Shown here piece by piece: positions 1 to 64,000 of a stretch of 64,000 nucleotides of DNA. The position numbers and the translations under genes are program-made. The stretch is from the NCBI RefSeq assembly GCF_913055165.1, contig NZ_CAJXJS010000005.1, forward strand, positions 1 to 64,000, in the 5' to 3' direction. Under the pieces are notes generated by a model, which was given only the letters and a program-made list of their open reading frames with translations, did not search any database and was not told the DNA's origin. Source of the DNA: an uncultured Devosia sp. (GTDB taxonomy: Bacteria > Pseudomonadota > Alphaproteobacteria > Rhizobiales > Devosiaceae). Positions within the stretch are counted from its first letter, which is position 1. Every line of letters begins with the position of its first letter.

Positions 1-2273
1 AAACCATTGCCCCCCGCATCACCGCGGCCACCAGCGCCATTTCGTCCGATGTGGAAAGCACGGCCAACCGCATGGACACCGCCGTCCGCAGCGCCCTCGA
101 GCAGATCCGTATGGCCGCCAGCAATATCGACCAGCTGGTGTCGGTGAAGGCTGTCGGCGCCGCCGATGCCATCGAAGAGCGCCTGACCACCATCAACCAG
201 TCGGTCGAGACGCACACCAGCCAGTTCGCCAGCCTGGTCATTGAGAAGTCGGCACAGCTGCAGAATGCCCTGGCCAGCCACGGCAATTTGCTGCGCGATG
301 CATTGAGCGAGAATGCCCGCGAAGCCGAAGAGATCATGTCGGTCTCCACCACGCGCATCCTCAGCGACGTCACCAACGCCCTTAACAAGCTCAACGACTC
401 CAACCTGCTGCTGCAGCGGGTGCTGGACGCGTCCACCGCCAATCTGGCGAGCCTGGAAACCAGCGTCGCCCAGCAGACGGCCAATTACTCCAGCACCATG
501 CGCGAGGCCATGGGCCAGACCGAACAGGCCGGCAACATGGTCACCCAGCATGTCGGCGCTCTGCAGAATACCATCCGCAGCATGGTCGATGAGTTCTCTT
601 CCATTCTGGGTCGCCTCGATGCAGAGGCCGCAGGCATCAATCAGGCTGCTCAGACCCTCGACGCATCCAGCTCCATGGCACTGGAGAACCTGGAAGACCG
701 CCGCGGTGCCATGGATGCGCTGGCGCAGAGCTTTGCCGCCCGCGCCGACGATATCGATGGCCGCATGCGCCTGTTCGCCCAGTCCATCGCCGACACGGTC
801 AACGACACCGAACGCCGCCTGATCGGCGCCCGCCGCGCCATGGACGAGGCGCTCAACGCCACGACCCACTCAGTCACCGACGCCCTGAGCCAGACCACGG
901 CCACCGTCACCCAGGCGCTCGAGCAGAACGCAAGCAGTGTCAATGACGCGCTCTATGCCAATAACGAGCGCTTCTCGACCACGCTGCAAAGCAATGTCTC
1001 GCAGATGGACAGCGCCGTTCAGCGCGCTGCCGAGGCGGCCGCCGCCGCTCTCAACCAGACCTCGAATTCGGTGCGCATGGCGCTGAGCGAACAATCCAGC
1101 CAGGTCAATGCTGCGCTCGAGGACAATGCCAACCGCGTCAGCGATGTTCTGGCCTCCACTGCCGGCAGCGTCACCGACGTGCTCACTTCGACCACCAGCA
1201 CCCTGGCCGACACCATCTCGGATTCGACCAGCTCGGTGCGCAACGCCATCGCTTCCAATACCGGCCAGCTGCGCCGCGCGCTGGACGAAACGACCGGCGA
1301 AGTCACCGGCAAGCTGGGCGAGTTCCATGAGGTTGCCGATAGCGAAGGCCGCCGGGCCAACCAGGCCCTGCAGGAAGCCCAGCAACGCATGGTCGCCGAA
1401 ATGCAGCGCGCCATCGAGGAAGCCACCCAGCGCTTCGCTGACACCGCCCGCGCCATGCGCGAGACGGCTCGTGAAGTGGGCACCGAACTCGAATCCACCC
1501 GCGCCGAACTGGCCCGTGGCGTCAACGAGCTGCCCGAGGAAACCCGCGCCAGCGCCGCCGCCATGCGCCGCGTCGTGGCCGAACAGATCGAAGCGCTCAG
1601 CGAGCTCAATGCCATCGTGCGTTCGCAGCCGGCCAGCCATGACCTGACAGACCGCCGCGCCCCCCAGCGGGCATCGCGCCAGCCAGAGCCGCCGGCCTAT
1701 CAGCCGCCTCCGCGTCAGCCCGAGCCGGCCCGCGAGACCTATCGGGCCGAGCCGCCGCGCCAGACGCTGGTTGATCCGATCCGTGCCAGTGCCGTGATCG
1801 AACAGCCCGCTCCGGCGCCCACGCCAGCCCCTACCCCTGCCCCGGCACCCCGCCAGGCGGCCGAAGCCGAAGGCGGTGGCTGGTTGCGCGATGTGCTGCG
1901 CAATGCCTCCGCCAAGCAGGCGGGCGGCGCTGCGCCGCAGGCCCTGTCCGGCCTGACCGAGGAAATTGCCCGCTCGATCGACGACGCCGCGCTGAGCGAG
2001 GCCTGGGCGCGCTACCAGGCCGGCGAGAGCAATGTCTTCACGCGCCGCATCTATACGCTCACCGGCCAGGGCACCTATGACGAAGTGCGCAAGCGCATCC
2101 AGCGCGAACCCGACTTCGCCCGCACCGCCCAGGCCTATATGAGCGAGTTCGAACAACTCCTCAAACGCGCCGCCGCCGGCCCCAACCCGGCCGCCGAAAC
2201 CCGCGAATATCTGCTCTCGGACAAGGGCAAGGTCTACACCACCCTCGCCCACGCCAGCGGCCGGTTGAACTGA
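1..2273 (+). CDS. C-terminal part of a giant coiled-coil polar-growth protein (GPR/RgsE-like), 5' partial
   Basis: The reading frame is open from the first base, so the gene starts upstream of the window; about 757 codons are visible. Most of it is low-complexity amphipathic helix rich in Ala, Ser, Thr, Gln and Asn, with repeated units of the type SVTDVL, SVRNAI and QVNAAL and almost no Pro or Cys. A Pro/Ala linker follows (PAPTPAPTPAPAP, window bases about 1816-1850). The gene ends in a compact domain with WARYQAGESNVFTRRIYT and a final GKVYTTLAHASGRLN. This architecture, an apolipoprotein A1/A4/E-like helix array plus a conserved C-terminal domain, is that of the growth-pole ring protein GPR of Agrobacterium and RgsE of Sinorhizobium, which organise unipolar growth in Hyphomicrobiales. 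The family assignment is from memory of those proteins. Some generic kinesin-like or Apo-like coiled-coil protein is the alternative. Confidence 0.65.
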   Translation, partial: TIAPRITAATSAISSDVESTANRMDTAVRSALEQIRMAASNIDQLVSVKAVGAADAIEERLTTINQSVETHTSQFASLVIEKSAQLQNALASHGNLLRDALSENAREAEEIMSVSTTRILSDVTNALNKLNDSNLLLQRVLDASTANLASLETSVAQQTANYSSTMREAMGQTEQAGNMVTQHVGALQNTIRSMVDEFSSILGRLDAEAAGINQAAQTLDASSSMALENLEDRRGAMDALAQSFAARADDIDGRMRLFAQSIADTVNDTERRLIGARRAMDEALNATTHSVTDALSQTTATVTQALEQNASSVNDALYANNERFSTTLQSNVSQMDSAVQRAAEAAAAALNQTSNSVRMALSEQSSQVNAALEDNANRVSDVLASTAGSVTDVLTSTTSTLADTISDSTSSVRNAIASNTGQLRRALDETTGEVTGKLGEFHEVADSEGRRANQALQEAQQRMVAEMQRAIEEATQRFADTARAMRETAREVGTELESTRAELARGVNELPEETRASAAAMRRVVAEQIEALSELNAIVRSQPASHDLTDRRAPQRASRQPEPPAYQPPPRQPEPARETYRAEPPRQTLVDPIRASAVIEQPAPAPTPAPTPAPAPRQAAEAEGGGWLRDVLRNASAKQAGGAAPQALSGLTEEIARSIDDAALSEAWARYQAGESNVFTRRIYTLTGQGTYDEVRKRIQREPDFARTAQAYMSEFEQLLKRAAAGPNPAAETREYLLSDKGKVYTTLAHASGRLN

Positions 2274-2293
2274 TCGCCATTGCCGAAATCAAC

Positions 2294-2327
2294 AAGGGCC
2301 CCGGAGCGTTCAGGGGCCCTTTTTCTT
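2294..2327 (+). terminator. Rho-independent terminator of the coiled-coil gene
   Basis: A 9-bp perfect stem (AAGGGCCCC at 2294-2302 with GGGGCCCTT at 2313-2321) and a 10-nt loop run straight into a T-rich tract, 20 bases after the stop codon. The next gene lies on the other strand, so the stem may also stop transcripts coming from it. Confidence 0.85.
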
Positions 2328-2387
2328 GGTGCCAATTGTCTGGCAGTAGCTGGTCGATAAACGATGCCGACCTCGCTCCGCCCGGAC

Positions 2388-2963
2388 CTACTCGACCGCC
2401 GCTCCCGGCTCGACGACGGCGCAGGCAATGCGGTTGCCCGAATTGCCGGACGGATCGCTCATCTGGTCGTCAGCGCCTTCGTGGATGACAATGGCCGTGC
2501 CGTCTTCATCGAAGAGAGAGCCTTCCTCACCCTGGGTCAAGGTTACGCGGTCTGTGGTCAGGTCCACCCTGACGGTGCCGTCCTCGCCGGCCGTCACATT
2601 GGGCATGTCGCCCAGATGCGGCCCTTCCGGGTTATCAAGGCCGTGCTGCATGTCAGTCGGATTGAAGTGGGAACCGGCGCTTTCGAAACCACTCGAGGCA
2701 TCGCACTCTCCGGTTTGATGGAAGTGGAAACCGTGCTGACCGGGCGAGAGATCACGCAGCCCGCCAGCCAGTGTGACGCTGCCATCCTCATTGGGTGTCA
2801 GAGTAACAGAACCCAGCTCATTGCCGTCGGCCCCGACAAAAACGGCAAGGGCACTTTCTCCGCCCAAGGCGTCAGCGCCGCCTTGAGAGGCGTCGTCCTG
2901 CCCCATGGCCGGCGTGGCAAGTGCGAATGCAAGGAGCGAGATCAGGTGAAGCTTGGTTCGCAT
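2388..2963 (-). CDS. sodC: Periplasmic Cu/Zn superoxide dismutase
   Basis: The 191-aa product converts superoxide to O2 and H2O2 in the periplasm. A Sec signal peptide ends near residue 21 (ATPAMG|QDD). The metal-binding pattern is complete: GFHFHQTGEC carries the first two copper histidines and a disulfide cysteine, GSHFNP the bridging histidine, HGLDNPEGPHLGDMPNV the zinc ligands, and IVIHEGADDQMSDP the last copper histidine. RIACAVV supplies the second disulfide cysteine. The length is normal for bacterial SodC with a short N-terminal extension. AAAGGA lies 8 nt before the ATG. The gene is monocistronic. An EcfG-type promoter sits about 45 bases upstream, which suggests general-stress control. 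Confidence 0.95.
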   Translation of the reverse strand: MRTKLHLISLLAFALATPAMGQDDASQGGADALGGESALAVFVGADGNELGSVTLTPNEDGSVTLAGGLRDLSPGQHGFHFHQTGECDASSGFESAGSHFNPTDMQHGLDNPEGPHLGDMPNVTAGEDGTVRVDLTTDRVTLTQGEEGSLFDEDGTAIVIHEGADDQMSDPSGNSGNRIACAVVEPGAAVE

Positions 2964-3004
2964 GAGAAGGTCCTTTCGTGTGTTGCGAAGTGACGCTGTT
3001 CAGC

Positions 3005-3029
3005 AACGATCAGCACCCACCCATGTTCC
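3005..3029 (-). promoter_or_regulatory. EcfG-type general stress promoter of sodC
   Basis: On the minus strand GGAAC (3025-3029) and CGTT (3005-3008) are separated by exactly 16 bases. This matches the GGAAC-N16/17-CGTT consensus of the alphaproteobacterial general stress sigma factor EcfG. The -10 element ends 42 bases before the sodC start codon, giving a leader of about 35 nt. The match and its position are seen in the sequence; sigma-factor use is inferred. Confidence 0.65.
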
Positions 3030-3129
3030 TCCACTCACGACGATTAGCCCATGACACAGATCGCGACCTGCTCCGGCGGTTCCATAAACCCGGCCCGCCG
3101 CCTTCCTTAAACATCCACACCCACCAGCT

Positions 3130-3243
3130 GTCACCCCGGGTCCGCCCCAGGGGCCAATCCAGAGATGGCGCGCGGCGGACACAACAGGCGCGCGACACAC
3201 TTGGCGTCACCTCAGGATGGGCTCCGGCTTTCGCCGGGGTGAC
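3130..3243. repeat. 114-bp intergenic element with 10-bp perfect terminal inverted repeats
   Basis: GTCACCCCGG at 3130-3139 is perfectly complementary to CCGGGGTGAC at 3234-3243. The inside is GC-rich and partly self-complementary (CTCCGGCTTTCGCCGGGG at 3221-3238). The form resembles the small palindromic elements scattered between alphaproteobacterial genes. No second full copy was noticed in this window. Confidence 0.5.
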
Positions 3244-3529
3244 AGCCGGTGATGGCGAATGGGTTTGGGATCACCCCACCCGTCCTTTTATCCCCGGTGC
3301 CAAATCCTCCCGCATAATCCCCTCATTCCTCTCGCGATAGGGCGGCCTGCAGCGACCAGTGGCGGGAGGGAAAGCCGGGCATGGGGCAGTCGCGTGCCGT
3401 CATGGTCTGGGGGTCGGTCGGTGAGAGTTCGAGCCTGCTGCTGGTTCTTACCAGTAGCTGAAAGCGGGTGCCCAAGGGGTGGCCGCGCCGGACAGCCTTC
3501 CAAGTTATCCCCTATCGAGAAATCCCGGC

Positions 3530-3588
3530 GTTCCGAGACGGTTTTCGTCTCAGTTTTTTAGTTTCAGGGACGAAGACCGTCTCGGGAC
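3530..3588. repeat. Strong imperfect hairpin in the sodC-sorC intergenic region
   Basis: Left arm 3533-3549 and right arm 3569-3585 pair at 16 of 17 positions, the exception being a G-T pair, and the pairing extends outward with few mismatches. The 19-base loop is T-rich (AGTTTTTTAGTTT). It lies about 100 bases past the end of the SorC gene. It lacks a 3' U-tract in either direction, so it is not a standard terminator. Apart from this hairpin, the 3130-3243 element and the sodC promoter, I see nothing coding or structured in 2964-3685. Confidence 0.5.
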
Positions 3589-3685
3589 TCCGCTCTTTTC
3601 GTCAAAACCGGAGACGCCTGCGTCGACCGGGGCATCAACGCGTGGCCTTACCAGTGGAGGTGGACATGCACGAACGATCGTGCTG

Positions 3686-4639
3686 CTACGCCAGCAGCAA
3701 TTCAGCCGTTTGCTCGTCGGTGATCAGGCCATTGGCCAGGCGCCGCGTGAGCGCGGCGCGGATGGCGGCGGCCTTGGCTGGGCCCATGGCGAGGGCAATG
3801 ACGCGGCCATTCTCGCGGCTGGGAATGGGCGCGGAGGCCACCCGGTCATTGGTCTGGCCCTCGATCAGCTTGCCTTCGGCATCGAACACCCAGCCGCAGA
3901 TTTCGCCCACGGCGCCGGCCTTCTGCAGCGCCTTGTGTTCGGCTTCGGAGATGAAGCCGTCGAGCAGTAGTGGCGCATCCGGTCCCAGATGGCCGATGCC
4001 GACAAAGGTGATATTGGCGCGGGCCGCGAGATCCAGCGTCGAGGCGATCATGGGCTGGGAGTGGAGCATTTCGCGCTCCTTGGCCGAGGAAGCGATGACC
4101 GGCAGGGGCATGGGAAAGCTGCGTGCCTTGACCGTGTCGGCCACGTTGAAGATGACGTTGTAGAACGCGGCGGAACCGTCTGGGGCGATATTGCCGGTCA
4201 ACGACACTACGGTGTGGTGCGGGCAATCCATGGGCTGGAGCTGTTCGATGGCGGCCTTGAGCGTGCGCCCGGTACCAATGGCAATAATCACCGGGTCCGG
4301 GCTGCGCAGGCACCTCTCGATCTCCGCGGCTCCGGCCTCGGCAATGCCGATTGTGGTCGAGGAACTGCCAGGGTCAGACGGCACGACTTCGCAATGGTCG
4401 AGCGCGTAGCGGCTGCGCAGCCGTTCGGCCAGGTCCAGGCAATGGCCGATGGGATGATCGAGCCGCACCTTGATCAGGCCCTCGCTGACCGAGAGCGACA
4501 CCAGGCGTTGCGCCGACTGGCGGGAAATGCCCATCTTGGCGGCGATCTCTTCCTGAGTGTTGCCGGCGACGTAGTAGAGCCAGCCAGCGCGGGCGGCATC
4601 GTCCAGCCGGGTCGCGGAATTGTCGTTGCGCGCAGCCAT
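3686..4639 (-). CDS. SorC-family sugar-responsive transcriptional regulator
   Basis: The product has 317 aa. An N-terminal helix-turn-helix covers about residues 27-55 (NTQEEIAAKMGISRQSAQRL), followed by a SorC/DeoR-type sugar-phosphate-binding domain with the family signatures VIIAIGTGRTLKAAI and ITFVGIGHLGPDAPLL. Members bind phosphorylated sugars or polyols and control uptake or catabolism operons. GGAAGAGGA precedes the ATG. The gene lies 67 bp downstream of the GntR gene on the same strand and probably shares its transcript. Both regulators are divergent from the ChvE-GguAB operon, so one or both may control it. The effector cannot be read from the sequence. Confidence 0.85.
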   Translation of the reverse strand: MAARNDNSATRLDDAARAGWLYYVAGNTQEEIAAKMGISRQSAQRLVSLSVSEGLIKVRLDHPIGHCLDLAERLRSRYALDHCEVVPSDPGSSSTTIGIAEAGAAEIERCLRSPDPVIIAIGTGRTLKAAIEQLQPMDCPHHTVVSLTGNIAPDGSAAFYNVIFNVADTVKARSFPMPLPVIASSAKEREMLHSQPMIASTLDLAARANITFVGIGHLGPDAPLLLDGFISEAEHKALQKAGAVGEICGWVFDAEGKLIEGQTNDRVASAPIPSRENGRVIALAMGPAKAAAIRAALTRRLANGLITDEQTAELLLA

Positions 4640-4706
4640 GCGTCCTCTTCCTTTGCGGTAACAGGATTATTCCGATGCGGCTTTCACCTGCAAGGGCAAT
4701 GGCGCG

Positions 4707-5450
4707 TCATGATCGGGTCGGCCGTTCGGCCATGTTGGAGAGAGCGTTGCGGATGTCCCGCTCGGTGTCCTTGAGATGGAGGCGCATTGCTTCTCCTGCG
4801 GCGCGCGCATTGCCGGCACGAATGGCCTCGAGAATGCGTTGATGCCAGTCAATGGTATCAAGCAGCGTGTGGCCGCGATTGGCGTGACCCCGGCGGCTGA
4901 TCTGGATGCCGTGCCGAAGGGGTGCGGACATGGCCTCGAACAAATAGCCCAGAATGCGGTTGCCACTGGCCAGGGCCACCGCTTCATGGAAGCCGACATC
5001 GAAGTCGTGAAAGCGCCTGTCCGCTTCCGGATCGTCCGCCATGGCCGCTTCGGCGTTTTCGCGCATGCCCTGCAGGGCGCTCTCGATCGCAGCGATGCCG
5101 GCGCGATTGGCCCGCTTTGCGGCCAGCGTTGCACTTTGCACCTCCAGCGACAGCCGCACCTCGACCAAGTCGAACAGCCCCTTGGAGTCATTGTGCATCA
5201 TGGATGTCAGAAAGTCGGCGAAGGCGGCCCCGTCGGGCTCGCGCACCACGGCCTTGCGGCCGCGGGCCACCTCGAGCAGGCCGCGGCCCGCCAGGAGCTT
5301 GACCGCCTCGCGGACAGTGAGGCGACTGACCGCGTAGGTTTCGGCCAGCTCAGCCTCGCTTGGCAGGCTGGCGCCCGGCGTCAACTGGGTCAGAATCTGG
5401 CGGGCGAGGTCGTCCGCCACGACCTCAACTGCGCTGCCGCGCTCGGACAT
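4707..5450 (-). CDS. FadR-subfamily GntR transcriptional regulator (FCD domain)
   Basis: The 247-aa protein has a winged helix-turn-helix at about residues 10-75 (LPSEAELAETYAVSRLTVRE) and an all-helical FCD ligand domain with the metal-site pattern RRFHDFDVGFHEAVALASGN and, later, WHQRILEAIRAGNARAAGEAM. FCD regulators usually respond to sugar acids, hexuronates or other small carboxylates. AGGTAA lies 8 nt before the ATG. A 17-bp perfect palindrome sits 33 bases upstream of the start, as expected for autoregulation and possible control of the divergent chvE operon. Confidence 0.9.
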   Translation of the reverse strand: MSERGSAVEVVADDLARQILTQLTPGASLPSEAELAETYAVSRLTVREAVKLLAGRGLLEVARGRKAVVREPDGAAFADFLTSMMHNDSKGLFDLVEVRLSLEVQSATLAAKRANRAGIAAIESALQGMRENAEAAMADDPEADRRFHDFDVGFHEAVALASGNRILGYLFEAMSAPLRHGIQISRRGHANRGHTLLDTIDWHQRILEAIRAGNARAAGEAMRLHLKDTERDIRNALSNMAERPTRS

Positions 5451-5482
5451 CGAATTACCTGTTTGCTAACGACGCTCACCAA

Positions 5483-5499
5483 AAGGTATCAGATACCTT
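5483..5499. promoter_or_regulatory. GntR/FCD-type operator palindrome
   Basis: AAGGTATC-A-GATACCTT is a perfect dyad of two 8-bp arms around one base. GGTATC/GATACC half-sites are typical of FCD-GntR regulators. It lies 33 bp upstream of the gntR gene and about 400 bp upstream of chvE. Binding by the adjacent regulator is inferred. Confidence 0.7.
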
Positions 5500-5751
5500 C
5501 ATTGCGCCATGACCTGCAATGAGGTGCATGGTTGAAGCTCCTCCCAGAGCGAGGCGCACCATAATTGCGTCCGAACTACCCTGCAAGTAGGCCTTGAACT
5601 TTATTGCATGAGTCGAAAAATATGCGGGTGGACGCGACTCTCCGCTTTACAGTCCTATCTGATTATCCTAGCTTTCGGCGCGTGGGCTTGGGAGAGTCCA
5701 TGGCGGCAGCATTGTCGTCCATGCCGGAGGATTTCATGTAGTTCCATGCGG

Positions 5752-5769
5752 CAATGCCTTCGGGCATTG
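5752..5769 (+). promoter_or_regulatory. UUCG-tetraloop hairpin in the chvE leader region
   Basis: CAATGCC-TTCG-GGCATTG is a 7-bp perfect stem with a stable cUUCGg loop, followed by ACCCTTTC. It lies about 130 bases before the chvE start, in the 447-bp gntR-chvE intergenic region. It could be a leader structure or weak attenuator. Apart from this and the operator I see nothing firm in 5451-5897; no convincing -35/-10 pair stands out. Confidence 0.35.
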
Positions 5770-5897
5770 ACCCTTTCGGATGCGGCGCAAGCCGGTGGTC
5801 GAAGGTGCGGCTTTGAGGCCGGGCCCGGGCTGCCTGAACTTTCCGAACCCAACAGGCCAACAACAACCAATCTCGAAAGTTTTTAGGGAGTCGAGAC

Positions 5898-6974
5898 GTG
5901 AAGGTTCTCAAATCAATTGCGACGCTGTTCGCTGCGGGTGCGCTGGTCGCCACCGCCGTCACCGGCGCGTTTGCGCAGGACAAGGGACAGATCGGCATCG
6001 CCATGCCGACGCAGTCGTCGCTGCGCTGGATCTCGGACGGTAACGAGCTGAAGTCCGCGCTCGAAGGCATGGGCTACACCGTCGACCTGCAGTTCGCGGA
6101 AGATGATATCCCGAACCAGCTGGCCCAGATCGAAAACATGGTCACCAAGGGCGTGAAGGCTCTCGTGATTGCTTCGATCGACGGCACCACCCTTTCGGCC
6201 GTGCTGCAGCAGGCTGCCGACCAGGGCGTCAAGGTCATCGCCTATGACCGCCTGATCCGCGAAAGCGCCAATGTCGACTACTACACCACCTTCGACAACT
6301 TCCAGGTCGGTGTGCTCCAGGCCAACAGCCTGGTGAAGGGTCTTGAAGAGCGCTTCGGCGACCAGAAGCCCTGGAATGTCGAGCTGTTTGGCGGTTCGCC
6401 GGACGACAACAATGCCTTCTTCTTCTATGACGGCGCCATGGCCGTTCTGCAGCCGATGATCGACAGCGGTGACATCGTCATCAAGTCGGGCCAGATGGGC
6501 ATGGAACAGGTTGGTACCCTGCGTTGGGACGGTGCTGTTGCTCAGGCCCGCATGGACAACATTCTGTCGGCCAACTACTCGGACGGCAGCCGTGTCCACG
6601 GCGTGCTGGCTCCCTATGATGGCCTGTCTCGCGGCATCATCTCGTCGCTCCGCGGCGTTGGCTATGGCTCGGGCGACCTGAGCTGGCCGATCATCACCGG
6701 CCAGGACGCGGAAACCCCGTCGGTCAAGGCGATCATCGCCGGTGAGCAGTACTCGACCGTGTTCAAGGATACCCGCGAACTGGCCCAGTACACCGCTCAG
6801 CTGATCGACACCGTGCTGTCTGGCGAAGAGCCGGGCGGTCTGGACACCACCACCTATGACAATGGCGTCAAGGTTGTGCCCTCGATCCTGCTGACCCCGT
6901 ACGAAGTTGACATCACCAACTACGAAGAGCGCGTTGTCGCTTCGGGCTACATCAAGGCCGAAGAACTGCAGTAA
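5898..6974 (+). CDS. chvE: ChvE-like periplasmic multiple-monosaccharide-binding protein
   Basis: The 358-aa product carries a Sec signal peptide cleaved after residue 26 (TGAFA|QDKG). The mature part is a type I periplasmic-binding fold of the ribose/xylose family, with [17 protein letters not shown] at the start, [29 protein letters not shown] and [17 protein letters not shown]. This closely matches Agrobacterium ChvE, which binds glucose, galactose, arabinose and xylose and feeds the GguAB transporter. The start codon is GTG, chosen because AGGGAG lies 8 nt upstream and the signal peptide begins there. It is first in the chvE-gguA-gguB operon. Whether it also signals to a sensor kinase, as Agrobacterium ChvE does with VirA, cannot be told here. 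Confidence 0.92.
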
Positions 6975-6991
6975 GCTGCATGACCGGTGAG

Positions 6992-7014
6992 GGGTCCCGC
7001 CGAGGCGGGGTCCC
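6992..7014 (+). terminator. Intercistronic hairpin between chvE and gguA
   Basis: GGGTCCCGCC (6992-7001) can pair with GGCGGGGTCCC (7004-7014) with one T-T mismatch and one bulged G, 17 bases after the chvE stop. Such stems after a binding-protein gene usually protect or partly terminate the transcript, so the binding protein is made in excess. Confidence 0.5.
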
Positions 7015-7128
7015 TTATTGGACAATTTCACCAGGCCCGCTGGCCGTCCTCGTGGCGACCAGCGGGCCGGGTTCACGAGGGGAAGCCCGAAGGAACCCGT
7101 TGTCGGTCACTGAAATGACAGGGTCAGC

Positions 7129-8661
7129 ATGACCAAGACCATTCTGGAGATGCGCAGCATCACCAAGACTTTCCCCGGCGTGAAGGCGCTGTCGGACGTC
7201 AATCTGGACGTGCGCGAGGGCGAGATTCACGCCATCTGCGGCGAGAACGGCGCAGGCAAGTCCACGCTGATGAAGGTGCTCAGCGGCGTTTATCCGTCGG
7301 GCTCCTATGAAGGGCAGATCATCTACCGGGGTGAAGAGCAGCACTTCAAATCGATCAGCGATAGCGAGCACAAGGGCATCGTTATCATCCATCAGGAACT
7401 GGCGCTGGTCCCGCTGCTTTCGATCGCCGAGAACATTTTCCTCGGCAATGAGCAGGCCAAGAACGGCGTCATCGACTGGGATGAGACCCGGGACGGCGCG
7501 CGCAAGCTGCTCAAGATGGTGGGCCTGAACGAAGACCCCGACACGCTGATCACCAATATCGGTGTGGGCAAGCAGCAGCTTGTCGAGATCGCCAAGGCGC
7601 TCTCCAAGCAGGTGCAATTGCTCATTCTGGACGAGCCGACCGCCTCGCTCTCGGAAAAGGACAGCCAGGCGCTGCTCGATCTGCTGCTTGAATTCAAGAA
7701 GCAGGGCATCACCTCGATCATCATCAGCCACAAGCTGAACGAGATTTCCCGTATCGCCGACCGCGTGACGGTCATCCGCGACGGCCGGGCCATCGAGACG
7801 ATGAACACCGAGGATATCACCGAGGACCGCATCATCACCTCCATGGTGGGTCGGGCCCTGAACGATCGCTATCCCCCGCGCACGCCCAAGGTTGGCGACG
7901 TGGTGCTGGAAGTGAAGAACTGGAATGTCTTCCATCCGCAGCATCGCGAGCGGCAGATCATCCGCGACGTCAACATCAATCTGCGCAAGGGCGAAGTGGT
8001 TGGCATTGCCGGGCTGATGGGGTCGGGACGCACCGAATTCGCCATGAGCCTGTTCGGTAAGTCCTATGGCCAGAAGATTTCCGGCGAGGTGTTCATCAAC
8101 GGCAAGAAGGTGGATACGTCCACGGTTGATAAGTCGATCCGTAACGGCATTGCCTATGCCACCGAGGATCGCAAGACCTACGGGCTCAACCTGATCGACC
8201 ACATCAAGCACAACACCACCATCGCCAATCTGATGGGCGTGTCGCGCTGGGGTGTGATCGACGATCTGGCCGAGCTCGACGCAGCCAATGATTATCGCAA
8301 GAAGACCAACATCCGGTCGTCCAGCGTCTATCAGGTGGTGGGCAATCTGTCGGGCGGTAACCAGCAGAAGGTCGTGCTCAGCAAGTGGCTCTACGCCAAT
8401 CCGGATGTGCTGATTCTGGATGAGCCGACGCGCGGTATCGACGTTGGCGCCAAATATGAAATCTACACGATCATCAACCAATTGGCCTCCCAGGGGAAAG
8501 CCATCCTGGTGATCTCCTCGGAAATGCCGGAGCTGCTCGGCATCACCGATCGTCTTTATGTTATGAATGAAGGCCGCATCGTGGGAGAAATGCCCACCAG
8601 CGACGCGAGCCAGGAAAAGATCATGCGCTCCATCGTGCGCGCCGAAGGAAAGGCATCATGA
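7129..8661 (+). CDS. gguA: GguA-type sugar ABC transporter ATP-binding protein (duplicated ATPase)
   Basis: The 510-aa protein has two fused ABC domains, as in RbsA, MglA and XylG. The first has Walker [10 protein letters not shown] near residue 40, a degenerate signature [14 protein letters not shown] and Walker [11 protein letters not shown]. The second has a modified P-loop region ([11 protein letters not shown]), a good signature [15 protein letters not shown] and Walker [15 protein letters not shown]. It energises import of the sugars bound by the adjacent ChvE. It follows chvE by 154 bp, with a hairpin between, and its stop overlaps the gguB start (ATGA). Confidence 0.93.
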
Positions 8662-9941
8662 CCACCGAAACTGCACCGACCGGAACCGGTTCCGCGGCCC
8701 AGCCGGCTCAGGCCCATGAACTGACGCTGATTGGCGCCCTGCGCGCCAATATGCGCGACTATGGCCTGCTGCTCGCGCTGATCCTCATTATGCTGTTCTT
8801 CCAGTATTTCACCAATGGCGTGCTGTTCAAGCCGGTCAACCTGACCAATATCATCCTGCAGAACAGCTACATCATCGTGATGGCGCTGGGCATGTTGCTG
8901 GTCATCGTGGCCGGCCATATCGATCTGTCGGTTGGCTCGGTCTCGGGCTTCATCGGCGCTCTGGCGGCCATGCTGATGGTCGGCTGGGACCTGCCGCCGG
9001 AGCTGGCCTTCCTCGCCAATCCGATCGTGGCCGGTGCCATCTGCCTGCTCGCCGGTGCGGTGATCGGCGCGGCGCAGGGCTACCTTATTGCCTATTACAA
9101 AATCCCGGCGTTCATCGTGACGTTGGCTGGCATGCTGATCTTCAAGGGGTTGTCGCTGGCTATCCTGGCGGGCAAGTCGGTTGGACCGTTCCCGGCCGAG
9201 TTCCAGATGTTGTCCGCAGGCTTCATCCCCGATCTGATCGGTCCGATCACCATGCCCTGGCTGGCCGAGAACGGCCAGAATGTCGTGCTGCATTCTACCA
9301 CCATGGTCATCGCGATCCTTGCCATTGTCGGCATGATCTTCTTTGCCATTCGTGGCCGGGCCCGCCGCATCGCTCGTGGCTATGACGTCGAACCGTTCAG
9401 CCTGTTCGTCATCAAGAACGTGGTGATCGCGGCGCTGGTGCTGTTCTTCGCCTATATGCTCGCTTCCTATCGCGGCCTGCCCAATGTGCTGGTGGTGATG
9501 GGTGTGCTGATTGCCTTCTTCGTTTTCATGACCAAGAGGCTGACCTTCGGCCGCCGCATCTACGCCTTGGGCGGCAATCTCAAGGCGGCAGCGCTTTCGG
9601 GCATCAAGACCGAACGGACTACCTTCTATATCTTCGCCATCATGGGCGCCCTGGCCGCGCTGGCCGGCATGATCTATGCCGCTCGCCTCAACTCGGCGAC
9701 GCCGAAAGCGGGGCAGGGGCTGGAACTGGACGTGATCGCGGCCGTGTTCATCGGCGGCGCCTCGGCGCTGGGCGGTGTTGGCCAGGTGGCGGGCGCAGTG
9801 ATTGGCGCCTTCATCATGGGTGTCATGAACAACGGCATGTCGATCATGGGCGTCAACATCGATTGGCAGCAGATGATCAAGGGTGTGGTGCTGCTGGCCG
9901 CCGTGTTCTTCGACCTCTACAACAAGAACCGCTCAGCCTGA
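8658..9941 (+). CDS. gguB: GguB-type sugar ABC transporter permease
   Basis: The 427-aa inner-membrane permease of the RbsC/XylH family has many hydrophobic segments. It carries the family signatures [19 protein letters not shown] and [20 protein letters not shown]. The ATG overlaps the gguA stop by 4 bp, which supports translational coupling. It forms the membrane channel of the ChvE-GguAB monosaccharide importer. A perfect terminator follows 20 bases after the stop, so the operon ends here. Confidence 0.93.
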
Positions 9942-9961
9942 CCTGACAGGCAGAGTATTCG

Positions 9962-9997
9962 AGGCCGCCGGAGCGATCCGGCGGCCTTTTGTTTTGG
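9962..9997 (+). terminator. Rho-independent terminator of chvE-gguAB
   Basis: An 11-bp perfect stem (9962-9972 with 9977-9987) carries a GCGA tetraloop, followed by TTTTGTTTT. It lies between convergent genes and may also serve the opposite strand. Confidence 0.92.
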
Positions 9998-10003
9998 CTG
10001 GCG

Positions 10004-10708
10004 CTAAAGGTTCAGGCTGCTGAAACGACCGCCATGCAGGAAGATGGCTCGATCGAACACATTCAGGTCCAGCGGGTTTGGTAGGCGGATGTCGGCCGGT
10101 CCGGGCAGCCCATTGAGGATGGGATCGAAGCGGCGGTCGATCTGGCACACGAAGGCCACAACATGGCCCTGGCTCCGGGCAAAGTTCGCCAGTGTCTCCA
10201 CCTGTTCCTGAAGGGGCGGGTTTGAGCGCTTCTGGTCGAGCAGCTGCAGATAGTCCACGGCGATGAAAGCTCCCCGCTGCGAGGGGCCGAGCCGGGCGAT
10301 GATATGCGCTGCCGAGACAGAGTCTGAGCAATCGACTGTCAGGTGGCGCGCGAGGTCTGCGGGCATGGTAGCCAACCTTGCCGCAATATCGGCCTCCGTA
10401 TAGTCCAGCGAAAAGAAATACGCCGTGCGTCCCTGTGCGACGGCAGATAGAGCCAGGCGCAAGGCGAGTATTGTTTTGCCCTGCAGGGGGCGAGCGGCGA
10501 GCAGGACCAGAGCCCCGGGCGCGAAGGATTCCAAGAGCGTGGCGGGATCGGATGATGCCTGGGTGTGCTTGGCAGCGAGCAGACTCCAACTGGAGTAGCC
10601 TTCGCTGGCGGCAATCTGGTCGAGCGCTGCATGAAGCGGGATGGCTTCTGTTCGTGCATGCTCACGGGCGGCGCGTTTGAGACGATGAATAGGCGCAGAG
10701 GTGCGCAT
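10004..10708 (-). CDS. Stand-alone DnaB-like RecA-fold ATPase
   Basis: The 234-aa protein resembles only the C-terminal motor domain of replicative helicase DnaB. Walker A is LLAARPLQGKT (DnaB: ARPSMGKT), then FSLDYTEADIAARL (DnaB: FSLEM), Walker B AVDYLQLLDQ, and VCQIDRRFD at the sensor region. The DnaB N-terminal primase-interaction domain is missing. The first 45 residues (LKRAAREHARTEAI...SSWSLLAAKH) instead resemble a short helical domain found in small alphaproteobacterial and plasmid proteins. The start is the ATG with GGAG 8 nt upstream; a longer frame extends another 66 codons but has no Shine-Dalgarno. The function is unknown; a regulatory or DNA-translocating ATPase is plausible. 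Confidence 0.7.
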   Translation of the reverse strand: MRTSAPIHRLKRAAREHARTEAIPLHAALDQIAASEGYSSWSLLAAKHTQASSDPATLLESFAPGALVLLAARPLQGKTILALRLALSAVAQGRTAYFFSLDYTEADIAARLATMPADLARHLTVDCSDSVSAAHIIARLGPSQRGAFIAVDYLQLLDQKRSNPPLQEQVETLANFARSQGHVVAFVCQIDRRFDPILNGLPGPADIRLPNPLDLNVFDRAIFLHGGRFSSLNL

Positions 10709-10880
10709 GATTTGCTCCAGTCGTTGCTGGCTCCGGCAATCCCTCCTTTTGCCGTCGCACGACGGGGCTGATCTGAAGCGAAAGACCCTGCAGGACAGCT
10801 GCTTTCCCGTTTGGAGGGGGGAGGCGTGGATCGCGCCGACCGCCATGCTAGCTGATTCCCGCCGCGCAGTACGAGCTGGG

Positions 10881-10921
10881 TTGACGGGGTGCCTAATATG
10901 TAACAATAATTGTTACATATT
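10881..10921 (+). promoter_or_regulatory. Promoter overlapped by a 27-bp perfect palindromic operator
   Basis: Bases 10895-10921 form a perfect dyad: two 13-bp arms (AATATGTAACAAT and its complement) around a central A. A promoter with -35 TTGACG (10881-10886), an 18-bp spacer and -10 AATAAT (10905-10910) is embedded in it, so a bound repressor would block RNA polymerase. It controls the methyltransferase starting at 10937. The regulator is not adjacent; an ArsR-type dimer would fit the dyad style. Confidence 0.7.
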
Positions 10922-10936
10922 GTGTTGGAGTTCATG

Positions 10937-11593
10937 ATGCAAGCTGTCAACGCCTACGCCCAAAATGCGCTCATACAGGTCCCGGGGTTGGAGGGATTGC
11001 ACCGCATGACCGATATCCTGTTGTCCGAACGCGTGCCGGAAAACGGAAGGGTGCTGGTGCTGGGAGCCGGCGGCGGCATGGAGCTTGCGAACCTGGCAAA
11101 GGCGCACGCCCATTGGACATTCGAAGGTGTGGATCCTTCCCAATCCATGCTTGATGCCGCGCGATTGGCAACCTCCGCGCATGCGGACCGCATCTGCCTT
11201 CATCACGGAACCATTTCGGGGGCCTCGAGCGGACCGTTCGATGGTGCCACATGCCTGCTGACGTTTCACTTCATACCGTTGGCTGAGCGCCTCGACACAT
11301 TGAAGGCTTTGCGTCAGCGACTGCGTTCCGGGGCGCCACTGGTGCTGGCCCATATGAGCTTTGCTCAGGACGACGCCAGTCGCGATCTCTGGATGAAGCG
11401 GCACGCGGCTTTCGCCATCTCAAATGGCGTGGATCCCGCGCAGGCAGACGCAGGCCGGGTGGCCATGTTGGAGCGCCTGCATCTGCTGGCACCAGAAGCC
11501 GAGGAGGCCATGCTCGCCCAAGCGGGGTTTTCCGGGATCAGCCTGTTCTTTGCCGGCTTCGATTTTCGTGGCTGGGTGGCCTATGCTGGCTAG
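10937..11593 (+). CDS. Class I SAM-dependent methyltransferase
   Basis: The 218-aa product shows motif I VLVLGAGGGMELANLA near residue 50, the acidic end of beta-2 in FEGVDPSQSMLDAARL, and a motif IV-like segment FDGATCLLTFHFIPL. The substrate is unknown. Two adjacent ATGs exist; the second is preferred because GGAG is 6 nt upstream of it, against 3 nt for the first. The gene is under a palindrome-covered promoter, which suggests tight inducible control. It converges on sseA with only 9 bp between the stops. Confidence 0.8.
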   Translation: MQAVNAYAQNALIQVPGLEGLHRMTDILLSERVPENGRVLVLGAGGGMELANLAKAHAHWTFEGVDPSQSMLDAARLATSAHADRICLHHGTISGASSGPFDGATCLLTFHFIPLAERLDTLKALRQRLRSGAPLVLAHMSFAQDDASRDLWMKRHAAFAISNGVDPAQADAGRVAMLERLHLLAPEAEEAMLAQAGFSGISLFFAGFDFRGWVAYAG

Positions 11594-11602
11594 AAACCTG
11601 GC

Positions 11603-12436
11603 CTAGACCTCGATCTCGGCATTGGGATGCGCGCCCCATTCGGCCCAGGACCCGTCATAAACGGCTACATCCTTTGCCCCCGCCTGTTCCAGTGCCAGCG
11701 CCAAGGTGACGGCGGTGATGCCGGAGCCACAGGAGGTAATGATCGGCCGCGTCAGGTCGATGCCGCGATCGGCGAAGATTGCCTGTAGTTCCCCCGATGA
11801 TTTGAGCTTGCCGTGTTCGGTCAGGAGATTGGAGGGTACGTTGAGGCTACCGGGAATGTGGCCGGGCTTCAGTCCCTTGCGCGGTTCCGGTACCTCGCCA
11901 TGGAACCGGGGAGCAGGGCGGGCGTCGATCACCTGGCTTTGCTGCGTGCGCAGATTGCTGACCACCGTGTCGAAGTCCACCACGGCATCGGGGTCAAATT
12001 GGACATCGAAGCGAACCTTGTCGCGCCGGACCAGCCCAGCCTCGACGGGACGGCGTTCGGCGCGCCATTTCGGCCCGCCGCCTTCGAGGATATGGACTTT
12101 GTCCGCCCCGAACAGTCGAAAGGTCCACCAGGCGCGCGGGGCGCTGAACAGGCCAAGCTCATCGTAGACGACGATCGCATGGTCTTGGGATATGCCCAAT
12201 GCCCCGACGGACCTGGCAAAGTCCGCAGGCGCAGGGAGCATGTGAGGAAGGTCGGTCTGGGTGTCCGCAATGCCGTCAATATCGAAAAACGCTGCCCCCG
12301 GAATATGCCCGGCAAGATACTCCGCCTGCGCATTCCGGGCCGCGTTCGGCATGTGCCAGCTCGCATCGACGACTACGACATCCGGGTCTGAAAGGTGCGC
12401 TGCCAGCCAGTCAGTTGAAACGAACGGATTGTCCAA
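11603..12436 (-). CDS. sseA: 3-mercaptopyruvate sulfurtransferase
   Basis: The product has 277 aa and two rhodanese domains. The catalytic loop CGSGITA starts near Cys236, the signature of mercaptopyruvate sulfurtransferases rather than thiosulfate-specific rhodaneses. The inactive N-terminal domain carries the family markers GHIPGAAFFDID and RAWWTFRLFGADKV. The protein transfers sulfur from 3-mercaptopyruvate to acceptors such as cyanide or thioredoxin. The start is TTG with GGGAG about 8 nt upstream; no better ATG lies near the conserved N-terminus (NPFVSTDWLAAHL). Confidence 0.92.
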   Translation of the reverse strand: MDNPFVSTDWLAAHLSDPDVVVVDASWHMPNAARNAQAEYLAGHIPGAAFFDIDGIADTQTDLPHMLPAPADFARSVGALGISQDHAIVVYDELGLFSAPRAWWTFRLFGADKVHILEGGGPKWRAERRPVEAGLVRRDKVRFDVQFDPDAVVDFDTVVSNLRTQQSQVIDARPAPRFHGEVPEPRKGLKPGHIPGSLNVPSNLLTEHGKLKSSGELQAIFADRGIDLTRPIITSCGSGITAVTLALALEQAGAKDVAVYDGSWAEWGAHPNAEIEV

Positions 12437-12554
12437 GTTGCGACTCCCTCTTTGCCGAGAGAATGATCTGGCATGCAGGCGCGGTCAAACCACAATTCGA
12501 GGACCGGTGGCCGGTCGGGCACCTGCTTTTCCTGGTATGGCGCGAAGGTCTGCC

Positions 12555-13541
12555 TCAGGCGCCCAGGGCGAGAACGTCGCGCGAGGCGAGGTGCAGGGTG
12601 ACAGCATCACCGCGCTGGGGCGGCGTGGAATTGGCGTTGAAGGTGTCGATGCTGAGGCGGACGTCGGCGACATCGACCTTGAGCCGCAATACCGAGCCCA
12701 TGAAGCCGATATCGGAGACGATACCCGACAGGGTGGTGTCGGTATCGGGACGCTGCGTGAGGGAGATCAGTTCCGGCCGAATGGCCCGATCGGGGCCAAA
12801 GCTGGCGGCCGGCAGGGTGTTGAGATGGCCCACGAAGGTAGCGGCAAACCGGGTGGAGGGACGGTTGTAGATGTCGTGAGGCGTGCCGAGCTGTTCGATA
12901 TTGCCGGCGTTCATGACCACGATGCGGTCGGAGATGGACAGGGCCTCTTCCTGGTCATGGGTGACGAAGACAGTGGTGATGCCCAACTCGCGCTGGATGG
13001 CGCGGATTTCCTCACGCAGGGACACACGGATCTTGGCATCCAGCGCTGAAAGCGGCTCATCAAGCAGCAGCAGTCTGGGACGGGGGGCGATGGCACGGGC
13101 GAGGGCCACGCGCTGCTGCTGGCCGCCGCTCATCTCATAAGGGAAGCGCTTCTCGAAGCCGGGCAAGCCGATGAGCTTGAGCATTTCTTCAACGCGGGCG
13201 CGCCGCTGTTCCCGGCCCAGACCGGCGACCTTGAGGCCGAAGCCGATATTGTCCCCCACGGTGAGATTGGGGAACAAGGCATAGGCTTGGAACACCATGC
13301 CGAGGCGGCGCTGATTGGGCCTCAGGGCCGTAATGTCTTCGCCATCGACCTGGATCGTGCCCGAGCTAGGTGTCTCGAAGCCCGCGATCATGCGCAGGAT
13401 GGTAGTCTTGCCACAGCCTGACGGGCCCAGCAGGGATATGAACTCGCCCTTGGAGAAATCGAAGCTGACGCCCTTCACAACGGCGTTCGTGCCATAGTGC
13501 TTGGTCAGGCCTTCAACGCGAAGGAAGTGCTGGTCGCTCAT
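12555..13541 (-). CDS. ABC importer ATP-binding protein (PotA/FbpC type)
   Basis: The 328-aa ATPase shows Walker A GPSGCGKTT, Q-loop VFQAYALFP, signature MSGGQQQRVALARAI, Walker B LLLLDEPLSALD and switch His VFVTHD. A C-terminal TOBE-like regulatory domain follows residue 240. It is the last gene of the operon formed by a binding protein (broken), two permeases and this ATPase. The ATG at 13541 is preferred; a TTG three codons upstream overlaps the previous stop. Polyamine, iron and 2-aminoethylphosphonate transporters all use ATPases of this type, so the substrate is open. Confidence 0.9.
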   Translation of the reverse strand: MSDQHFLRVEGLTKHYGTNAVVKGVSFDFSKGEFISLLGPSGCGKTTILRMIAGFETPSSGTIQVDGEDITALRPNQRRLGMVFQAYALFPNLTVGDNIGFGLKVAGLGREQRRARVEEMLKLIGLPGFEKRFPYEMSGGQQQRVALARAIAPRPRLLLLDEPLSALDAKIRVSLREEIRAIQRELGITTVFVTHDQEEALSISDRIVVMNAGNIEQLGTPHDIYNRPSTRFAATFVGHLNTLPAASFGPDRAIRPELISLTQRPDTDTTLSGIVSDIGFMGSVLRLKVDVADVRLSIDTFNANSTPPQRGDAVTLHLASRDVLALGA

Positions 13542-13546
13542 GGGTT

Positions 13547-14338
13547 TCAATCCGTGACGGGGGCGGAGCGCGGCGCAAAACGCGCCAGAAGCTGAATCAT
13601 GCCCATGGCCCCCCAGGTGATGATGAAGGAGATGATGGCCAGGGCAGAGGGCTCATAGGCCCGGTTGGCGCCGATATTCTGGAGATAGGGCCCAAACGCG
13701 GGCCGGTTCAGCAGGCTCGCAATGGTGAATTCGCCGATGACGATGGCGAAGGTCAGGAACGCGCCGGACAGCACCGCGACGAGAATATTGGGCAGGATGA
13801 TCGATGTGATGATGCGAAGCGTGTCGGCGCCCATGATCTGCGCCGCCTCGGTCAGCGTCTTGACATCGATGGCCCGCATGCCGGTATCGACGGCGCGATA
13901 CATATAGGGCATGGCCAAGGTGACATATCCGCAGATAAGCAGGATGTCGGTGCCCAGCGCCGAGCCGGTGAACGGCACGATCGAGCTCGAATTGTAAAGC
14001 CGGATATAGCCGTAGACGAGCACGATGGCTGGAATGATCAGCGGCAGGAGCGTGATGAATTCCATGAGCGGCCGCAGGTGCGGCAAGCGCAGGCGCACGA
14101 AATAGACTGCCGGAACCACGACGACGATGCCAACCACGATGGCGAAGACACCGATCAGCGCCGAATAGGCAAAGGTTGCCTGGAAGGCCGGGTCGGAAAA
14201 GACGGAGCCATAGCTGTCGAAGCTGTAATAGCCGCGCCGCATCTTAAGCGAGAACTCGAAGGTGGCGATCAGGGGCACCAGGAAATAGGCGGCGCCCAGG
14301 GTGAAGACCAACCAGGGCCAGAATTTCCGGGGCTTCAT
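13547..14338 (-). CDS. ABC transporter permease (PotC-like)
   Basis: The 263-aa inner-membrane permease has about six hydrophobic segments and the coupling EAA loop LTEAAQIMGADTLRIITSIILP. The ATG overlaps the upstream permease stop by 4 bp (ATGA), which fixes the start; the frame runs 82 codons further upstream but only through the neighbouring gene. It pairs with the 14335-15213 permease to form the channel of the importer. Confidence 0.9.
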   Translation of the reverse strand: MKPRKFWPWLVFTLGAAYFLVPLIATFEFSLKMRRGYYSFDSYGSVFSDPAFQATFAYSALIGVFAIVVGIVVVVPAVYFVRLRLPHLRPLMEFITLLPLIIPAIVLVYGYIRLYNSSSIVPFTGSALGTDILLICGYVTLAMPYMYRAVDTGMRAIDVKTLTEAAQIMGADTLRIITSIILPNILVAVLSGAFLTFAIVIGEFTIASLLNRPAFGPYLQNIGANRAYEPSALAIISFIITWGAMGMIQLLARFAPRSAPVTD

Positions 14339-15213
14339 CGCATCCACCTTTCGGCGCGAGCTGAGATCACCAGATAGATGATGTTGGCGAGCGCGGTGAT
14401 GGCGATCATGCCCAGGGCAAGGGCCGCCCCGAGGCCGGGGTTCTGCAGGGCGTCCCCGCGGATTTGGGCGTAGAGCAGGATGGGCACGATGTTCAGTGAG
14501 GAGCCGGTCAAGGCGTAGGCGGTCGCAATCGCGCCGAAGGCATTGGCGAACAAAAGGCTCAGCGTGCCCAGGAAACTGGGCCACAGGATGGGGAAGCCGA
14601 CATAGAGCCAGAACTGCAGCGCACTCGCCCCCAAGGTTTGCGAGGCCTCACTCCACTCCTTTTTGAGCCCGTCGATCGCCGGGGCGATCATCAGGATCAT
14701 CAGGGGAATCTGGAAATAGAGATAGGTGAGGGTGAGACCCCAGAAGGACAGGACATTGAAGCCGGCGCGGTAGATATCGAAGTCGAAAACGGTCTTGAGA
14801 ATGATGGTGACCAGCCCGAGGCGCCCCAGCGTGGAAATGAAGGCGAACGCCAAAGGCACGCCAGCAAAATTCGATGCTACTCCAGAGAAGGTCATGACGG
14901 TCGACCGAAGGCCGTCGGGCAGACGGCCGCGGATGATGGCCAGGGCAATGGCCAGCCCGGCAATGGCGCCCAGCAGTGCGGAAGCACCGGATATACGAAT
15001 GGAAATCCAGTAGGCCGCCAGGATCTGGTCAGTGAAAAGACCGGCGATATTCTCAAGTGTGAACTGGCCGTCGCGGCCGACAAAGGCCGCGCCGACCAGA
15101 TAGAGGGTCGGCAGGATCAGGAACATCACGGCGAAGATGACGAAGGGGGCAACGCCAAGCCACTCGAAAGTGAAGCGTCTGGTTGGGCGTGGTGGTGCAA
15201 CTGTCTCTGTCAT
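14335..15213 (-). CDS. ABC transporter permease (PotB-like)
   Basis: The 292-aa permease has an N-terminal membrane segment at about residues 17-40, several more, and an EAA loop KKEWSEASQTLGASALQFWL. It lies 50 bp after the binding-protein gene, separated by a hairpin. It is the first of two coupled permease genes. Because the operon's binding protein is interrupted, the transporter may be idle or may borrow another binding protein. Confidence 0.9.
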   Translation of the reverse strand: MTETVAPPRPTRRFTFEWLGVAPFVIFAVMFLILPTLYLVGAAFVGRDGQFTLENIAGLFTDQILAAYWISIRISGASALLGAIAGLAIALAIIRGRLPDGLRSTVMTFSGVASNFAGVPLAFAFISTLGRLGLVTIILKTVFDFDIYRAGFNVLSFWGLTLTYLYFQIPLMILMIAPAIDGLKKEWSEASQTLGASALQFWLYVGFPILWPSFLGTLSLLFANAFGAIATAYALTGSSLNIVPILLYAQIRGDALQNPGLGAALALGMIAITALANIIYLVISARAERWMR

Positions 15214-15234
15214 GACGTGCCGCTGAAGCAGGAA

Positions 15235-15256
15235 GGGGCCCGCCTAGGCGGACCCC
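15235..15256 (-). terminator. Intercistronic hairpin after the binding-protein gene
   Basis: Arms 15235-15244 and 15247-15256 are complementary over 10 positions, one a G-T pair. It sits between the binding-protein stop and the first permease. As in other ABC operons it may stabilise the upstream message or cause partial termination. Confidence 0.55.
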
Positions 15257-15263
15257 AAATCCC

Positions 15264-16373
15264 TTATTCGGAGACGTTGGCGCCGACGGTGGAGTCCCAG
15301 CCGGTGGTGATCACTTCCTTGGCGGCGTTCTGCTGCTCGATGGTTGGGAACACGGCCTTGGCATAGGCTTCGGCGGGCGGCAGGGCGTCGAGCAGATCTT
15401 GCGGGATGGCGCCGGCTTCGGCCAAGGCGTTGAAGCGGATCGGATGGCAATAGCCTTCCAGCCAGAGGAGCTGACCTTCGTCCGAATAGAGATACTCCAT
15501 CCAGAGCTTGGCGGCATTCGGGTGCGGGGCGTGGGCGGAAATCGCCTGCACATAGACACCGGCGACAACGCCATTGGCAGGGACCACGATCTCGGCCTGC
15601 GGGTTGCCCTCAAAGCTGTCGCGCCAGGCCAGCAGATTGTAGTCCCAGGCGATCAGGACCGGCGAGGTGCCTTGGGCAACCGAAGCGGCCTTGCCGATGA
15701 CGGGCACGAAATTGCCGGCGTCGTTCACGGCCTTGAAGAAGTCGAGGCCGGCCTGGGCGGCGCCTTCGTCCGAACCGGTCTGGGCGTGGCCAGCGGCATA
15801 GACGGCCTGGATGGCCTGATTGGAGGCGCGCGGGTCACCGGCCAGGGCAACCGAATTGGCGTATTCGGGCTTGGTCAGGTCGGACCAGTCGGTGGGCAGG
15901 GTGGAAACAAGGTCAGTGTTCACCAGCATGGCCATGGCGCCGTAGTAGTCGCCATACCAATAGCCTTCAGCGTCCTTGGCGTCGGCCGGGATGTCATCCC
16001 AGGTGGAGACCATATAGGGCTGCAGCAAGCCTTCTTCCTTGGCCTGCGGGCCGAAGGCGAGACCGATATCGAGCACGTCGGGAGCCTGCGGGCCCATATT
16101 GCCGATATTGGCGCGGACGGCTTCAAGCTCGTCGGCAGAGCCGGCATCAGGGTTCAGTTCGTTGACGGTGATGCCCGGATACTTGGCCTTGAAGCCCTCG
16201 ATCACCTTGCCATAGCCGCACCAGGAATGGGGCAGGGCGATGGTCGTCAGCATGCCCTCGGCCTAGGCGGCTTCGTAGAGCGCATCGATGTCGGTTTGTG
16301 CGAAAGCAGGGGCGGTCAGGCTGAGTATGGTCAGCAGCGATACCGAGGCGGTGAGCGCGGACTTGAAGGTCAT
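15264..16373 (-). pseudogene. ABC transporter substrate-binding protein interrupted by an in-frame amber codon
   Basis: Reading from the ATG at 16373 (GAGGGA 9 nt upstream) gives a clean signal peptide ending TAPAFA|QTD, then DIDALYEAA, then TAG at 16263-16265 as codon 37. The same frame continues immediately with AEGMLTTIALPHSWCGYGKV and runs 329 more codons as a typical family-1 solute-binding protein (VLIAWDYNLLAWRDSFEGN, YLYSDEGQLLWLEGY). An AAG or CAG codon changed to TAG explains it. Translation restarting at the ATG four codons later would give a protein without a signal peptide, useless in the periplasm. The rest of the operon is intact. A recent nonsense mutation, sequencing error or readthrough are the options. 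Confidence 0.85.
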
Positions 16374-16494
16374 GTTTGATATCCCTCGTGATGACGATCG
16401 CACGCCCGGAAAGCGGCGAATGGCGAGGGATTATTCGGCGGCCATGTCAGTCCGATAACGTTTCCATGACGGATTTACGACGCAGGCAGCGCAT

Positions 16495-17517
16495 TCACAG
16501 GGTGCGCGGCGCGGGGCCGGAGCTTTCGCGCAGCACCAGCTCGACAGGCCAGAGTTCATGCACCTCTGCGGCTGACTTGCCTGCCAAGATCTGCATGATG
16601 AGTTCGGCAATGCGGGTGCCGGCCTGGCGGATCGAGGAGCGGGTTGTCGACATTGTGGGATACATGTTGTCGGCGTTGAGATAGGGAAACACGTCATCAT
16701 GAGCGATCATGGAAACGTCGCTTCCCAGATGCAGTCCGGCCTGACGGATGGCGCGGAAGACGCCCAACGCGGTCATCATCGATCCGGCCAGAAATGCGGT
16801 GGGGCGTGGTCGGAGTTCGAGCATGGCCTGGGCCATGCGGAAGGCTATTTCGTCCGTGAAGGCCGAATTGCCCACCAGTGCCGGATCCGCATTCAGTCCG
16901 CGAGCGGTCAGTGCGGCCCGATAACCGATCTCGCGATGCTCGGCAAAGGTGCGGCCCCTGACGCCATTGAGGAGCGCAATGCGCCGATGCCCAAGGTCGA
17001 GCAAATGGCTGGTGGCGCGCTCGAGGGCGCTGGTATTGTCGATGTCGAGCCAGGCGACTGGCTGACCAATATTGGTGCGGCCGTGAAGCACGAAGGGGAT
17101 TTTGAGTTCCATCAGCAATTCGGCACGTTCGTCGCTGACGGTCGGCGAATGCAGGATGACTGCGTCAACCTTCTGACTGGCGGCGAGGCGTCGATAGGCG
17201 GCCAGTTCCTCCTGATGATTGGCGACCGTTGAGACTAACATGTCGATTTCCTGGCTGGCCATATAGCTGCCGACGCCCGAAAGAAACTCGGACATATGCG
17301 GCCCCAGTTCATCGGCACCACGCAGGACCAGGCCGACCGCGCCAGCGCGGCCGGTGGCCAGCCTGAGGGCGCTGGCATTGGGGCGATAGCCGAGCAGATT
17401 GGCAGCCTCCGCAACCCGGCGGCGGGTGGCTTCGTTGACTTCCGGATAGCCGTTGAGCGCACGGCTGACCGTGGTTTGCGACAGGCCGAGGTGTTCGGCG
17501 AGGTCTTTCAGTCTCAT
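16495..17517 (-). CDS. thuR: LacI-family regulator of the thu operon
   Basis: The 340-aa product has an N-terminal helix-turn-helix LKDLAEHLGLSQTTVSRALN with the minor-groove hinge region RPNASALRLATGR, then a periplasmic-binding-like effector domain (AGAVGLVLRG, ALLNGVRGRTFAEHREIGYR). It is divergent from thuEFGKAB, as ThuR is in Sinorhizobium, where it represses trehalose/maltose uptake. The start at 17517 follows the usual LacI N-terminus; an ATG six codons upstream (17535) is possible. AAAGCGCTTT operators lie in the shared promoter region. Confidence 0.88.
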   Translation of the reverse strand: MRLKDLAEHLGLSQTTVSRALNGYPEVNEATRRRVAEAANLLGYRPNASALRLATGRAGAVGLVLRGADELGPHMSEFLSGVGSYMASQEIDMLVSTVANHQEELAAYRRLAASQKVDAVILHSPTVSDERAELLMELKIPFVLHGRTNIGQPVAWLDIDNTSALERATSHLLDLGHRRIALLNGVRGRTFAEHREIGYRAALTARGLNADPALVGNSAFTDEIAFRMAQAMLELRPRPTAFLAGSMMTALGVFRAIRQAGLHLGSDVSMIAHDDVFPYLNADNMYPTMSTTRSSIRQAGTRIAELIMQILAGKSAAEVHELWPVELVLRESSGPAPRTL

Positions 17518-17654
17518 AGCGGCGATACGGCCCATGCGGTTGGATATCCCGTCAGCTCTCCGCAGGGCGCGCGAATAACCCGGTTGTTCCAGCCATTAGG
17601 GCAGGCGGCACCCTTTGAACAGGGGGCTCAGCCTTTCTCCTCCCAAAGGCATTC

Positions 17655-17664
17655 AAAGCGATTT
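17655..17664. promoter_or_regulatory. Secondary LacI-type half-palindrome near thuR
   Basis: AAAGCGATTT inside TCAAAGCGATTTCAA differs by one base from the perfect AAAGCGCTTT at 17871. It lies 138 bp upstream of thuR, a plausible autoregulatory or looping site. Confidence 0.4.
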
Positions 17665-17834
17665 CAAATTTTGAAGCAAGCCCCTGCAATCGTTTCAGTT
17701 GCGTGAGGTTCGTACATCACTGGTTTTACGAGTGAATTTGGGACGCCATTCTCAGCCAGAGCAACAAGTTATTGAAGTTAAATGTGAATTTCCGATGGTC
17801 TGGAAAAAGTTCGATATTTCCTTCTGGCGAGCGC

Positions 17835-17880
17835 TTGACAGTTTTTGAGGGCTCTGGTTCCTTATCTTCCAAAGCGCTTT
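17835..17880 (+). promoter_or_regulatory. thuE promoter -35 and LacI operator
   Basis: A perfect TTGACA is at 17835-17840. No good -10 is visible at 16-18 bp. The perfect palindrome AAAGCGCTTT at 17871-17880 falls near the expected transcription start, the usual place for a LacI-type repressor. AAAGCGCTTT-like sites are typical of alphaproteobacterial sugar LacI regulators. In the rest of 17518-18008 I see AT-rich sequence and the secondary half-site only. Confidence 0.6.
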
Positions 17881-18008
17881 CAAACTGAACGCCCTAGAAC
17901 GGTTCGGTGGGGTGCTTTTGAGGGGGAGGAATGTCTGGTCCGGCGCAGTTGCGCAGGGCCTGAACAGTGTGCCTCTCCCGCGACGTATTATTCTCGGGAG
18001 GATTTCTA

Positions 18009-19277
18009 ATGAAATTGAAGACGCTGCTCGTTTCGATGATGGCGAGCGTAACCCTGGTGGCCGGCGCCGCCCAGGCGGCCGAATTGTCGATTGTGTCGGG
18101 CGACACCGGCAACGGCCTGGCCTTCCTGCGTAGCCAGCTCGATCGTTTCGAAGCTGAAACCGGTCACACCGTCACGGTCGTGCCCATGCCCTCGTCCACC
18201 ACCGACCAGTTCGGCCAGTATCGTCTGTGGCTTGCCGCCGGCAATACGGACATCGACGTCTATCAGACCGACGTGATCTGGGCGCCGCAATTGGCTGATC
18301 AGTTCCTCGATCTGACCGAGGCTGCTGCCGACGTCGTCGATCAGCACTTCCCCTCGATCATCGAGTCGCAGACTGTGGACGGCAAGCTCGTCGCCCTGCC
18401 GGCTTTCACCGATGCGCCGGCCCTCTACTACCGCAAGGACCTGCTGGAGAAATACGGCAAGGAAGTTCCCACCACCTGGTCCGAGCTGGAAGCGACCGCC
18501 AAGGAGATCATGGACGCCGAGCGCGCTGCCGGTAACTCCGAAATGTGGGGCTTCGTGTTCCAGGGCAATGCCTATGAAGGCCTGACCTGCGATGCTCTGG
18601 AATGGGTCGTGTCCAATGGCGGCGGCCAGATCGTCGAGCCCGATGGGACCATCTCGATCAACAATGAGCAGGCTGCTGCTGCGATTGATCGCGCTGCGGG
18701 TTGGGTCGGCACCATCGCGCCGGAAGGCGTGCTGGGGTACATGGAAGAAGAGAGCCGCGGCGTGTGGCAGCTTGGCAATGCCGTGTTCCACCGCAACTGG
18801 CCCTACGCTTACTCGCTCGGCAATGGCGACGATTCTGCCGTGAAGGGCCTGTTTGACGTGGCACCGCTGCCAATGGGTGATGGCGAAGGTGCGCGCTCGG
18901 CCGCTACATTGGGTGGCTGGAACGTTGCTGTGTCCAAGTACTCGCAGGACCCGGAAGCGGCCATTGAACTGGCCAAGTTCCTGGCCTCGGCGGATGTTCA
19001 GAAGGAACGCGCTCTGAGCCAGTCCAACCTGCCCACCATCGAAGCGCTCTATGACGATGCCGACATCGCGGCCGCTCAGCCGATCATCCCGAACTGGAAG
19101 GAAATCTTCCAGAACGCGGTGCCGCGTCCGTCCGCTCCGACCAAGACCGACTACAACGAGGTTTCCTCGCTGTTCTGGAGCGCGGTGCATGACACCCTGT
19201 CCGGCAATGGTTCTGCTGCGGAGAACCTCGAAATCCTCGAGGCCGATCTGCAGGATCTGAAGGGCGACGCCTGGTAA
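18009..19277 (+). CDS. thuE: Trehalose/maltose-type ABC substrate-binding protein ThuE
   Basis: The 422-aa protein has a Sec signal peptide ending GAAQA|AELS near residue 24. It is a family-1 extracellular solute-binding protein: LSIVSGDTGNGLAFLRSQLD at the N-terminus, GNTDIDVYQTDVIWAPQLAD, LVALPAFTDAPALYYRKDLL and GGWNVAVSKYSQDPEAAIEL. Gene order thuR-E-F-G-K-A-B matches the Sinorhizobium operon, in which ThuE binds trehalose, maltose or sucrose. The start is ATG with GGGAGGA 7 nt upstream; the frame is open further upstream, but the signal peptide begins here. Confidence 0.9.
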   Translation: MKLKTLLVSMMASVTLVAGAAQAAELSIVSGDTGNGLAFLRSQLDRFEAETGHTVTVVPMPSSTTDQFGQYRLWLAAGNTDIDVYQTDVIWAPQLADQFLDLTEAAADVVDQHFPSIIESQTVDGKLVALPAFTDAPALYYRKDLLEKYGKEVPTTWSELEATAKEIMDAERAAGNSEMWGFVFQGNAYEGLTCDALEWVVSNGGGQIVEPDGTISINNEQAAAAIDRAAGWVGTIAPEGVLGYMEEESRGVWQLGNAVFHRNWPYAYSLGNGDDSAVKGLFDVAPLPMGDGEGARSAATLGGWNVAVSKYSQDPEAAIELAKFLASADVQKERALSQSNLPTIEALYDDADIAAAQPIIPNWKEIFQNAVPRPSAPTKTDYNEVSSLFWSAVHDTLSGNGSAAENLEILEADLQDLKGDAW

Positions 19278-19300
19278 GTCCTCCCGGCGGCCTTAGCAGG

Positions 19301-19331
19301 GCGGGCGGCCGGGGTTTACCCTGCCGCCCGC
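19301..19331 (+). terminator. Intercistronic hairpin between thuE and thuF
   Basis: GCGGGCGGC (19301-19309) pairs perfectly with GCCGCCCGC (19323-19331), 24 bases after the thuE stop and without a T-tract. It probably stabilises the thuE message and keeps binding protein in excess over the membrane parts. Confidence 0.6.
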
Positions 19332-19368
19332 TCGGCAATTCTAAATACACTGGGGGAGGAGAACGAAT

Positions 19369-20348
<980 letters not shown>

Positions 20349-20349
<1 letters not shown>

Positions 20350-21194
20350 TGGGCACGACCTTCGATCTTTGGAAATTCACCAAGTCGGCAGCGTTCTATG
20401 CGCTGGTGCTGTTCATCGTGGTGGTGTCGGTCTTTCCGTTCTACTACGCCATTCTGACCAGCCTGAAATCCGGTACCGACCTGTTCCGAGTGACTTACTG
20501 GCCGACCTCGCTGAGCTTTGACAATTTCCGGCAGGTCTTCACGCAGGGCGCTTTCCCGCGCAATCTGCTGAACTCGGTCTTTGTCGCCACGGTCACGGTG
20601 ATCCTGGCGCTGTTCCTGGCGGTCACCGCATCATTCGCGCTGAGCCGCGTGCGGTTCCGTGGCCGCGGCCTGTTGCTGATGACCATTCTGGCCGTGTCCA
20701 TGTTCCCGCAGATCGCGGTGCTGGCGGGTCTGTTCGAAGTGATCCGGTTCCTCGGCATCTACAATACGCCCTGGGCGCTGATCTTCGCCTATACCATCTT
20801 CACCCTACCGTTCACCGTCTGGGTGCTGACCACGTTCATGCGGGACCTGCCGGTGGAAATTGAGGAAGCGGCCATCGTCGATGGAGCGACGCCATGGGTC
20901 ATCATCACTCAGGTATTCATGCCGCTGATGTGGCCGGCTCTGGTGACCACGGGCCTGTTGGCCTTCATCGCGGCCTGGAACGAGTTCCTGTTCGCGCTGA
21001 CCTTCACTGTCTCGAACGAAACCCGAACCGTGCCGGTGGCTATCGCCCTGCTCTCGGGCGGTTCTCAATATGAAATCCCGTGGGGCATCATCATGGCGGC
21101 TTCGGTGGTCGTGACCGTACCGCTGGTGGCCCTGGTGCTGGTGTTCCAGCGCAAGATCGTGTCCGGTCTGACCGCCGGCGGCGTCAAAGGATAA
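20349..21194 (+). CDS. thuG: Trehalose/maltose ABC permease ThuG
   Basis: The 281-aa MalG-type permease has an N-terminal membrane segment at residues 15-35 and the EAA loop [20 protein letters not shown], ending in the usual short basic C-terminus [15 protein letters not shown]. It forms the second half of the channel with ThuF. The ATG overlaps the thuF stop. Confidence 0.92.
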
Positions 21195-21206
21195 GGAGAA
21201 GCCAAA

Positions 21207-22211
21207 ATGGCATCAATCGAACTGCGCAATATCCGGAAGTCCTTCGGCGCCGTGAACGTCATCAAGGGCGTGGACCTGGAAGTCCGCAAGGGCGAGTTCA
21301 TGGTCTTTGTCGGCCCGTCGGGCTGCGGCAAGTCCACGCTGCTGCGACTGATCTCCGGCCTTGAAGACATTACTTCAGGCGAAATGCTGTTTGACGGCAA
21401 GGTGGTCAATGCGCTGACCCCGTCCAAGCGGGGCATTGCCATGGTGTTCCAGTCCTATGCGCTCTACCCGCATATGACCGTCTACGAGAACATGGCGTTC
21501 GGACTGAAGCTTGAAAAGGGCCATAGCAAGGAAGCCATTCGTCAGCGCGTTGAAAAGGCCGCCGACATGCTGCAGATCCGGCAATATCTGGATCGCCTGC
21601 CCAAGCAGCTTTCGGGCGGTCAGCGCCAGCGCGTCGCCATCGGCCGTGCCATTACCCGCGATCCCAAGGTCTTCCTGTTCGACGAGCCCCTCTCGAACCT
21701 GGACGCGGCCTTGCGTGTGGCCACGCGCATCGAGATCGCCAAGCTGCATGAAGGCATGCACGACGTCACCATGATCTACGTGACCCATGACCAAGTGGAG
21801 GCCATGACCCTGGCCGACCGCATCTGCGTGTTGCGCGACGGGCTGGTCGAGCAGGTGGGCACGCCCATGGAGCTTTATGAAAAGCCCGACAGCATTTTCG
21901 TGGCCGGTTTCATCGGCTCGCCCAAGATGAATTTCCTCACCGGGGAAAAGGCCGCCGCCTTCAATTGCACCACGCTGGGTATCCGGGGCGAGCATATGCT
22001 GGTCAAGCCTGACGGCATCTGGGAGGGCGAGGTCATCCACACCGAAAACCTCGGTGCGGACACCTATGTCTATCTCGAAATGGGGCAGGAAGAGCCGATC
22101 GTGGTTCGCCTCGAAGGCGCCATGCAGCACCCCAGCGGATCAAAGCTGCGGGTGTCGCCCATGGAGGATCGCATCCACCGTTTCGATGAGGCCGGCAAGC
22201 CGATCCGCTGA
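21207..22211 (+). CDS. thuK: Trehalose/maltose ABC ATP-binding protein ThuK
   Basis: The 334-aa MalK/UgpC-type ATPase shows Walker [11 protein letters not shown]-loop [10 protein letters not shown], signature [15 protein letters not shown], Walker [16 protein letters not shown] and [15 protein letters not shown]. The C-terminal OB/TOBE domain (residues about 235-334) is shorter than in MalK. AAGGAG lies just upstream of the ATG, 12 bp after thuG. It drives ThuEFG. Confidence 0.93.
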
Positions 22212-22273
22212 GCAACAATTCCATGGTGATGGCCCGGAGGGCCTCACCCCAATCGAACAGCGCAGCCTTTGAC

Positions 22274-22357
22274 GGGAACCTCGGTAGAGCACATGGGGTT
22301 CCCGACTACGTGGGAACGGCGCAAAGTATGAACACACCCGGCCCCTCCCTGCCGGGT
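22274..22357 (+). promoter_or_regulatory. Two hairpins in the thuK-thuA spacer
   Basis: GGGAACC (22274-22280) pairs with GGTTCCC (22297-22303), and ACCCGGC (22336-22342) with GCCGGGT (22351-22357), within the 167-bp gap. Neither has a long T-tract. They may separate expression of transport genes from catabolic genes by RNA processing or stability. Confidence 0.45.
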
Positions 22358-22378
22358 CTAGATTATTAGGAGACTATC

Positions 22379-23167
22379 ATGGCAATCCGTACCCTGGTGT
22401 GGGGCGAGAATGTTCACGAGCAGAAGAACAAGGTCGTCGCCGAAAATTACCCCAACGGCATGCATAACCAGATCGCTTCGCTGCTGCGGCAAGATGCCAA
22501 TCTGGAGGTCAAGACCACCACGCTGCAGGAACCCGAACATGGCTGCACCGAAGAGGCGCTGGCCAATACGGACGTGCTGCTGTGGTGGGGTCACGCTGCC
22601 CATGACAAGGTGGACGATGCCGTGGTCAAGCGCGTCATGGAGCATGTCTGGCAGGGCATGGGCCTGATCGTGCTGCATTCGGGGCATCACTCCAAGGTCT
22701 TCAAGGGCCTGATGGGCGCCCCGGCCAACCTGCATTGGCGTGAGGCGGGTGAGCGCGAGCGCTTGTGGGTGGTCAATCCCGGACATCCCATCGCCAAGGG
22801 CCTGCCGGCCTATTTCGAGCTTGAATATGAAGAGATGTATGGCGAGCCCTTCACCGTGCCGGAGCCGCTGGAAACAGTGTTCGTGTCCTGGTTCCAGGGT
22901 GGCGAGGTGTTCCGCTCCGGCCTGACCTACCGTCGCGGTGCTGGCAACATCTTCTATTTCCGTCCGGGTCACGAGACTTATCCCACCTACCATGACGCCA
23001 ATGTGGGCAAGGTGCTGCGCAATGCGGTCAACTGGGCCTATCAGGGGGAGCGGCATGCACACTTGATGAAGGCGCCGAATACACCGGTCGGCGAAGCGAT
23101 CGAGAAGATCGAGGAGCGTGGCGCGAAACTCTCGGCCGCCGATCACGCCGGCGAAGTGAAAAGCTGA
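22379..23167 (+). CDS. thuA: ThuA, trehalose utilisation protein (glutamine-amidotransferase-like fold)
   Basis: The 262-aa ThuA family protein has [40 protein letters not shown] and [20 protein letters not shown]. ThuA and ThuB of Sinorhizobium convert internalised disaccharides to 3-keto derivatives before cleavage. No classical catalytic Cys-His-Glu triad is evident. AGGAG lies upstream of the ATG. It is downstream of the transporter and followed by thuB. Confidence 0.93.
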
Positions 23168-23223
23168 CCTAAAAGCGCGGGGGTCTTGCCTGGAAAGGGA
23201 AGACCTTCGATCAAGCAAACAGG

Positions 23224-23245
23224 CGTTCCTGCCCAGGCAGGAACG
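23224..23245. repeat. Perfect inverted repeat between thuA and thuB
   Basis: CGTTCCTGCC (23224-23233) and GGCAGGAACG (23236-23245) are separated by two bases. A stable RNA hairpin in the 134-bp spacer, probably affecting thuB mRNA stability, is more likely than a terminator because no T-run follows. Confidence 0.5.
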
Positions 23246-23301
23246 ATCCGATCCAGAGACAACTGACGAACGGCCGTCAGCGACGGCCAAGGATTTGAAA
23301 T

Positions 23302-24345
23302 ATGCGTATCCTCATTCTGGGTACCGGCGGCATGGCCAATACGCATGCCAAGAATTTTGCCAGTATCGAGGGGGTCACCCTCGCTGGCGGGGTGGATGTG
23401 GATCCCGCCCGCGTCGAGGCCTTCTGTGCTGCGCACAATATTGAGCGCGGCTTTGGCTCGCTCGATGCGGCATTGGCCTGGGGCGAATTCGACGCCGTCG
23501 CCAATGTCACGCCAGATAGTGTGCACTATCCCACCACCATGGCGGCACTGGCGGCCGGCAAACATGTGTTCTGCGAGAAGCCGCTGGCCACCGACCATGC
23601 CCGCGCCATGGAAATGACGGAGGCAGCCGAGCGGCTGGGCCTCGTCAACATGGTCAATTTAACCTATCGCAATGTCGCGCAACTGCAGAAAGCCCGCGAG
23701 ATCGTGCAGTCCGGCCAGGTCGGCACCGTCAAGCATTTCGAGGCGAGCTATCTGCAGAGCTGGCTGGTTTCGCGCGCCTGGGGCGATTGGCGCACCGAGA
23801 GCCAGTGGCTCTGGCGCCTCAGCAAGAAGCATGGCTCAAACGGCGTGCTGGGCGATATCGGCGTCCATATCCTGGACTTTGCCGCCTATGGCGCAGGCAG
23901 CGACTTCTCCAAGGTGTTCTGCCGGCTGGAGACTTTCGACAAGGCGCCTGGCAACAAGATCGGCGAATATGACCTCGATGCCAATGACAGCTTCGCCATG
24001 ACGGCGCAGCTTGAGAACGGTGCGCTGGGTGTGGTCCATGCGTCGCGCTGGGCAACCGGTCACTTCAACGAACTCCGCCTGCGCGTCTATGGCGAACTGG
24101 GCTCGGTGGAAGTGCAGCACCGCCACGATTGGTCCAAGCTCTATGCCTGCCTGGGTGCGGACGCGGAAACCGGGACCTGGACCGAGGTGGAGGTTGATCC
24201 GGTGCCCACCAATTACGAGCGTTTCGTGGATGCCTGCCGCGACGGCCAGAACCGGGAGCCAAGCTTCCGGCATGCGACCAACATCCAAAAAGTGCTGGAT
24301 CTGGCAACGGTTACCGACCGCGAGCGGGCAGAGCACAAGGTCTGA
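23302..24345 (+). CDS. thuB: ThuB, Gfo/Idh/MocA-family dehydrogenase
   Basis: The 347-aa NAD(P)-dependent oxidoreductase has an N-terminal Rossmann fold starting MRILILGTGGMANTHAKNF and the family catalytic-site region FCEKPLATDHARAMEMTEAA, whose Glu-Lys-Pro is conserved. The substrate domain includes GSNGVLGDIGVHILDFAAYG. With ThuA it is thought to oxidise trehalose-type disaccharides at C3. It is the last gene of the operon, followed by a clear terminator. Confidence 0.92.
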   Translation: MRILILGTGGMANTHAKNFASIEGVTLAGGVDVDPARVEAFCAAHNIERGFGSLDAALAWGEFDAVANVTPDSVHYPTTMAALAAGKHVFCEKPLATDHARAMEMTEAAERLGLVNMVNLTYRNVAQLQKAREIVQSGQVGTVKHFEASYLQSWLVSRAWGDWRTESQWLWRLSKKHGSNGVLGDIGVHILDFAAYGAGSDFSKVFCRLETFDKAPGNKIGEYDLDANDSFAMTAQLENGALGVVHASRWATGHFNELRLRVYGELGSVEVQHRHDWSKLYACLGADAETGTWTEVEVDPVPTNYERFVDACRDGQNREPSFRHATNIQKVLDLATVTDRERAEHKV

Positions 24346-24360
24346 CAGCCGTAATCAAGA

Positions 24361-24390
24361 AGGGCCCCGTTGAACGGGGCCCTGTTTTTC
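24361..24390 (+). terminator. Rho-independent terminator of the thu operon
   Basis: A 9-bp perfect stem (24361-24369 with 24375-24383) and TTGAA loop are followed by GTTTTT. It lies between convergent genes. Confidence 0.9.
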
Positions 24391-24406
24391 TGGCCTGTGC
24401 GTACGA

Positions 24407-24946
24407 TCAGGCGCGGTCGTCCACATAGACGATCAGCGAGCCATCAGCCTTCGACTTCACGCTCACGACATCCGCGACAGCATAACCTTCGGCCTCGAGC
24501 TTTGCCGTGATCGCGCTATTGCCTTCAACGCGCGAATGCAGGCCGGCCTGCGCATCGGCATTGGCGCTGAGCTCGGTGTCCAGTGCGGCCGCCTCGGTGG
24601 CAGCATCACCCTGCAGGGACGACAGTGTCACAATGGTGATCTGGGACTGGTCGGTGACGCTGGAAAGGTCCAGATCGGCCGATCCCTTGATCGAGGCGAT
24701 CACAGAGCCATAGGTGTTGTCTGCCACATCACCGTCGACATTGGCTGCCGCATTGGCGCTGGTGGCTGCGTTTGCTTCGGCGCCGGCATTGGTGTCTGCG
24801 CCCATGCCGGTGTCGGAATTGGCGCCCGCGTCAAGGCTCGGGGTATCCACGGAAACACCGGCGTCGACGCCGACCTGGGCGTCCTGCGCAATGGCGGTGG
24901 AGGCGAGAAGAGCAGCAATGGCAGATGCAATAATGGTCTTTTTCAT
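24407..24946 (-). CDS. Secreted acidic Ala/Asn/Asp-rich protein of unknown function
   Basis: The 179-aa product begins with a signal peptide (MKKTIIASAIAALLASTAIA|QD). A low-complexity segment rich in Ala, Asp, Asn and Thr covers about residues 25-75 (AGAEANAATSANAAANVDGD). A compact C-terminal part follows (QITIVTLSSLQGDAATEAAA, VVSVKSKADGSLIVYVDDRA). AGGAG lies 8-9 nt before the ATG. It is probably periplasmic. I do not recognise a named domain; small Hyphomicrobiales proteins of this build are common. Confidence 0.7.
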   Translation of the reverse strand: MKKTIIASAIAALLASTAIAQDAQVGVDAGVSVDTPSLDAGANSDTGMGADTNAGAEANAATSANAAANVDGDVADNTYGSVIASIKGSADLDLSSVTDQSQITIVTLSSLQGDAATEAAALDTELSANADAQAGLHSRVEGNSAITAKLEAEGYAVADVVSVKSKADGSLIVYVDDRA

Positions 24947-24999
24947 AATGGGACTCCTGAATGTGGGTTGTGCCCCCCACTTGAACAGGCAGACAACGG

Positions 25000-25017
25000 A
25001 ACCTTCCGCGGAAGGTT
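25000..25017. promoter_or_regulatory. 18-bp perfect palindrome in a divergent promoter region
   Basis: AACCTTCCGCGGAAGGTT is its own reverse complement. It lies 54 bp upstream of the secreted-protein gene and 96 bp upstream of the GlsB-like gene, in their shared 166-bp region. It is a candidate operator for an unidentified regulator. Confidence 0.45.
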
Positions 25018-25112
25018 GCCGCGCCCCGTTCACATCTCGACATCAAATTTTTCGCCGCGCTTGCAACTGCCTGGATGCATTCCAATTTGTGTGAGGAAAG
25101 CAGGAGCGTTAC

Positions 25113-25364
25113 ATGAGCATTGTCTGGGCCATCATCGTCGGCTTCTTTGCCGGCCTCATCGCCAAATGGATCACGCCAGGAGACAACAAGCCTTCCGGGT
25201 TCATTCTCACGACCGTGCTGGGCATTGTCGGTTCTGTGCTGGCGACCTGGCTCGGGCAGCAGATTGGCTGGTTCGGTCCCGATGACAGCGCCAACTTCAT
25301 CGGCGCCATACTGGGCGCCGTGATCATCCTGCTGGCCTGGGGGCAATTGGCGCGGCGGGCCTGA
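25113..25364 (+). CDS. GlsB/YeaQ/YmgE-family stress membrane protein
   Basis: The 83-aa protein has three hydrophobic helices and Gly-rich packing: IIVGFFAGLIAKWITPGDNK, FILTTVLGIVGSVLATWLG and NFIGAILGAVIILLAWGQLA. This is the pattern of the transglycosylase-associated family, widely induced by stress but without a known activity. AGGAG lies upstream of the ATG. Confidence 0.9.
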   Translation: MSIVWAIIVGFFAGLIAKWITPGDNKPSGFILTTVLGIVGSVLATWLGQQIGWFGPDDSANFIGAILGAVIILLAWGQLARRA

Positions 25365-25380
25365 GGACGGATCACGCACG

Positions 25381-25410
25381 AGAAAGGGCGCCCGAAGGCG
25401 CCCTTTCTGT
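25381..25410. terminator. Bidirectional terminator between convergent genes
   Basis: A 12-bp perfect stem (25381-25392 with 25397-25408) has a CGAA loop, with A-rich and T-rich ends built into the stem so that it works on both strands. It sits between the GlsB-like gene and the 5'-nucleotidase gene. Confidence 0.85.
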
Positions 25411-25425
25411 GCCGAATATGGCGAC

Positions 25426-27102
25426 TTATTGCGCCATGATGATGCGGCCATCGATGACCGGGGTATAGGGTGCATTGTCCGAGAGGTACTCGGCCAGCAC
25501 TTCCTCCAGGCCCGGACCATAGTCGTAGGCATCCACCGCATTGGTCGCAAACAGCGCGTAGCCGTCGCCGCCGTTACGCATGAAGTTATTGGTGGCAACG
25601 CCGTACATTTTGGCCGGATCGATCGCTACCCAGGCGTCACCTTCACGCACCTCAACTTCGCTCACGCGACCTTCCATCGGGGCAACGCTGGGGTCGAGCT
25701 TGAAGCGGAGGCCCGAGACCTGCGGGAAGCGGCCGGCGCCTTCTTCAATCTGGCTGACCCCTTGTTCGAGGGAGGCGACGATATCGGCCCCGGAAAGCTT
25801 CATGGTGGCGAGCGTGTTCTGGAATGGCAGGACGGTGAGCACGTCACCCATGGTGGCAGTGCCAGCGCCGATCGACGCGCGCAGCCCCCCCCCATTGGTG
25901 ATGGCAATGGTGTAATCCTGGCCTGCAAGCCGGGCCAGCATCGCGTCGGTCACGGTGTTGCCCATCTGGCACTCCATGGCCCGGCAGCTTTCGCGGCTGC
26001 CATCAATATCGGCGGCAACTTCAGCGACGGGGGCGGCCTTGATGCGCTCGATCGGTTCGGCCATTTCAGCAATGCGCGCCTCGATATCGGCATCGGGCTC
26101 GATGCTTGCATCGAGAACCACCGTGTCGCCCGTTGCCGCCGTCACGTAGCCGTCTTCGTCGAACTCGAGTTTCAGATCGCCAAGATATTTGGAATAGGCA
26201 TAGGCCTGGACGATGGGGACGGCGCGGCCCGACGGATTTTCGACCAGGGTGGCATAAGCCGGGGCGCCCTCGACGGTGTTGGAGAGCAGCGTATGGCTGT
26301 GGCCACCAATGATCGCGGAAATACCGTCGACGGCGGCCGCGATCTCCTGGTCACGGGCGAACCCGACATGGGAGAGCAGCAGGACCTTGTTGATGCCCTC
26401 GGCGTTGACACGCTCGACGGCGCCCTGGAGGTAAGCGATTTCGTCCTCAAAGGTGACGTCCGGGCCGGGCGAGGAAAGCTCGGCCGTGTCAGGCGTCAGA
26501 ACCGAGAGAACGGCGATCTTCTCTCCACCGACTTCCAGGATCGTATATTCCTCGAGCAGGCCCGAGAGGGCGCCGCCACCAACCTTCGTGTTCCCCGAGA
26601 TCACCGGGAACGAGGCCAGCTCAATCAGCTCAGCAAGATTGTCCGGTCCCTTGTCGAATTCGTGGTTGCCGAGAGCCATGGCGTCGAAGCCAATGGTGTT
26701 CATGAGCTCGATTTCGGCCTTGCCGTTGTAGGTGATGTAGAAGAGTGAGCCCTGCGACTGGTCACCTGCGTCGAGCGTAACGAAATTGGCGCCTTCGCCC
26801 TCGAGTTCGGCGCGGCGTTCCCGCAGCTTGGTCGCCAGGCGACCAAAGCCGCCGAAGCATTCGCCAGCGTCTTCGGCATCGACGGAGCAGGTGGAGTCAA
26901 AGCCGCTGATCGACTCCACGCGCGAATGCATGTCGTTGATGTGCAGGACATTGAGCGCGAAGGCGCCGGTATTGGCGCGAGCCGAAGTCATCGAGAAGGT
27001 GCCGGCCCCCGCGACCACCATGCTGGCGCCTGCGACTTGAAGGAAGCGCCGGCGATTCATGGCCGTGGGTTCGGAATTGGATTTGAACTTGGAAATAAGC
27101 AT
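25426..27102 (-). CDS. Tat-exported 5'-nucleotidase / 2',3'-cyclic phosphodiesterase
   Basis: The 558-aa product has a twin-arginine signal (NRRRFLQVAGASMVVAGAG) after a 14-residue N-extension, ending near TSARA|NTG. The calcineurin-like metallophosphatase domain carries VLHINDMHSRVE, LDAGDQSQGS, ALGNHEFDKG, LLSHVGFARDQ and GGHSHT. The 5'-nucleotidase C-terminal domain follows (AITNGGGLRASIGAGTATMG, NNFMRNGGDGYALF). It releases phosphate and nucleosides in the periplasm, which fits the purine salvage seen downstream. The start with AGGGGA about 7 nt upstream is preferred over the internal ATG directly at MNRRR. Confidence 0.9.
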   Translation of the reverse strand: MLISKFKSNSEPTAMNRRRFLQVAGASMVVAGAGTFSMTSARANTGAFALNVLHINDMHSRVESISGFDSTCSVDAEDAGECFGGFGRLATKLRERRAELEGEGANFVTLDAGDQSQGSLFYITYNGKAEIELMNTIGFDAMALGNHEFDKGPDNLAELIELASFPVISGNTKVGGGALSGLLEEYTILEVGGEKIAVLSVLTPDTAELSSPGPDVTFEDEIAYLQGAVERVNAEGINKVLLLSHVGFARDQEIAAAVDGISAIIGGHSHTLLSNTVEGAPAYATLVENPSGRAVPIVQAYAYSKYLGDLKLEFDEDGYVTAATGDTVVLDASIEPDADIEARIAEMAEPIERIKAAPVAEVAADIDGSRESCRAMECQMGNTVTDAMLARLAGQDYTIAITNGGGLRASIGAGTATMGDVLTVLPFQNTLATMKLSGADIVASLEQGVSQIEEGAGRFPQVSGLRFKLDPSVAPMEGRVSEVEVREGDAWVAIDPAKMYGVATNNFMRNGGDGYALFATNAVDAYDYGPGLEEVLAEYLSDNAPYTPVIDGRIIMAQ

Positions 27103-27428
27103 GTACGTCCCCTGTCTCAGATGCCGATTGCCGCCTGTGGGATGCAGTCCCTTATATGCGGCGAAGCCAGGCGTATTTGTCCCAAACGGTGAGTCAGTTT
27201 GATGACATCGCCGTCTTGCTCCGCGGCCAGTAAACGCCAATTCCTCCCGCTCGCGAAGCAAAATTTTTATCGGGTGGTCAAATTGTGACAGTGGCGTCTT
27301 TCAAGTGTCTTCATCTTTGCGCAACCATGGAAGCAGGATTGCGCGTCAGCACTGCCGTGGTAGGCAAAATGCAAGGTGCGGCAATTTAGGATGGGCCAGC
27401 CATTCCGGCCTGCATAAATGGATGTCGC
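27103..27428. other. 326-bp intergenic region, nothing identified
   Basis: The region lies between divergent genes (5'-nucleotidase and GtrA-like). It includes an AT-rich patch AAAATTTTTATC near 27261-27272 that could hold a promoter. I find no convincing -35/-10 pair, dyad or small reading frame with a ribosome-binding site. Confidence 0.5.
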
Positions 27429-27890
27429 ATGAGTGCCTCGCTTGAAAGTCTGATGCCCGAAATCGCTCCGGGCGAGCAGGGGCCGTCGCAATTGCATCGC
27501 CTGGTCATGTTCCTTGTCATTGGTGGGGGCGCTGCTGCGGGCTTTGTGCTTTTGAGCAGCATCGCGATTGCATTGCTCCCCATGGTCGATAACTGGTTGG
27601 TCAGCGCGCTCTGCTATGCCGGATTCATTCCGCCCGTCTATCTGCTGCATCGGCGCTTCACCTTTGCGTCGGACGTCGATCATCTGCGCGCCTTGCCGCG
27701 CTATGCCGCGGTGCAGATGATGGCGTTGGCGCTCGCGACGCTGTTCAGCTTTCTGCTGCACGGCGCATTGTCATTGCCCAGCCTGTCGGCGGCGATACTG
27801 GTCACGACCCTCACCTCGGGCGTAAATTATCTCGTCTTGCGCAATTGGGCCTTCGCTTTCGATAGACAGGTGGAGACCGTGCCGGCATGA
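27429..27890 (+). CDS. GtrA-family membrane protein
   Basis: The 153-aa protein has four hydrophobic segments: FLVIGGGAAAGFVLLSSIAI, LVSALCYAGFIPPVYLLHRR, MALALATLFSFLLHGA and a last one ending in NYLVLRNWAFAF. The spacing and the Arg-rich loop HRRFTF match GtrA/DPMS-type proteins thought to flip or support polyprenyl-phosphate-linked sugars in envelope glycosylation. Its stop overlaps the next ATG (ATGA), so it is coupled to the methyltransferase. Confidence 0.85.
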   Translation: MSASLESLMPEIAPGEQGPSQLHRLVMFLVIGGGAAAGFVLLSSIAIALLPMVDNWLVSALCYAGFIPPVYLLHRRFTFASDVDHLRALPRYAAVQMMALALATLFSFLLHGALSLPSLSAAILVTTLTSGVNYLVLRNWAFAFDRQVETVPA

Positions 27891-28522
27891 GTCTTGCGCC
27901 ACGGGGAAAGCGGCTTCTCAATCAGGTCCATGGCGCGTTGATCTTCGGGCGGCGCGTTGAGGCTCTTGCGGATGCTCTGGCGAATGCCATCCCCCATGAC
28001 GCCCGCCGAATCCTGGACTTGGGGTGCGGGGACGGGCAGGTGGCCGTCGCCCTGATGCAGCGAAGGCCCGAATTGGCGGTCGAGGGTGTCGATGTCCTGG
28101 TCCGGCCGGTCACCCATATCCCGGTGACGCAATATGACGGCACGAGCTTGCCCTTTGCCGACCAGAGCTTTGACTATGTCACCATTGTCGATGTGCTGCA
28201 TCACACGGACGATCCGGCGTCGGTGCTGACCGAAGCCGCGCGCGTGGCGCAGCGGGGGGTGGTGATAAAGGACCATTTGCGCGAAGGTGTGTTGGCCGGC
28301 CCAACATTGCGGCTGATGGACTGGGTGGGCAATCGTGGCCACGATGTGCGGCTGCCCTACAATTATCTCGATCGTGAAGAGTGGGGATATGCCTTCGCCC
28401 GGGCCGGGCTGGGGGAAACCCAGCGGCAGGTGCGGCTTGGACTTTACCCCGCCCCATTGAGCTGGTTCTTTGAGCGGAAGCTGCATTTTGTGAACCGGCT
28501 GGAGCATATCAATCCGGGCTGA
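27887..28522 (+). CDS. Class I SAM-dependent methyltransferase coupled to GtrA
   Basis: The product has 211 aa. Motif I is RRILDLGCGDGQVAVALMQR near residue 40, then AVEGVDVLVRP, and motif IV FDYVTIVDVLHHTDDPASVL. It belongs to the Methyltransf_11-type group. Translational coupling to GtrA suggests methylation of a lipid-linked sugar, quinone-like or surface molecule; the real substrate is unknown. Confidence 0.85.
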   Translation: MSLAPRGKRLLNQVHGALIFGRRVEALADALANAIPHDARRILDLGCGDGQVAVALMQRRPELAVEGVDVLVRPVTHIPVTQYDGTSLPFADQSFDYVTIVDVLHHTDDPASVLTEAARVAQRGVVIKDHLREGVLAGPTLRLMDWVGNRGHDVRLPYNYLDREEWGYAFARAGLGETQRQVRLGLYPAPLSWFFERKLHFVNRLEHINPG

Positions 28523-28585
28523 CGGGCTTTCAATACCGGCTCAGTCGGGTATTCTCCGCGCCGTTTGATTTGCAGGGGAATGCTT

Positions 28586-29236
28586 ATGCGCAGTGCTTTG
28601 ATCGTTTATGGCGGCTGGGACGGTCACGACCCGGAGGAATGCGCCAGCATCTATCGCCGCTGGCTGCATGAGGACGGCTATTCGGTGCGGACCGCCACCG
28701 AGACCAGCGCCTTCGCAGATCCCTCCATCGCCGATCTCTCCCTGATCATACCCATTTTCACCATGAGCAAGATCGCCAAGGAAGAGGTGGAAAACCTGAC
28801 CAAGGCGGTCCGTGGCGGCGTGGGTCTGGCTGGCCATCATGGCGGCATGAGCGATGCTTTTCGGGAGTCGGTGGACTACCAGTTCATGGTCGGCGGCCAG
28901 TGGGTGGCCCATCCTGGCGACATCATCGACTACACGGTCGATGTGACCAAGCCCGACGATCCGATCATGGCGGGGATCAAGCCCAGCTTCCCCTACACCT
29001 CCGAGCAGTACTACATGCATGTCGATCCGATGATTGAGGTGCTGGCGACCACCACGTTCAGCGGCGAGCATGCCCCATGGATCGAAGGCGCCGTGGTGCC
29101 GGTCGTCTGGAAGCACCGCTACGGCCAGGGCCGCGTCTTCCACATGACGCTTGGCCACCGCGCCAAGGAGTTCGAGAACCCGAATATGGCCACGATCATG
29201 CGCCGGGGCCTCAACTGGGCTGCCCGCGACGAATAG
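28586..29236 (+). CDS. ThuA-like domain protein
   Basis: The 216-aa protein starts MRSALIVYGGWDGHDPEECA and has a ThuA/glutamine-amidotransferase-like fold: VGLAGHHGGMSDAFRESVDY, the SEQYYMHVDP motif and GRVFHMTLGHRAKEFENPNM. It is distinct from the thuA gene at 22.4 kb and stands outside a sugar transport operon. Such proteins are frequent in sugar-hydrolase loci, but their reaction is largely undefined. The start was chosen at the ATG with AGGGGA 7 nt upstream. Confidence 0.85.
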   Translation: MRSALIVYGGWDGHDPEECASIYRRWLHEDGYSVRTATETSAFADPSIADLSLIIPIFTMSKIAKEEVENLTKAVRGGVGLAGHHGGMSDAFRESVDYQFMVGGQWVAHPGDIIDYTVDVTKPDDPIMAGIKPSFPYTSEQYYMHVDPMIEVLATTTFSGEHAPWIEGAVVPVVWKHRYGQGRVFHMTLGHRAKEFENPNMATIMRRGLNWAARDE

Positions 29237-29246
29237 TATCCGGCGC

Positions 29247-29885
29247 CTACCAGCGCAGAAGGTATCGCCCGATCAGTGCGCCGAGCAGGGCCGTCAGGGC
29301 GATGCCCAGCGAATACCAGACCGCCATGAACATCATGCTGGTTTCCCCGCAATAAAAGGCATAGGCGGCGGCACCAAAGCCGCCCGCCAGCAATCCTGCA
29401 CCGAAGCCGGCCAGGGTGGGGGAGGCCGGCGCAAACCGGCGCATCGCTGTCAGCAGCACCATCAGCAGCGGTGCCGCGGTGAGAATGATCAGCCAGGGGC
29501 AGACCAGCGCCGTTCCACCCATGAGCACGGGCATGGCCCAATCGGCCTGCATCCAGCCAGCAATGCCCGCTGCCAGGGCCAAGAGGATCACCGCGCCGGC
29601 GGCCCAGAAAGGCCAGACGCGGTGGGCATCGGGCCGCGACAGAGCCGGAACCGCGACCAGGCCGAGAAGCCCCAGGCCGATCGTATAGGCCAGCTTGCCC
29701 CAGAACATGGGGCTGCCCCATGCGCCACCAAACGGACGGCCGACAAGAAGATCGAGCACGATTGGCCCCATCAGTAGGGTGCCCATGAGCCCCAAGGCGA
29801 TGGCCAGCAGGATCCGCTTTTCCAGATCCCGCGCCGCAGTCGGCTTCAGTTCGGCAGAGAGGCGGTCGATCAGCTCGTCCGTCAT
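29247..29885 (-). CDS. nrsF: NrsF-type (DUF1109) membrane anti-sigma factor
   Basis: The 212-aa protein has a short cytoplasmic N-terminus (TDELIDRLSAELKPTAARDL) and six hydrophobic segments. This is the build of Caulobacter NrsF, which sequesters the ECF sigma factor SigF and responds to heavy-metal or redox stress; two cysteines (VCPWL, YCGET) could sense it. Its ATG overlaps the sigma-factor stop by 4 bp. It is co-transcribed downstream of the sigma gene. Confidence 0.88.
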   Translation of the reverse strand: MTDELIDRLSAELKPTAARDLEKRILLAIALGLMGTLLMGPIVLDLLVGRPFGGAWGSPMFWGKLAYTIGLGLLGLVAVPALSRPDAHRVWPFWAAGAVILLALAAGIAGWMQADWAMPVLMGGTALVCPWLIILTAAPLLMVLLTAMRRFAPASPTLAGFGAGLLAGGFGAAAYAFYCGETSMMFMAVWYSLGIALTALLGALIGRYLLRW

Positions 29886-30433
29886 TTCCCGCTCCCTGCA
29901 AATTTGCTCATCAGGGATTTGAGCCCGCGATGAATGGAGACCTTGGCGGCGGTTTCGGTCATGCCGTGGCGCGCCGCGGCCTCGGCCACGCTCGTGCCTT
30001 CCAGCCGCGTCTGGCGGATAAGGTCGGCGGTTCGCTCCGGAACCTGGGTCAGGACTGCGTCGACATCGCGCCGGTCGGCGGCATTGGCGCTGTCGTCAAC
30101 GGCGAAGATGGGCGCGTCATCCTCCAGCGGCACTGTCGGGCGAATGGCGTGGCGGCGGACATGGTCGACAAATTTGTGATGCGCCACCGCATGCAGCCAG
30201 GATGTGAAGGGGCGGCTGCGGTCATAGGTCATCCGTTTGGTGTGCAAGGCGAGCAGTGTTTCCTGCACGAGGTCCTCCGCGTGCGAAGCATGGGACGGGC
30301 TCAGGCGGCGCGCGAACCAGGGTCGCAGGTAGCGCGTGAGCTCGGCCAGCAGCCGACGATAGGCGGCTGCGTCGCCGTCGAGTGCGGCGAGCATCAACTC
30401 GCGCATCCTCTTTTCGGTCGCATCCGCCTGCAT
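29882..30433 (-). CDS. sigF: ECF RNA polymerase sigma factor, SigF-like
   Basis: The 183-aa product has sigma region 2 HAEDLVQETLLALHTKRMTY with YDRSRPFTSWLHAVAHHKFV, and region 4 GTSVAEAAARHGMTETAAKV with SIHRGLKSL. The pairing with an NrsF gene makes a SigF-type ECF system the best match. The start is the ATG with AATGGAG upstream. A GTAACT-N16-CGAA motif lies just ahead of the gene, so it probably drives its own transcription; a similar GTAACC motif faces the divergent b561/molybdoenzyme operon. Confidence 0.9.
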   Translation of the reverse strand: MQADATEKRMRELMLAALDGDAAAYRRLLAELTRYLRPWFARRLSPSHASHAEDLVQETLLALHTKRMTYDRSRPFTSWLHAVAHHKFVDHVRRHAIRPTVPLEDDAPIFAVDDSANAADRRDVDAVLTQVPERTADLIRQTRLEGTSVAEAAARHGMTETAAKVSIHRGLKSLMSKFAGSGK

Positions 30434-30443
30434 TGGTACTCCA

Positions 30444-30469
30444 TTCGCGCCCAGCACCACCGAAGTTAC
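30444..30469 (-). promoter_or_regulatory. ECF (SigF-type) promoter of sigF-nrsF
   Basis: On the minus strand GTAACT (30464-30469) is followed after exactly 16 bases by CGAA (30444-30447). This fits the GTAACC-N16-CGAA consensus known for Caulobacter SigF. The -10 element ends 11 bp before the sigF start codon, giving a very short leader. Confidence 0.6.
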
Positions 30470-30515
30470 ACAGGACGCCTGAAAAAGCGAGCACCGAACA
30501 CGCCTGCGTGAACAG

Positions 30516-30540
30516 GTAACCTCACCGGGCGCCATGCGAA
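30516..30540 (+). promoter_or_regulatory. ECF (SigF-type) promoter of the b561/molybdoenzyme operon
   Basis: GTAACC (30516-30521) is a perfect -35 match, and CGAA (30537-30540) follows after 15 bases, one shorter than at the sigF promoter. It points at the gene starting at 30668, with a leader of about 120 nt. The shared motif ties both divergent operons to the same sigma factor. Confidence 0.55.
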
Positions 30541-30667
30541 TATCTGCGCGAGGCCCTGCGGGTGAGCGTGGCAGGGACCATAACATCGACGTGATGGCGA
30601 GCATTGGCGCGATGCGTTAGCGTTACTAAAGGCACAGCGCCAGCCGCGCGCTCCGGAAGGGGGAGAA

Positions 30668-31516
30668 ATGTCTGAAGAACAAGGCCTGCCGCCGATCAGG
30701 GGTCCGCTGGTCTATCGCCAGTCCATCTGGACGCGGGTGACCCATTGGGTATGGGCGATCTGCCTGTTCTTCCTCCTGCTTTCGGGGCTGCAGATCTTCA
30801 ACGCTCATCCCAGCCTCTACATCGGACAGCAATCGGGCTTCGAGTTCGACAATGCGATCCTCAGCATCGGTGCGGTCAATACACCAGAGGGGCCGCGCGG
30901 GCGCACGACCCTGTTCGGGCAGCAATTCGATACCACTGGTGTGCTGGGCATGAGTGGCCCGGAGGCCAACCCGACCTTCGTGGGTTTCCCGGGTGCGGTG
31001 ACCATTCCCTCCTTCCGCGATCTTGCCACCGGGCGCGTTGTGCACTTCTTCTTTGGCTGGATTTTCGTTGCCGCGCTTTTCGTCTGGTTCCTGGCCAGCT
31101 TTATCAATGGTCATTTGCGACGGGATATTGTGCCCCGGGGCAAGGACATTGAGGACTTGCCAGGTGACGCGCTCGACCATGCGCGATTGCGCCTCACTCA
31201 TGGGCGCAGCTATGCTCCGCTGCAGAAGCTGAGCTACTTCACCGTTTTCTTCGTCTTGTTCCCGCTCATCATTCTGACGGGGCTGACCATGAGCCCGGGC
31301 ATGGATGCGGCTTGGCCGTGGCTTCTCGACATCTTTGGCGGACGGCAAACGGCGCGGACCATCCACTTCGTCGTGATGGTGTTGCTGGTGCTGTTCTTCA
31401 TCGTCCACATTATCATGGTGCTCTTGGCGGGACCGCTCAACGAACTGCGCTCGATGATCACCGGCTGGTATCGCACTAGCCCCGGCACGCCGAGTGAACA
31501 GGGAGACAGGCCATGA
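30668..31516 (+). CDS. Cytochrome b561-type membrane subunit
   Basis: The 282-aa membrane protein of the bacterial cytochrome b561 domain has helices with candidate haem histidines in RVTHWVWAICLFF, GRVVHFFFGWIFVAALFVWF, ARTIHFVVMV and FIVHIIMVLLAGPLN. An 80-residue loop follows helix 1. It would pass electrons from the quinone pool to the adjacent periplasmic molybdoenzyme. GGGGGAG precedes the ATG. Its stop overlaps the next gene (ATGA). Confidence 0.88.
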   Translation: MSEEQGLPPIRGPLVYRQSIWTRVTHWVWAICLFFLLLSGLQIFNAHPSLYIGQQSGFEFDNAILSIGAVNTPEGPRGRTTLFGQQFDTTGVLGMSGPEANPTFVGFPGAVTIPSFRDLATGRVVHFFFGWIFVAALFVWFLASFINGHLRRDIVPRGKDIEDLPGDALDHARLRLTHGRSYAPLQKLSYFTVFFVLFPLIILTGLTMSPGMDAAWPWLLDIFGGRQTARTIHFVVMVLLVLFFIVHIIMVLLAGPLNELRSMITGWYRTSPGTPSEQGDRP

Positions 31517-32304
31517 GCCGGTTGATCCTCAATCGCCGCAAGTTTCTCATTGGGTCTGCAGCGCTGACCTCGTCGGCAGCCCTTTCCGGCTGCAGCCAGT
31601 TCGACTTCTTGGGACAGCGCGACAATCCCATCCGCAACGCCATGGAGCGCGCCAATGTGCTGACCTATTCGGCGCAAAGGGCGCTGATCGGCGAGCAGAC
31701 CCTGGCCCGGGAATTTGCCGAAAGTGAAATCCGGCAAGGCATGAAGCCGAATGGGTCCACCGAGCCGACCACCCCCGAATACATGTTCCTGCGGCAGGCG
31801 AATTTCGAGCCCTACCGGCTCACCATCAAGGGCATGGTAGACAGAGAGTTGAGTTTCTCCCTGGCCGAATTGCGCAACATGCCGGCGCGAACACAGATAA
31901 CTCGCCATGACTGCGTGGAAGGGTGGAGCTGCATCGCCAAATGGACGGGCACGCCGTTGGGGCCGATCCTGGATCAGGCGGGGGTGAAGCCGGGCGCGCG
32001 CTATTGCGTCTATCATTGCTTCGACAATATCCAGCGGACGATTTCCGGCGACATCCTCTATTACACCAGCTCGGACCTCATTGATGCCTACCACCCCCAG
32101 ACAATCCTCTCCTATGGCCTGAACGATCAGGTCCTGCCCGTGAGCAATGGCGCGCCGGTCCGTCTGCGGATTGAGCGGGCACTGGGCTACAAGCAGCCCA
32201 AATATCTGCACACCATCGAACTGGTGGACGATCTCTCCCCGTTCGGGCGCGGCCAGGGTGGCTATTGGGAGGACAATGGCTACGACTGGTACGGTGGGAT
32301 CTAG
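31513..32304 (+). CDS. Exported molybdopterin-dependent oxidoreductase (sulfite-oxidase/MsrP-like)
   Basis: The 263-aa protein has a Tat motif NRRKFLIGSAALTSSAALSG followed by a lipobox cysteine (LSGC), so it may be a Tat-exported lipoprotein. The molybdopterin-binding fold carries the ligand Cys in RHDCVEGWSCIAKWTGTPLG and PVRLRIERALGYKQPKYLHT. Partnering with a b561 subunit and SigF-type control suggests reductive repair, for example of oxidised methionine, as in MsrPQ. Sulfite oxidation or another small substrate remains possible. Confidence 0.87.
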   Translation: MSRLILNRRKFLIGSAALTSSAALSGCSQFDFLGQRDNPIRNAMERANVLTYSAQRALIGEQTLAREFAESEIRQGMKPNGSTEPTTPEYMFLRQANFEPYRLTIKGMVDRELSFSLAELRNMPARTQITRHDCVEGWSCIAKWTGTPLGPILDQAGVKPGARYCVYHCFDNIQRTISGDILYYTSSDLIDAYHPQTILSYGLNDQVLPVSNGAPVRLRIERALGYKQPKYLHTIELVDDLSPFGRGQGGYWEDNGYDWYGGI

Positions 32305-32592
32305 GCGCTGCTCCTGCACACCCCTCATGCGGCTGGCGCGCTTGCTATTTGCCGCCAACTCGCCCATATGGGCATGACGTCACGGCAGAATGGCCGTCGA
32401 TGGACTTCTCTTCTTGCTTCTGCGGTGAGCGGCGAAGTCGACCCGAATACCAGATTGGCCGAGGAGCCAGCGGTTCGGGTTTGAGCCAGCACCCGCGCGA
32501 TACCCCCTATCGCCCGATTGCATTATTCAACTGCGCCTTCCGCTGTCGGAGTGGCGCTCGCGCGATTTCGCGCCAAAGGAAAGACAATTAGT

Positions 32593-33996
32593 TTGTCCGA
32601 TTTCATTTCGCTCGGTCTGCCAACCACCATCACCGACAGCCTGACGGCCGGTGGCTTTACCGAGCCCACAAAAATCCAGACCCAGGCCATCCCTAAGCTT
32701 CTTGAAGGCCGGGACATGCTGGGCATCGCCCAGACCGGTTCGGGAAAGACGGCCGCCTTTGGCCTGCCTATCCTGGCCGGCATTCTGGGCCTCACTGGTC
32801 GGCCCCGCCCGATGACCACGCGCGCGCTGATCCTGGCGCCGACGCGCGAACTGGCGGTGCAGATCGACGAAAATATCCGTAAGTTTGCCGGTTCCAAGAT
32901 GAAGCTTGATACCGTGCTCGTTCTGGGCGGCGTCTCGCGCTATCACCAGGTGCAGAAAATCGCCAAGGGCGTCGATGTGGTCGTTGCGACCCCCGGTCGT
33001 CTCAAGGACCTGTTAGACGACAACAAGATTCGTCTCAACGAAACCCGCTGGCTGGTCCTGGATGAAGCCGACCGCATGCTGGACATGGGCTTCATTGCGC
33101 CTGTCCGCGCCATTGCCAAGGCAATCGGGTTGCGCCGCCAGACCATGCTGTTTTCGGCCACCATGGCGCCGGAAGTCGAGGATTTGGCCAAGTCATTGCT
33201 GAAGGAACCGATCAAGGTCGAGGCGGCGCCGCAGGGCTCCACCGTCGTCAAGATCGACCAGCGTGTCATCATGTCCGGCTCCAAGGCCAAGCGCGGCGTA
33301 CTCAACGACCTTCTGGCCGACGAGGCCGAAGGCATGGAGCGAGTGATTGTCTTCGCGCGCACCAAGCATGGCGCCGACCGCGTTGCCAAGAACCTGGCCA
33401 TTGATGGTCACGAGGCGGCGGCCATCCACGGCAATAAGAGCCAGAATGCCCGCCAGGCGGCGCTCAAGGGTTTTGCCAGCGGCGGTGTGCGCATTCTGGT
33501 CGCTACCGACATCGCGGCGCGCGGCATCGATGTGCAGGGCATCACCCACGTGGTCAATTACGATCTGCCCGACGATGCGGAGAACTATGTCCACCGCATC
33601 GGCCGCACCGGCCGCAATGGCGCATCAGGCAAGGCGATTACCTTGTGCGACGGCACCGAGAAATCCAAGCTGCGCGATGTCGAGCGGCTCATCCGCCGCA
33701 CGCTGCCGGTCTCGGGCGATATCAACCTGGTCGAAGAAGCGCCGGTGCAGCGCCAGCCGCGCAACAATGCTGGCGCTCCGGGCGGGGCCCGTACGGCCCG
33801 CAACCCCAAGGCCAAAAGTCCGCGCAAGTTCAATACGCCGCGCCCGGGTGGAGAACGGACCAAGGCGGCCGATGGCAAGCCACAGGATGGTCGGCCTGCT
33901 GGTGCCAAACCCAGCGGCGCGAAATCGGGCAAGCCGCGCTGGTCCAAGGGCCAGCGTGATGCTGGTCGGGCACGCCGCGCCTCGGCAAACGCATAA
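32593..33996 (+). CDS. rhlE: DEAD-box RNA helicase, RhlE-like
   Basis: The 467-aa protein has all helicase motifs: Q-motif FTEPTKIQTQAIP, I AQTGSGKT, Ia PTRELA, Ib TPGR, II DEAD (VLDEADRMLDMGF), III SAT, V TDIAARGID and VI HRIGRTGR. The C-terminal tail of about 90 residues is basic and rich in Pro, Ala, Lys and Arg, as in RhlE-type helicases of RNA decay and ribosome assembly. The start is uncertain: TTG at 32593 begins the conserved LSDFISLGLP, with AAAGGA 12 nt upstream; another TTG at 32518 would add 25 residues. I see nothing else in 32305-32592. Confidence 0.9.
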   Translation: MSDFISLGLPTTITDSLTAGGFTEPTKIQTQAIPKLLEGRDMLGIAQTGSGKTAAFGLPILAGILGLTGRPRPMTTRALILAPTRELAVQIDENIRKFAGSKMKLDTVLVLGGVSRYHQVQKIAKGVDVVVATPGRLKDLLDDNKIRLNETRWLVLDEADRMLDMGFIAPVRAIAKAIGLRRQTMLFSATMAPEVEDLAKSLLKEPIKVEAAPQGSTVVKIDQRVIMSGSKAKRGVLNDLLADEAEGMERVIVFARTKHGADRVAKNLAIDGHEAAAIHGNKSQNARQAALKGFASGGVRILVATDIAARGIDVQGITHVVNYDLPDDAENYVHRIGRTGRNGASGKAITLCDGTEKSKLRDVERLIRRTLPVSGDINLVEEAPVQRQPRNNAGAPGGARTARNPKAKSPRKFNTPRPGGERTKAADGKPQDGRPAGAKPSGAKSGKPRWSKGQRDAGRARRASANA

Positions 33997-34018
33997 GACC
34001 GATAAATCGGTTACAAGG

Positions 34019-34049
34019 ATGGGCGGCCTTCGGGTCGCCCATTTCATTT
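34019..34049 (+). terminator. Rho-independent terminator after the RhlE-like helicase
   Basis: A 10-bp stem (34019-34028 with 34033-34042, one G-T pair) and TTCG tetraloop are followed by TTCATTT. It ends 13 bp before the next start codon. Confidence 0.8.
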
Positions 34050-34061
34050 GGAGGGATTGTC

Positions 34062-34955
34062 GTGACGTCCATTGCCGTTATCGGGCCTGGTGCCATTGGA
34101 GGAACGCTTGCGGCCTGGCTGGCGCAAAGCCCCGCATTTAATGTTTCGGTTTGCGCCCGGACGCCGATTGCCGATCTGCTGGTCGAGACACCGCAGGGCA
34201 CGATTGCTGCAACCCCAAAGGTTCTCACCGAGCCATCCGAGGCCCGGCCTGTCGATTGGGTCATCGTCGCGACCAAGACCTATAGCGCCGATGCAACGGC
34301 ACCATGGCTGACGGCGCTGTGCGGCCCCGATACACGCGTGGCAATCGTCCAGAATGGCGTGGAGCATGTGCGTCTGTTTGCGCATTTGGTGCCCGAGGAG
34401 CAACTGATCCCGGTGATGATCAATCTGCCGGCCTCACGCTCCGCGCCGGGGCGCATCGTCCAGAGCCGCCATGGCATCATTGCGGTCCCCACAGGACCCA
34501 ATAGCGAGGCGTTCGTCGACCTGTTTGCCCATACGGAGATCGAGGCGGCGGTGCATGCCGATTTTCTGAGCCAGCTCTGGGTCAAGCTTACAGGCAATAG
34601 CGCGGCAATTGTGCCAGCCCTGACCCTGCGCGCCACTGGTCCGGTCTGGTCCGAGGATCTGGCGGACATCATTCGCGCAATTGTCGACGAGTGCGCAGCT
34701 GTTGGGCGGGCGGAGGGCGCAGACGTGCCGCAGAGCGTGGTGGAGGCGACGATCGACAACATGCGCAACATGAAAGAGGGCGCCTTAAGCGGTTCCATTC
34801 ACGCCGATCGCCTGGCCGGCAATCCCATGGAGATCGACGCGCGCAATGGCGTCATTGTACGGTTGGGCAAGAAACATGGCATCGCCACGCCCGCCAACCG
34901 CATGCTCGTTACGCTGCTGGCGGCGTCTGGGACGCCATGGATTTCGGAGGCGTAG
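34062..34955 (+). CDS. 2-dehydropantoate 2-reductase family protein (PanE-like)
   Basis: The 297-aa product has an N-terminal NADP-binding GPGAIGGTLAAWLAQSPAFN, then VDWVIVATKTYSADATAPWL, the substrate-domain lysine motif LWVKLTGNSA and MEIDARNGVIVRLGKKHGIA near the C-terminus. The family reduces ketopantoate to pantoate for CoA, but paralogs are common, so a symbol is withheld. The start is GTG with GGAGG about 7 nt upstream. Its last 47 bases overlap the 3' end of otsA on the other strand. Confidence 0.85.
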   Translation: MTSIAVIGPGAIGGTLAAWLAQSPAFNVSVCARTPIADLLVETPQGTIAATPKVLTEPSEARPVDWVIVATKTYSADATAPWLTALCGPDTRVAIVQNGVEHVRLFAHLVPEEQLIPVMINLPASRSAPGRIVQSRHGIIAVPTGPNSEAFVDLFAHTEIEAAVHADFLSQLWVKLTGNSAAIVPALTLRATGPVWSEDLADIIRAIVDECAAVGRAEGADVPQSVVEATIDNMRNMKEGALSGSIHADRLAGNPMEIDARNGVIVRLGKKHGIATPANRMLVTLLAASGTPWISEA

Positions 34956-36375
34956 CCGCTTCGGCCACAGAGCCCAGATAAAGGACGTCGCGCGTGGCGC
35001 TGGTCTTGTCCAGACCATCATGGGTGAGATGTTCGAGGAAGCTGACGGCCCAGTCGTTGACATTGTGCTTGCGTGCCGAGTCCATCAGCGCTTCCCAGCG
35101 CTGCTTACGCTCGGCAAGCGGCATGTCGAGGGCCATGCGCAGCGCCTCAGAGGTTTCGTCGGTATCAAAGGGGTTGACCAACAACGCCTCGGGGAAGATC
35201 TCGGCGGCGCCGGCAAAGCGTGACAGCACCAGCACGCCCGGATCTTCCGGGTTCTGGGCGCCCACGAACTCGTGTGCAACAAGGTTCATGCCATCCCGCA
35301 GCGGGGTCACCAGGGCCACCCGAGCCATGCGGTAGAGGCCCGCGAGGCTGGGTTGGCCATAGGCCCTCTTCACATAGGTCAGGGGTTGCCAGTCGGGTTC
35401 GGCGAAGTGCCCCATGACGCGCCCGCAGATTGCATCCAGCGTGTCGCTGGTTTCCTGGTATTCCTTGATCGTGTCGCGCGACGGGGGCGCCACCTGCAAC
35501 AGGTGTACGGAACGGCGCATGCGGGCATTGTTGGCGAGAAGCTTCTCATAGGCTTCGACACGCTGGGGGAGACCCTTGGAGTAGTCGAGCCGATCAACGC
35601 CCAGGATCAGCCGTTGCTCGCCCAAAGCGCGTTTCATGCGGTGAACCATCTTGGTCGCTGCCGGGCTGACGGCAAGACGGGCAAAGGCGTCTGGGTCGGA
35701 ACCGATCGGGAAGGCCTGCACTTCGGTGCTGCTGAAGTCGATCGTCTGCACCTTGTGTCCCCCAAAGGTCGAGGGGGCCTGGTGCTCGGCAAATTCGGTG
35801 AAAGCAGCGACGTCCCGCTTGGCCTGCATGCCCACTAGGTCATAGCGCGACAGGTCCCGCATGAGTTCTTCATGGTGCGGAATGGCATAGAGTGCGTCCG
35901 TCGTGGGGAAGGGGATGTGCAGGTAAAACCCGATGCGGTTGCGCGCGCCGAGCCGGCGCAGCTCGGCGGCCAGCGGGATCAGGTGGTAGTCGTGGACCCA
36001 GACGATGTCATCGGGTTTGAGCAGCGGCAGCAGGGCCTTGGCGAACTGCTGGTTCACCCGGCGATAGCCTTCGTACCAATGGCTTTCGATGGTCGCCAGG
36101 TCCAGCCGCAAGTGGAAGCTGGGCCAGAGAATGGAGTTCGAGAATCCGGCATAATAGGCGTGATGGTCCTCGCGGGTGAGGTCGATCTGCGCCACCTCAA
36201 GGCCATCAATGTCCTCAACGCGTGCCTCGCGAGAGGGTTGGTCGGTCAGTTTGCCCGACCAGCCGAACCAGAATCCCTCCCGTTCGCTCAGCACCTTGCG
36301 CAGCGCCACGGCGAGGCCGCCTGCGGCGGGACCCTTGCCGGGCGTGCGGTTCGATACAATGACGATGCGGCTCAT
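34909..36375 (-). CDS. otsA: Trehalose-6-phosphate synthase
   Basis: The 488-aa GT20 glycosyltransferase makes trehalose 6-phosphate from UDP-glucose and glucose 6-phosphate. It shows GGLAVALRKVL, FWFGWSGK, the catalytic region VWVHDYHLIPLAAELR, HIPFPTTDALYAIPHHEELM, VDRLDYSKGLPQRVEAYEKL and TPLRDGMNLVAHEFVGAQ. The true start is the ATG at 36375, before MSRIVIVSNRTPGKGPAAGG; the frame upstream only shadows otsB. It follows otsB by 64 bp. With thuEFGKAB the genome both makes and imports trehalose. Confidence 0.95.
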   Translation of the reverse strand: MSRIVIVSNRTPGKGPAAGGLAVALRKVLSEREGFWFGWSGKLTDQPSREARVEDIDGLEVAQIDLTREDHHAYYAGFSNSILWPSFHLRLDLATIESHWYEGYRRVNQQFAKALLPLLKPDDIVWVHDYHLIPLAAELRRLGARNRIGFYLHIPFPTTDALYAIPHHEELMRDLSRYDLVGMQAKRDVAAFTEFAEHQAPSTFGGHKVQTIDFSSTEVQAFPIGSDPDAFARLAVSPAATKMVHRMKRALGEQRLILGVDRLDYSKGLPQRVEAYEKLLANNARMRRSVHLLQVAPPSRDTIKEYQETSDTLDAICGRVMGHFAEPDWQPLTYVKRAYGQPSLAGLYRMARVALVTPLRDGMNLVAHEFVGAQNPEDPGVLVLSRFAGAAEIFPEALLVNPFDTDETSEALRMALDMPLAERKQRWEALMDSARKHNVNDWAVSFLEHLTHDGLDKTSATRDVLYLGSVAEAATPPKSMASQTPPAA

Positions 36376-36439
36376 CTGGATGGTGCCCCGTTTTGTGTTC
36401 AACGTGTGATTGCCGCGCCGTCCGGCCCGGTCGAGAAAG

Positions 36440-37255
36440 TCAGTGTGCAGTCGTGGTGTCTGCCAGTATCGGCGCGTCTCCAGCGATGGCGGCGGCGGGT
36501 CGTGAGCTGTTGGCGATCTCTGCCAGGCCCTCGAGCAGCGCATGGACCGAGGCCACGTCGGCGATGCGCATCTGCGCCACCGTCCTGCCGGGACCAAGCT
36601 TGATCCCGATGCCCCCCAGCTCCTGCGCCACGCGGAACGCGTCTTCGTCCGTCTTGTCGTCGCCAATGAAAATGGGCGTGCGCCCGACGAATGGTTCTTC
36701 CTGCATGAAGGCGCGCAAGGCGCTGCCCTTGTCGAAACCGGCCGGGCGCGCTTCGATCACCATCTTGCCCGGCACCAGGGTGAACTCAGCATGGTCGGAG
36801 ATCGCATCCTGCATGGCGAGCAGGCACTCTTCCTCGAGATAAGGTGCCTGCCGGTAGTGCAGGGCCACCGCGCCGTCCTTGGGTTCAAGGATGAGGTCGG
36901 AATGTTCGGCGACCAGCGGCGCAATGGCGCTGGCGATCGCCTGGGCTGCGCTGATGATTTCGGTGTCCAGCTCGATCAAGGTGCCATCGGCCCGCCGACG
37001 CTGGGCGCCGTGTGCCCCCGCGACGGGCAAGTGCGCCGGCGCCAGGAAACGGTCAATATCGGCAATCTCCCGACCGGTGATGACAGCCAGGGCGTGACCG
37101 AAGTCGCGCGCCACGCGATCGAGTTGTTCGGGCAGGCCAGGGTGAACTTCGACCGCGTCAGGTGTCTGGGCGATTTCGACCAGGGTCCCGTCGAAATCGG
37201 TGAAAATGGCGAGCATTGGTGCCGCGCCGCCAGACTGTGCGATCGGTTCGGACAT
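36440..37255 (-). CDS. otsB: Trehalose-6-phosphate phosphatase
   Basis: The 271-aa HAD-superfamily phosphatase has motif I FTDFDGTLVEIAQTPDAV with the nucleophile and general-acid aspartates, then AVITGREIADIDRFL, GAHGAQRR, DKGSALRAFM and the metal site FIGDDKTDEDAF. It produces trehalose from the OtsA product. AGGGGA lies 7 nt before the ATG chosen here; an ATG 13 codons upstream lacks a good site. It is first gene of an otsBA operon, the reverse order helping to confirm the pair. Confidence 0.95.
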   Translation of the reverse strand: MSEPIAQSGGAAPMLAIFTDFDGTLVEIAQTPDAVEVHPGLPEQLDRVARDFGHALAVITGREIADIDRFLAPAHLPVAGAHGAQRRRADGTLIELDTEIISAAQAIASAIAPLVAEHSDLILEPKDGAVALHYRQAPYLEEECLLAMQDAISDHAEFTLVPGKMVIEARPAGFDKGSALRAFMQEEPFVGRTPIFIGDDKTDEDAFRVAQELGGIGIKLGPGRTVAQMRIADVASVHALLEGLAEIANSSRPAAAIAGDAPILADTTTAH

Positions 37256-37440
37256 GGCTTCCCCTTTGGTTGCATTGATGGTCACAGCTTGCAACGCGGG
37301 GCGGGGCGAAAAGTTCGCCCCTCATGGCTGGTATGCGCTCGGCGGGATTTATGAACGTCACATTAATGGTGCATTGGAGCAGCGTTCAAAGCGGCATCGA
37401 TAGAAGGAGGGCAGGGCGGATATCGCCGCCCCGGCATCAA

Positions 37441-37581
37441 ATGAGGGTCCTTCACATCATGTCACAGCTCATGCTCACCGCATTGTTCGCCCTGTCGATC
37501 AGCTTCCTGACCTTTGCCGCCTCCTTCGCTGAGGCGCCCAGGAGCGAAATTGCGCCCGCCGCTGTTGAGGATGCCCGCTAG
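37441..37581 (+). CDS. Possible small secreted or membrane protein
   Basis: A frame of 46 codons, or 40 from the ATG at 37459, consists of a hydrophobic segment LMLTALFALSISFLTFAASF that looks like a signal peptide or single helix, then a short charged tail EAPRSEIAPAAVEDAR. GAGGG lies 12 nt before the second ATG. It occupies the gap between divergent otsB and the convergent deaminase gene, whose stop it touches. No family is recognised and chance cannot be excluded. Confidence 0.35.
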   Translation: MRVLHIMSQLMLTALFALSISFLTFAASFAEAPRSEIAPAAVEDAR

Positions 37582-38192
37582 GCGAGCGGTATGCCCCTGC
37601 CACCTTTGTCTTTCTGATAGCGTTCGGAAAGCTCGGCATAGAGCGCGTTGAGGTCGTCAACGCGCGCCAGCAGGGCCTCCCGGCCGCTGCGATCCAGGCC
37701 CGCTATCATCTCCTGCAGGCCATGGCTGGTCCAGAAATCATTGCGCCGATTATAGAGGTCGCGCTCGGCGGAAACCTTCCCGGTTTCCGGTTCCGGCACA
37801 GCATAGACGGCTTTGAGGATCTGAATGTCGTAGGGGATCGCGAAGCTGTCCCGGCTGTCCTGGTGGCTGAACAGATAATAGAAATTGTCAAATCCGGACC
37901 AGGTAATGCCGGATAGGCAGAGCGAGCAGGGCTCGTGCGTGGCAAGGAACAGGCAATCCTTGGCCGCGGGTCGCTGGCCCTCCGGCAGTTCGAAGAAGCG
38001 CTTGATGGCGTGCATTTCGCCGTGCCAGAGCGGATTTTCGATTTCATTATTGGTTTCCGCCACCACCAGCGACAGGTCAGACTTTTTCAGGATGGCGGCG
38101 CCAAAGAGCTTGTTGCCCTGCGCCACGCCCTTGGCTGTCAGCGGCGCAATGTCCCTCTCGATGACATCGAGAAGGCGGGAAATCAGTTGCAC
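37578..38192 (-). CDS. Nucleoside/cytidine-deaminase-fold protein
   Basis: The 204-aa product has the zinc site NPLWHGEMHAIKRF paired with THEPCSLCLSGITW. The usual H-A/V-E is H-G-E here, but the catalytic Glu and both cysteines remain. The substrate is uncertain: cytosine, guanine and tRNA deaminases share this site. The start is GTG at 38192, 13 bases after the previous stop with TTGGAG just upstream. An ATG at 38279 would overlap the upstream gene by 74 bp and lacks support. Confidence 0.8.
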   Translation of the reverse strand: MQLISRLLDVIERDIAPLTAKGVAQGNKLFGAAILKKSDLSLVVAETNNEIENPLWHGEMHAIKRFFELPEGQRPAAKDCLFLATHEPCSLCLSGITWSGFDNFYYLFSHQDSRDSFAIPYDIQILKAVYAVPEPETGKVSAERDLYNRRNDFWTSHGLQEMIAGLDRSGREALLARVDDLNALYAELSERYQKDKGGRGIPLA

Positions 38193-38205
38193 AGTCTCCA
38201 AGTGA

Positions 38206-38970
38206 CTACTCCGAGGGTCGTACCAGACCAATAAGGGGGATGCCTGCAGCATCGAGCAGCCGCAGGGCTGGTCCGTCAAGCTCGTAGAATGCCACGGCGG
38301 AGAGAGCTGTGAAGTAGTCCGTCTCCAGTTCCGTCACACTGGCTTCGCAGGCCATGCGGGTGGCTGCCGCCGGTCCGAAGTGTAGTTTTGTTCCCTCGAA
38401 GCTGGCTTCTGTGAAGTAGTTGTTGCAGCCCCCAAATCCGCCGGCGCGATTGTCCGCGGCGATTGACAGTGTCGGCGCGCGCGATCCCGTAACCGGCCGA
38501 CCGCCAATGCTGGTGACTGTCCAGAGCGTGTTGACCAGTTCTGCGGGCGCGGTGGGTATCGGCGGCTCCGGCGGCAAGGCTTGCTTGGGCACAGGATATA
38601 CCGTGATCGCTGTCGGCATGTCGTGCCCAAGCGCTACGGGGTAGGGAGCGCTGCTGCGGAACAGCACCTGATCCGCGCTGGAGATTTCGGCGGCAAGTCC
38701 ATATGCCCCCGCAGCATCGTCAAGCTGCGCCTCGACATTGAGTACGAAACGGATCGGCACCTGCCCCTTTGCGGGAATTCCCGCAGAGGCGCCGACAACG
38801 GGGGTCATTGTCGACAGATCAACCAGCGTAACGCGCAGCCATGCATTCGGCGGCAGACCGATGCGTTCGCGGTAGGTCACCGTGCCATTGATTGTAGCGG
38901 CAGCCAGTGCGGCGGTCGACCAGAATGCCAGGATCACGGCCAGCGCGCCGACCAGTCTCGACAATTGCAT
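38206..38970 (-). CDS. Envelope protein with fused YbaY-like and META (HslJ-like) domains
   Basis: The 254-aa product starts with a Sec signal peptide ending near AALA|AATI. A YbaY-type domain (INGTVTYRERIGLPPNAWLR, PVALGHDMPTAITVYPVP) covers about residues 26-130. A Pro-rich linker follows, then a META/HslJ domain (LVNTLWTVTSIGGRPV, AGGFGGCNNYFTEASFEG, AAATRMACE). Both domains occur in envelope stress proteins. GGAGGCGGAA precedes the chosen ATG. The deaminase gene follows by 13 bp. Confidence 0.82.
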   Translation of the reverse strand: MQLSRLVGALAVILAFWSTAALAAATINGTVTYRERIGLPPNAWLRVTLVDLSTMTPVVGASAGIPAKGQVPIRFVLNVEAQLDDAAGAYGLAAEISSADQVLFRSSAPYPVALGHDMPTAITVYPVPKQALPPEPPIPTAPAELVNTLWTVTSIGGRPVTGSRAPTLSIAADNRAGGFGGCNNYFTEASFEGTKLHFGPAAATRMACEASVTELETDYFTALSAVAFYELDGPALRLLDAAGIPLIGLVRPSE

Positions 38971-39056
38971 TTCCGCCTCCATCCCTTTGCTGACAAACTA
39001 CAGCAACGGCCTGACGGTTGCGAGACAAGAGGGGAATGTAGGTTAGCGGGCCAGCC

Positions 39057-39551
39057 TCAGGCGATAGTCCAGGGCTGGTTGAAGTGGTGCTCTTCAAGGT
39101 TGTTGCCATCTCCCCCGCGGTCAACAACAAGGTAGGTGCTTTCGCGCTCAAGCGGTGTCAGGACACCGTGCCAGGTGTTCATGGCGATATTGACGCCCTG
39201 TCCCGGTGCCGGGCGGAAGGCTCGCAGCCGAACCGGAATGCCGTCATCGTCTTCGGCAACGATGACGAGCCAGGGATGCTCCGAAAGCGGGTAGAAGGCC
39301 TGGCTGCCCAGGGGGTGTCGTTCCACCATCCGCAGGGTGAGTGGCAGGGCATAGGGCTGGCCATGGAAGATCGAGATCATCGGGCGGGCGCCCGGGCCGG
39401 CCAGTTCGATCCTGGCGAGGTCGTGGTAGCGCTCAGTCATCCCGGCATTGATGGGATAGTGGTGGGCGCCATTACGCTCCAGCACCTGCCCAAAGGGCGC
39501 GAAGGTGGTCGCCGTCAAGGGTTCGATCTGGATCGTGCGTTGGTTCTGCAT
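39057..39551 (-). CDS. allA: Ureidoglycolate lyase
   Basis: The 164-aa cupin-fold enzyme splits (S)-ureidoglycolate into glyoxylate and urea, the last step of ureide breakdown. It shows TTFAPFGQVLE, MISIFHGQPYALPLTLRMVE, HPLGSQAFYPL, NIAMNTWHGVLTPL and STYLVVDRGGDGNNLEEHHF. The start follows the allE stop by 2 bp, so the two are coupled. It is the last gene of the arsR-gst-allE-allA strand. Glyoxylate formed here could feed malate synthase G encoded at 60.2 kb. Confidence 0.92.
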   Translation of the reverse strand: MQNQRTIQIEPLTATTFAPFGQVLERNGAHHYPINAGMTERYHDLARIELAGPGARPMISIFHGQPYALPLTLRMVERHPLGSQAFYPLSEHPWLVIVAEDDDGIPVRLRAFRPAPGQGVNIAMNTWHGVLTPLERESTYLVVDRGGDGNNLEEHHFNQPWTIA

Positions 39552-39553
39552 GA

Positions 39554-40369
39554 TCAGAAGGGCAGCTTGGCGTGGCGGTTGACGTCCTTGTAGAGCAGAT
39601 AGCGGAAGCGCTGTGGCCCCGCGTAGCAGGCCTGCGGACAGAAAGCGCGCAGCCACATGAAGTCGCCGGCCTCGACTTCTACCCAGTCGCGGTTGAGCCG
39701 ATAGACCGCCTTGCCTTCGAGCACGTAAAGGCCATGCTCCATGACATGGGTTTCCTCGAAGGGGATCACGGCGCCCGGCTCGAGGGTGACGATGTTGACA
39801 TGCATGTCGTGACGCACGTCGCTGGGATCGACGAAGCGGGTCGTGCCCCAGGTGTTGTTGGTGCCGGGCATCCAGATGATCGGCTCGTCCTGCTCATTGG
39901 CCACGAAGGCCGCCGGCACATCGATGCCTTCGACGACTTCGTAGCGCTTGCGCACCCAATGGAAACGGGCGGGCTCGGTGGACTTGTTGACCAGGGACCA
40001 TTTGATGCCTGGGGGCAGAAAGGCATAACCGCCTTCTTTGAGCAGGTGCGTCTTGCCGTCGATGGTCACGGTCACCTGGCCCGCGACGACAAACAGAACG
40101 CCCTCGGCTTCGGGATTCTCCTCAGGCCTCTCGCTGCCGCCACCGGGGAACACCTCCACGATATATTGCGAAAAGGTCTCCGCAAAACCGCTCATCGGCC
40201 GGGCGATGATCCAGACACGGCTGTCGCGCCAGTGCGGCAGGTAGGAGGTGACGATATCGCGCATGACCCCATGCGGAATGACGGCATAGGCCTCGGTAAA
40301 GACGGCGCGGCCGGTATGTAGGGCCATTTGGGGCGGCAGGCCCGCCGAGGGAGAAGCATAGCTGGTCAT
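39554..40369 (-). CDS. allE: (S)-ureidoglycine aminohydrolase
   Basis: The 271-aa bicupin releases ammonia from (S)-ureidoglycine to give ureidoglycolate. The N-terminal cupin has SQYIVEVFPGGGSERPEENP and GYAFLPPGIKWSLVN; the C-terminal cupin has ETHVMEHGLYVLEGKAVYRL and the metal-site segment AGDFMWLRAFCPQACYAGP. The length matches E. coli YlbA/AllE. It sits 12 bp after the GST gene and directly before allA. Confidence 0.93.
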   Translation of the reverse strand: MTSYASPSAGLPPQMALHTGRAVFTEAYAVIPHGVMRDIVTSYLPHWRDSRVWIIARPMSGFAETFSQYIVEVFPGGGSERPEENPEAEGVLFVVAGQVTVTIDGKTHLLKEGGYAFLPPGIKWSLVNKSTEPARFHWVRKRYEVVEGIDVPAAFVANEQDEPIIWMPGTNNTWGTTRFVDPSDVRHDMHVNIVTLEPGAVIPFEETHVMEHGLYVLEGKAVYRLNRDWVEVEAGDFMWLRAFCPQACYAGPQRFRYLLYKDVNRHAKLPF

Positions 40370-40381
40370 GAAAATCTCCGC

Positions 40382-41068
40382 TCAAGCCTTGCGGCGAATG
40401 TCGCTGATGATGGTGCCGGCCGCCAGAACTTCAGCTTCATGATCCGGTTCGCGCCAGGTTTCGGCCAGCCCGGCCTCATACCATTCGACCATGGGCGGCA
40501 GCGCGCGCAGGCGCGCCGCATAGGCATCCGTTTCAGCACCAAGTGAAATGCCGTAGGTCTGCAAGCGGAAGGCAACCGGCGCGTAGAAGGCGTCCGCGAT
40601 GGAGAAGCGATCGCCGGCCAGGAACGGTCCGCCGAAGCGCTGGAGGCCCGTGGTCCAGATTTCGGCAATCCGCGCCAGATCGCGTTCAAGCGCGGGGGAG
40701 CGGTGGTGCAACTGCACCCGCATTCCGCAATTCATGGTGCACACATTGCGCAACTCGAAGAACCCGGAATGCATTTCGGCCGTCACAGAGCGGGCATAGG
40801 CGCGCGCCGCCCGGTTGGTGGGCCACATGTCCGGATGGGTCTCGGCGACATGGTCCACGATGGCCAGCGAGTCCCAGATGCTGATCTCGCCATCGACCAG
40901 CAGGGGCACGCGGCCAGTGGGCGAGAAGGCGCGGAACTGGTCATGGCTGCCGTGGTCGACAAAGGGACGCAATTCCTCCTCAAACGGGATATTCGCCATG
41001 CGCAGCGCCAACCATGGGCGCAGCGACCAGGACGAGTAGTTCTTGTTGCCGATGATGAGTTTGAGCAT
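40382..41068 (-). CDS. Glutathione S-transferase family protein
   Basis: The 228-aa protein has an N-terminal thioredoxin-fold domain with the active-site Ser region NKNYSSWSLRPWLALRMANI and the glutathione-binding GRVPLLVDGEISIWDSLAIV. An all-helical C-terminal domain follows (FLAGDRFSIADAFYAPVAFR). The substrate is unknown. AGGAG lies before the ATG at 41068. It lies between an arsR gene and allE on one strand, possibly one transcript. Confidence 0.88.
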   Translation of the reverse strand: MLKLIIGNKNYSSWSLRPWLALRMANIPFEEELRPFVDHGSHDQFRAFSPTGRVPLLVDGEISIWDSLAIVDHVAETHPDMWPTNRAARAYARSVTAEMHSGFFELRNVCTMNCGMRVQLHHRSPALERDLARIAEIWTTGLQRFGGPFLAGDRFSIADAFYAPVAFRLQTYGISLGAETDAYAARLRALPPMVEWYEAGLAETWREPDHEAEVLAAGTIISDIRRKA

Positions 41069-41123
41069 GACGCGGTCTCCTGCCATTAGGGAGTAGCGCG
41101 GGGCGGGGCTGCGTCGCAAGCGC

Positions 41124-41447
41124 TCAGGCGTCGAGCGTTTGCTTGAGCCGGCTCAGCATGGCGGCCGCGTAGACCGCATAGGGCCCGATGAAGCGCTCGT
41201 GGATGGCGTGGATGGGCAGGGCGTCGAGGTGGTTCCAACGCTCGCGGCCCCGCTTTTCCGAGACCACGAGCCCCGCCGCTTCAAGCACGCCCAGGTGCTG
41301 CATCACCGTGCAGCGGTCGATTTCGGGAAACAGGTCGCACAACATGCCGGTGGTGCGCGGTTCGGTCTTGAGAAAATCGAGAATCCGCCGCCTGACGCGG
41401 TGGCTCAATGCCTTGAAAACCAGGTCGTCTGCATCGTCATTTGACAT
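41124..41447 (-). CDS. ArsR-family transcriptional regulator, probably leaderless
   Basis: The 107-aa winged-helix repressor contains LVFKALSHRVRRRILDFLKT and TVMQHLGVLEAAGLVVSEKR; no metal-binding ELCVCDL motif is present, so it is not an arsenic-type sensor. The ATG lies 6 bp after a probable -10 (TATTTT, preceded at 17 bp by TTGACT) on the minus strand, which suggests a leaderless message. A dyad overlaps the start codon. It is divergent from an SRPBCC gene, the usual arrangement for this regulator type. Confidence 0.85.
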   Translation of the reverse strand: MSNDDADDLVFKALSHRVRRRILDFLKTEPRTTGMLCDLFPEIDRCTVMQHLGVLEAAGLVVSEKRGRERWNHLDALPIHAIHERFIGPYAVYAAAMLSRLKQTLDA

Positions 41448-41470
41448 GTTATAAAAATATAACATATTGT
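41441..41470. promoter_or_regulatory. Bidirectional arsR/SRPBCC promoter with embedded dyad operator
   Basis: Plus-strand -35 TTGACA (41441-41446) and -10 TATTGT (41465-41470) are 18 bp apart. ATGTTATA-N4-TATAACAT (41446-41465) is a perfect dyad filling the spacer and covering the arsR start codon. A minus-strand promoter for arsR overlaps the same stretch. One bound ArsR dimer would silence both genes. Confidence 0.72.
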
Positions 41471-41499
41471 GTTGTCAGTCAACCAAGGGAGATCAGTTC

Positions 41500-42012
41500 A
41501 TGCGTGCCGTGGTCGCCAAGGAAAAGGACCTGCAACTTCAGTTCCGTGTGTCAGGCCGGATCAACAGACCGGTCCATGATGTGTTCGAAGCCGTGGCCGA
41601 TCCCGACCAGCTATCAGGGTATTTCACCACGGGAGGCGCCAAGGGGCGGTTGGAAACCGGCGCCGTGGTGACTTGGGACTTTCATGACTTCCCGGGGGCG
41701 TTTCCTGTGGAAGTTGTCGAGGTGGTGCCCGATCAGCGGATCGTATTGCGCTGGGATGCGAGCGAGGCAACCGAGCCCAGTAGCACGGGCGAGACACCGC
41801 AGCCCGTGGGCTACAAGACGACCGTGACGATGGAGTTCGCTGCGCTTGAGGATGGCCGGACGCTGGTCACCATCTCGGAAAGCGGCTGGCGGCAGACGCC
41901 GGGCGGGCTCAAGTCATCCTATGGCAATTGCGAGGGCTGGACCGGAATGCTTTGCGCCATGAAGGTCTATCTCGAGCACGGCATCAACCTGCGCGAGGGG
42001 TTCTACAAGTGA
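41500..42012 (+). CDS. SRPBCC (AHSA1-type) domain protein
   Basis: The 170-aa START-like fold protein contains VSGRINRPVHDVFEAVADPD, LETGAVVTWDFHDFPGAFPV and the long final helix with GNCEGWTGMLCAMKVYLEHG. AHSA1-type proteins bind hydrophobic ligands and commonly pair with ArsR regulators; their activity is mostly unknown. AGGGAG is 9 nt before the ATG. Confidence 0.85.
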   Translation: MRAVVAKEKDLQLQFRVSGRINRPVHDVFEAVADPDQLSGYFTTGGAKGRLETGAVVTWDFHDFPGAFPVEVVEVVPDQRIVLRWDASEATEPSSTGETPQPVGYKTTVTMEFAALEDGRTLVTISESGWRQTPGGLKSSYGNCEGWTGMLCAMKVYLEHGINLREGFYK

Positions 42013-42120
42013 CCGCCAACCCCGGCCAACCTTGCTCCGCGTTGTGCAGGCAATAAAGTCGGGCGGACCTTTCGGGCGGCGCCGAGGGCAAGAACTCAAC
42101 CCATTCAGTCGGAGATTTTC

Positions 42121-42573
42121 ATGACCAACACCGTTGCTGCGACCGAATACATTTTTGCAAGCATCTCGCCCCAGCAGGTCTACGATGCTTGGCTTGATCC
42201 TGCCCTTGTTCGCCGCTGGATGAGCCGCAACATGCAGGCCAAGTTCGATGATTACGAAGTTACAGATATCCGGATCGAAGCGAAGGTCGACGGCCGCTTC
42301 TTCTTCGGCGGCAAACAGGACGGGGAGCAGTCCGACGCCTGGGGCTATTATCGCGAGCTTGTTTCCGGGCGCCGCATCGTCTTCACCTGGTTTGTCGAGG
42401 AGGGTGAGGAGAAGGAAGATAATTCAACCGTGACTCTGGACCTCGAACCACTCGGCTCGGGTACGCGTGCCCGGATCTCACACGAGATGGATGCACAGTG
42501 GGAGCCCTATGCCGCGCAGACGGCGGACGCCTGGCGCGGCATGCTGGTGGCGATCGACGAAACGTTTGGATGA
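42121..42573 (+). CDS. SRPBCC (AHSA1-type) domain protein
   Basis: The 150-aa product contains EYIFASISPQQVYDAWLDPA, VDGRFFFGGKQDGEQS and RIVFTWFVEEGEEKEDNSTV, a second AHSA1-type protein after the one at 41.5 kb. GGAG is 8 nt before the ATG. It is followed within 14 bp by the VOC gene. Tandem SRPBCC genes under one ArsR operator are a recognised pattern in soil bacteria. Confidence 0.85.
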   Translation: MTNTVAATEYIFASISPQQVYDAWLDPALVRRWMSRNMQAKFDDYEVTDIRIEAKVDGRFFFGGKQDGEQSDAWGYYRELVSGRRIVFTWFVEEGEEKEDNSTVTLDLEPLGSGTRARISHEMDAQWEPYAAQTADAWRGMLVAIDETFG

Positions 42574-42587
42574 AGGAGTTTCTGACG

Positions 42588-42944
42588 ATGAAGACGACGC
42601 TTCGCGGTGTTTTCCTCACCTCCGATCAACCGGAAAAGCTGGCTGCGTTCTACCGTGATGTGGCCGGTCTGCCGCTCGAAGCGGTGGTTAGTGCCGACTA
42701 TACATATTGGATGCTCGACAGGGAGGGCATGCAGCTGGCCATCCATGATGCGGAAGCTTTTGCGGACTATGCGCATCCGCCGCTGGCCGGGTCTAATCTG
42801 ACGCATCTCTACTTCCAGGTCGCCGATCTGGCCGCTTTCCTGGATCACCTCAAAAGCAGCCGGATCGCTATCCATGCGGTCGACGATGTGACGGCGACGG
42901 TGATCGATCCCGATGGTCGCAAGGTGCTATTCGGCACGGCCTGA
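42588..42944 (+). CDS. VOC-superfamily (glyoxalase-like) protein
   Basis: The 118-aa product has one vicinal-oxygen-chelate module: LRGVFLTSDQPEKLAAFYRD, YTYWMLDREGMQLAIHDAEA and a C-terminal half ending VIDPDGRKVLFGTA. The substrate is unknown; members include dioxygenases and resistance proteins. The ATG at 42588 with GGAG 9 nt upstream is preferred over an ATG six codons earlier that overlaps the SRPBCC stop. Confidence 0.82.
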   Translation: MKTTLRGVFLTSDQPEKLAAFYRDVAGLPLEAVVSADYTYWMLDREGMQLAIHDAEAFADYAHPPLAGSNLTHLYFQVADLAAFLDHLKSSRIAIHAVDDVTATVIDPDGRKVLFGTA

Positions 42945-42971
42945 TAGGCTTTGTTAGGGTTACCCATTCTT

Positions 42972-43014
42972 CAACACTTGGCGCTATTCTCCGATAATCA
43001 TGCGTCAAGTGTTG
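42972..43014. repeat. 9-bp inverted repeat downstream of the VOC gene
   Basis: CAACACTTG (42972-42980) and CAAGTGTTG (43006-43014) are perfectly complementary across a 25-base spacer. They lie 27 bp after the VOC stop. No T-tract follows on either strand, so a terminator is unlikely. Confidence 0.35.
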
Positions 43015-43152
43015 TTGAGTATCGGCGTTTCCCCGCACCATTGGGTGCAGCACAACCTGCCCTGGCTGGCTGTGCTGGCCATGGTCTTTGGTTTTGACCG
43101 AGACGAGGATGAGGGACGCGAGCCTGCGGCCCGCACCGATCGCACCTCCTAG
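43000..43152 (+). CDS. Possible 50-aa small protein
   Basis: An ATG-started frame has a hydrophobic centre (LPWLAVLAMVFGF) and a charged C-terminal tail (DRDEDEGREPAARTDRTS). It fills the gap between the VOC gene and the convergent puuE-uraD gene and overlaps its last 4 bases. I see no ribosome-binding site before the ATG and recognise no family, so it may not be expressed. Confidence 0.2.
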   Translation: MRQVLLSIGVSPHHWVQHNLPWLAVLAMVFGFDRDEDEGREPAARTDRTS

Positions 43153-44567
43153 GGCAGGACAGCCTTCAATCGCAGCAGGGCGATGCGCTCCACCTGGGCG
43201 CATGCAGTGGCAAACTCGGCTTCCGCAACATTGGCGAGGCGCTGCTCAAAGCTTTCCAAGATGGACGCCTTGGTGTGGTCACGAACCGCGATGATGAAGG
43301 GAAACCCGAATTTTTCGACATAGGATGTGTTGAGCGCGGTGAACTTTTCGCGCTCGGCGTCGGTTAAGGCATCAAGCCCGGCCGACGCCTGTTCGGCCGT
43401 GGAGTCCGCAGTCAGGCGTTTGGCGGTCGCCAGCCTGCCTGCCAGGTCGGGATGGGCGCGCAACACGGCCAGGCGCTCCTCTGGCGAGGCCATGCGGAAC
43501 TGACTGCGCAGGGCGAAATGGAGGCCGACGGCGGTGTCATTGGCCGGACCCATCTCGGCATCCCAGGCGCGTTCGGCAATCCAGGGCGAGTGCTCGAAGA
43601 TCGAGCCATAGCGGGCGACGAAGTCGGCCTTCTCCAACTGGCTGGGAACAACTTCAGGCGCAACATAGGGGTGCGCCTTGGCCCAGTGCTCGGCGATCTC
43701 CAGCCGGGTCGGCACCCAGACCTTGTCGAAACCCTTGATGTAGTCGACGAATTTCTTGAGCCCTTGGTATCGGCCGGGCTGGCCGACAAGGCGGCAGTGC
43801 AGGCCGATCGACATCATCTTGGGCGAACCTGCCTGGCCCTCGGCATAAAGGCAGTCGAAGCTGTCCTTGAGGAAGGTGAAATACTCCTCGCCATTGTCGA
43901 AGCCCGGCCCGGTGACGAAGCGCATGTCATTGGTGGAGAGGCTATAGGGAATGATCAGCTGCGGCTTGCCACCAATGACCTTCCAATAGGGCAGGTCGTC
44001 GTCATAGGTGTCCGAGATATAGGCAAAGCCGCCCGCTTCAGCGACGAGTTCAATGGTGTTGAGGCTGGAGCGGCCCGTGTACCAGCCGAGCGGGCGTACG
44101 CCGGTGGCAATGGTGTGGAGGCGAATAGCCTCGGCGATCTGGGCGCGTTCCTCCTCTGCCGGCATGTCCTTGTGCTGCACCCATTTCAGTCCGTGACTGG
44201 CGATTTCCCAGCCGGCCTCCTGCATAGCGGCGAGTTGCGCGGGCGCGCGCATCAGCGCGGTGGCGACGCCATAGACGGTGACCGGTAGGCTGGCCTCGGT
44301 GAACAGCCGATGCAGCCGCCAGAAGCCTGCGCGGGCGCCATATTCATACATGCTCTCGACATTGGCGTGGCGCTGGCCGGGCCAGGGCGCTGCCCCCAGC
44401 ACGTCGACGAGAAATGCCTCTGAGGCGGCGTCGCCGTGCAGGATATTATTCTCCCCACCTTCTTCATAGTTGAGCACGAACTGCACTGCGACATGAGCGC
44501 CACCGGGCCAATTGGCATGAGGCGGATTTTGGCCATAGCCGTGCATGTCGCGGGGATAACGGTTCAT
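43149..44567 (-). CDS. puuE-uraD: Fused allantoinase PuuE and OHCU decarboxylase UraD
   Basis: The product has 472 aa and two enzymes. Residues 1 to about 300 are a polysaccharide-deacetylase-like allantoinase: FVLNYEEGGENNILHGDAAS, GVRPLGWYTGRSSLNTIELV, AYISDTYDDDLPYWKVIGGK and GLHCRLVGQPGRYQGLKKFV. Residues about 305-472 are UraD: FEHSPWIAERAW, RAHPDLAGRLATAKRLTADS, SAGLDALTDAE and FGFPFIIAVRDHTKASILES. The two halves catalyse consecutive steps, from OHCU to allantoin to allantoate, so the fusion is logical. It is encoded opposite to the xdh strand. Confidence 0.93.
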   Translation of the reverse strand: MNRYPRDMHGYGQNPPHANWPGGAHVAVQFVLNYEEGGENNILHGDAASEAFLVDVLGAAPWPGQRHANVESMYEYGARAGFWRLHRLFTEASLPVTVYGVATALMRAPAQLAAMQEAGWEIASHGLKWVQHKDMPAEEERAQIAEAIRLHTIATGVRPLGWYTGRSSLNTIELVAEAGGFAYISDTYDDDLPYWKVIGGKPQLIIPYSLSTNDMRFVTGPGFDNGEEYFTFLKDSFDCLYAEGQAGSPKMMSIGLHCRLVGQPGRYQGLKKFVDYIKGFDKVWVPTRLEIAEHWAKAHPYVAPEVVPSQLEKADFVARYGSIFEHSPWIAERAWDAEMGPANDTAVGLHFALRSQFRMASPEERLAVLRAHPDLAGRLATAKRLTADSTAEQASAGLDALTDAEREKFTALNTSYVEKFGFPFIIAVRDHTKASILESFEQRLANVAEAEFATACAQVERIALLRLKAVLP

Positions 44568-44713
44568 GGGGAGGTCTCTACAACATCAGGCAGGAGACCT
44601 AATGGTAAGCAGAAGGCGGAGGCGGATGCTAGGCCCCTGACTTGGCGGTCGGTCGCCCCGCCCCCATTCTCCCCATCAAGGGGAGTGACAGGTTGGGGAT
44701 GCCGCAATAGCTC
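44568..44713. other. 146-bp intergenic region with a degenerate palindromic motif
   Basis: Sequence near 44665-44690 (ATTCTCCCCATCAAGGGGAG) resembles the end of the larger element at 57438-57570. Both flanking genes are on the minus strand. No promoter could be assigned. Confidence 0.3.
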
Positions 44714-45142
44714 CTATGCATCCTTGCCGGCCACCTCTTCCAGCTTCTGCAGAAACGCCTTCCAGCCCGCATGGGCGCCGCCATAGGCCTGCTTCTGTTC
44801 CGGCCGGAACCCGGTCTGTTCGACGCGCAGATGCGTGCCGGTGGCGGTCGGGGTGAGGGTATAGGTGACCACGCTTTTGAGCGCATAGAGCGGGTCAGGG
44901 TTGTCGTGGTCCCAGGCATAGGACAGCGAGCGCTCCGGCTCGATGGCGAGGACCTCGCAATCCAGCACGCCACCCCATTCGCCGCGCAGCTTGAACTTGT
45001 GCCCGATCTCGGCCTTGAAGTCGTTGTTCATCAGCCATTCCGAAATCAGATGCGATTGGGTCAGCGCCTTCCAGATCTTGGCGACGGGCTGGTGGATTTC
45101 GCGCTCGACGACGACGGAGCGGGTTTCGGGGGCGGTCATCAT
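44714..45142 (-). CDS. SRPBCC (AHSA1-type) domain protein
   Basis: The 142-aa product contains VVEREIHQPVAKIWKALTQS, EWLMNNDFKAEIGHKFKLRG and a C-terminal helix with GGAHAGWKAFLQKLEEVAGK. It is the last gene of a five-gene minus-strand operon headed by an ArsR gene at 46.2 kb and starts 9 bp after the DUF1801 gene. Its function is unknown. Confidence 0.85.
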   Translation of the reverse strand: MMTAPETRSVVVEREIHQPVAKIWKALTQSHLISEWLMNNDFKAEIGHKFKLRGEWGGVLDCEVLAIEPERSLSYAWDHDNPDPLYALKSVVTYTLTPTATGTHLRVEQTGFRPEQKQAYGGAHAGWKAFLQKLEEVAGKDA

Positions 45143-45151
45143 GGGGTTGCC

Positions 45152-45574
45152 CTACGTCCTGGCTTTCTTGGTGGCGGCCCCGCCATTGGCGCGCGCCGCC
45201 GAGCGGATCAACTCCTTGAAGGCCCCGGCGTCGATGGTTTCGCCTTCGAAGAAGTCGATGGCGCGACGGACATTGCCCTCCAGGCTCGAATTGAACAGGT
45301 GGTCTGGGTCGGCAAGCGACGCACCCTTGGGAAAGGTGGTCTTCACCGCCGCCTTGTAGACCTCGCCGGTGCAGAGAATGCCGCTATGCGACCAGACCGG
45401 CTTGCCCCATTTCCACTCCTCGACGACGTCGGGAAGGGCCTCGTGAATGAGCTTGCGGATCATGGCGAGCTTGTCGCCGCGCCAGTCCGGCAGATCGGCG
45501 ATGCGCTTGTCGATGAGTTCGGTGGGCGTGGCACCAGTTGCCAGGTCGGCGGCGCTGTTCTTGGAAAAAGTCAT
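45152..45574 (-). CDS. DUF1801 protein
   Basis: The 140-aa product has the DUF1801 core EEWKWGKPVWSHSGILCTGE and VYKAAVKTTFPKGASL, and ends in a basic tail ATKKART. The fold resembles iron-binding or frataxin-like small proteins, but no activity is established. It follows the other DUF1801 gene by 11 bp. AAGG lies 9 nt before the ATG chosen at 45574. Confidence 0.82.
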   Translation of the reverse strand: MTFSKNSAADLATGATPTELIDKRIADLPDWRGDKLAMIRKLIHEALPDVVEEWKWGKPVWSHSGILCTGEVYKAAVKTTFPKGASLADPDHLFNSSLEGNVRRAIDFFEGETIDAGAFKELIRSAARANGGAATKKART

Positions 45575-45585
45575 GGTTCCAACCT

Positions 45586-46035
45586 TCACATCTTCTCGCC
45601 AGGCAATTGGCTTGCCTGTTTCACCCAATCGGTGAACTGGTCCTCATCAATGGTGTCGTTCTCGTAGATATCGAGATAGCGCACCTTTTCCTGCTTGGAG
45701 GTCCCGGGCGGCTTGGGGTCAAGCATTGCGCCATTGTGGAAGGCGACCTTCACGTATTTGGTCATGCAATGATAGCTGACGAAATAGATGTCCTGCTTAG
45801 TCCCGTAAAATGGCGTGTTCCACTTCACGGCCTTCTCGACGCCGGGGACGGCCCTTGCGATGAGGGCATCCAGCTTTTCGCCGACGGCCCGCTGCCAACC
45901 GGGCATGGCAGCGATGTAGCGCTGCACCACCTCGTCGCCATAGCCCTTGGCGATCTGCGGATTGCCGCCAGCCAGGCGGACGATGCCGTCCGGTCCCGGT
46001 TTGAGCGGCGGCCGTTTTCCCTTGCCCTCAGGCAT
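45586..46035 (-). CDS. DUF1801 protein
   Basis: The 149-aa protein has the core EKAVKWNTPFYGTKQDIYFV and YVKVAFHNGAMLDPKPPG, with an N-terminal basic, Pro-rich stretch. It is a divergent paralog of the next gene (45152-45574). Its ATG lies inside the end of the small membrane protein gene (8-bp overlap), so the two are coupled. Confidence 0.82.
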   Translation of the reverse strand: MPEGKGKRPPLKPGPDGIVRLAGGNPQIAKGYGDEVVQRYIAAMPGWQRAVGEKLDALIARAVPGVEKAVKWNTPFYGTKQDIYFVSYHCMTKYVKVAFHNGAMLDPKPPGTSKQEKVRYLDIYENDTIDEDQFTDWVKQASQLPGEKM

Positions 46036-46249
46036 GGTTCAGCCCGGCGCGACGACGCGCAAAGTAGTGCTGGAAGAACATGAAGAGGCCCGAGAACAAC
46101 AGCAGGAAGAGCGGCAGCAGCGGCGAATAGGTTACCAGTGCGGGCACATCGGCCTGGCCGAGCAAGCCTATGGCCACGAAATTGGCGATGACGGTGAGCG
46201 TGAAAACCATCGAGGTCCAGCGATGAAAGGCACGAATGAAACGGATCAT
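46028..46249 (-). CDS. Small two-helix membrane protein
   Basis: The 73-aa protein has two hydrophobic stretches (SMVFTLTVIANFVAIGLL and SPLLPLFLLLFSGLFMFF) and a basic C-terminus. The ATG overlaps the arsR stop (ATGA) and the stop overlaps the following gene, so it is surely translated with its neighbours. I recognise no named family. Confidence 0.75.
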   Translation of the reverse strand: MIRFIRAFHRWTSMVFTLTVIANFVAIGLLGQADVPALVTYSPLLPLFLLLFSGLFMFFQHYFARRRAGLNHA

Positions 46250-46569
46250 TGGTCTATCCTTGTGAGCAAATTTTCGAGGGCATCCAGCCGCCCCTCCCAG
46301 AAGCCGGCCATTTCCCGGGTCCAATCCATCAGGGGGCTCAGGCCTTGTACTTGGGCCGAATAATGCGTCTGTCGTCCGGCGTGGCGATCCCGCACCAGGC
46401 CCGCCTGCTTGAGCACTGCCAGATGCTTGGAGACGGTGGGCTGCGCGACTCCGGCGGCATTTGTCAATGTGCCGACCGTCTGTTCGCCCTGTTTGCAGAG
46501 CTGTTCGAAAATGGCCCGCCGCGTGGGGTCGGCAAGAGAGCGGAACAGGGCATCCTGACGGTCGTTCAT
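46246..46569 (-). CDS. ArsR-family transcriptional regulator
   Basis: The 107-aa product contains ALFRSLADPTRRAIFEQLCK and GVAQPTVSKHLAVLKQAGLV, a winged-helix repressor of the SRPBCC-linked kind with no metal motif. It heads an operon of membrane protein, two DUF1801 genes and an AHSA1 gene. A 50-bp concentric dyad just upstream of the start codon is the likely autoregulatory operator. Confidence 0.88.
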   Translation of the reverse strand: MNDRQDALFRSLADPTRRAIFEQLCKQGEQTVGTLTNAAGVAQPTVSKHLAVLKQAGLVRDRHAGRQTHYSAQVQGLSPLMDWTREMAGFWEGRLDALENLLTRIDQ

Positions 46570-46573
46570 GGTT

Positions 46574-46623
46574 ATCCATTCACGTTTGGCTATGGGTTTA
46601 TTCATAGCTGATCGTGAATGGAT
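46574..46623. promoter_or_regulatory. Concentric double-dyad operator upstream of arsR
   Basis: Outer arms ATCCATTCACG (46574-46584) and CGTGAATGGAT (46613-46623) and inner arms GCTATG (46589-46594) and CATAGC (46603-46608) are all perfect and share one centre at 46598.5. The site starts 5 bp upstream of the arsR start codon and overlaps the region where its promoter must lie. Confidence 0.7.
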
Positions 46624-46640
46624 GTCAATCGGTGCTGGGA

Positions 46641-47621
46641 TCAGACTGCGCCCGGCAGGCTCAGGTTTTCGAAATAGGCTTTGGCGTGTTCGTAGAAAAT
46701 GGCCGGTGCGAGGTGCAGCGAACTGCCCGCGCGCACTAGGATGCCGAAGCGGTTGGTGGGTACGCCGCCGTCCTGAAGCGGCCGGAAAACCAGCCGTCCG
46801 GAGGCAATTTCGTTCTGCGCACCAATCGGGGTCATGATCGAGACATAGTGTCCGCCCAGCGCCAGTTCCACCAGCAGGCGAATGGAACTGACCTCCACCA
46901 GCGGCGGGGTGATGTTGGCCGAGGATTTGAGGAAGGGCTCGATCACCTCGCGAATGGATATCTCTGGCTTGCCAACGGCGAGGGGATGGTCGAGGCATTG
47001 CGCCATGGTCAGGTGCTGAACCGTCGCCAGCGGATGGTCGGGAGACATGAGCGCACCGATAGAAACGTCGCGGCGAAAGGCGACGTCGACCTGGCGCGGG
47101 GGCTTGGCGATGAAGCCAAAGCCGATGTCGATCCGCTCATCGACCAACCGTTCAACCACTTCGGCCGAGGGAATGATCGCGACATCTAGTGTCAGGCGGG
47201 GATAGCGCTTGCCAAACTCGGTGAGCAGGATCGGCAGGAAGGATAGTCCGACGCTTTCGGCGGCTGCGATGCGCACCGAGCCGGCGCGGACCCCACGCAG
47301 CAGTTCGATTTCCGAGACGGCCGCTTCCATGGGCGCTACGAGCCTGCGCGAATGACGAAACAGGATTTCGCCAGCCGGAGACAGGCGCAGGCGGCGCTTT
47401 TCCCGCAGAAACAGGGCTATGCCCAGGGCGTCTTCCAGTTGCGCCACCTGCCGTGTCACTGCCGAAGAGGCGACGTCGAGCCGCCGCGCCGCCTCCCTTA
47501 TGGACAGGTGCGTGGCCACCGCGTTGAAATAGAGCAGGGAAGGCTGGTGAAACACACGCGCCAGAAGGCTTGAGGAAAGCGCATGCTCACGGGGTCGGTC
47601 GGCGGCTGGACGGTGTTCCAT
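46641..47621 (-). CDS. LysR-family regulator beside the purine operon
   Basis: The 326-aa product has an N-terminal helix-turn-helix HLSIREAARRLDVASSAVTR followed by the usual LysR effector domain (GSVRIAAAESVGLSFLPILL, ERIDIGFGFIAKPPRQVDVA). It is divergent from uraH-xdhABC and is the natural candidate to control them. GGAGCAGC precedes the chosen ATG; an ATG 11 codons upstream is possible. The effector may be urate or xanthine, by inference from context only. Confidence 0.88.
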   Translation of the reverse strand: MEHRPAADRPREHALSSSLLARVFHQPSLLYFNAVATHLSIREAARRLDVASSAVTRQVAQLEDALGIALFLREKRRLRLSPAGEILFRHSRRLVAPMEAAVSEIELLRGVRAGSVRIAAAESVGLSFLPILLTEFGKRYPRLTLDVAIIPSAEVVERLVDERIDIGFGFIAKPPRQVDVAFRRDVSIGALMSPDHPLATVQHLTMAQCLDHPLAVGKPEISIREVIEPFLKSSANITPPLVEVSSIRLLVELALGGHYVSIMTPIGAQNEIASGRLVFRPLQDGGVPTNRFGILVRAGSSLHLAPAIFYEHAKAYFENLSLPGAV

Positions 47622-47655
47622 GGCGCTGCTCCGTTGTTGCCGTTTCGGCAGCATA

Positions 47656-47676
47656 ATGCTCCCAATTTGAGAGTAT
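47656..47676. promoter_or_regulatory. Candidate LysR box between lysR and uraH
   Basis: ATGCTC-N9-GAGTAT (47656-47661, 47671-47676) is an imperfect dyad with 5 of 6 paired positions. It lies in the 98-bp divergent spacer, as LysR sites usually do. The match is weak, but the location is right. Confidence 0.35.
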
Positions 47677-47719
47677 CAAGAGCAGAAGTGCATGCTAAGG
47701 TGCACCTTGGGGAACGAAG

Positions 47720-48079
47720 ATGGAGCAGCAGATGGGCGGAGCCCTCACCACCCATGTCCTGGATACCATGCATGGCAAGCCGGCGCGGGGCATGCGGCTG
47801 GAGTTGCATTTCGTGCATGGTGATCACACCCACCACCTGCTCGATAGCTATACCAATGCTGATGGGCGGGTCGATCAACCGCTGCTGAGCGACGAGTTCC
47901 AGCAGGGCGAATATGAAATCCGCTTCCATGTCGGCCAGTATTTCGAGCGCATCGGGGTGGAGATCGAGACACCGTTTCTCGATGTGGTGCCGATCCGGTT
48001 CACCATCTCCGAGGACAAGCACTACCACGTGCCGCTGCTGGTCAGTCCCTTCGCCTATTCGACCTATCGGGGGAGCTGA
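47720..48079 (+). CDS. uraH: 5-hydroxyisourate hydrolase
   Basis: The 119-aa transthyretin-like hydrolase turns 5-hydroxyisourate into OHCU. It shows [20 protein letters not shown] with the first active-site His, [33 protein letters not shown] and the conserved C-terminal Y-R-G-S. GGGGAACG lies upstream of the ATG. It is first gene of the uraH-xdhABC-transporter strand, 4 bp before xdhA. Confidence 0.95.
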
Positions 48080-48082
48080 GCC

Positions 48083-49549
48083 ATGGTCGAGGTCGGCAAC
48101 GCCATTCGTTTCCTGCTCAATGGCGAGGAGATCAGCCTCACTGACGTCGCCCCCGACCTGACCCTGCTCGATTGGCTGCGGCTGGAACGCCGTTTGCGCG
48201 GCTCCAAGGAGGGCTGCGCCGAAGGCGATTGCGGCGCCTGTACCGTTCTGGTCGGGCGGCTGATGGATGACGAGATCATCTATGACACCGTCACCGCCTG
48301 TATCCGCTTTGTGGCGAGCCTGCACGGCACGCATGTGGTGACCATCGAGCATCTGCGTGGCGAAAACGGCGCCTTGCATCCGGTGCAGCAGGCCATGGTC
48401 GATCACCACGGGTCCCAATGCGGCTTCTGTACGCCCGGCTTCGTCATGAGCCTTTATGGCTTGTGGATGCGCAATCCCGACCCCTCGCAGGCGGCGGTGG
48501 AAAAGGCCCTGCAGGGCAATCTCTGCCGCTGCACCGGCTATGCACCGATCATCCGGGCCGCGCAATCCATGTCCAGCTATGGCCAGCCGCAGGGCGACCC
48601 GCTCTGGGCCGAGCGCATTGCTGTCACCAACACGCTCAAGGCCATGCATGACGGATGTCGTGTCGAAATCGGCGAGGGTGATGGCAAGATCATCATTCCT
48701 GCGTCTGTCGACGATTTCGCGGCGGCTTATGAGGCCAGCCCGGACGCAAGGATTGTGGCTGGCTCGACCGATGTGGGGCTTTGGGTCACCAAGTTCATGC
48801 GCAGGATCGGCCCGGTCATTTTCATCGGGCATCTGCAGGAATTGAAGCGCATCGCCGAGAATGACAGCGAAGTGCGCTTCTATGCCGGTGTCTCTTACTC
48901 GGAAGCGCAGCCGGTCATCGCCGCCAATTTCCCGCAACTGGTCGAGCTGTGGGACCGCATAGCCGGTGAGCAGATCCGCAATATGGGGACGATCGGGGGC
49001 AATATTGCCAATGGTTCGCCCATCGGTGACACGCCTCCTCCCTTTATTGCGCTGGGCGCCAAGCTGCATTTGCGCCGCGGCGAGCATCGGCGTGAGATCA
49101 AGCTGGAAGATTATTTTCTGGCCTATGGCAAGCAGGACCGGGAGCCAGGCGAGTTCGTCGAAAGCGTGACCATTCCGCTGCTGCCGGCAGGGGAGAAGTT
49201 TGCCACCTACAAGCTCTCCAAACGCCGCGACGAAGATATCTCGTCATTGTGCGGCGCTTTCCGGGTTTTCGTGAATGATGCTGGCGTGGTGGGCATGGCC
49301 CGCATCGCCTTTGGCGGCATGGCCGCAACGCCAAAGCGCGCCAAGGCCGTCGAGGCCGCGCTGGTGGGCAAGCCGTGGACGATGGAAACCATTGAAGGCG
49401 TAGTCGGCCAATTTGCCGAGGACTACCAGCCGATCAGCGATATGCGCGCGTCTGCCGATTATCGCATGCTGGCCGCGCAGAACCTGCTCAAGCGTTTCTT
49501 CCTGTGGACCCAGGAGCGGAGTGAGCGGCTGGCGAGGGAGGTGGCCTGA
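48083..49549 (+). CDS. xdhA: Xanthine dehydrogenase small subunit (2Fe-2S and FAD domains)
   Basis: The 488-aa subunit has a plant-type 2Fe-2S centre in KEGCAEGDCGACTVLVGRL, a second in QCGFCTPGFVMSLYGLWMRN and GNLCRCTGYAPIIRAAQSM, then an FAD domain from about residue 195 (IVAGSTDVGLWVTKFMRRIG, GNIANGSPIGDTPPPFIALG). It passes electrons from the molybdenum centre of XdhB to NAD. Its stop overlaps the xdhB start (TGATG). Confidence 0.95.
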   Translation: MVEVGNAIRFLLNGEEISLTDVAPDLTLLDWLRLERRLRGSKEGCAEGDCGACTVLVGRLMDDEIIYDTVTACIRFVASLHGTHVVTIEHLRGENGALHPVQQAMVDHHGSQCGFCTPGFVMSLYGLWMRNPDPSQAAVEKALQGNLCRCTGYAPIIRAAQSMSSYGQPQGDPLWAERIAVTNTLKAMHDGCRVEIGEGDGKIIIPASVDDFAAAYEASPDARIVAGSTDVGLWVTKFMRRIGPVIFIGHLQELKRIAENDSEVRFYAGVSYSEAQPVIAANFPQLVELWDRIAGEQIRNMGTIGGNIANGSPIGDTPPPFIALGAKLHLRRGEHRREIKLEDYFLAYGKQDREPGEFVESVTIPLLPAGEKFATYKLSKRRDEDISSLCGAFRVFVNDAGVVGMARIAFGGMAATPKRAKAVEAALVGKPWTMETIEGVVGQFAEDYQPISDMRASADYRMLAAQNLLKRFFLWTQERSERLAREVA

Positions 49550-51870
49550 TGAACAAGCAGAACATGTCCCTCGCCACACTCCATATGCCCACGCGCCACG
49601 ACAGCGGCCCCAAGCATGTCACCGGCACCGCCGAATATATCGACGACATGATCGAGCCGGTCGGCACCATGCATGCCTATCTGGGGCTTTCGACCCGCCC
49701 GCATGCCGAGATCGCCGGCGTGGACCTTGAGGCGGTGCGATCAGCACCGGGTGTCATAGGGGTGCTGACAGCTGACGATATTCCCGGCGAGAACGATGTC
49801 AGCCCCAGCCACAAGCATGACGAGCCGATCTTTGCGGTGGGCGAAGTTCAATTCTGGGGACAGTCGCTTTTTGCGGTCATAGCCGAGACGCGGGATGCCG
49901 CTCGGCGGGCAGCGCAACTGGCCCGGATCGACTATCGCGACAGACCGTGGATACCCGATGTCCGCGCCGCACAGGCGGCTGGCGGCAAGTTCGTGACCGA
50001 GCCGCTGAAACTGGAGCGGGGCGAGGTCGATGCCGGATTGGCGGCGGCACCCCGCCGGGTCAAAGGCGCCATTTCCATTGGTGGTCAGGACCATTTCTAC
50101 CTTGAGGGACAAATCGCCTTTGCCATCCCGGGCGAGGATGAGGATGTCACTGTCTATTCCTCGACGCAGCATCCCAGCGAAGTGCAGCTGATGGTCGCGC
50201 AGGTGCTGGGCATCCGGCACAGCGCTGTGACCGTCAATGTGCGGCGCATGGGTGGTGGCTTTGGGGGCAAGGAAACACAGGGCAACCTGTTCGCTGCCGT
50301 TGCCGCGCTGGCGGCCAAGAAGTGGAACCGCGCCTGCAAGATTCGTCCGGATCGCGACGACGACATGCAGGCGACCGGCAAGCGGCATGACTTCGTGGTC
50401 GATTACGACGTGGGTTACGACGACAGCGGCAAGATACTTGCGGTCGATGCAGTCTATGGCGCGCGGGGCGGCTTCTCGTCGGACCTCACCGGGCCGGTCA
50501 CCGACCGGGCGCTGTTCCACGCCGACAATGCCTATTGGTACCCTGCGGTCCGGGTCCGGTCGGAACCGCTCTACACCAACACCGTATCCAATACCGCTTT
50601 TCGTGGGTTCGGCGGGCCGCAGGGCATGGTCGCCTGCGAGCGCTGGGTGGAAGACATCGCCTATGCGCTCGGCAAGGACCCGCTCGACATTCGCAAGGCC
50701 AATTTCTACGGCACCGACAGCAATAACGTCACGCCCTATCATCAGGTCGTCGAGGACAATATCGTTCACCGCGTGGTGGACGAGTTGGAAAAGTCATCGG
50801 ATTACCAGGCGCGACGCAAAGCGGTTCTCGCGTTCAACAAGACCAGCACCACGCTCAAGAAGGGTATCGCACTGACGCCGGTGAAATTCGGCATTTCCTT
50901 CACCGCCACCTGGTACAATCAGGCCGGTGCCTTGGTCCATGTCTATAAGGATGGCTCGATCCACCTCAGCCATGGTGGCACCGAGATGGGGCAGGGCCTT
51001 TACGTCAAGGTCGCCCAGGTCGTGGCCGAGGCCTTCGGGGTTAATCTCGACACGGTCAAGATCATGGCCACGTCCACCGGCAAGGTCCCGAACACTTCCG
51101 CCACAGCCGCTTCCTCGGGTTCTGATCTCAATGGCATGGCTGCATGGGATGCCTGCGAACAGATCAAGTCGCGCATGCTGGCGCATGCGGCCAGGCTCTA
51201 TGATGCCGACGAGGCGGATTGTCACTGGGTTACCGGCGGATTGAACGTCGGCAAGAAGCATGTGCCTTTTGCCGAATTGGCCGCGTCCGCGTACCTGAAC
51301 CGGGTGCAGCTTTCGGCGGCTGGTTTCTACAAGACACCCAAAATCCATTGGGACCGGGCCACGGGCCGGGGGCACCCCTTCTACTACTTCGCCTATGGCG
51401 CCTCGGTCAGTGAAGTGACCATCGATACGTTCACCGGAGAATATACCGTCGACCGCGTCGACATCCTCCACGACGTCGGCAGATCGCTCAACCCTGCCGT
51501 CGATCTTGGGCAGATCGAAGGTGGTTTCATCCAGGGCATGGGGTGGCTGACGACCGAGGAGCTTGTCTGGGACCAGAAGGGCCAACTGCGCACCCACGCC
51601 CCCTCGACCTACAAGATTCCCCTGGCCTCGGATGTGCCACCGATCTTCAACGTCAAAATTGCCGAATGGTCGGTCAATCGCGAACCGACGATCGGCCGGT
51701 CCAAGGCCGTGGGCGAACCCCCCTTCATGCTCGCCATCAGTGTGGTGGAGGCCCTGGGCATGGCGGTGGCCAGCGTGGCGGACTATCGCCATGCGCCCCG
51801 GCTCGATACCCCGGTCACCCCGGAGCGGGTGCTGATGGGGGTGAAGCGGCTCAAGGGGCTCGGCATCTGA
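49549..51870 (+). CDS. xdhB: Xanthine dehydrogenase molybdenum-binding subunit
   Basis: The 773-aa subunit contains the molybdopterin-contact motifs GGGFGGKETQGNLFAAVAAL and NTAFRGFGGPQGMVACERW, then GGTEMGQGLYVKVAQVVAEA, the active-site Glu region KAVGEPPFMLAISVVEALGM and KIPLASDVPP. It oxidises hypoxanthine and xanthine to urate. It is followed after 1 bp by xdhC, which is needed to mature it. Confidence 0.95.
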   Translation: MNKQNMSLATLHMPTRHDSGPKHVTGTAEYIDDMIEPVGTMHAYLGLSTRPHAEIAGVDLEAVRSAPGVIGVLTADDIPGENDVSPSHKHDEPIFAVGEVQFWGQSLFAVIAETRDAARRAAQLARIDYRDRPWIPDVRAAQAAGGKFVTEPLKLERGEVDAGLAAAPRRVKGAISIGGQDHFYLEGQIAFAIPGEDEDVTVYSSTQHPSEVQLMVAQVLGIRHSAVTVNVRRMGGGFGGKETQGNLFAAVAALAAKKWNRACKIRPDRDDDMQATGKRHDFVVDYDVGYDDSGKILAVDAVYGARGGFSSDLTGPVTDRALFHADNAYWYPAVRVRSEPLYTNTVSNTAFRGFGGPQGMVACERWVEDIAYALGKDPLDIRKANFYGTDSNNVTPYHQVVEDNIVHRVVDELEKSSDYQARRKAVLAFNKTSTTLKKGIALTPVKFGISFTATWYNQAGALVHVYKDGSIHLSHGGTEMGQGLYVKVAQVVAEAFGVNLDTVKIMATSTGKVPNTSATAASSGSDLNGMAAWDACEQIKSRMLAHAARLYDADEADCHWVTGGLNVGKKHVPFAELAASAYLNRVQLSAAGFYKTPKIHWDRATGRGHPFYYFAYGASVSEVTIDTFTGEYTVDRVDILHDVGRSLNPAVDLGQIEGGFIQGMGWLTTEELVWDQKGQLRTHAPSTYKIPLASDVPPIFNVKIAEWSVNREPTIGRSKAVGEPPFMLAISVVEALGMAVASVADYRHAPRLDTPVTPERVLMGVKRLKGLGI

Positions 51871-51871
51871 C

Positions 51872-52732
51872 ATGATGACCCCTGTGTCCCTCGAAGCCTT
51901 TTTCGCCGCAAATCCTGATGCGATTGCATGCGAGCTGGTTTCGGTCCGGGGGTCCTCGCCGCGCGAGCAGGGCACGTTCATGTTGGTAGGCCTGGAGGGG
52001 GTCCTGGGTACCATCGGGGGCGGAGCGCTCGAATATCTGGTTATCGACCATGCCCGCCGGCTGCTCAAGGACGGCCGCGCCGATGAGGCCATGGACGTGC
52101 CGTTAGGCCCGGAAATCGGGCAATGTTGCGGTGGCAATGTCACCGTTTCCCTGCGCTATGCAGATGCGCCCCTGCGCCGGAACATCCTCGCCCGGTTGTC
52201 CGCCGAAGCCGCCTCCGCTCCCCATGTCTATGTCTTCGGCGCCGGCCACGTGGGACGCGTTTTGGCCCAGATTCTCGCGCTTTTGCCGGTCAGGCTCGAG
52301 GTTATCGATACCCGGCAGGGCGAAATCGATGCCTTGCCGGCGGGCATTCCACATCGTCGGGTTGCCATGCCGGAGGCAGTCGTGCGCAGCGCGCCGCCAG
52401 GCAGTGCCTATGTCATCGTCACTCATGACCACGCGCTCGACTTCCTGATTGCCAATGAAGCGCTGGCGCGAACCGATAGTGCCTATGTCGGCATGGTTGG
52501 GTCGAGGACGAAGCGGGCGCGGTTCGCGCGCTGGTTCGCCGACCAAGGTGGCGACCCCCGGGTGCTGGAACGACTGATTTTACCTATTGGCGCTCAAGGG
52601 CTTGGGGATAAACGACCTTCCGTCATTGCGGCACTGGCGGCAGCGGAAATTATGGTCCACATTGGGGGACGGGAAGTTTCGAACGGGCGCAGGTCCATCC
52701 CCAGCAATGAGGGGGTGGCGAGTGGAATCTGA
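51872..52732 (+). CDS. xdhC: XdhC molybdenum-cofactor chaperone
   Basis: The 286-aa product has N-terminal GSSPREQGTFMLVGLEG, GGGALEYLVIDHARRLLKDG, the cysteine pair GQCCGGNVTVS that binds the cofactor, and the C-terminal Rossmann-like domain VFGAGHVGRVLAQILALLPV and VGMVGSRTKRARFARWFADQ. XdhC binds and sulfurates the molybdenum cofactor and inserts it into XdhB. The stop is 1 bp before the nucleoside ABC ATPase. Confidence 0.93.
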   Translation: MMTPVSLEAFFAANPDAIACELVSVRGSSPREQGTFMLVGLEGVLGTIGGGALEYLVIDHARRLLKDGRADEAMDVPLGPEIGQCCGGNVTVSLRYADAPLRRNILARLSAEAASAPHVYVFGAGHVGRVLAQILALLPVRLEVIDTRQGEIDALPAGIPHRRVAMPEAVVRSAPPGSAYVIVTHDHALDFLIANEALARTDSAYVGMVGSRTKRARFARWFADQGGDPRVLERLILPIGAQGLGDKRPSVIAALAAAEIMVHIGGREVSNGRRSIPSNEGVASGI

Positions 52733-52733
52733 C

Positions 52734-54251
52734 ATGCCCAATCGGCTTGAGCTCAGTGGAATTACCAAGCAGTTTCCAGGGGTTCTGGCCAACGACAATG
52801 TGTCGTTCGCCGTCAAGCCGGGCGAAATCCATGCGCTGCTCGGCGAGAATGGTGCGGGCAAGTCCACTCTGGTCAAGATGATCTACGGCATCATGCAGCC
52901 CGATAGCGGCGAAATCCGCTGGAATGGCGAGCCTGTCGTCGTGCCAAATCCGAAAGCCGCCCGTCGGCTCGGTATCGGCATGGTTTTCCAGCACTTTTCC
53001 TTGTTCGAAGCGCTGACCGTGCTGGAAAACATCGCGCTGGGCATGGACGCGAAAATTCCCTCGCGCGAGCTTGAGGCCCGCATCCGCGAGGTTATGCAGA
53101 CCTATGGACTGGCGCTCGACCCGCACCGGACGGTGGCGACCCTGTCGGTTGGTGAGCGTCAACGGATTGAAATCGTTCGGGCTTTGCTGCTCAATCCACA
53201 ATTGCTGATTATGGATGAGCCGACTTCGGTGCTGACGCCGCAGGAGGTGGAGCAGCTGTTCACGGTGCTGCGGCAGTTGGCCAGCGAAGGGTGCTCGATC
53301 CTCTACATTTCCCATAAGCTTCATGAAATCAAAGCTTTGTGCGATACGGCAACGATCTTGCGGGGCGGAAAGCTGGTCGATACATGCGATCCGAAAGAAG
53401 AAACCAGCCGGTCGATGGCCGAGAAGATGATCGGCACGGGGCTCAAGGACATCGTCAAGCCCGCAGGTCGCAGTTTTGGCGAACCGAAGCTTGTCGTTAA
53501 CAGACTGCTGACGCACAGGACTGGCCATTTCGACGTTCCGGTGACGGATGTGTCATTCACGGTGCGGGCGGGTGAAATTCTCGGCATCGCCGGCGTTGCC
53601 GGGAACGGACAGAACGCCCTGCTCGACGCGCTCTCTGGCGAAATTCGCAGCGAGGATCGGGAGGCCATCACCATAGATGGCAAGGCCATCGGCCATATGG
53701 ATACGACGGAGCGGCGGCGTCATGGATTGTGCGCCGTGCCTGAGGAGCGCAATGGTCATGCGGCGGTCGCAGATTTCAGTCTCTCGGACAATTCGGTGCT
53801 GACGGCACGTGACCGGCTCGGAATGGTGGTCATGGGCTTGATCAATTCGGGTGCCGCCAGGACCTATACCGGCAAGGTCATCGCCGACTTTGCAGTCAAG
53901 GCCCTAGGCCCGGCTGCGACGGCTGGGTCATTGTCGGGCGGGAATCTGCAGAAGTACATCATGGGGCGCGAAATCCTGCAAAAGCCCACCGTGCTGGTAG
54001 TCAGCCAGCCGACCTGGGGGGTCGATGCAGGCGCGGCGGCGGCGATCCATCAGGCCCTGGTGGACCTTGCAGCAGCCGGTTCGGCCATCGTGGTGATCAG
54101 CCAGGATCTCGACGAATTGCGGACGCTCTCGGACACGCTGGCGGTGATCAATATGGGCCGGTTGAGCGAAAGCCGGCCGGTCGCCGAGTTCAGCGTTGAT
54201 GAGATCGGGCTGCTGATGGGTGGGGTTCACGGTGCGGAGGCAGCGGCCTGA
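52734..54251 (+). CDS. Purine/nucleoside ABC transporter ATP-binding protein (NupA/YufO-like)
   Basis: The 505-aa double ATPase has domain 1 [20 protein letters not shown], signature LSVGERQRIEIVRALL and Walker B LLIMDEPTSVLTP. Domain 2 has AGVAGNGQNALLDALSGEIR, LSGGNLQKYIMGREI and VVSQPTWGVDAGAAAAI, in which the Walker B Asp-Glu is replaced by Ser-Gln, as is usual for the second half of this subfamily. The two permeases and a BMP lipoprotein-type receptor follow. Placement inside the purine operon suggests uptake of purine nucleosides or bases. Confidence 0.9.
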   Translation: MPNRLELSGITKQFPGVLANDNVSFAVKPGEIHALLGENGAGKSTLVKMIYGIMQPDSGEIRWNGEPVVVPNPKAARRLGIGMVFQHFSLFEALTVLENIALGMDAKIPSRELEARIREVMQTYGLALDPHRTVATLSVGERQRIEIVRALLLNPQLLIMDEPTSVLTPQEVEQLFTVLRQLASEGCSILYISHKLHEIKALCDTATILRGGKLVDTCDPKEETSRSMAEKMIGTGLKDIVKPAGRSFGEPKLVVNRLLTHRTGHFDVPVTDVSFTVRAGEILGIAGVAGNGQNALLDALSGEIRSEDREAITIDGKAIGHMDTTERRRHGLCAVPEERNGHAAVADFSLSDNSVLTARDRLGMVVMGLINSGAARTYTGKVIADFAVKALGPAATAGSLSGGNLQKYIMGREILQKPTVLVVSQPTWGVDAGAAAAIHQALVDLAAAGSAIVVISQDLDELRTLSDTLAVINMGRLSESRPVAEFSVDEIGLLMGGVHGAEAAA

Positions 54252-55330
54252 TGCAGTTTCGTCTGGAAAAGCGTCCCGAACCGTCACGCCTGATGCTCTA
54301 TGGGACCCCGGTGGCCGCCGTGGTGCTGACCATGTTCATCGGAGCGATCATCTTTTCGCTGATCGGCTATGACGGGATCGGCGCTGTGCGGGAGATATTC
54401 TTCACGCCCCTGACCAATGCCTTCAAGTGGCAGGATCTGGGCGTGAAGGCCGCGCCGCTGATCATCATCGGAGTGGGGCTTTCGATCGCCTATCGCGCCA
54501 ATGTCTGGAATATCGGCGCCGAAGGTCAGTACATCATGGGCGGGCTGGCCGCCCCCTGGGGGGCACTGGCCAGCCACGGGGCGGGGGGATGGTGGACCCT
54601 GCCGGCCATGATGATCGCGGGCGTGGCCGGCGGCGCTGCCTATGCAGCAATTCCTGCCCTGCTGCGCACCCGGCTCAACGTCAATGAAATCCTGACCTCG
54701 CTGATGCTGACCTATGCGTCGGTGCAACTGATCTACTATCTGGTCCGCGCGCCGTGGAAAGACCCCATGGGCATGGGCTTTCCGCAGACGCGGCGCTTTG
54801 CCAGCGAGGCTTTGCTGCCCAACATCATCCCGGGCACGATCGTACATGCCGGTGTGCCCATCGCGATCATCGTGGCGCTGGTGGCCTGGTTCATCATGAC
54901 CCGGTCCGTGTTCGGCTATCAGATGCGGGTCGTGGGCGCGGCGCCCCATGCGGCCCGCTATGGCGGGTTCTCCGAAAACAAGACCATCTGGCTGGCGCTG
55001 TTGGTGAGTGGCGGCCTGGCGGGCCTGGCCGGCATGCTGGAGGTTGCCGGGCCGTTCCAGCGCATGGTGCCGGGCTTCCCCACCAATTACGGCTTCACGG
55101 CCATCATCGTTGCCTTTTTGGGGCGGCTCAATCCGCTGGGGGTTATTTTCGCCGGCATTGTGATGGCCATCACCTTTGTCGGCGGCGAGATTGCTCAGAC
55201 CACGATCGGGCTGTCCAACTCAGCAACAGGGGTGTTCCAGGCGATGATGCTGTTCTTCCTGCTCGCCGGGGACATTCTGGTGCGCTACCGCGTCCGCCGC
55301 GTGACGCCGCAGGTGGAGGCGCGCGCATGA
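54251..55330 (+). CDS. Purine/nucleoside ABC transporter permease 1 (NupB-like)
   Basis: The 359-aa inner-membrane permease of the branched-chain/nucleoside class carries YRANVWNIGAEGQYIMGGLA and LNVNEILTSLMLTYASVQLI, typical of YufP/NupB proteins, and about nine hydrophobic segments. Its ATG overlaps the ATPase stop by one base and its stop overlaps the next permease (ATGA). Confidence 0.9.
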   Translation: MQFRLEKRPEPSRLMLYGTPVAAVVLTMFIGAIIFSLIGYDGIGAVREIFFTPLTNAFKWQDLGVKAAPLIIIGVGLSIAYRANVWNIGAEGQYIMGGLAAPWGALASHGAGGWWTLPAMMIAGVAGGAAYAAIPALLRTRLNVNEILTSLMLTYASVQLIYYLVRAPWKDPMGMGFPQTRRFASEALLPNIIPGTIVHAGVPIAIIVALVAWFIMTRSVFGYQMRVVGAAPHAARYGGFSENKTIWLALLVSGGLAGLAGMLEVAGPFQRMVPGFPTNYGFTAIIVAFLGRLNPLGVIFAGIVMAITFVGGEIAQTTIGLSNSATGVFQAMMLFFLLAGDILVRYRVRRVTPQVEARA

Positions 55331-56256
55331 GCCTGGAGCTGACCATTGCGATCATTGTGACGGTGGTGGGAGCCTCCACACCGATCCTCATAGCGGCGCT
55401 CGGGGAACTGGTGGTTGAGAAGTCCGGGGTGCTCAACCTTGGCGTCGAGGGCATGATGCTGGTCGGCGCGATCACCGGTTTCGTTGTCGCCTTCACGACG
55501 GGCAATCACTATCTGGCCATCCTGCTGGCCGCCGCCGCCGGGGTGGCTACCTCGATGATCTTCGGCTTTCTGACCCTCAGTCTTTCTGCCAACCAGACGG
55601 CCACCGGGCTGGCTCTGACCATTTTCGGCACCGGGTTTTCCGCCCTTGCGGGGCAGGGCTACTCGGCACGGCCGGTCACCTTGCTCGGCCCGCTGTTCCC
55701 GGCCGAACTGGCGACCCATCCCATCTGGCGGGTGCTGTTCGGCTATTCGGCGCTGGTTTACTTCTCCCTGGCCATGGTCTTTGCGGTCTGGTGGTTCCTC
55801 AAGAAGAGCCGCGCGGGATTGATCCTGCGGGCCGTGGGCGAGAACGATCTGTCCGCGCATTCCATCGGCTATTCGGTGATCGGTGTGCGCTATGCCGCCG
55901 TGGCCTTCGGTGGCGCCATGGCCGGCATAGCGGGCGCGTGCTTTCCGTTGCTGCTCACCCCGCAATGGGCCGAGCGCATGACCGCCGGGCGCGGCTGGAT
56001 TGCCGTGGCGCTGGTGGTGTTTGCGAGCTGGAAGCCGTTCCGGTTGCTGGCCGGTGCCTATCTCTTCGGTCTGGTCATGACCATGGAGCTGTACGCCAAG
56101 GCGAGCGGAGGGCCGCTATCGGCAATCCCTGCCGAACTCTGGTCCGCCATGCCCTATCTTGCCACCGTCGTCGTGCTGGTGCTGATATCGATCCGCCGCG
56201 ACGCATCCACCAATGCACCGGCCTGCCTTGGCAGGCCATTCCTGCCCTCCAATTAG
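55327..56256 (+). CDS. Purine/nucleoside ABC transporter permease 2 (NupC-like)
   Basis: The 309-aa permease has GELVVEKSGVLNLGVEGMML at its N-terminus, the fingerprint of YufQ/NupC proteins, then LSANQTATGLALTIFGTGFS and GRGWIAVALVVFASWKPFRL. A C-terminal tail NAPACLGRPFLPSN is slightly longer than usual. Coupled to permease 1 by ATGA overlap. Confidence 0.9.
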   Translation: MSLELTIAIIVTVVGASTPILIAALGELVVEKSGVLNLGVEGMMLVGAITGFVVAFTTGNHYLAILLAAAAGVATSMIFGFLTLSLSANQTATGLALTIFGTGFSALAGQGYSARPVTLLGPLFPAELATHPIWRVLFGYSALVYFSLAMVFAVWWFLKKSRAGLILRAVGENDLSAHSIGYSVIGVRYAAVAFGGAMAGIAGACFPLLLTPQWAERMTAGRGWIAVALVVFASWKPFRLLAGAYLFGLVMTMELYAKASGGPLSAIPAELWSAMPYLATVVVLVLISIRRDASTNAPACLGRPFLPSN

Positions 56257-56311
56257 GCCAGCGCGCAATGACTGACCTGATCATCAAAGCCCGTCATTCA
56301 GGAGAAATGTG

Positions 56312-57400
56312 ATGACTCTGAACCGCCGTTCAATGCTCAAGGCCGGTGTAGCTGCCGCCACCCTGCCGCTGCTGGGCAGCAAGGCCTTCGCCCAGTCCGA
56401 GCCGCTCAAGGTCGGCTTCATGCTGATCGGTACCGTAAACGACAATGGCTGGAATTTCGGCCACGCTCAGGGTGCCAAGTTCATGAAGGAGCAGCTGGGC
56501 GACCTGGTTGCCGAGCCGACCATTGTCGAGAACGTGCCTGAGGGGCCGGACTGCGAGCGCGTGCTGCGTGAGTTGGCTCAGTCTGGCCACAAGCTGATCT
56601 TCGCCACCAGCTTCGGCTATGGCGACTATGTCATCAAGGTCGCCGAGCAGTTTCCGGATGTGACGTTCGAGCACGCCACCGGCTATCAGCGCTCGGCCAA
56701 CGTGGCTACCTACAATGCGCGCTTCCACGAAGGCCGCGCTGTTTGCGGCACCATTGCAGGCCACATGTCCCAGACCGGTAAGGCCGGCTACATCGGCTCG
56801 TTCCCCATCCCGGAAGTGGTGATGGGCATCAATGCCTTTGTGCTCGCCGCCCGCAAGGTGAACCCGGACTTCACCATCACCCCGGTCTATATCTCGACCT
56901 GGAACGACCCGGCCAAGGAAGCTGACGCTGCTCGGGCCATGATCGATCAGGGCATCGATATCATCGCCCAGCACACCGACGGTCCGGCCGCCCTGCAGGT
57001 TGCCGAAGAGCGCGGTATCGTGGGAGGCTTCGGCCAGGGTGCAGACATGTCTGCCTTTGCTCCCAACGCCCAGCTGACCTCGATCATCGACCACTGGGGT
57101 CCGCACTATGTGAACTCGGCCCAGGCCGTGATCGACGGCACCTGGGAAACCGGCGACCGCTGGCCGGGCCTGAAGGAAGGCGAGGTGCAGATCGGGCCCT
57201 ATGGTCCGAAGGTTCCCGAGGACGTTGTTGCCGCTGCCGAGGCCGTCAAGAACGGTCAGATCGACGGCTCGTTCAACATCTTCACCGGTCCGATCAACGA
57301 TCATACCGGGGCCGAAAAAGTGCCCGCTGGCGTGACGCTGACCGATGCAGAACTGCTCAGCATGGACTGGTATGTCGAGGGCGTCATTCCGCCGGCCTGA
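56312..57400 (+). CDS. BMP-family nucleoside-binding protein of the ABC importer
   Basis: The 362-aa product begins LNRRSMLKAGVAAATLPLLG, a Tat-like signal ending near KAFA|QSEP, unusual because such proteins are often lipoproteins. The mature type-I fold carries KVGFMLIGTVNDNGWNFGHA, YGDYVIKVAEQFPDVTFEHA and KAGYIGSFPIPEVVMGINAF, as in BMP/Med purine-nucleoside receptors. A GTG lies one codon upstream; the ATG with GGAG 7 nt ahead is preferred. It is the last gene of the transporter and is followed by the palindromic element. Confidence 0.9.
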   Translation: MTLNRRSMLKAGVAAATLPLLGSKAFAQSEPLKVGFMLIGTVNDNGWNFGHAQGAKFMKEQLGDLVAEPTIVENVPEGPDCERVLRELAQSGHKLIFATSFGYGDYVIKVAEQFPDVTFEHATGYQRSANVATYNARFHEGRAVCGTIAGHMSQTGKAGYIGSFPIPEVVMGINAFVLAARKVNPDFTITPVYISTWNDPAKEADAARAMIDQGIDIIAQHTDGPAALQVAEERGIVGGFGQGADMSAFAPNAQLTSIIDHWGPHYVNSAQAVIDGTWETGDRWPGLKEGEVQIGPYGPKVPEDVVAAAEAVKNGQIDGSFNIFTGPINDHTGAEKVPAGVTLTDAELLSMDWYVEGVIPPA

Positions 57401-57437
57401 TCCGCGTTTGAAGGGCCAGCGGGATCGCCGGCCCATT

Positions 57438-57570
57438 CTTCTCCCCATCGGGGAGAAGGTGGCGCGCAGCGCCGGATGAGGGGGTGACCGCCGCGAGTCA
57501 GGAACGCGCGGGTGGCACCCCCTCACCGACTCAGCCTACGGCCGAGCCACCTCTCGCCGATGGGGAGAGG
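57438..57570. repeat. 133-bp palindromic intergenic element
   Basis: The left end is a 9-bp hairpin CTTCTCCCC-ATC-GGGGAGAAG (57438-57458). The right end (57550-57570) matches the left end when reversed, with a few differences. Inside, TGAGGGGGTG (57477-57486) pairs with CACCCCCTCA (57516-57525). The whole piece can fold into one long stem. This design is widespread as a dispersed intergenic repeat in Hyphomicrobiales. It separates the nucleoside receptor from puuD. Confidence 0.65.
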
Positions 57571-57587
57571 AATAGAAGGGGACGACA

Positions 57588-58814
57588 ATGGGCGATCTGG
57601 CAATCTTTTACGAATGGGCGATGTTTGCGGCGCGTTGGCTGCATGTCGTGACGGCCATCGCCTGGATCGGTTCGTCCTTCTATTTCATCGCGCTCGATCT
57701 TGGCCTGCGCAAGACGCCGAGCCTGCCGCCGCTCGCCCATGGGGAGGAGTGGCAGGTGCATGGCGGCGGGTTCTATCACATCCAGAAATATCTGGTGGCG
57801 CCGGAGTTCCTTCCCGAGCATCTGACCTGGTTCAAGTGGGAGAGCTATGCGACCTGGCTATCCGGCGTCTTGTTGCTGGCTCTGCTCTACTATGTCGGGG
57901 CGGATCTGTTCCTGGTCGATCGCAATGTGCTGGACGTGCCGAGCTGGGTCGCCATCCTCATTTCCGCGGGCTCCATCGTGCTGGGCTGGCTGCTCTACGA
58001 CACGCTGTGCAAGTCGCCGATCGGTCAGTCGACCACAGGGCTGATGCTGGTGCTTTTCGCCATCCTGGTGGCGATGAGCTGGGGATACACGCAGCTCTTC
58101 ACCGGCCGCGCCGCCATGCTCCATATGGGCGCCTTCACCGCCACGATCATGACCGCAAACGTCGCCATGATCATCATTCCCAACCAGCGGATCGTGGTGG
58201 GGGACCTCAAGGCGGGGCGGGTTCCGGACGCCAAATACGGCAAGATCGCCAAGCAGCGCTCGCTGCACAACAACTACCTGACGCTGCCCGTCATCTTCTT
58301 CATGCTCTCGAGCCACTATCCGCTGGCCTTTGCCACGCAGTGGAACTGGATCATCGCGTCGCTGATCTTCCTCGTAGGCGTTGTCATCCGGCACTATTTC
58401 AACACCCGCCACGCCCGCAAGGGCAATCCGCACTGGACATGGGCGGTCGCGGTTATCCTGATGCTGGTCATTGCCTGGCTCTCGACCTCGCCCAAACTGC
58501 CCACCCCCGGCAGCGAGACGCTGGTGACGGCGACCGGAGAGAAATTCATGGCAACCGAGCACTTTGCCGCTGCCAGCCTGGCGGTGCAGACGCGCTGTGC
58601 CATGTGCCACACCCCCGAGCCGGTCTGGGAGGGTGTCTATGAGGCGCCCAAGAATGTGATCCTCGACAACGACATCGCCATTGCCAACAATGCGCATCAG
58701 ATCGCCATGCAGGCGGGCTGGAGCCACGCCATGCCGCCGGGCAATGTGACTGAAATGACCGATGCGGAGCGCGCTCTGCTGGTCGAATGGTATCGCGAAG
58801 GATCGGGATCATGA
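57588..58814 (+). CDS. puuD: Membrane urate oxidase with C-terminal cytochrome c domain
   Basis: The 408-aa protein has a multi-helix urate hydroxylase domain: ARWLHVVTAIAWIGSSFYFI, GGGFYHIQKYLVAPEFLPEH, MLHMGAFTATIMTANVAMII and IRHYFNTRHARKGNPHWTWA. It is joined at about residue 325 to a c-type cytochrome with haem motif CAMCH (RCAMCHTPEPVWEG). PuuD oxidises urate to 5-hydroxyisourate and passes electrons to the respiratory chain. AAGGGGA precedes the ATG. Its stop overlaps guaD (ATGA). Confidence 0.94.
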   Translation: MGDLAIFYEWAMFAARWLHVVTAIAWIGSSFYFIALDLGLRKTPSLPPLAHGEEWQVHGGGFYHIQKYLVAPEFLPEHLTWFKWESYATWLSGVLLLALLYYVGADLFLVDRNVLDVPSWVAILISAGSIVLGWLLYDTLCKSPIGQSTTGLMLVLFAILVAMSWGYTQLFTGRAAMLHMGAFTATIMTANVAMIIIPNQRIVVGDLKAGRVPDAKYGKIAKQRSLHNNYLTLPVIFFMLSSHYPLAFATQWNWIIASLIFLVGVVIRHYFNTRHARKGNPHWTWAVAVILMLVIAWLSTSPKLPTPGSETLVTATGEKFMATEHFAAASLAVQTRCAMCHTPEPVWEGVYEAPKNVILDNDIAIANNAHQIAMQAGWSHAMPPGNVTEMTDAERALLVEWYREGSGS

Positions 58815-60112
58815 ACCGGACGGTTCTGCGCGGGCGCGTGCTGAGCTTTCACCGCGCGCCACAGGCCATAGACGACGTCGAGAGCTATCTCTATCTCGAG
58901 GACGGTGCCGTCAGCATAGAGGACGGGATCGTCGTCGCGGTCGGAGACTTCGACAGCGCGGAAACGGCTGAGGCGATGGTGATCGACCACCGGCCCAACC
59001 TCATCATGCCCGGCTTCATTGATCTGCATCTGCATTATGTCCAGAGCCAGATGATGGCGGCCTATGCTGGCTCACTGCTCGAATGGCTCAATACCTACAC
59101 CTTCATCGAGGAACAGAAGTTTTCGCAGCAGGGCCATGCTGACGCCGTCGCCGTAGACTTCTACGACGCGCTGATCCGGCACGGCACGACGACAGCTGTA
59201 GCCTATTGTTCGAGCCATCCGCGCTCGGTCGATGCCTTCTTTGCCGAGGCCCAGCGGCGCAATATGCTGATGGTCGGCGGCAAGGTGATGATGGATCGCA
59301 ACGCGCCCGAGGGCCTCTGCGATACGGCCCAATCGGGCTATGACGATACCAAAGCGCTGATCGCTCGCTGGCATGGCCGCGGAAGGGCGCTCTATGCGAT
59401 TTCGCCGCGTTTTGCCATCACCTCGACGCCGGCGCAAATGGAGGCAGCGCGCGCACTGGCTGACGAGCACCCCGATTGCTACGTGCAGACGCATTTGAGC
59501 GAAAACGACGCCGAAATCACCTACTCCATGGAGCTCTACCCCAGCTCGCCGGACTATACGGGAATCTATGAGGATTTTGGCCTGCTGGGCCGTAAGACGC
59601 TACTGGGTCATTCGATCCACCTCAATCACCGGGAAACCGGGGTGTTGGCGGAGACTGGCGCTGTGGCGGTGTTCTGCCCCACCTCGAACCTGTTCCTGGG
59701 CTCTGGCCTGTTCGATCGTGAGCGGCTGGTGAGCCATGGCGTGCGTGTCGGCATTGCCACCGATATCGGCGGGGGAACAAGCGTATCCATGCTGCGCACG
59801 CTGGACGAGGGCTACAAGGTGCTGCAACTGCGCGGGCAGAGGCTCAACCCCTTCGCCTCCTTTCACATGGCGACGCGCGGCAATGCCGAAGCCTTGGGGC
59901 TTGAAGGGACGATCGGTTCGATCGCGCCGGGCATGGCAGCAGACCTGGTGGTGCTCGATTCGGCCGCGACACCGACCATGCGATTGCGGCACGCCACGAT
60001 GAGCACGCTGGCTGAGGAATTGTTCCTGCTCCAGACCATGGGCGACGACCGGGCGATTGCCGAAGTCTATGTGGCTGGCGCAAGGGCGAAGTCGACTTTA
60101 GGCGGGTTGTGA
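58811..60112 (+). CDS. guaD: Guanine deaminase
   Basis: The 433-aa amidohydrolase shows the metal site MPGFIDLHLHYVQSQMMAAY, then TYTFIEEQKFSQQGHADAVA, CYVQTHLSENDAEITYSMEL, LLGHSIHLNHRETGVLAETG and GVRVGIATDIGGGTSVSMLR. It turns guanine into xanthine, feeding XdhAB. The start at 58811 is fixed by the ATGA overlap with puuD; a longer frame exists but is not supported. Confidence 0.94.
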   Translation: MNRTVLRGRVLSFHRAPQAIDDVESYLYLEDGAVSIEDGIVVAVGDFDSAETAEAMVIDHRPNLIMPGFIDLHLHYVQSQMMAAYAGSLLEWLNTYTFIEEQKFSQQGHADAVAVDFYDALIRHGTTTAVAYCSSHPRSVDAFFAEAQRRNMLMVGGKVMMDRNAPEGLCDTAQSGYDDTKALIARWHGRGRALYAISPRFAITSTPAQMEAARALADEHPDCYVQTHLSENDAEITYSMELYPSSPDYTGIYEDFGLLGRKTLLGHSIHLNHRETGVLAETGAVAVFCPTSNLFLGSGLFDRERLVSHGVRVGIATDIGGGTSVSMLRTLDEGYKVLQLRGQRLNPFASFHMATRGNAEALGLEGTIGSIAPGMAADLVVLDSAATPTMRLRHATMSTLAEELFLLQTMGDDRAIAEVYVAGARAKSTLGGL

Positions 60113-60143
60113 GCCATTTGCGCTTCGCCTAGTTTGCGGCGGG

Positions 60144-60162
60144 CCTCCCCTCCCAGGGGAGG
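60144..60162. repeat. Hairpin between guaD and glcB
   Basis: CCTCCCCT (60144-60151) and AGGGGAGG (60155-60162) pair perfectly around CCC. It lies in the 74-bp spacer. With no T-tract it is more likely an mRNA structure or a remnant of a dispersed repeat than a terminator. Confidence 0.45.
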
Positions 60163-60186
60163 CGTAGAAAGAGCGAGACGTCACCC

Positions 60187-62349
60187 ATGACCGACTACCT
60201 GACCAAATCCGGGCTTTCCGTGCACAAGCTGCTTGTCGACTTCGTCGAGAACGAAGCGCTGCCGGGCCTGGCAGTATCGGTGGATCAGTTCTGGGATGGT
60301 TTGGCATCGCTTGCCCGCGAACATGTGCCCACCAATGCGCGGCTGCTGGCCAAGCGCGACGACATCCAGGCCAAGATCGATGAATGGCACCGCAAGTACG
60401 GGCCGGTGGCCAACAATCCGCAGGGCTATGAATTCTTCCTCAAGGAGATCGGCTACCTGGTGCCCGAGCCGGCCGACTTCACCATCGAGACCGAAGGGCT
60501 GGATCCGGAAATCTCCAGCATTTGCGGGCCGCAGCTGGTGGTGCCTGTGTCCAACGCCCGCTATGCGCTCAATGCCGCCAATGCACGCTGGGGCAGCCTC
60601 TATGATGCGCTCTATGGCACGGATGCGATTTCGCGCGAGGGCGAACTGGCGCCGGGCCAGGCGTTCAATGCCAAGCGCGCGGCAGCGGTGGTCAACCGGG
60701 CGGCGCAGTTCCTGGATGAAGCGTTTCCGCTGACCACGGGCAGCCATGCCGATGTGACGTCCTATGTCGTCGCCGAACAGGGCGGGCTGGCCAATCTGGT
60801 CATCGATACCAAGGCCGGACCGGCGGTGCTTGAGGACAAGTCTGCCTTTGTCGGCTATGCCGGGGCGGGCGAAAAGGCCGAGATCGTGCTCCGGCACAAC
60901 GGTCTGCACGCGGTTCTGGTGATCGACCCGTCAAACCCGATCGGGGCCACGCACCCCGCCGGGCTCAGCGATGTGATCGTCGAAGCGGCACTGACCACGA
61001 TCCAGGATTGCGAGGACTCGGTTGCCGCGGTCGATGCCGAGGACAAGGTCGGCGTCTATCGAAACTGGCTCGGGCTGATGCAGGGCAATCTCGAAGATAC
61101 CTTCGAAAAGGGCGGCAAGACCATCACCCGCAAGCTCAAGGCGGACCGGGTCTATAAGGGTGTTGATGGCAACGAACTCGTGCTCAAGGGCCGCTCGCTG
61201 CTGCTCGTGCGCAATGTCGGGCACCTGATGACTACCGACGCGGTGTTGCTTGACGGCAAACCGATCGGTGAAGGGCTGATGGATGCGGCGGTGACCGCGC
61301 TCTGCGCCATGCATGACACCGGCGCCAATGCGCGCAACGGCGCGATCTATGTGGTCAAACCCAAGATGCATGGACCCGAAGAAGTGGCCTTTGCCTGCGC
61401 CATTTTTGCTTCCGTCGAAGGCTTCCTGGGCCTCAAACCCAATACGATCAAGATCGGCATCATGGATGAGGAGCGCCGGACCTCGGCCAACCTCAAGGCG
61501 GCGATCTATGAGGCGCGCGCCCGCGTGTTCTTCATCAATACCGGCTTCCTCGACCGCACAGGCGATGAAATCCACACCTCGATGGAAGCGGGCGCCGTGC
61601 TGCGCAAGGATGAGATTAAGTCCGAAAAGTGGATTGCTTCCTATGAGGACCGCAATGTGCTGATCGGTCTGGCCACGGGCTTCTCGGGCAAGGCGCAGAT
61701 CGGCAAGGGCATGTGGGCACGGCCGGACGATATGGCGGCGATGATGGATGCCAAGATCGGCCACCCGAACGCCGGTGCCAATACGGCTTGGGTACCCTCG
61801 CCGACGGCAGCAACCCTGCATGCGCTGCACTATCACCAGGTCGATGTGTTCGAGGCGCAGAAGCGTCGCCACAACCAGGCGCTGCCGGGACTGTCCGAGC
61901 TATTCTCGATGCCGGTGCAGGCGCCTTATTCGCTGAGCCGGGAAGAGATTACGCGCGAGCTTGAAAACAATGCCCAGGGTATTCTTGGCTATGTGGTGCG
62001 GTGGGTGCAGCAGGGCGTGGGTTGTTCGAAAGTGCCGGACATCAACAATGTGGGGCTGATGGAAGACCGCGCCACCTGCCGGATTTCCTCGCAGGCCGTC
62101 GCCAATTGGCTGCGGCATGGCCTCGTCAGCCGCGACGAGGTGACCGCGGTCTTCGAGCGCATGGCGGCAGTGGTGGACGAACAGAATGCGGGCGACCCGC
62201 TCTATCGTCCCATGGCCGATAATTTCCAGTCGATCGCCTTCCAGGCGGCGCTGGACCTCGCCCTGCATGGTGCCGATCAGCCTTCTGGCTATACCGAGCC
62301 GCTGCTGCATGCCGCGCGCCGCAAGGTCAAGGCGCGGGACGCACACTGA
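60187..62349 (+). CDS. glcB: Malate synthase G
   Basis: The 720-aa enzyme condenses glyoxylate with acetyl-CoA to give malate. The long single-chain G form is shown by its length and by TIQDCEDSVAAVDAEDKVGV, YVVKPKMHGPEEVAFACAIF, IKIGIMDEERRTSANLKAAI with the catalytic Asp/Glu region, INTGFLDRTGDEIHTSMEAG and GANTAWVPSPTAATLHALHY. Placement next to the purine genes links glyoxylate from AllA to central metabolism. A bidirectional terminator follows. Confidence 0.96.
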   Translation: MTDYLTKSGLSVHKLLVDFVENEALPGLAVSVDQFWDGLASLAREHVPTNARLLAKRDDIQAKIDEWHRKYGPVANNPQGYEFFLKEIGYLVPEPADFTIETEGLDPEISSICGPQLVVPVSNARYALNAANARWGSLYDALYGTDAISREGELAPGQAFNAKRAAAVVNRAAQFLDEAFPLTTGSHADVTSYVVAEQGGLANLVIDTKAGPAVLEDKSAFVGYAGAGEKAEIVLRHNGLHAVLVIDPSNPIGATHPAGLSDVIVEAALTTIQDCEDSVAAVDAEDKVGVYRNWLGLMQGNLEDTFEKGGKTITRKLKADRVYKGVDGNELVLKGRSLLLVRNVGHLMTTDAVLLDGKPIGEGLMDAAVTALCAMHDTGANARNGAIYVVKPKMHGPEEVAFACAIFASVEGFLGLKPNTIKIGIMDEERRTSANLKAAIYEARARVFFINTGFLDRTGDEIHTSMEAGAVLRKDEIKSEKWIASYEDRNVLIGLATGFSGKAQIGKGMWARPDDMAAMMDAKIGHPNAGANTAWVPSPTAATLHALHYHQVDVFEAQKRRHNQALPGLSELFSMPVQAPYSLSREEITRELENNAQGILGYVVRWVQQGVGCSKVPDINNVGLMEDRATCRISSQAVANWLRHGLVSRDEVTAVFERMAAVVDEQNAGDPLYRPMADNFQSIAFQAALDLALHGADQPSGYTEPLLHAARRKVKARDAH

Positions 62350-62357
62350 GCATAAAG

Positions 62358-62392
62358 GAAGGCCCGCCATCTGGCGGGCCTTCTGGTATTAT
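62358..62392. terminator. Bidirectional terminator after glcB
   Basis: An 11-bp perfect stem (62358-62368 with 62373-62383) has an ATCT loop. It is T-rich on the 3' side and A-rich on the 5' side, and lies between convergent glcB and the esterase gene. Confidence 0.85.
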
Positions 62393-64000
62393 TCGCAGGT
62401 GAAGCTCTCGTGGCTCTTTTCGTCGCCGCCAGCATAGCGGGCGACAAGCGGATGCGGGCAGAGCTTGCGGGTCGCGTCGATGAGATCCGGGACATATTGA
62501 TTGTCCGGGGTGGCTGTGGCGACCAGGTGAGACGGGGATGTGCCATTTTCGACCCATTCGACCAGAGCCGTAAACGCATCGAACTTGTCGGTGGCCGGGC
62601 TGCCCGAGCCATGGCCCATGCCGGGTACGGTGTAGAGCAGGGCGAAATCCTCGGCATTGCCGCCATTATTGGCATCGAGTTGCTCATACCAGCGGATGGT
62701 GTCGAGGGCCGAGAAGACCGGATCGCTCATGCCGTGGAAGACGATCATCTTGCCCCCGGCGTCGCGGAAGTCGGCCATTTCGGGGTTGTCCACGTCAGTC
62801 GGTGTCATGAAGTCCATGGGAGACTCCGTGAATGTCGCATCGGTGGCATCGACGGTGGCGTCGGTATCGAAGTCATAGCCGAGCAGGAACTGCTCCAGGG
62901 CGGCTGGGCTGCCTTCCACCTGGACTGGCGGGTTGGAGAAAATCTGTGCGAGAGATGATGCGCCCATGGTGGCAATGAGCGGCATGTTATCCCAGGGCGG
63001 AATGGGGCTCTCAAGCTTCCAGAAGCGCCAGTCGCCCGATTCAATGCCACGATCCCACGCCCAGTTGGAATAGAGAGCCTCGCCCTTGGAATTGGTAGGG
63101 CCGGCATGGATGCGTCGCAGAGCCTCGACCTGGGCCGGGCTCAGGCAGGCCTCGGTGGCGTTGCCCTCGCAAGTGAGCGTCGAAATGTCGAAAGTCGACT
63201 GGCAAGCGGGGCTGTCGGCGATGACGCCGTCTTCGAGGCCATCAAGGCTGTCGCAGGCGTTGAGGACGGCGTCGGAAACCAGCTTGAGGTCTTCGGGCTT
63301 GAAGGCCGTGCGCACATCGCCGCTGATCGCCTTGAAGCTCTGGATGTCCCAGGCGTGCTGGATTGCAGCGCGCGGCAGGTTGAAGCCGGGAAAGGCCGCC
63401 AGGATGCCATCGAAGGCCTCGGGTGAACGCGTCGCCTGTACCATGGCATGGCGGCCGCCATTGGAGGCACCGACGCCATAGCTATAGGCGATCGCCTCGC
63501 CATAATAGTCCTCGACCAGCTTGGTGGCGACAGGATTGAGCTTCATCACTGCGCCATAGCCGTAGTCGCTGCGCGCCTCGGGGTCGAAGCCGAACTTCGC
63601 GCCACCCGCCAGACCTGCCTCGGGATGAACCGAACCATCATGGCCGGCATCGCTGGAGACCACGGCATAGCCGCGGGACAGGGCTGAATCGGCCGGATCG
63701 CCATTGAACAGATTGCCCATGGCGGGGACGACGGTGCCATCATTGCCGCCATTGAACTGGTGCACGAAACGACCGTTCCAGTCGTCCGGCAAGCGGAGCT
63801 CAAAGCTGACCTTGTAGATATTGCCATCAATGCCGGTGCGCTCCCCGACATGGCCGCGAACCAAACAATGAGCGACCGGTGCCTCGTCTCCAACCGGCGT
63901 CGGTGTAGCCTCGGCAATCACGAGGTCCTCCACCCCGAAATCATGCCCAACGAGTTGGCCGCAGTCGATGGCTTGGGCCTGGGCCACTCCGGCCCAGCCA
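62389..64000 (-). CDS. Tannase/feruloyl-esterase-family hydrolase, 5' partial
   Basis: About 537 codons are visible, the start being outside the window. The visible N-terminus GWAGVAQAQAIDCG looks like the end of a signal peptide. The alpha/beta-hydrolase core has the nucleophile Ser in GVGASNGGRHAMVQATRSPE, Asp in VFHGMSDPVFSALDTIRWYE and His in YTVPGMGHGSGSPATD. Four cysteine-rich turns (LNACDSLDGLEDGVIADSPA, STLTCEGNATEACLSP) match the disulfide-rich lid of tannases. The substrate is probably a plant ester such as a galloyl or feruloyl ester. Confidence 0.88.
   Translation of the reverse strand, partial: GWAGVAQAQAIDCGQLVGHDFGVEDLVIAEATPTPVGDEAPVAHCLVRGHVGERTGIDGNIYKVSFELRLPDDWNGRFVHQFNGGNDGTVVPAMGNLFNGDPADSALSRGYAVVSSDAGHDGSVHPEAGLAGGAKFGFDPEARSDYGYGAVMKLNPVATKLVEDYYGEAIAYSYGVGASNGGRHAMVQATRSPEAFDGILAAFPGFNLPRAAIQHAWDIQSFKAISGDVRTAFKPEDLKLVSDAVLNACDSLDGLEDGVIADSPACQSTFDISTLTCEGNATEACLSPAQVEALRRIHAGPTNSKGEALYSNWAWDRGIESGDWRFWKLESPIPPWDNMPLIATMGASSLAQIFSNPPVQVEGSPAALEQFLLGYDFDTDATVDATDATFTESPMDFMTPTDVDNPEMADFRDAGGKMIVFHGMSDPVFSALDTIRWYEQLDANNGGNAEDFALLYTVPGMGHGSGSPATDKFDAFTALVEWVENGTSPSHLVATATPDNQYVPDLIDATRKLCPHPLVARYAGGDEKSHESFTCE

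Follow-up and report, generated by a model that had tools for sequence, protein, structure and literature searches.

An in-frame TAG interrupting an ABC-importer binding-protein gene at codon 37 in an uncultured Devosia species: a singleton nonsense difference

The closest described counterparts of an otherwise intact gene with one premature stop codon are the single-mutation pseudogenes of bacteria. According to Cooley and Wright (2024; PMC11017572), most pseudogenes contain a single mutation, assembly errors account for many of the internal-stop pseudogenes in public assemblies, and six of ten pseudogenes selected in a public genome proved to be errors; the same authors describe no clear signature that distinguishes genuine from spurious pseudogenes. 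A second set of described systems comprises amber recoding, in which TAG is decoded by a suppressor tRNA, as pyrrolysine or as a sense codon. The gene analysed here resembles the single-mutation pseudogenes (PMC11017572) in having one internal stop, no other decay and intact orthologues in the relatives examined, and it adds nothing distinctive to them. It shares with amber recoding an in-frame TAG where relatives have Lys, but differs in that the TAG is not conserved, release factor RF1 is present, TAG is used as a terminator, and neither a CUA tRNA, among the 39 tRNA matches of the draft, nor PylS was found. The encoded protein is itself comparable to SBP_bac_6 binding proteins such as that of PDB entry 5t1p, given its profile match and the two permease genes and one ATPase gene that follow, and differs from them in that none of the NCBIfam models scored above its own cut-off for this protein.

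The window, by which we mean the whole 64,000-nucleotide stretch of DNA that was analysed, contains the interrupted gene within an importer operon with the following features.

15264–16373, minus strand: gene for an ABC-importer substrate-binding protein (Pfam SBP_bac_6 / SBP_bac_1), broken at codon 37; assigned from translation, Pfam and near full-length alignment with 51 uninterrupted copies from the genus
16263–16265, minus strand: in-frame TAG, where relatives have AAG (Lys); from translation and comparison with relatives
16299–16373, minus strand: signal peptide of 25 residues, judged by eye, with a similar stretch in relatives
15264–16253, minus strand: open frame from an internal ATG, whose product would lack the signal peptide if translation restarted there
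14335–15213, minus strand: permease 1, same operon, intact; open reading frame list and Pfam BPD_transp_1
13547–14338, minus strand: permease 2, intact; the ATG at 14338 is the likely start, so that the gene overlaps permease 1 at its end; BPD_transp_1 matched using a longer form of this frame
12555–13550, minus strand: ABC ATPase, intact; Pfam ABC_tran and TOBE_2
16495–17535, minus strand: intact gene for a LacI-type regulator, located upstream of the operon; open reading frame list and Pfam

Translation of 15264–16373 on the minus strand yields 36 residues, MTFKSALTASVSLLTILSLTAPAFAQTDIDALYEAA, followed by the stop and then by AEGM and the remainder of the protein to its end, with no second stop in the frame. 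The initial annotation had placed a TAG at codon 37, just after the signal peptide of a single undamaged frame, and this description was borne out. Its figure of 329 downstream codons holds as a count from the internal ATG at 16253, whereas the stretch that remains open directly after the TAG is 332 codons. It had also located this ATG correctly and noted that a product initiated there would be cytoplasmic. Upstream of the first ATG is a Shine-Dalgarno-like GAGGG; the internal ATG, 9 bases past the TAG, also has a GAGGG close before it, with that of the upstream ATG being the better spaced. The proteins of relatives align straight through the stop in a single frame, the nearest at 95%, so that the interrupted frame is not a product of chance. 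Only across the TAG are the export signal and the binding domain in frame with each other.

The portion of the protein after the stop matched SBP_bac_6 (PF13343) with a score of 108.1 bits, compared with a curated cut-off of 24.6, and permease and ATPase genes adjoin it, as expected of an ABC-importer binding protein. The nearest sequence of solved structure was that of 5t1p, a periplasmic ABC binding protein (E = 3.4e-46). The flanking permease and ATPase genes had been described as intact, and their frames are indeed open and their Pfam families matched. For the ATPase, the best NCBIfam match, to PhnT2, scored 404.2 bits and fell short of the cut-off of 457.7. When four genes were scored for codon usage, the binding-protein gene ranked highest (0.40 per codon versus 0.29 to 0.34), which would fit high expression. 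A scan for promoters and terminators found no more of either than were present in shuffled sequences. On the plus strand, an antisense open frame of 326 amino acids (15399–16379) covers nearly the whole of the interrupted gene; shadow frames of this kind are numerous in the sequence, whose GC content is 62%. Farther upstream, a divergent second ABC import operon at 17967–22211 on the plus strand appears intact, with a binding protein, two permeases and an ATPase named by eye.

The initial annotation asked whether homologues have Lys or Gln at the interrupted codon, and the answer is Lys. Eighty named loci were fetched, and four of these (L004, L009, L020 and L030) had no anchor motif and were left unread; in the remaining 76, the homologous residue was Lys in 74 (73 AAG and one AAA), with one Glu and one Asn, and none of the 76 had a stop. 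At the genus level, AAG was present in all 29 distinct copies, with protein identities of 71.5 to 94.6%; the 36 rows from which these codons were read comprise the 29 copies and seven re-fetched stretches of the same genomes, and the organisms of the named loci and of the genus genomes searched may overlap in part. A search of 75 genomes of the genus gave a match at E ≤ 1e-100 in 52, of which the genome of the window has one TAG and the other 51 have no internal stop. The TAG at codon 37 is therefore a singleton among the genomes searched, a lineage-specific stop with intact orthologues in relatives such as is found for a recent nonsense pseudogene, and a single base (AAG to TAG) is the whole difference between the allele of the window and the genus copies at this codon. 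The closest named copy found was that of Devosia equisanguinis (88% identity), and several further near copies are also from Devosia. No close second copy was found in the same genome, the only other match being 26% identical. No match at E ≤ 1e-100 was obtained for 23 of the 75 genus genomes, or for 20 of the 68 more complete ones, and on the basis of this distribution the binding-protein gene looks dispensable in the genus.

The interrupted gene has not decayed. Compared with three near relatives, the binding protein of the window's genome has 5 private residues among 366, the stop included, and those of relatives G002, G001 and G044 have 8, 7 and 7, respectively. Three of the five are in the signal peptide, one is the stop, and one is in the mature part. 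At codons identical in the three relatives, the gene differs by 27 synonymous changes and one non-synonymous change, which is the stop; given that this count takes only such codons, four further private differences appear when residues are compared. The corresponding synonymous and non-synonymous counts were 48 and 2 for permease 1, 29 and 1 for the ATPase, 33 and 2 for the regulator, and 19 and 8 for permease 2 with its start taken as 14338. The dN/dS value for the binding-protein gene relative to its nearest relative, G002, was 0.054. With 5 private residues in 366, relaxed selection after inactivation, which is expected of older pseudogenes only, was not seen, and, judged from these comparisons, the binding-protein gene was under selection up to the present. 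Given that there is no decay, the stop either has arisen extremely recently or is absent from the organism. In G002 itself, the ATPase has 37 private residues, many of them C-terminal, compared with 7 in the genome of the window (12555–13550), and perhaps the C-terminal end of the ATPase has been replaced in that lineage.

Of the three explanations put forward in the initial annotation, a recent nonsense change and a sequencing error survive, and readthrough is poorly supported. The reading to which we give slightly better than an even chance, on the strength of the sequence comparisons, is a very recent and real nonsense mutation, AAG to TAG at the codon for Lys-37, in a periplasmic binding-protein gene that is otherwise normal. 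According to this reading, a single base change converted the Lys codon, RF1 would terminate translation after 36 residues, most of which are signal peptide, and any product restarted from the internal ATG would lack that peptide. Export would be abolished, and the importer would be left without its binding protein. No copy of the gene is seen in about three in ten genus genomes, so that its loss may be tolerated.

The alternative, to which we assign somewhat less than an even chance, is an error in sequencing or assembly, or a variant from a minority strain that entered the consensus, with the organism itself having a sense codon and a working gene. An error would likewise leave one isolated base difference and no decay, and the assembly is a draft (3,874,155 bases in 123 contigs, 94.42% complete, with 2.29% contamination). 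Weighing on the other side is the scarcity of similar stops elsewhere in the genome. A coding-potential scan of 464 kb flagged eight stops, among which only that at 16265 was within a gene when read by eye, the other seven being junctions between genes as judged in the same manner; the scan detected 200 of 828 simulated sites and thus sets only a loose bound on the rate of such stops. The same scan applied to 410 kb of five relatives flagged seven stops, one of which, in G044, looked to be in-gene. This apparent in-gene stop, so read by eye, is a TAA at joined position 16031 (stretches L170, L171, L156, L172 and L173) and lies in a different gene. Because the scan of relatives also gave one such stop, the rate of in-gene stops in the window's genome is not unusual.

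A comparison of the window with seven relatives, in which 189 of 384 open reading frames passed the filters, likewise gave no other in-gene stop among matches of at least 77% identity. The stop at 16265 was flagged with five relatives. The flagged stops that were examined were those in matches of at least 77% identity together with that at 32482, and those below 77% were taken, without individual checks, as antisense or shifted shadow frames. Stops flagged at 57573, 56273, 7111, 20046, 20331, 4669, 44588, 32482 and 25092 lie upstream of the start used by the gene in the window, that at 5335 is antisense to an intact GntR/FCD regulator, and that at 54685 belongs to a frame running over into a neighbouring gene. 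Four rows with a change of frame were also flagged, and two of these were read as overlaps between neighbouring genes, from the pattern of mismatches and the borders of the open reading frames. On balance, we favour a real recent mutation over an error by a small margin; sequence alone cannot separate them.

Programmed or suppressor readthrough, in which TAG would be decoded as an amino acid to give the complete exported protein, perhaps in reduced or regulated amounts, is highly improbable. Purifying selection has kept the downstream frame fully intact, which is what continued synthesis of the product would predict, but none of the 51 other copies in the genus has the in-frame TAG, which is thus present in 1 of the 52 genus genomes with the gene. 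RF1 is encoded in the genome, with prfA matched at 512.9 bits (cut-off, 423.25), and TAG is a normal terminator that ends 34 of 115 open reading frames of at least 400 amino acids in the 464 kb examined. On these two observations, together with the relatives, a change of code for TAG is rejected. The tRNA family search gave 39 matches, for 37 of which ARAGORN assigned anticodons; the two remaining tRNAs, cut by contig starts, were read by eye as GAA and GTC. None of the 39 has a CUA anticodon, in a draft set that is incomplete to the extent that a Tyr tRNA was not found either. The best match to PylS scored 26.2 bits, far below the cut-off of 178.15, and pyrrolysine coding is rejected on this basis; among 14 controls for the PylS model, matches were obtained in 13 and exceeded the cut-off in one. 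The 83 bases after the stop showed no unusual folding (RNA fold z = +1.2, with 176 of 200 shuffles folding at least as well). A narrower version, in which a real TAG is read through sufficiently for a working importer by means of local context or of a CUA tRNA encoded where the genome has not been assembled, such that export of the binding protein would be throttled at a single stop only in this species, is more improbable still.

Least probable of all, to the point of being barely credible, is that translation truly begins at the internal ATG (16253) and that the protein is cytoplasmic or exported by another route, as the initial annotation had allowed under a misread start: the proximity of this ATG to the TAG and the GAGGG close before it would favour such a start, but in the genus copies the frame continues unbroken from the upstream ATG across the signal peptide, nearly all members of the wider named set have an upstream signal peptide in frame as judged by eye (some with other start codons), the upstream ATG has the better-spaced GAGGG, and the internal Met is not conserved, with relatives having Met, Gln, Thr or another residue, often Gln or Thr, at this position. 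The exceptions in the wider set, L031 and L062, have no signal peptide in the binding-protein frame by eye, perhaps as a result of frameshifts or sequence errors.

The feature is thus an ordinary singleton nonsense difference. If the stop is an error, it serves as a reminder to check reads before a pseudogene or readthrough is named, and neither outcome raises a new decoding question. If the recent nonsense mutation is real, this strain is one in which an importer has just been lost, as happens routinely when bacteria evolve.
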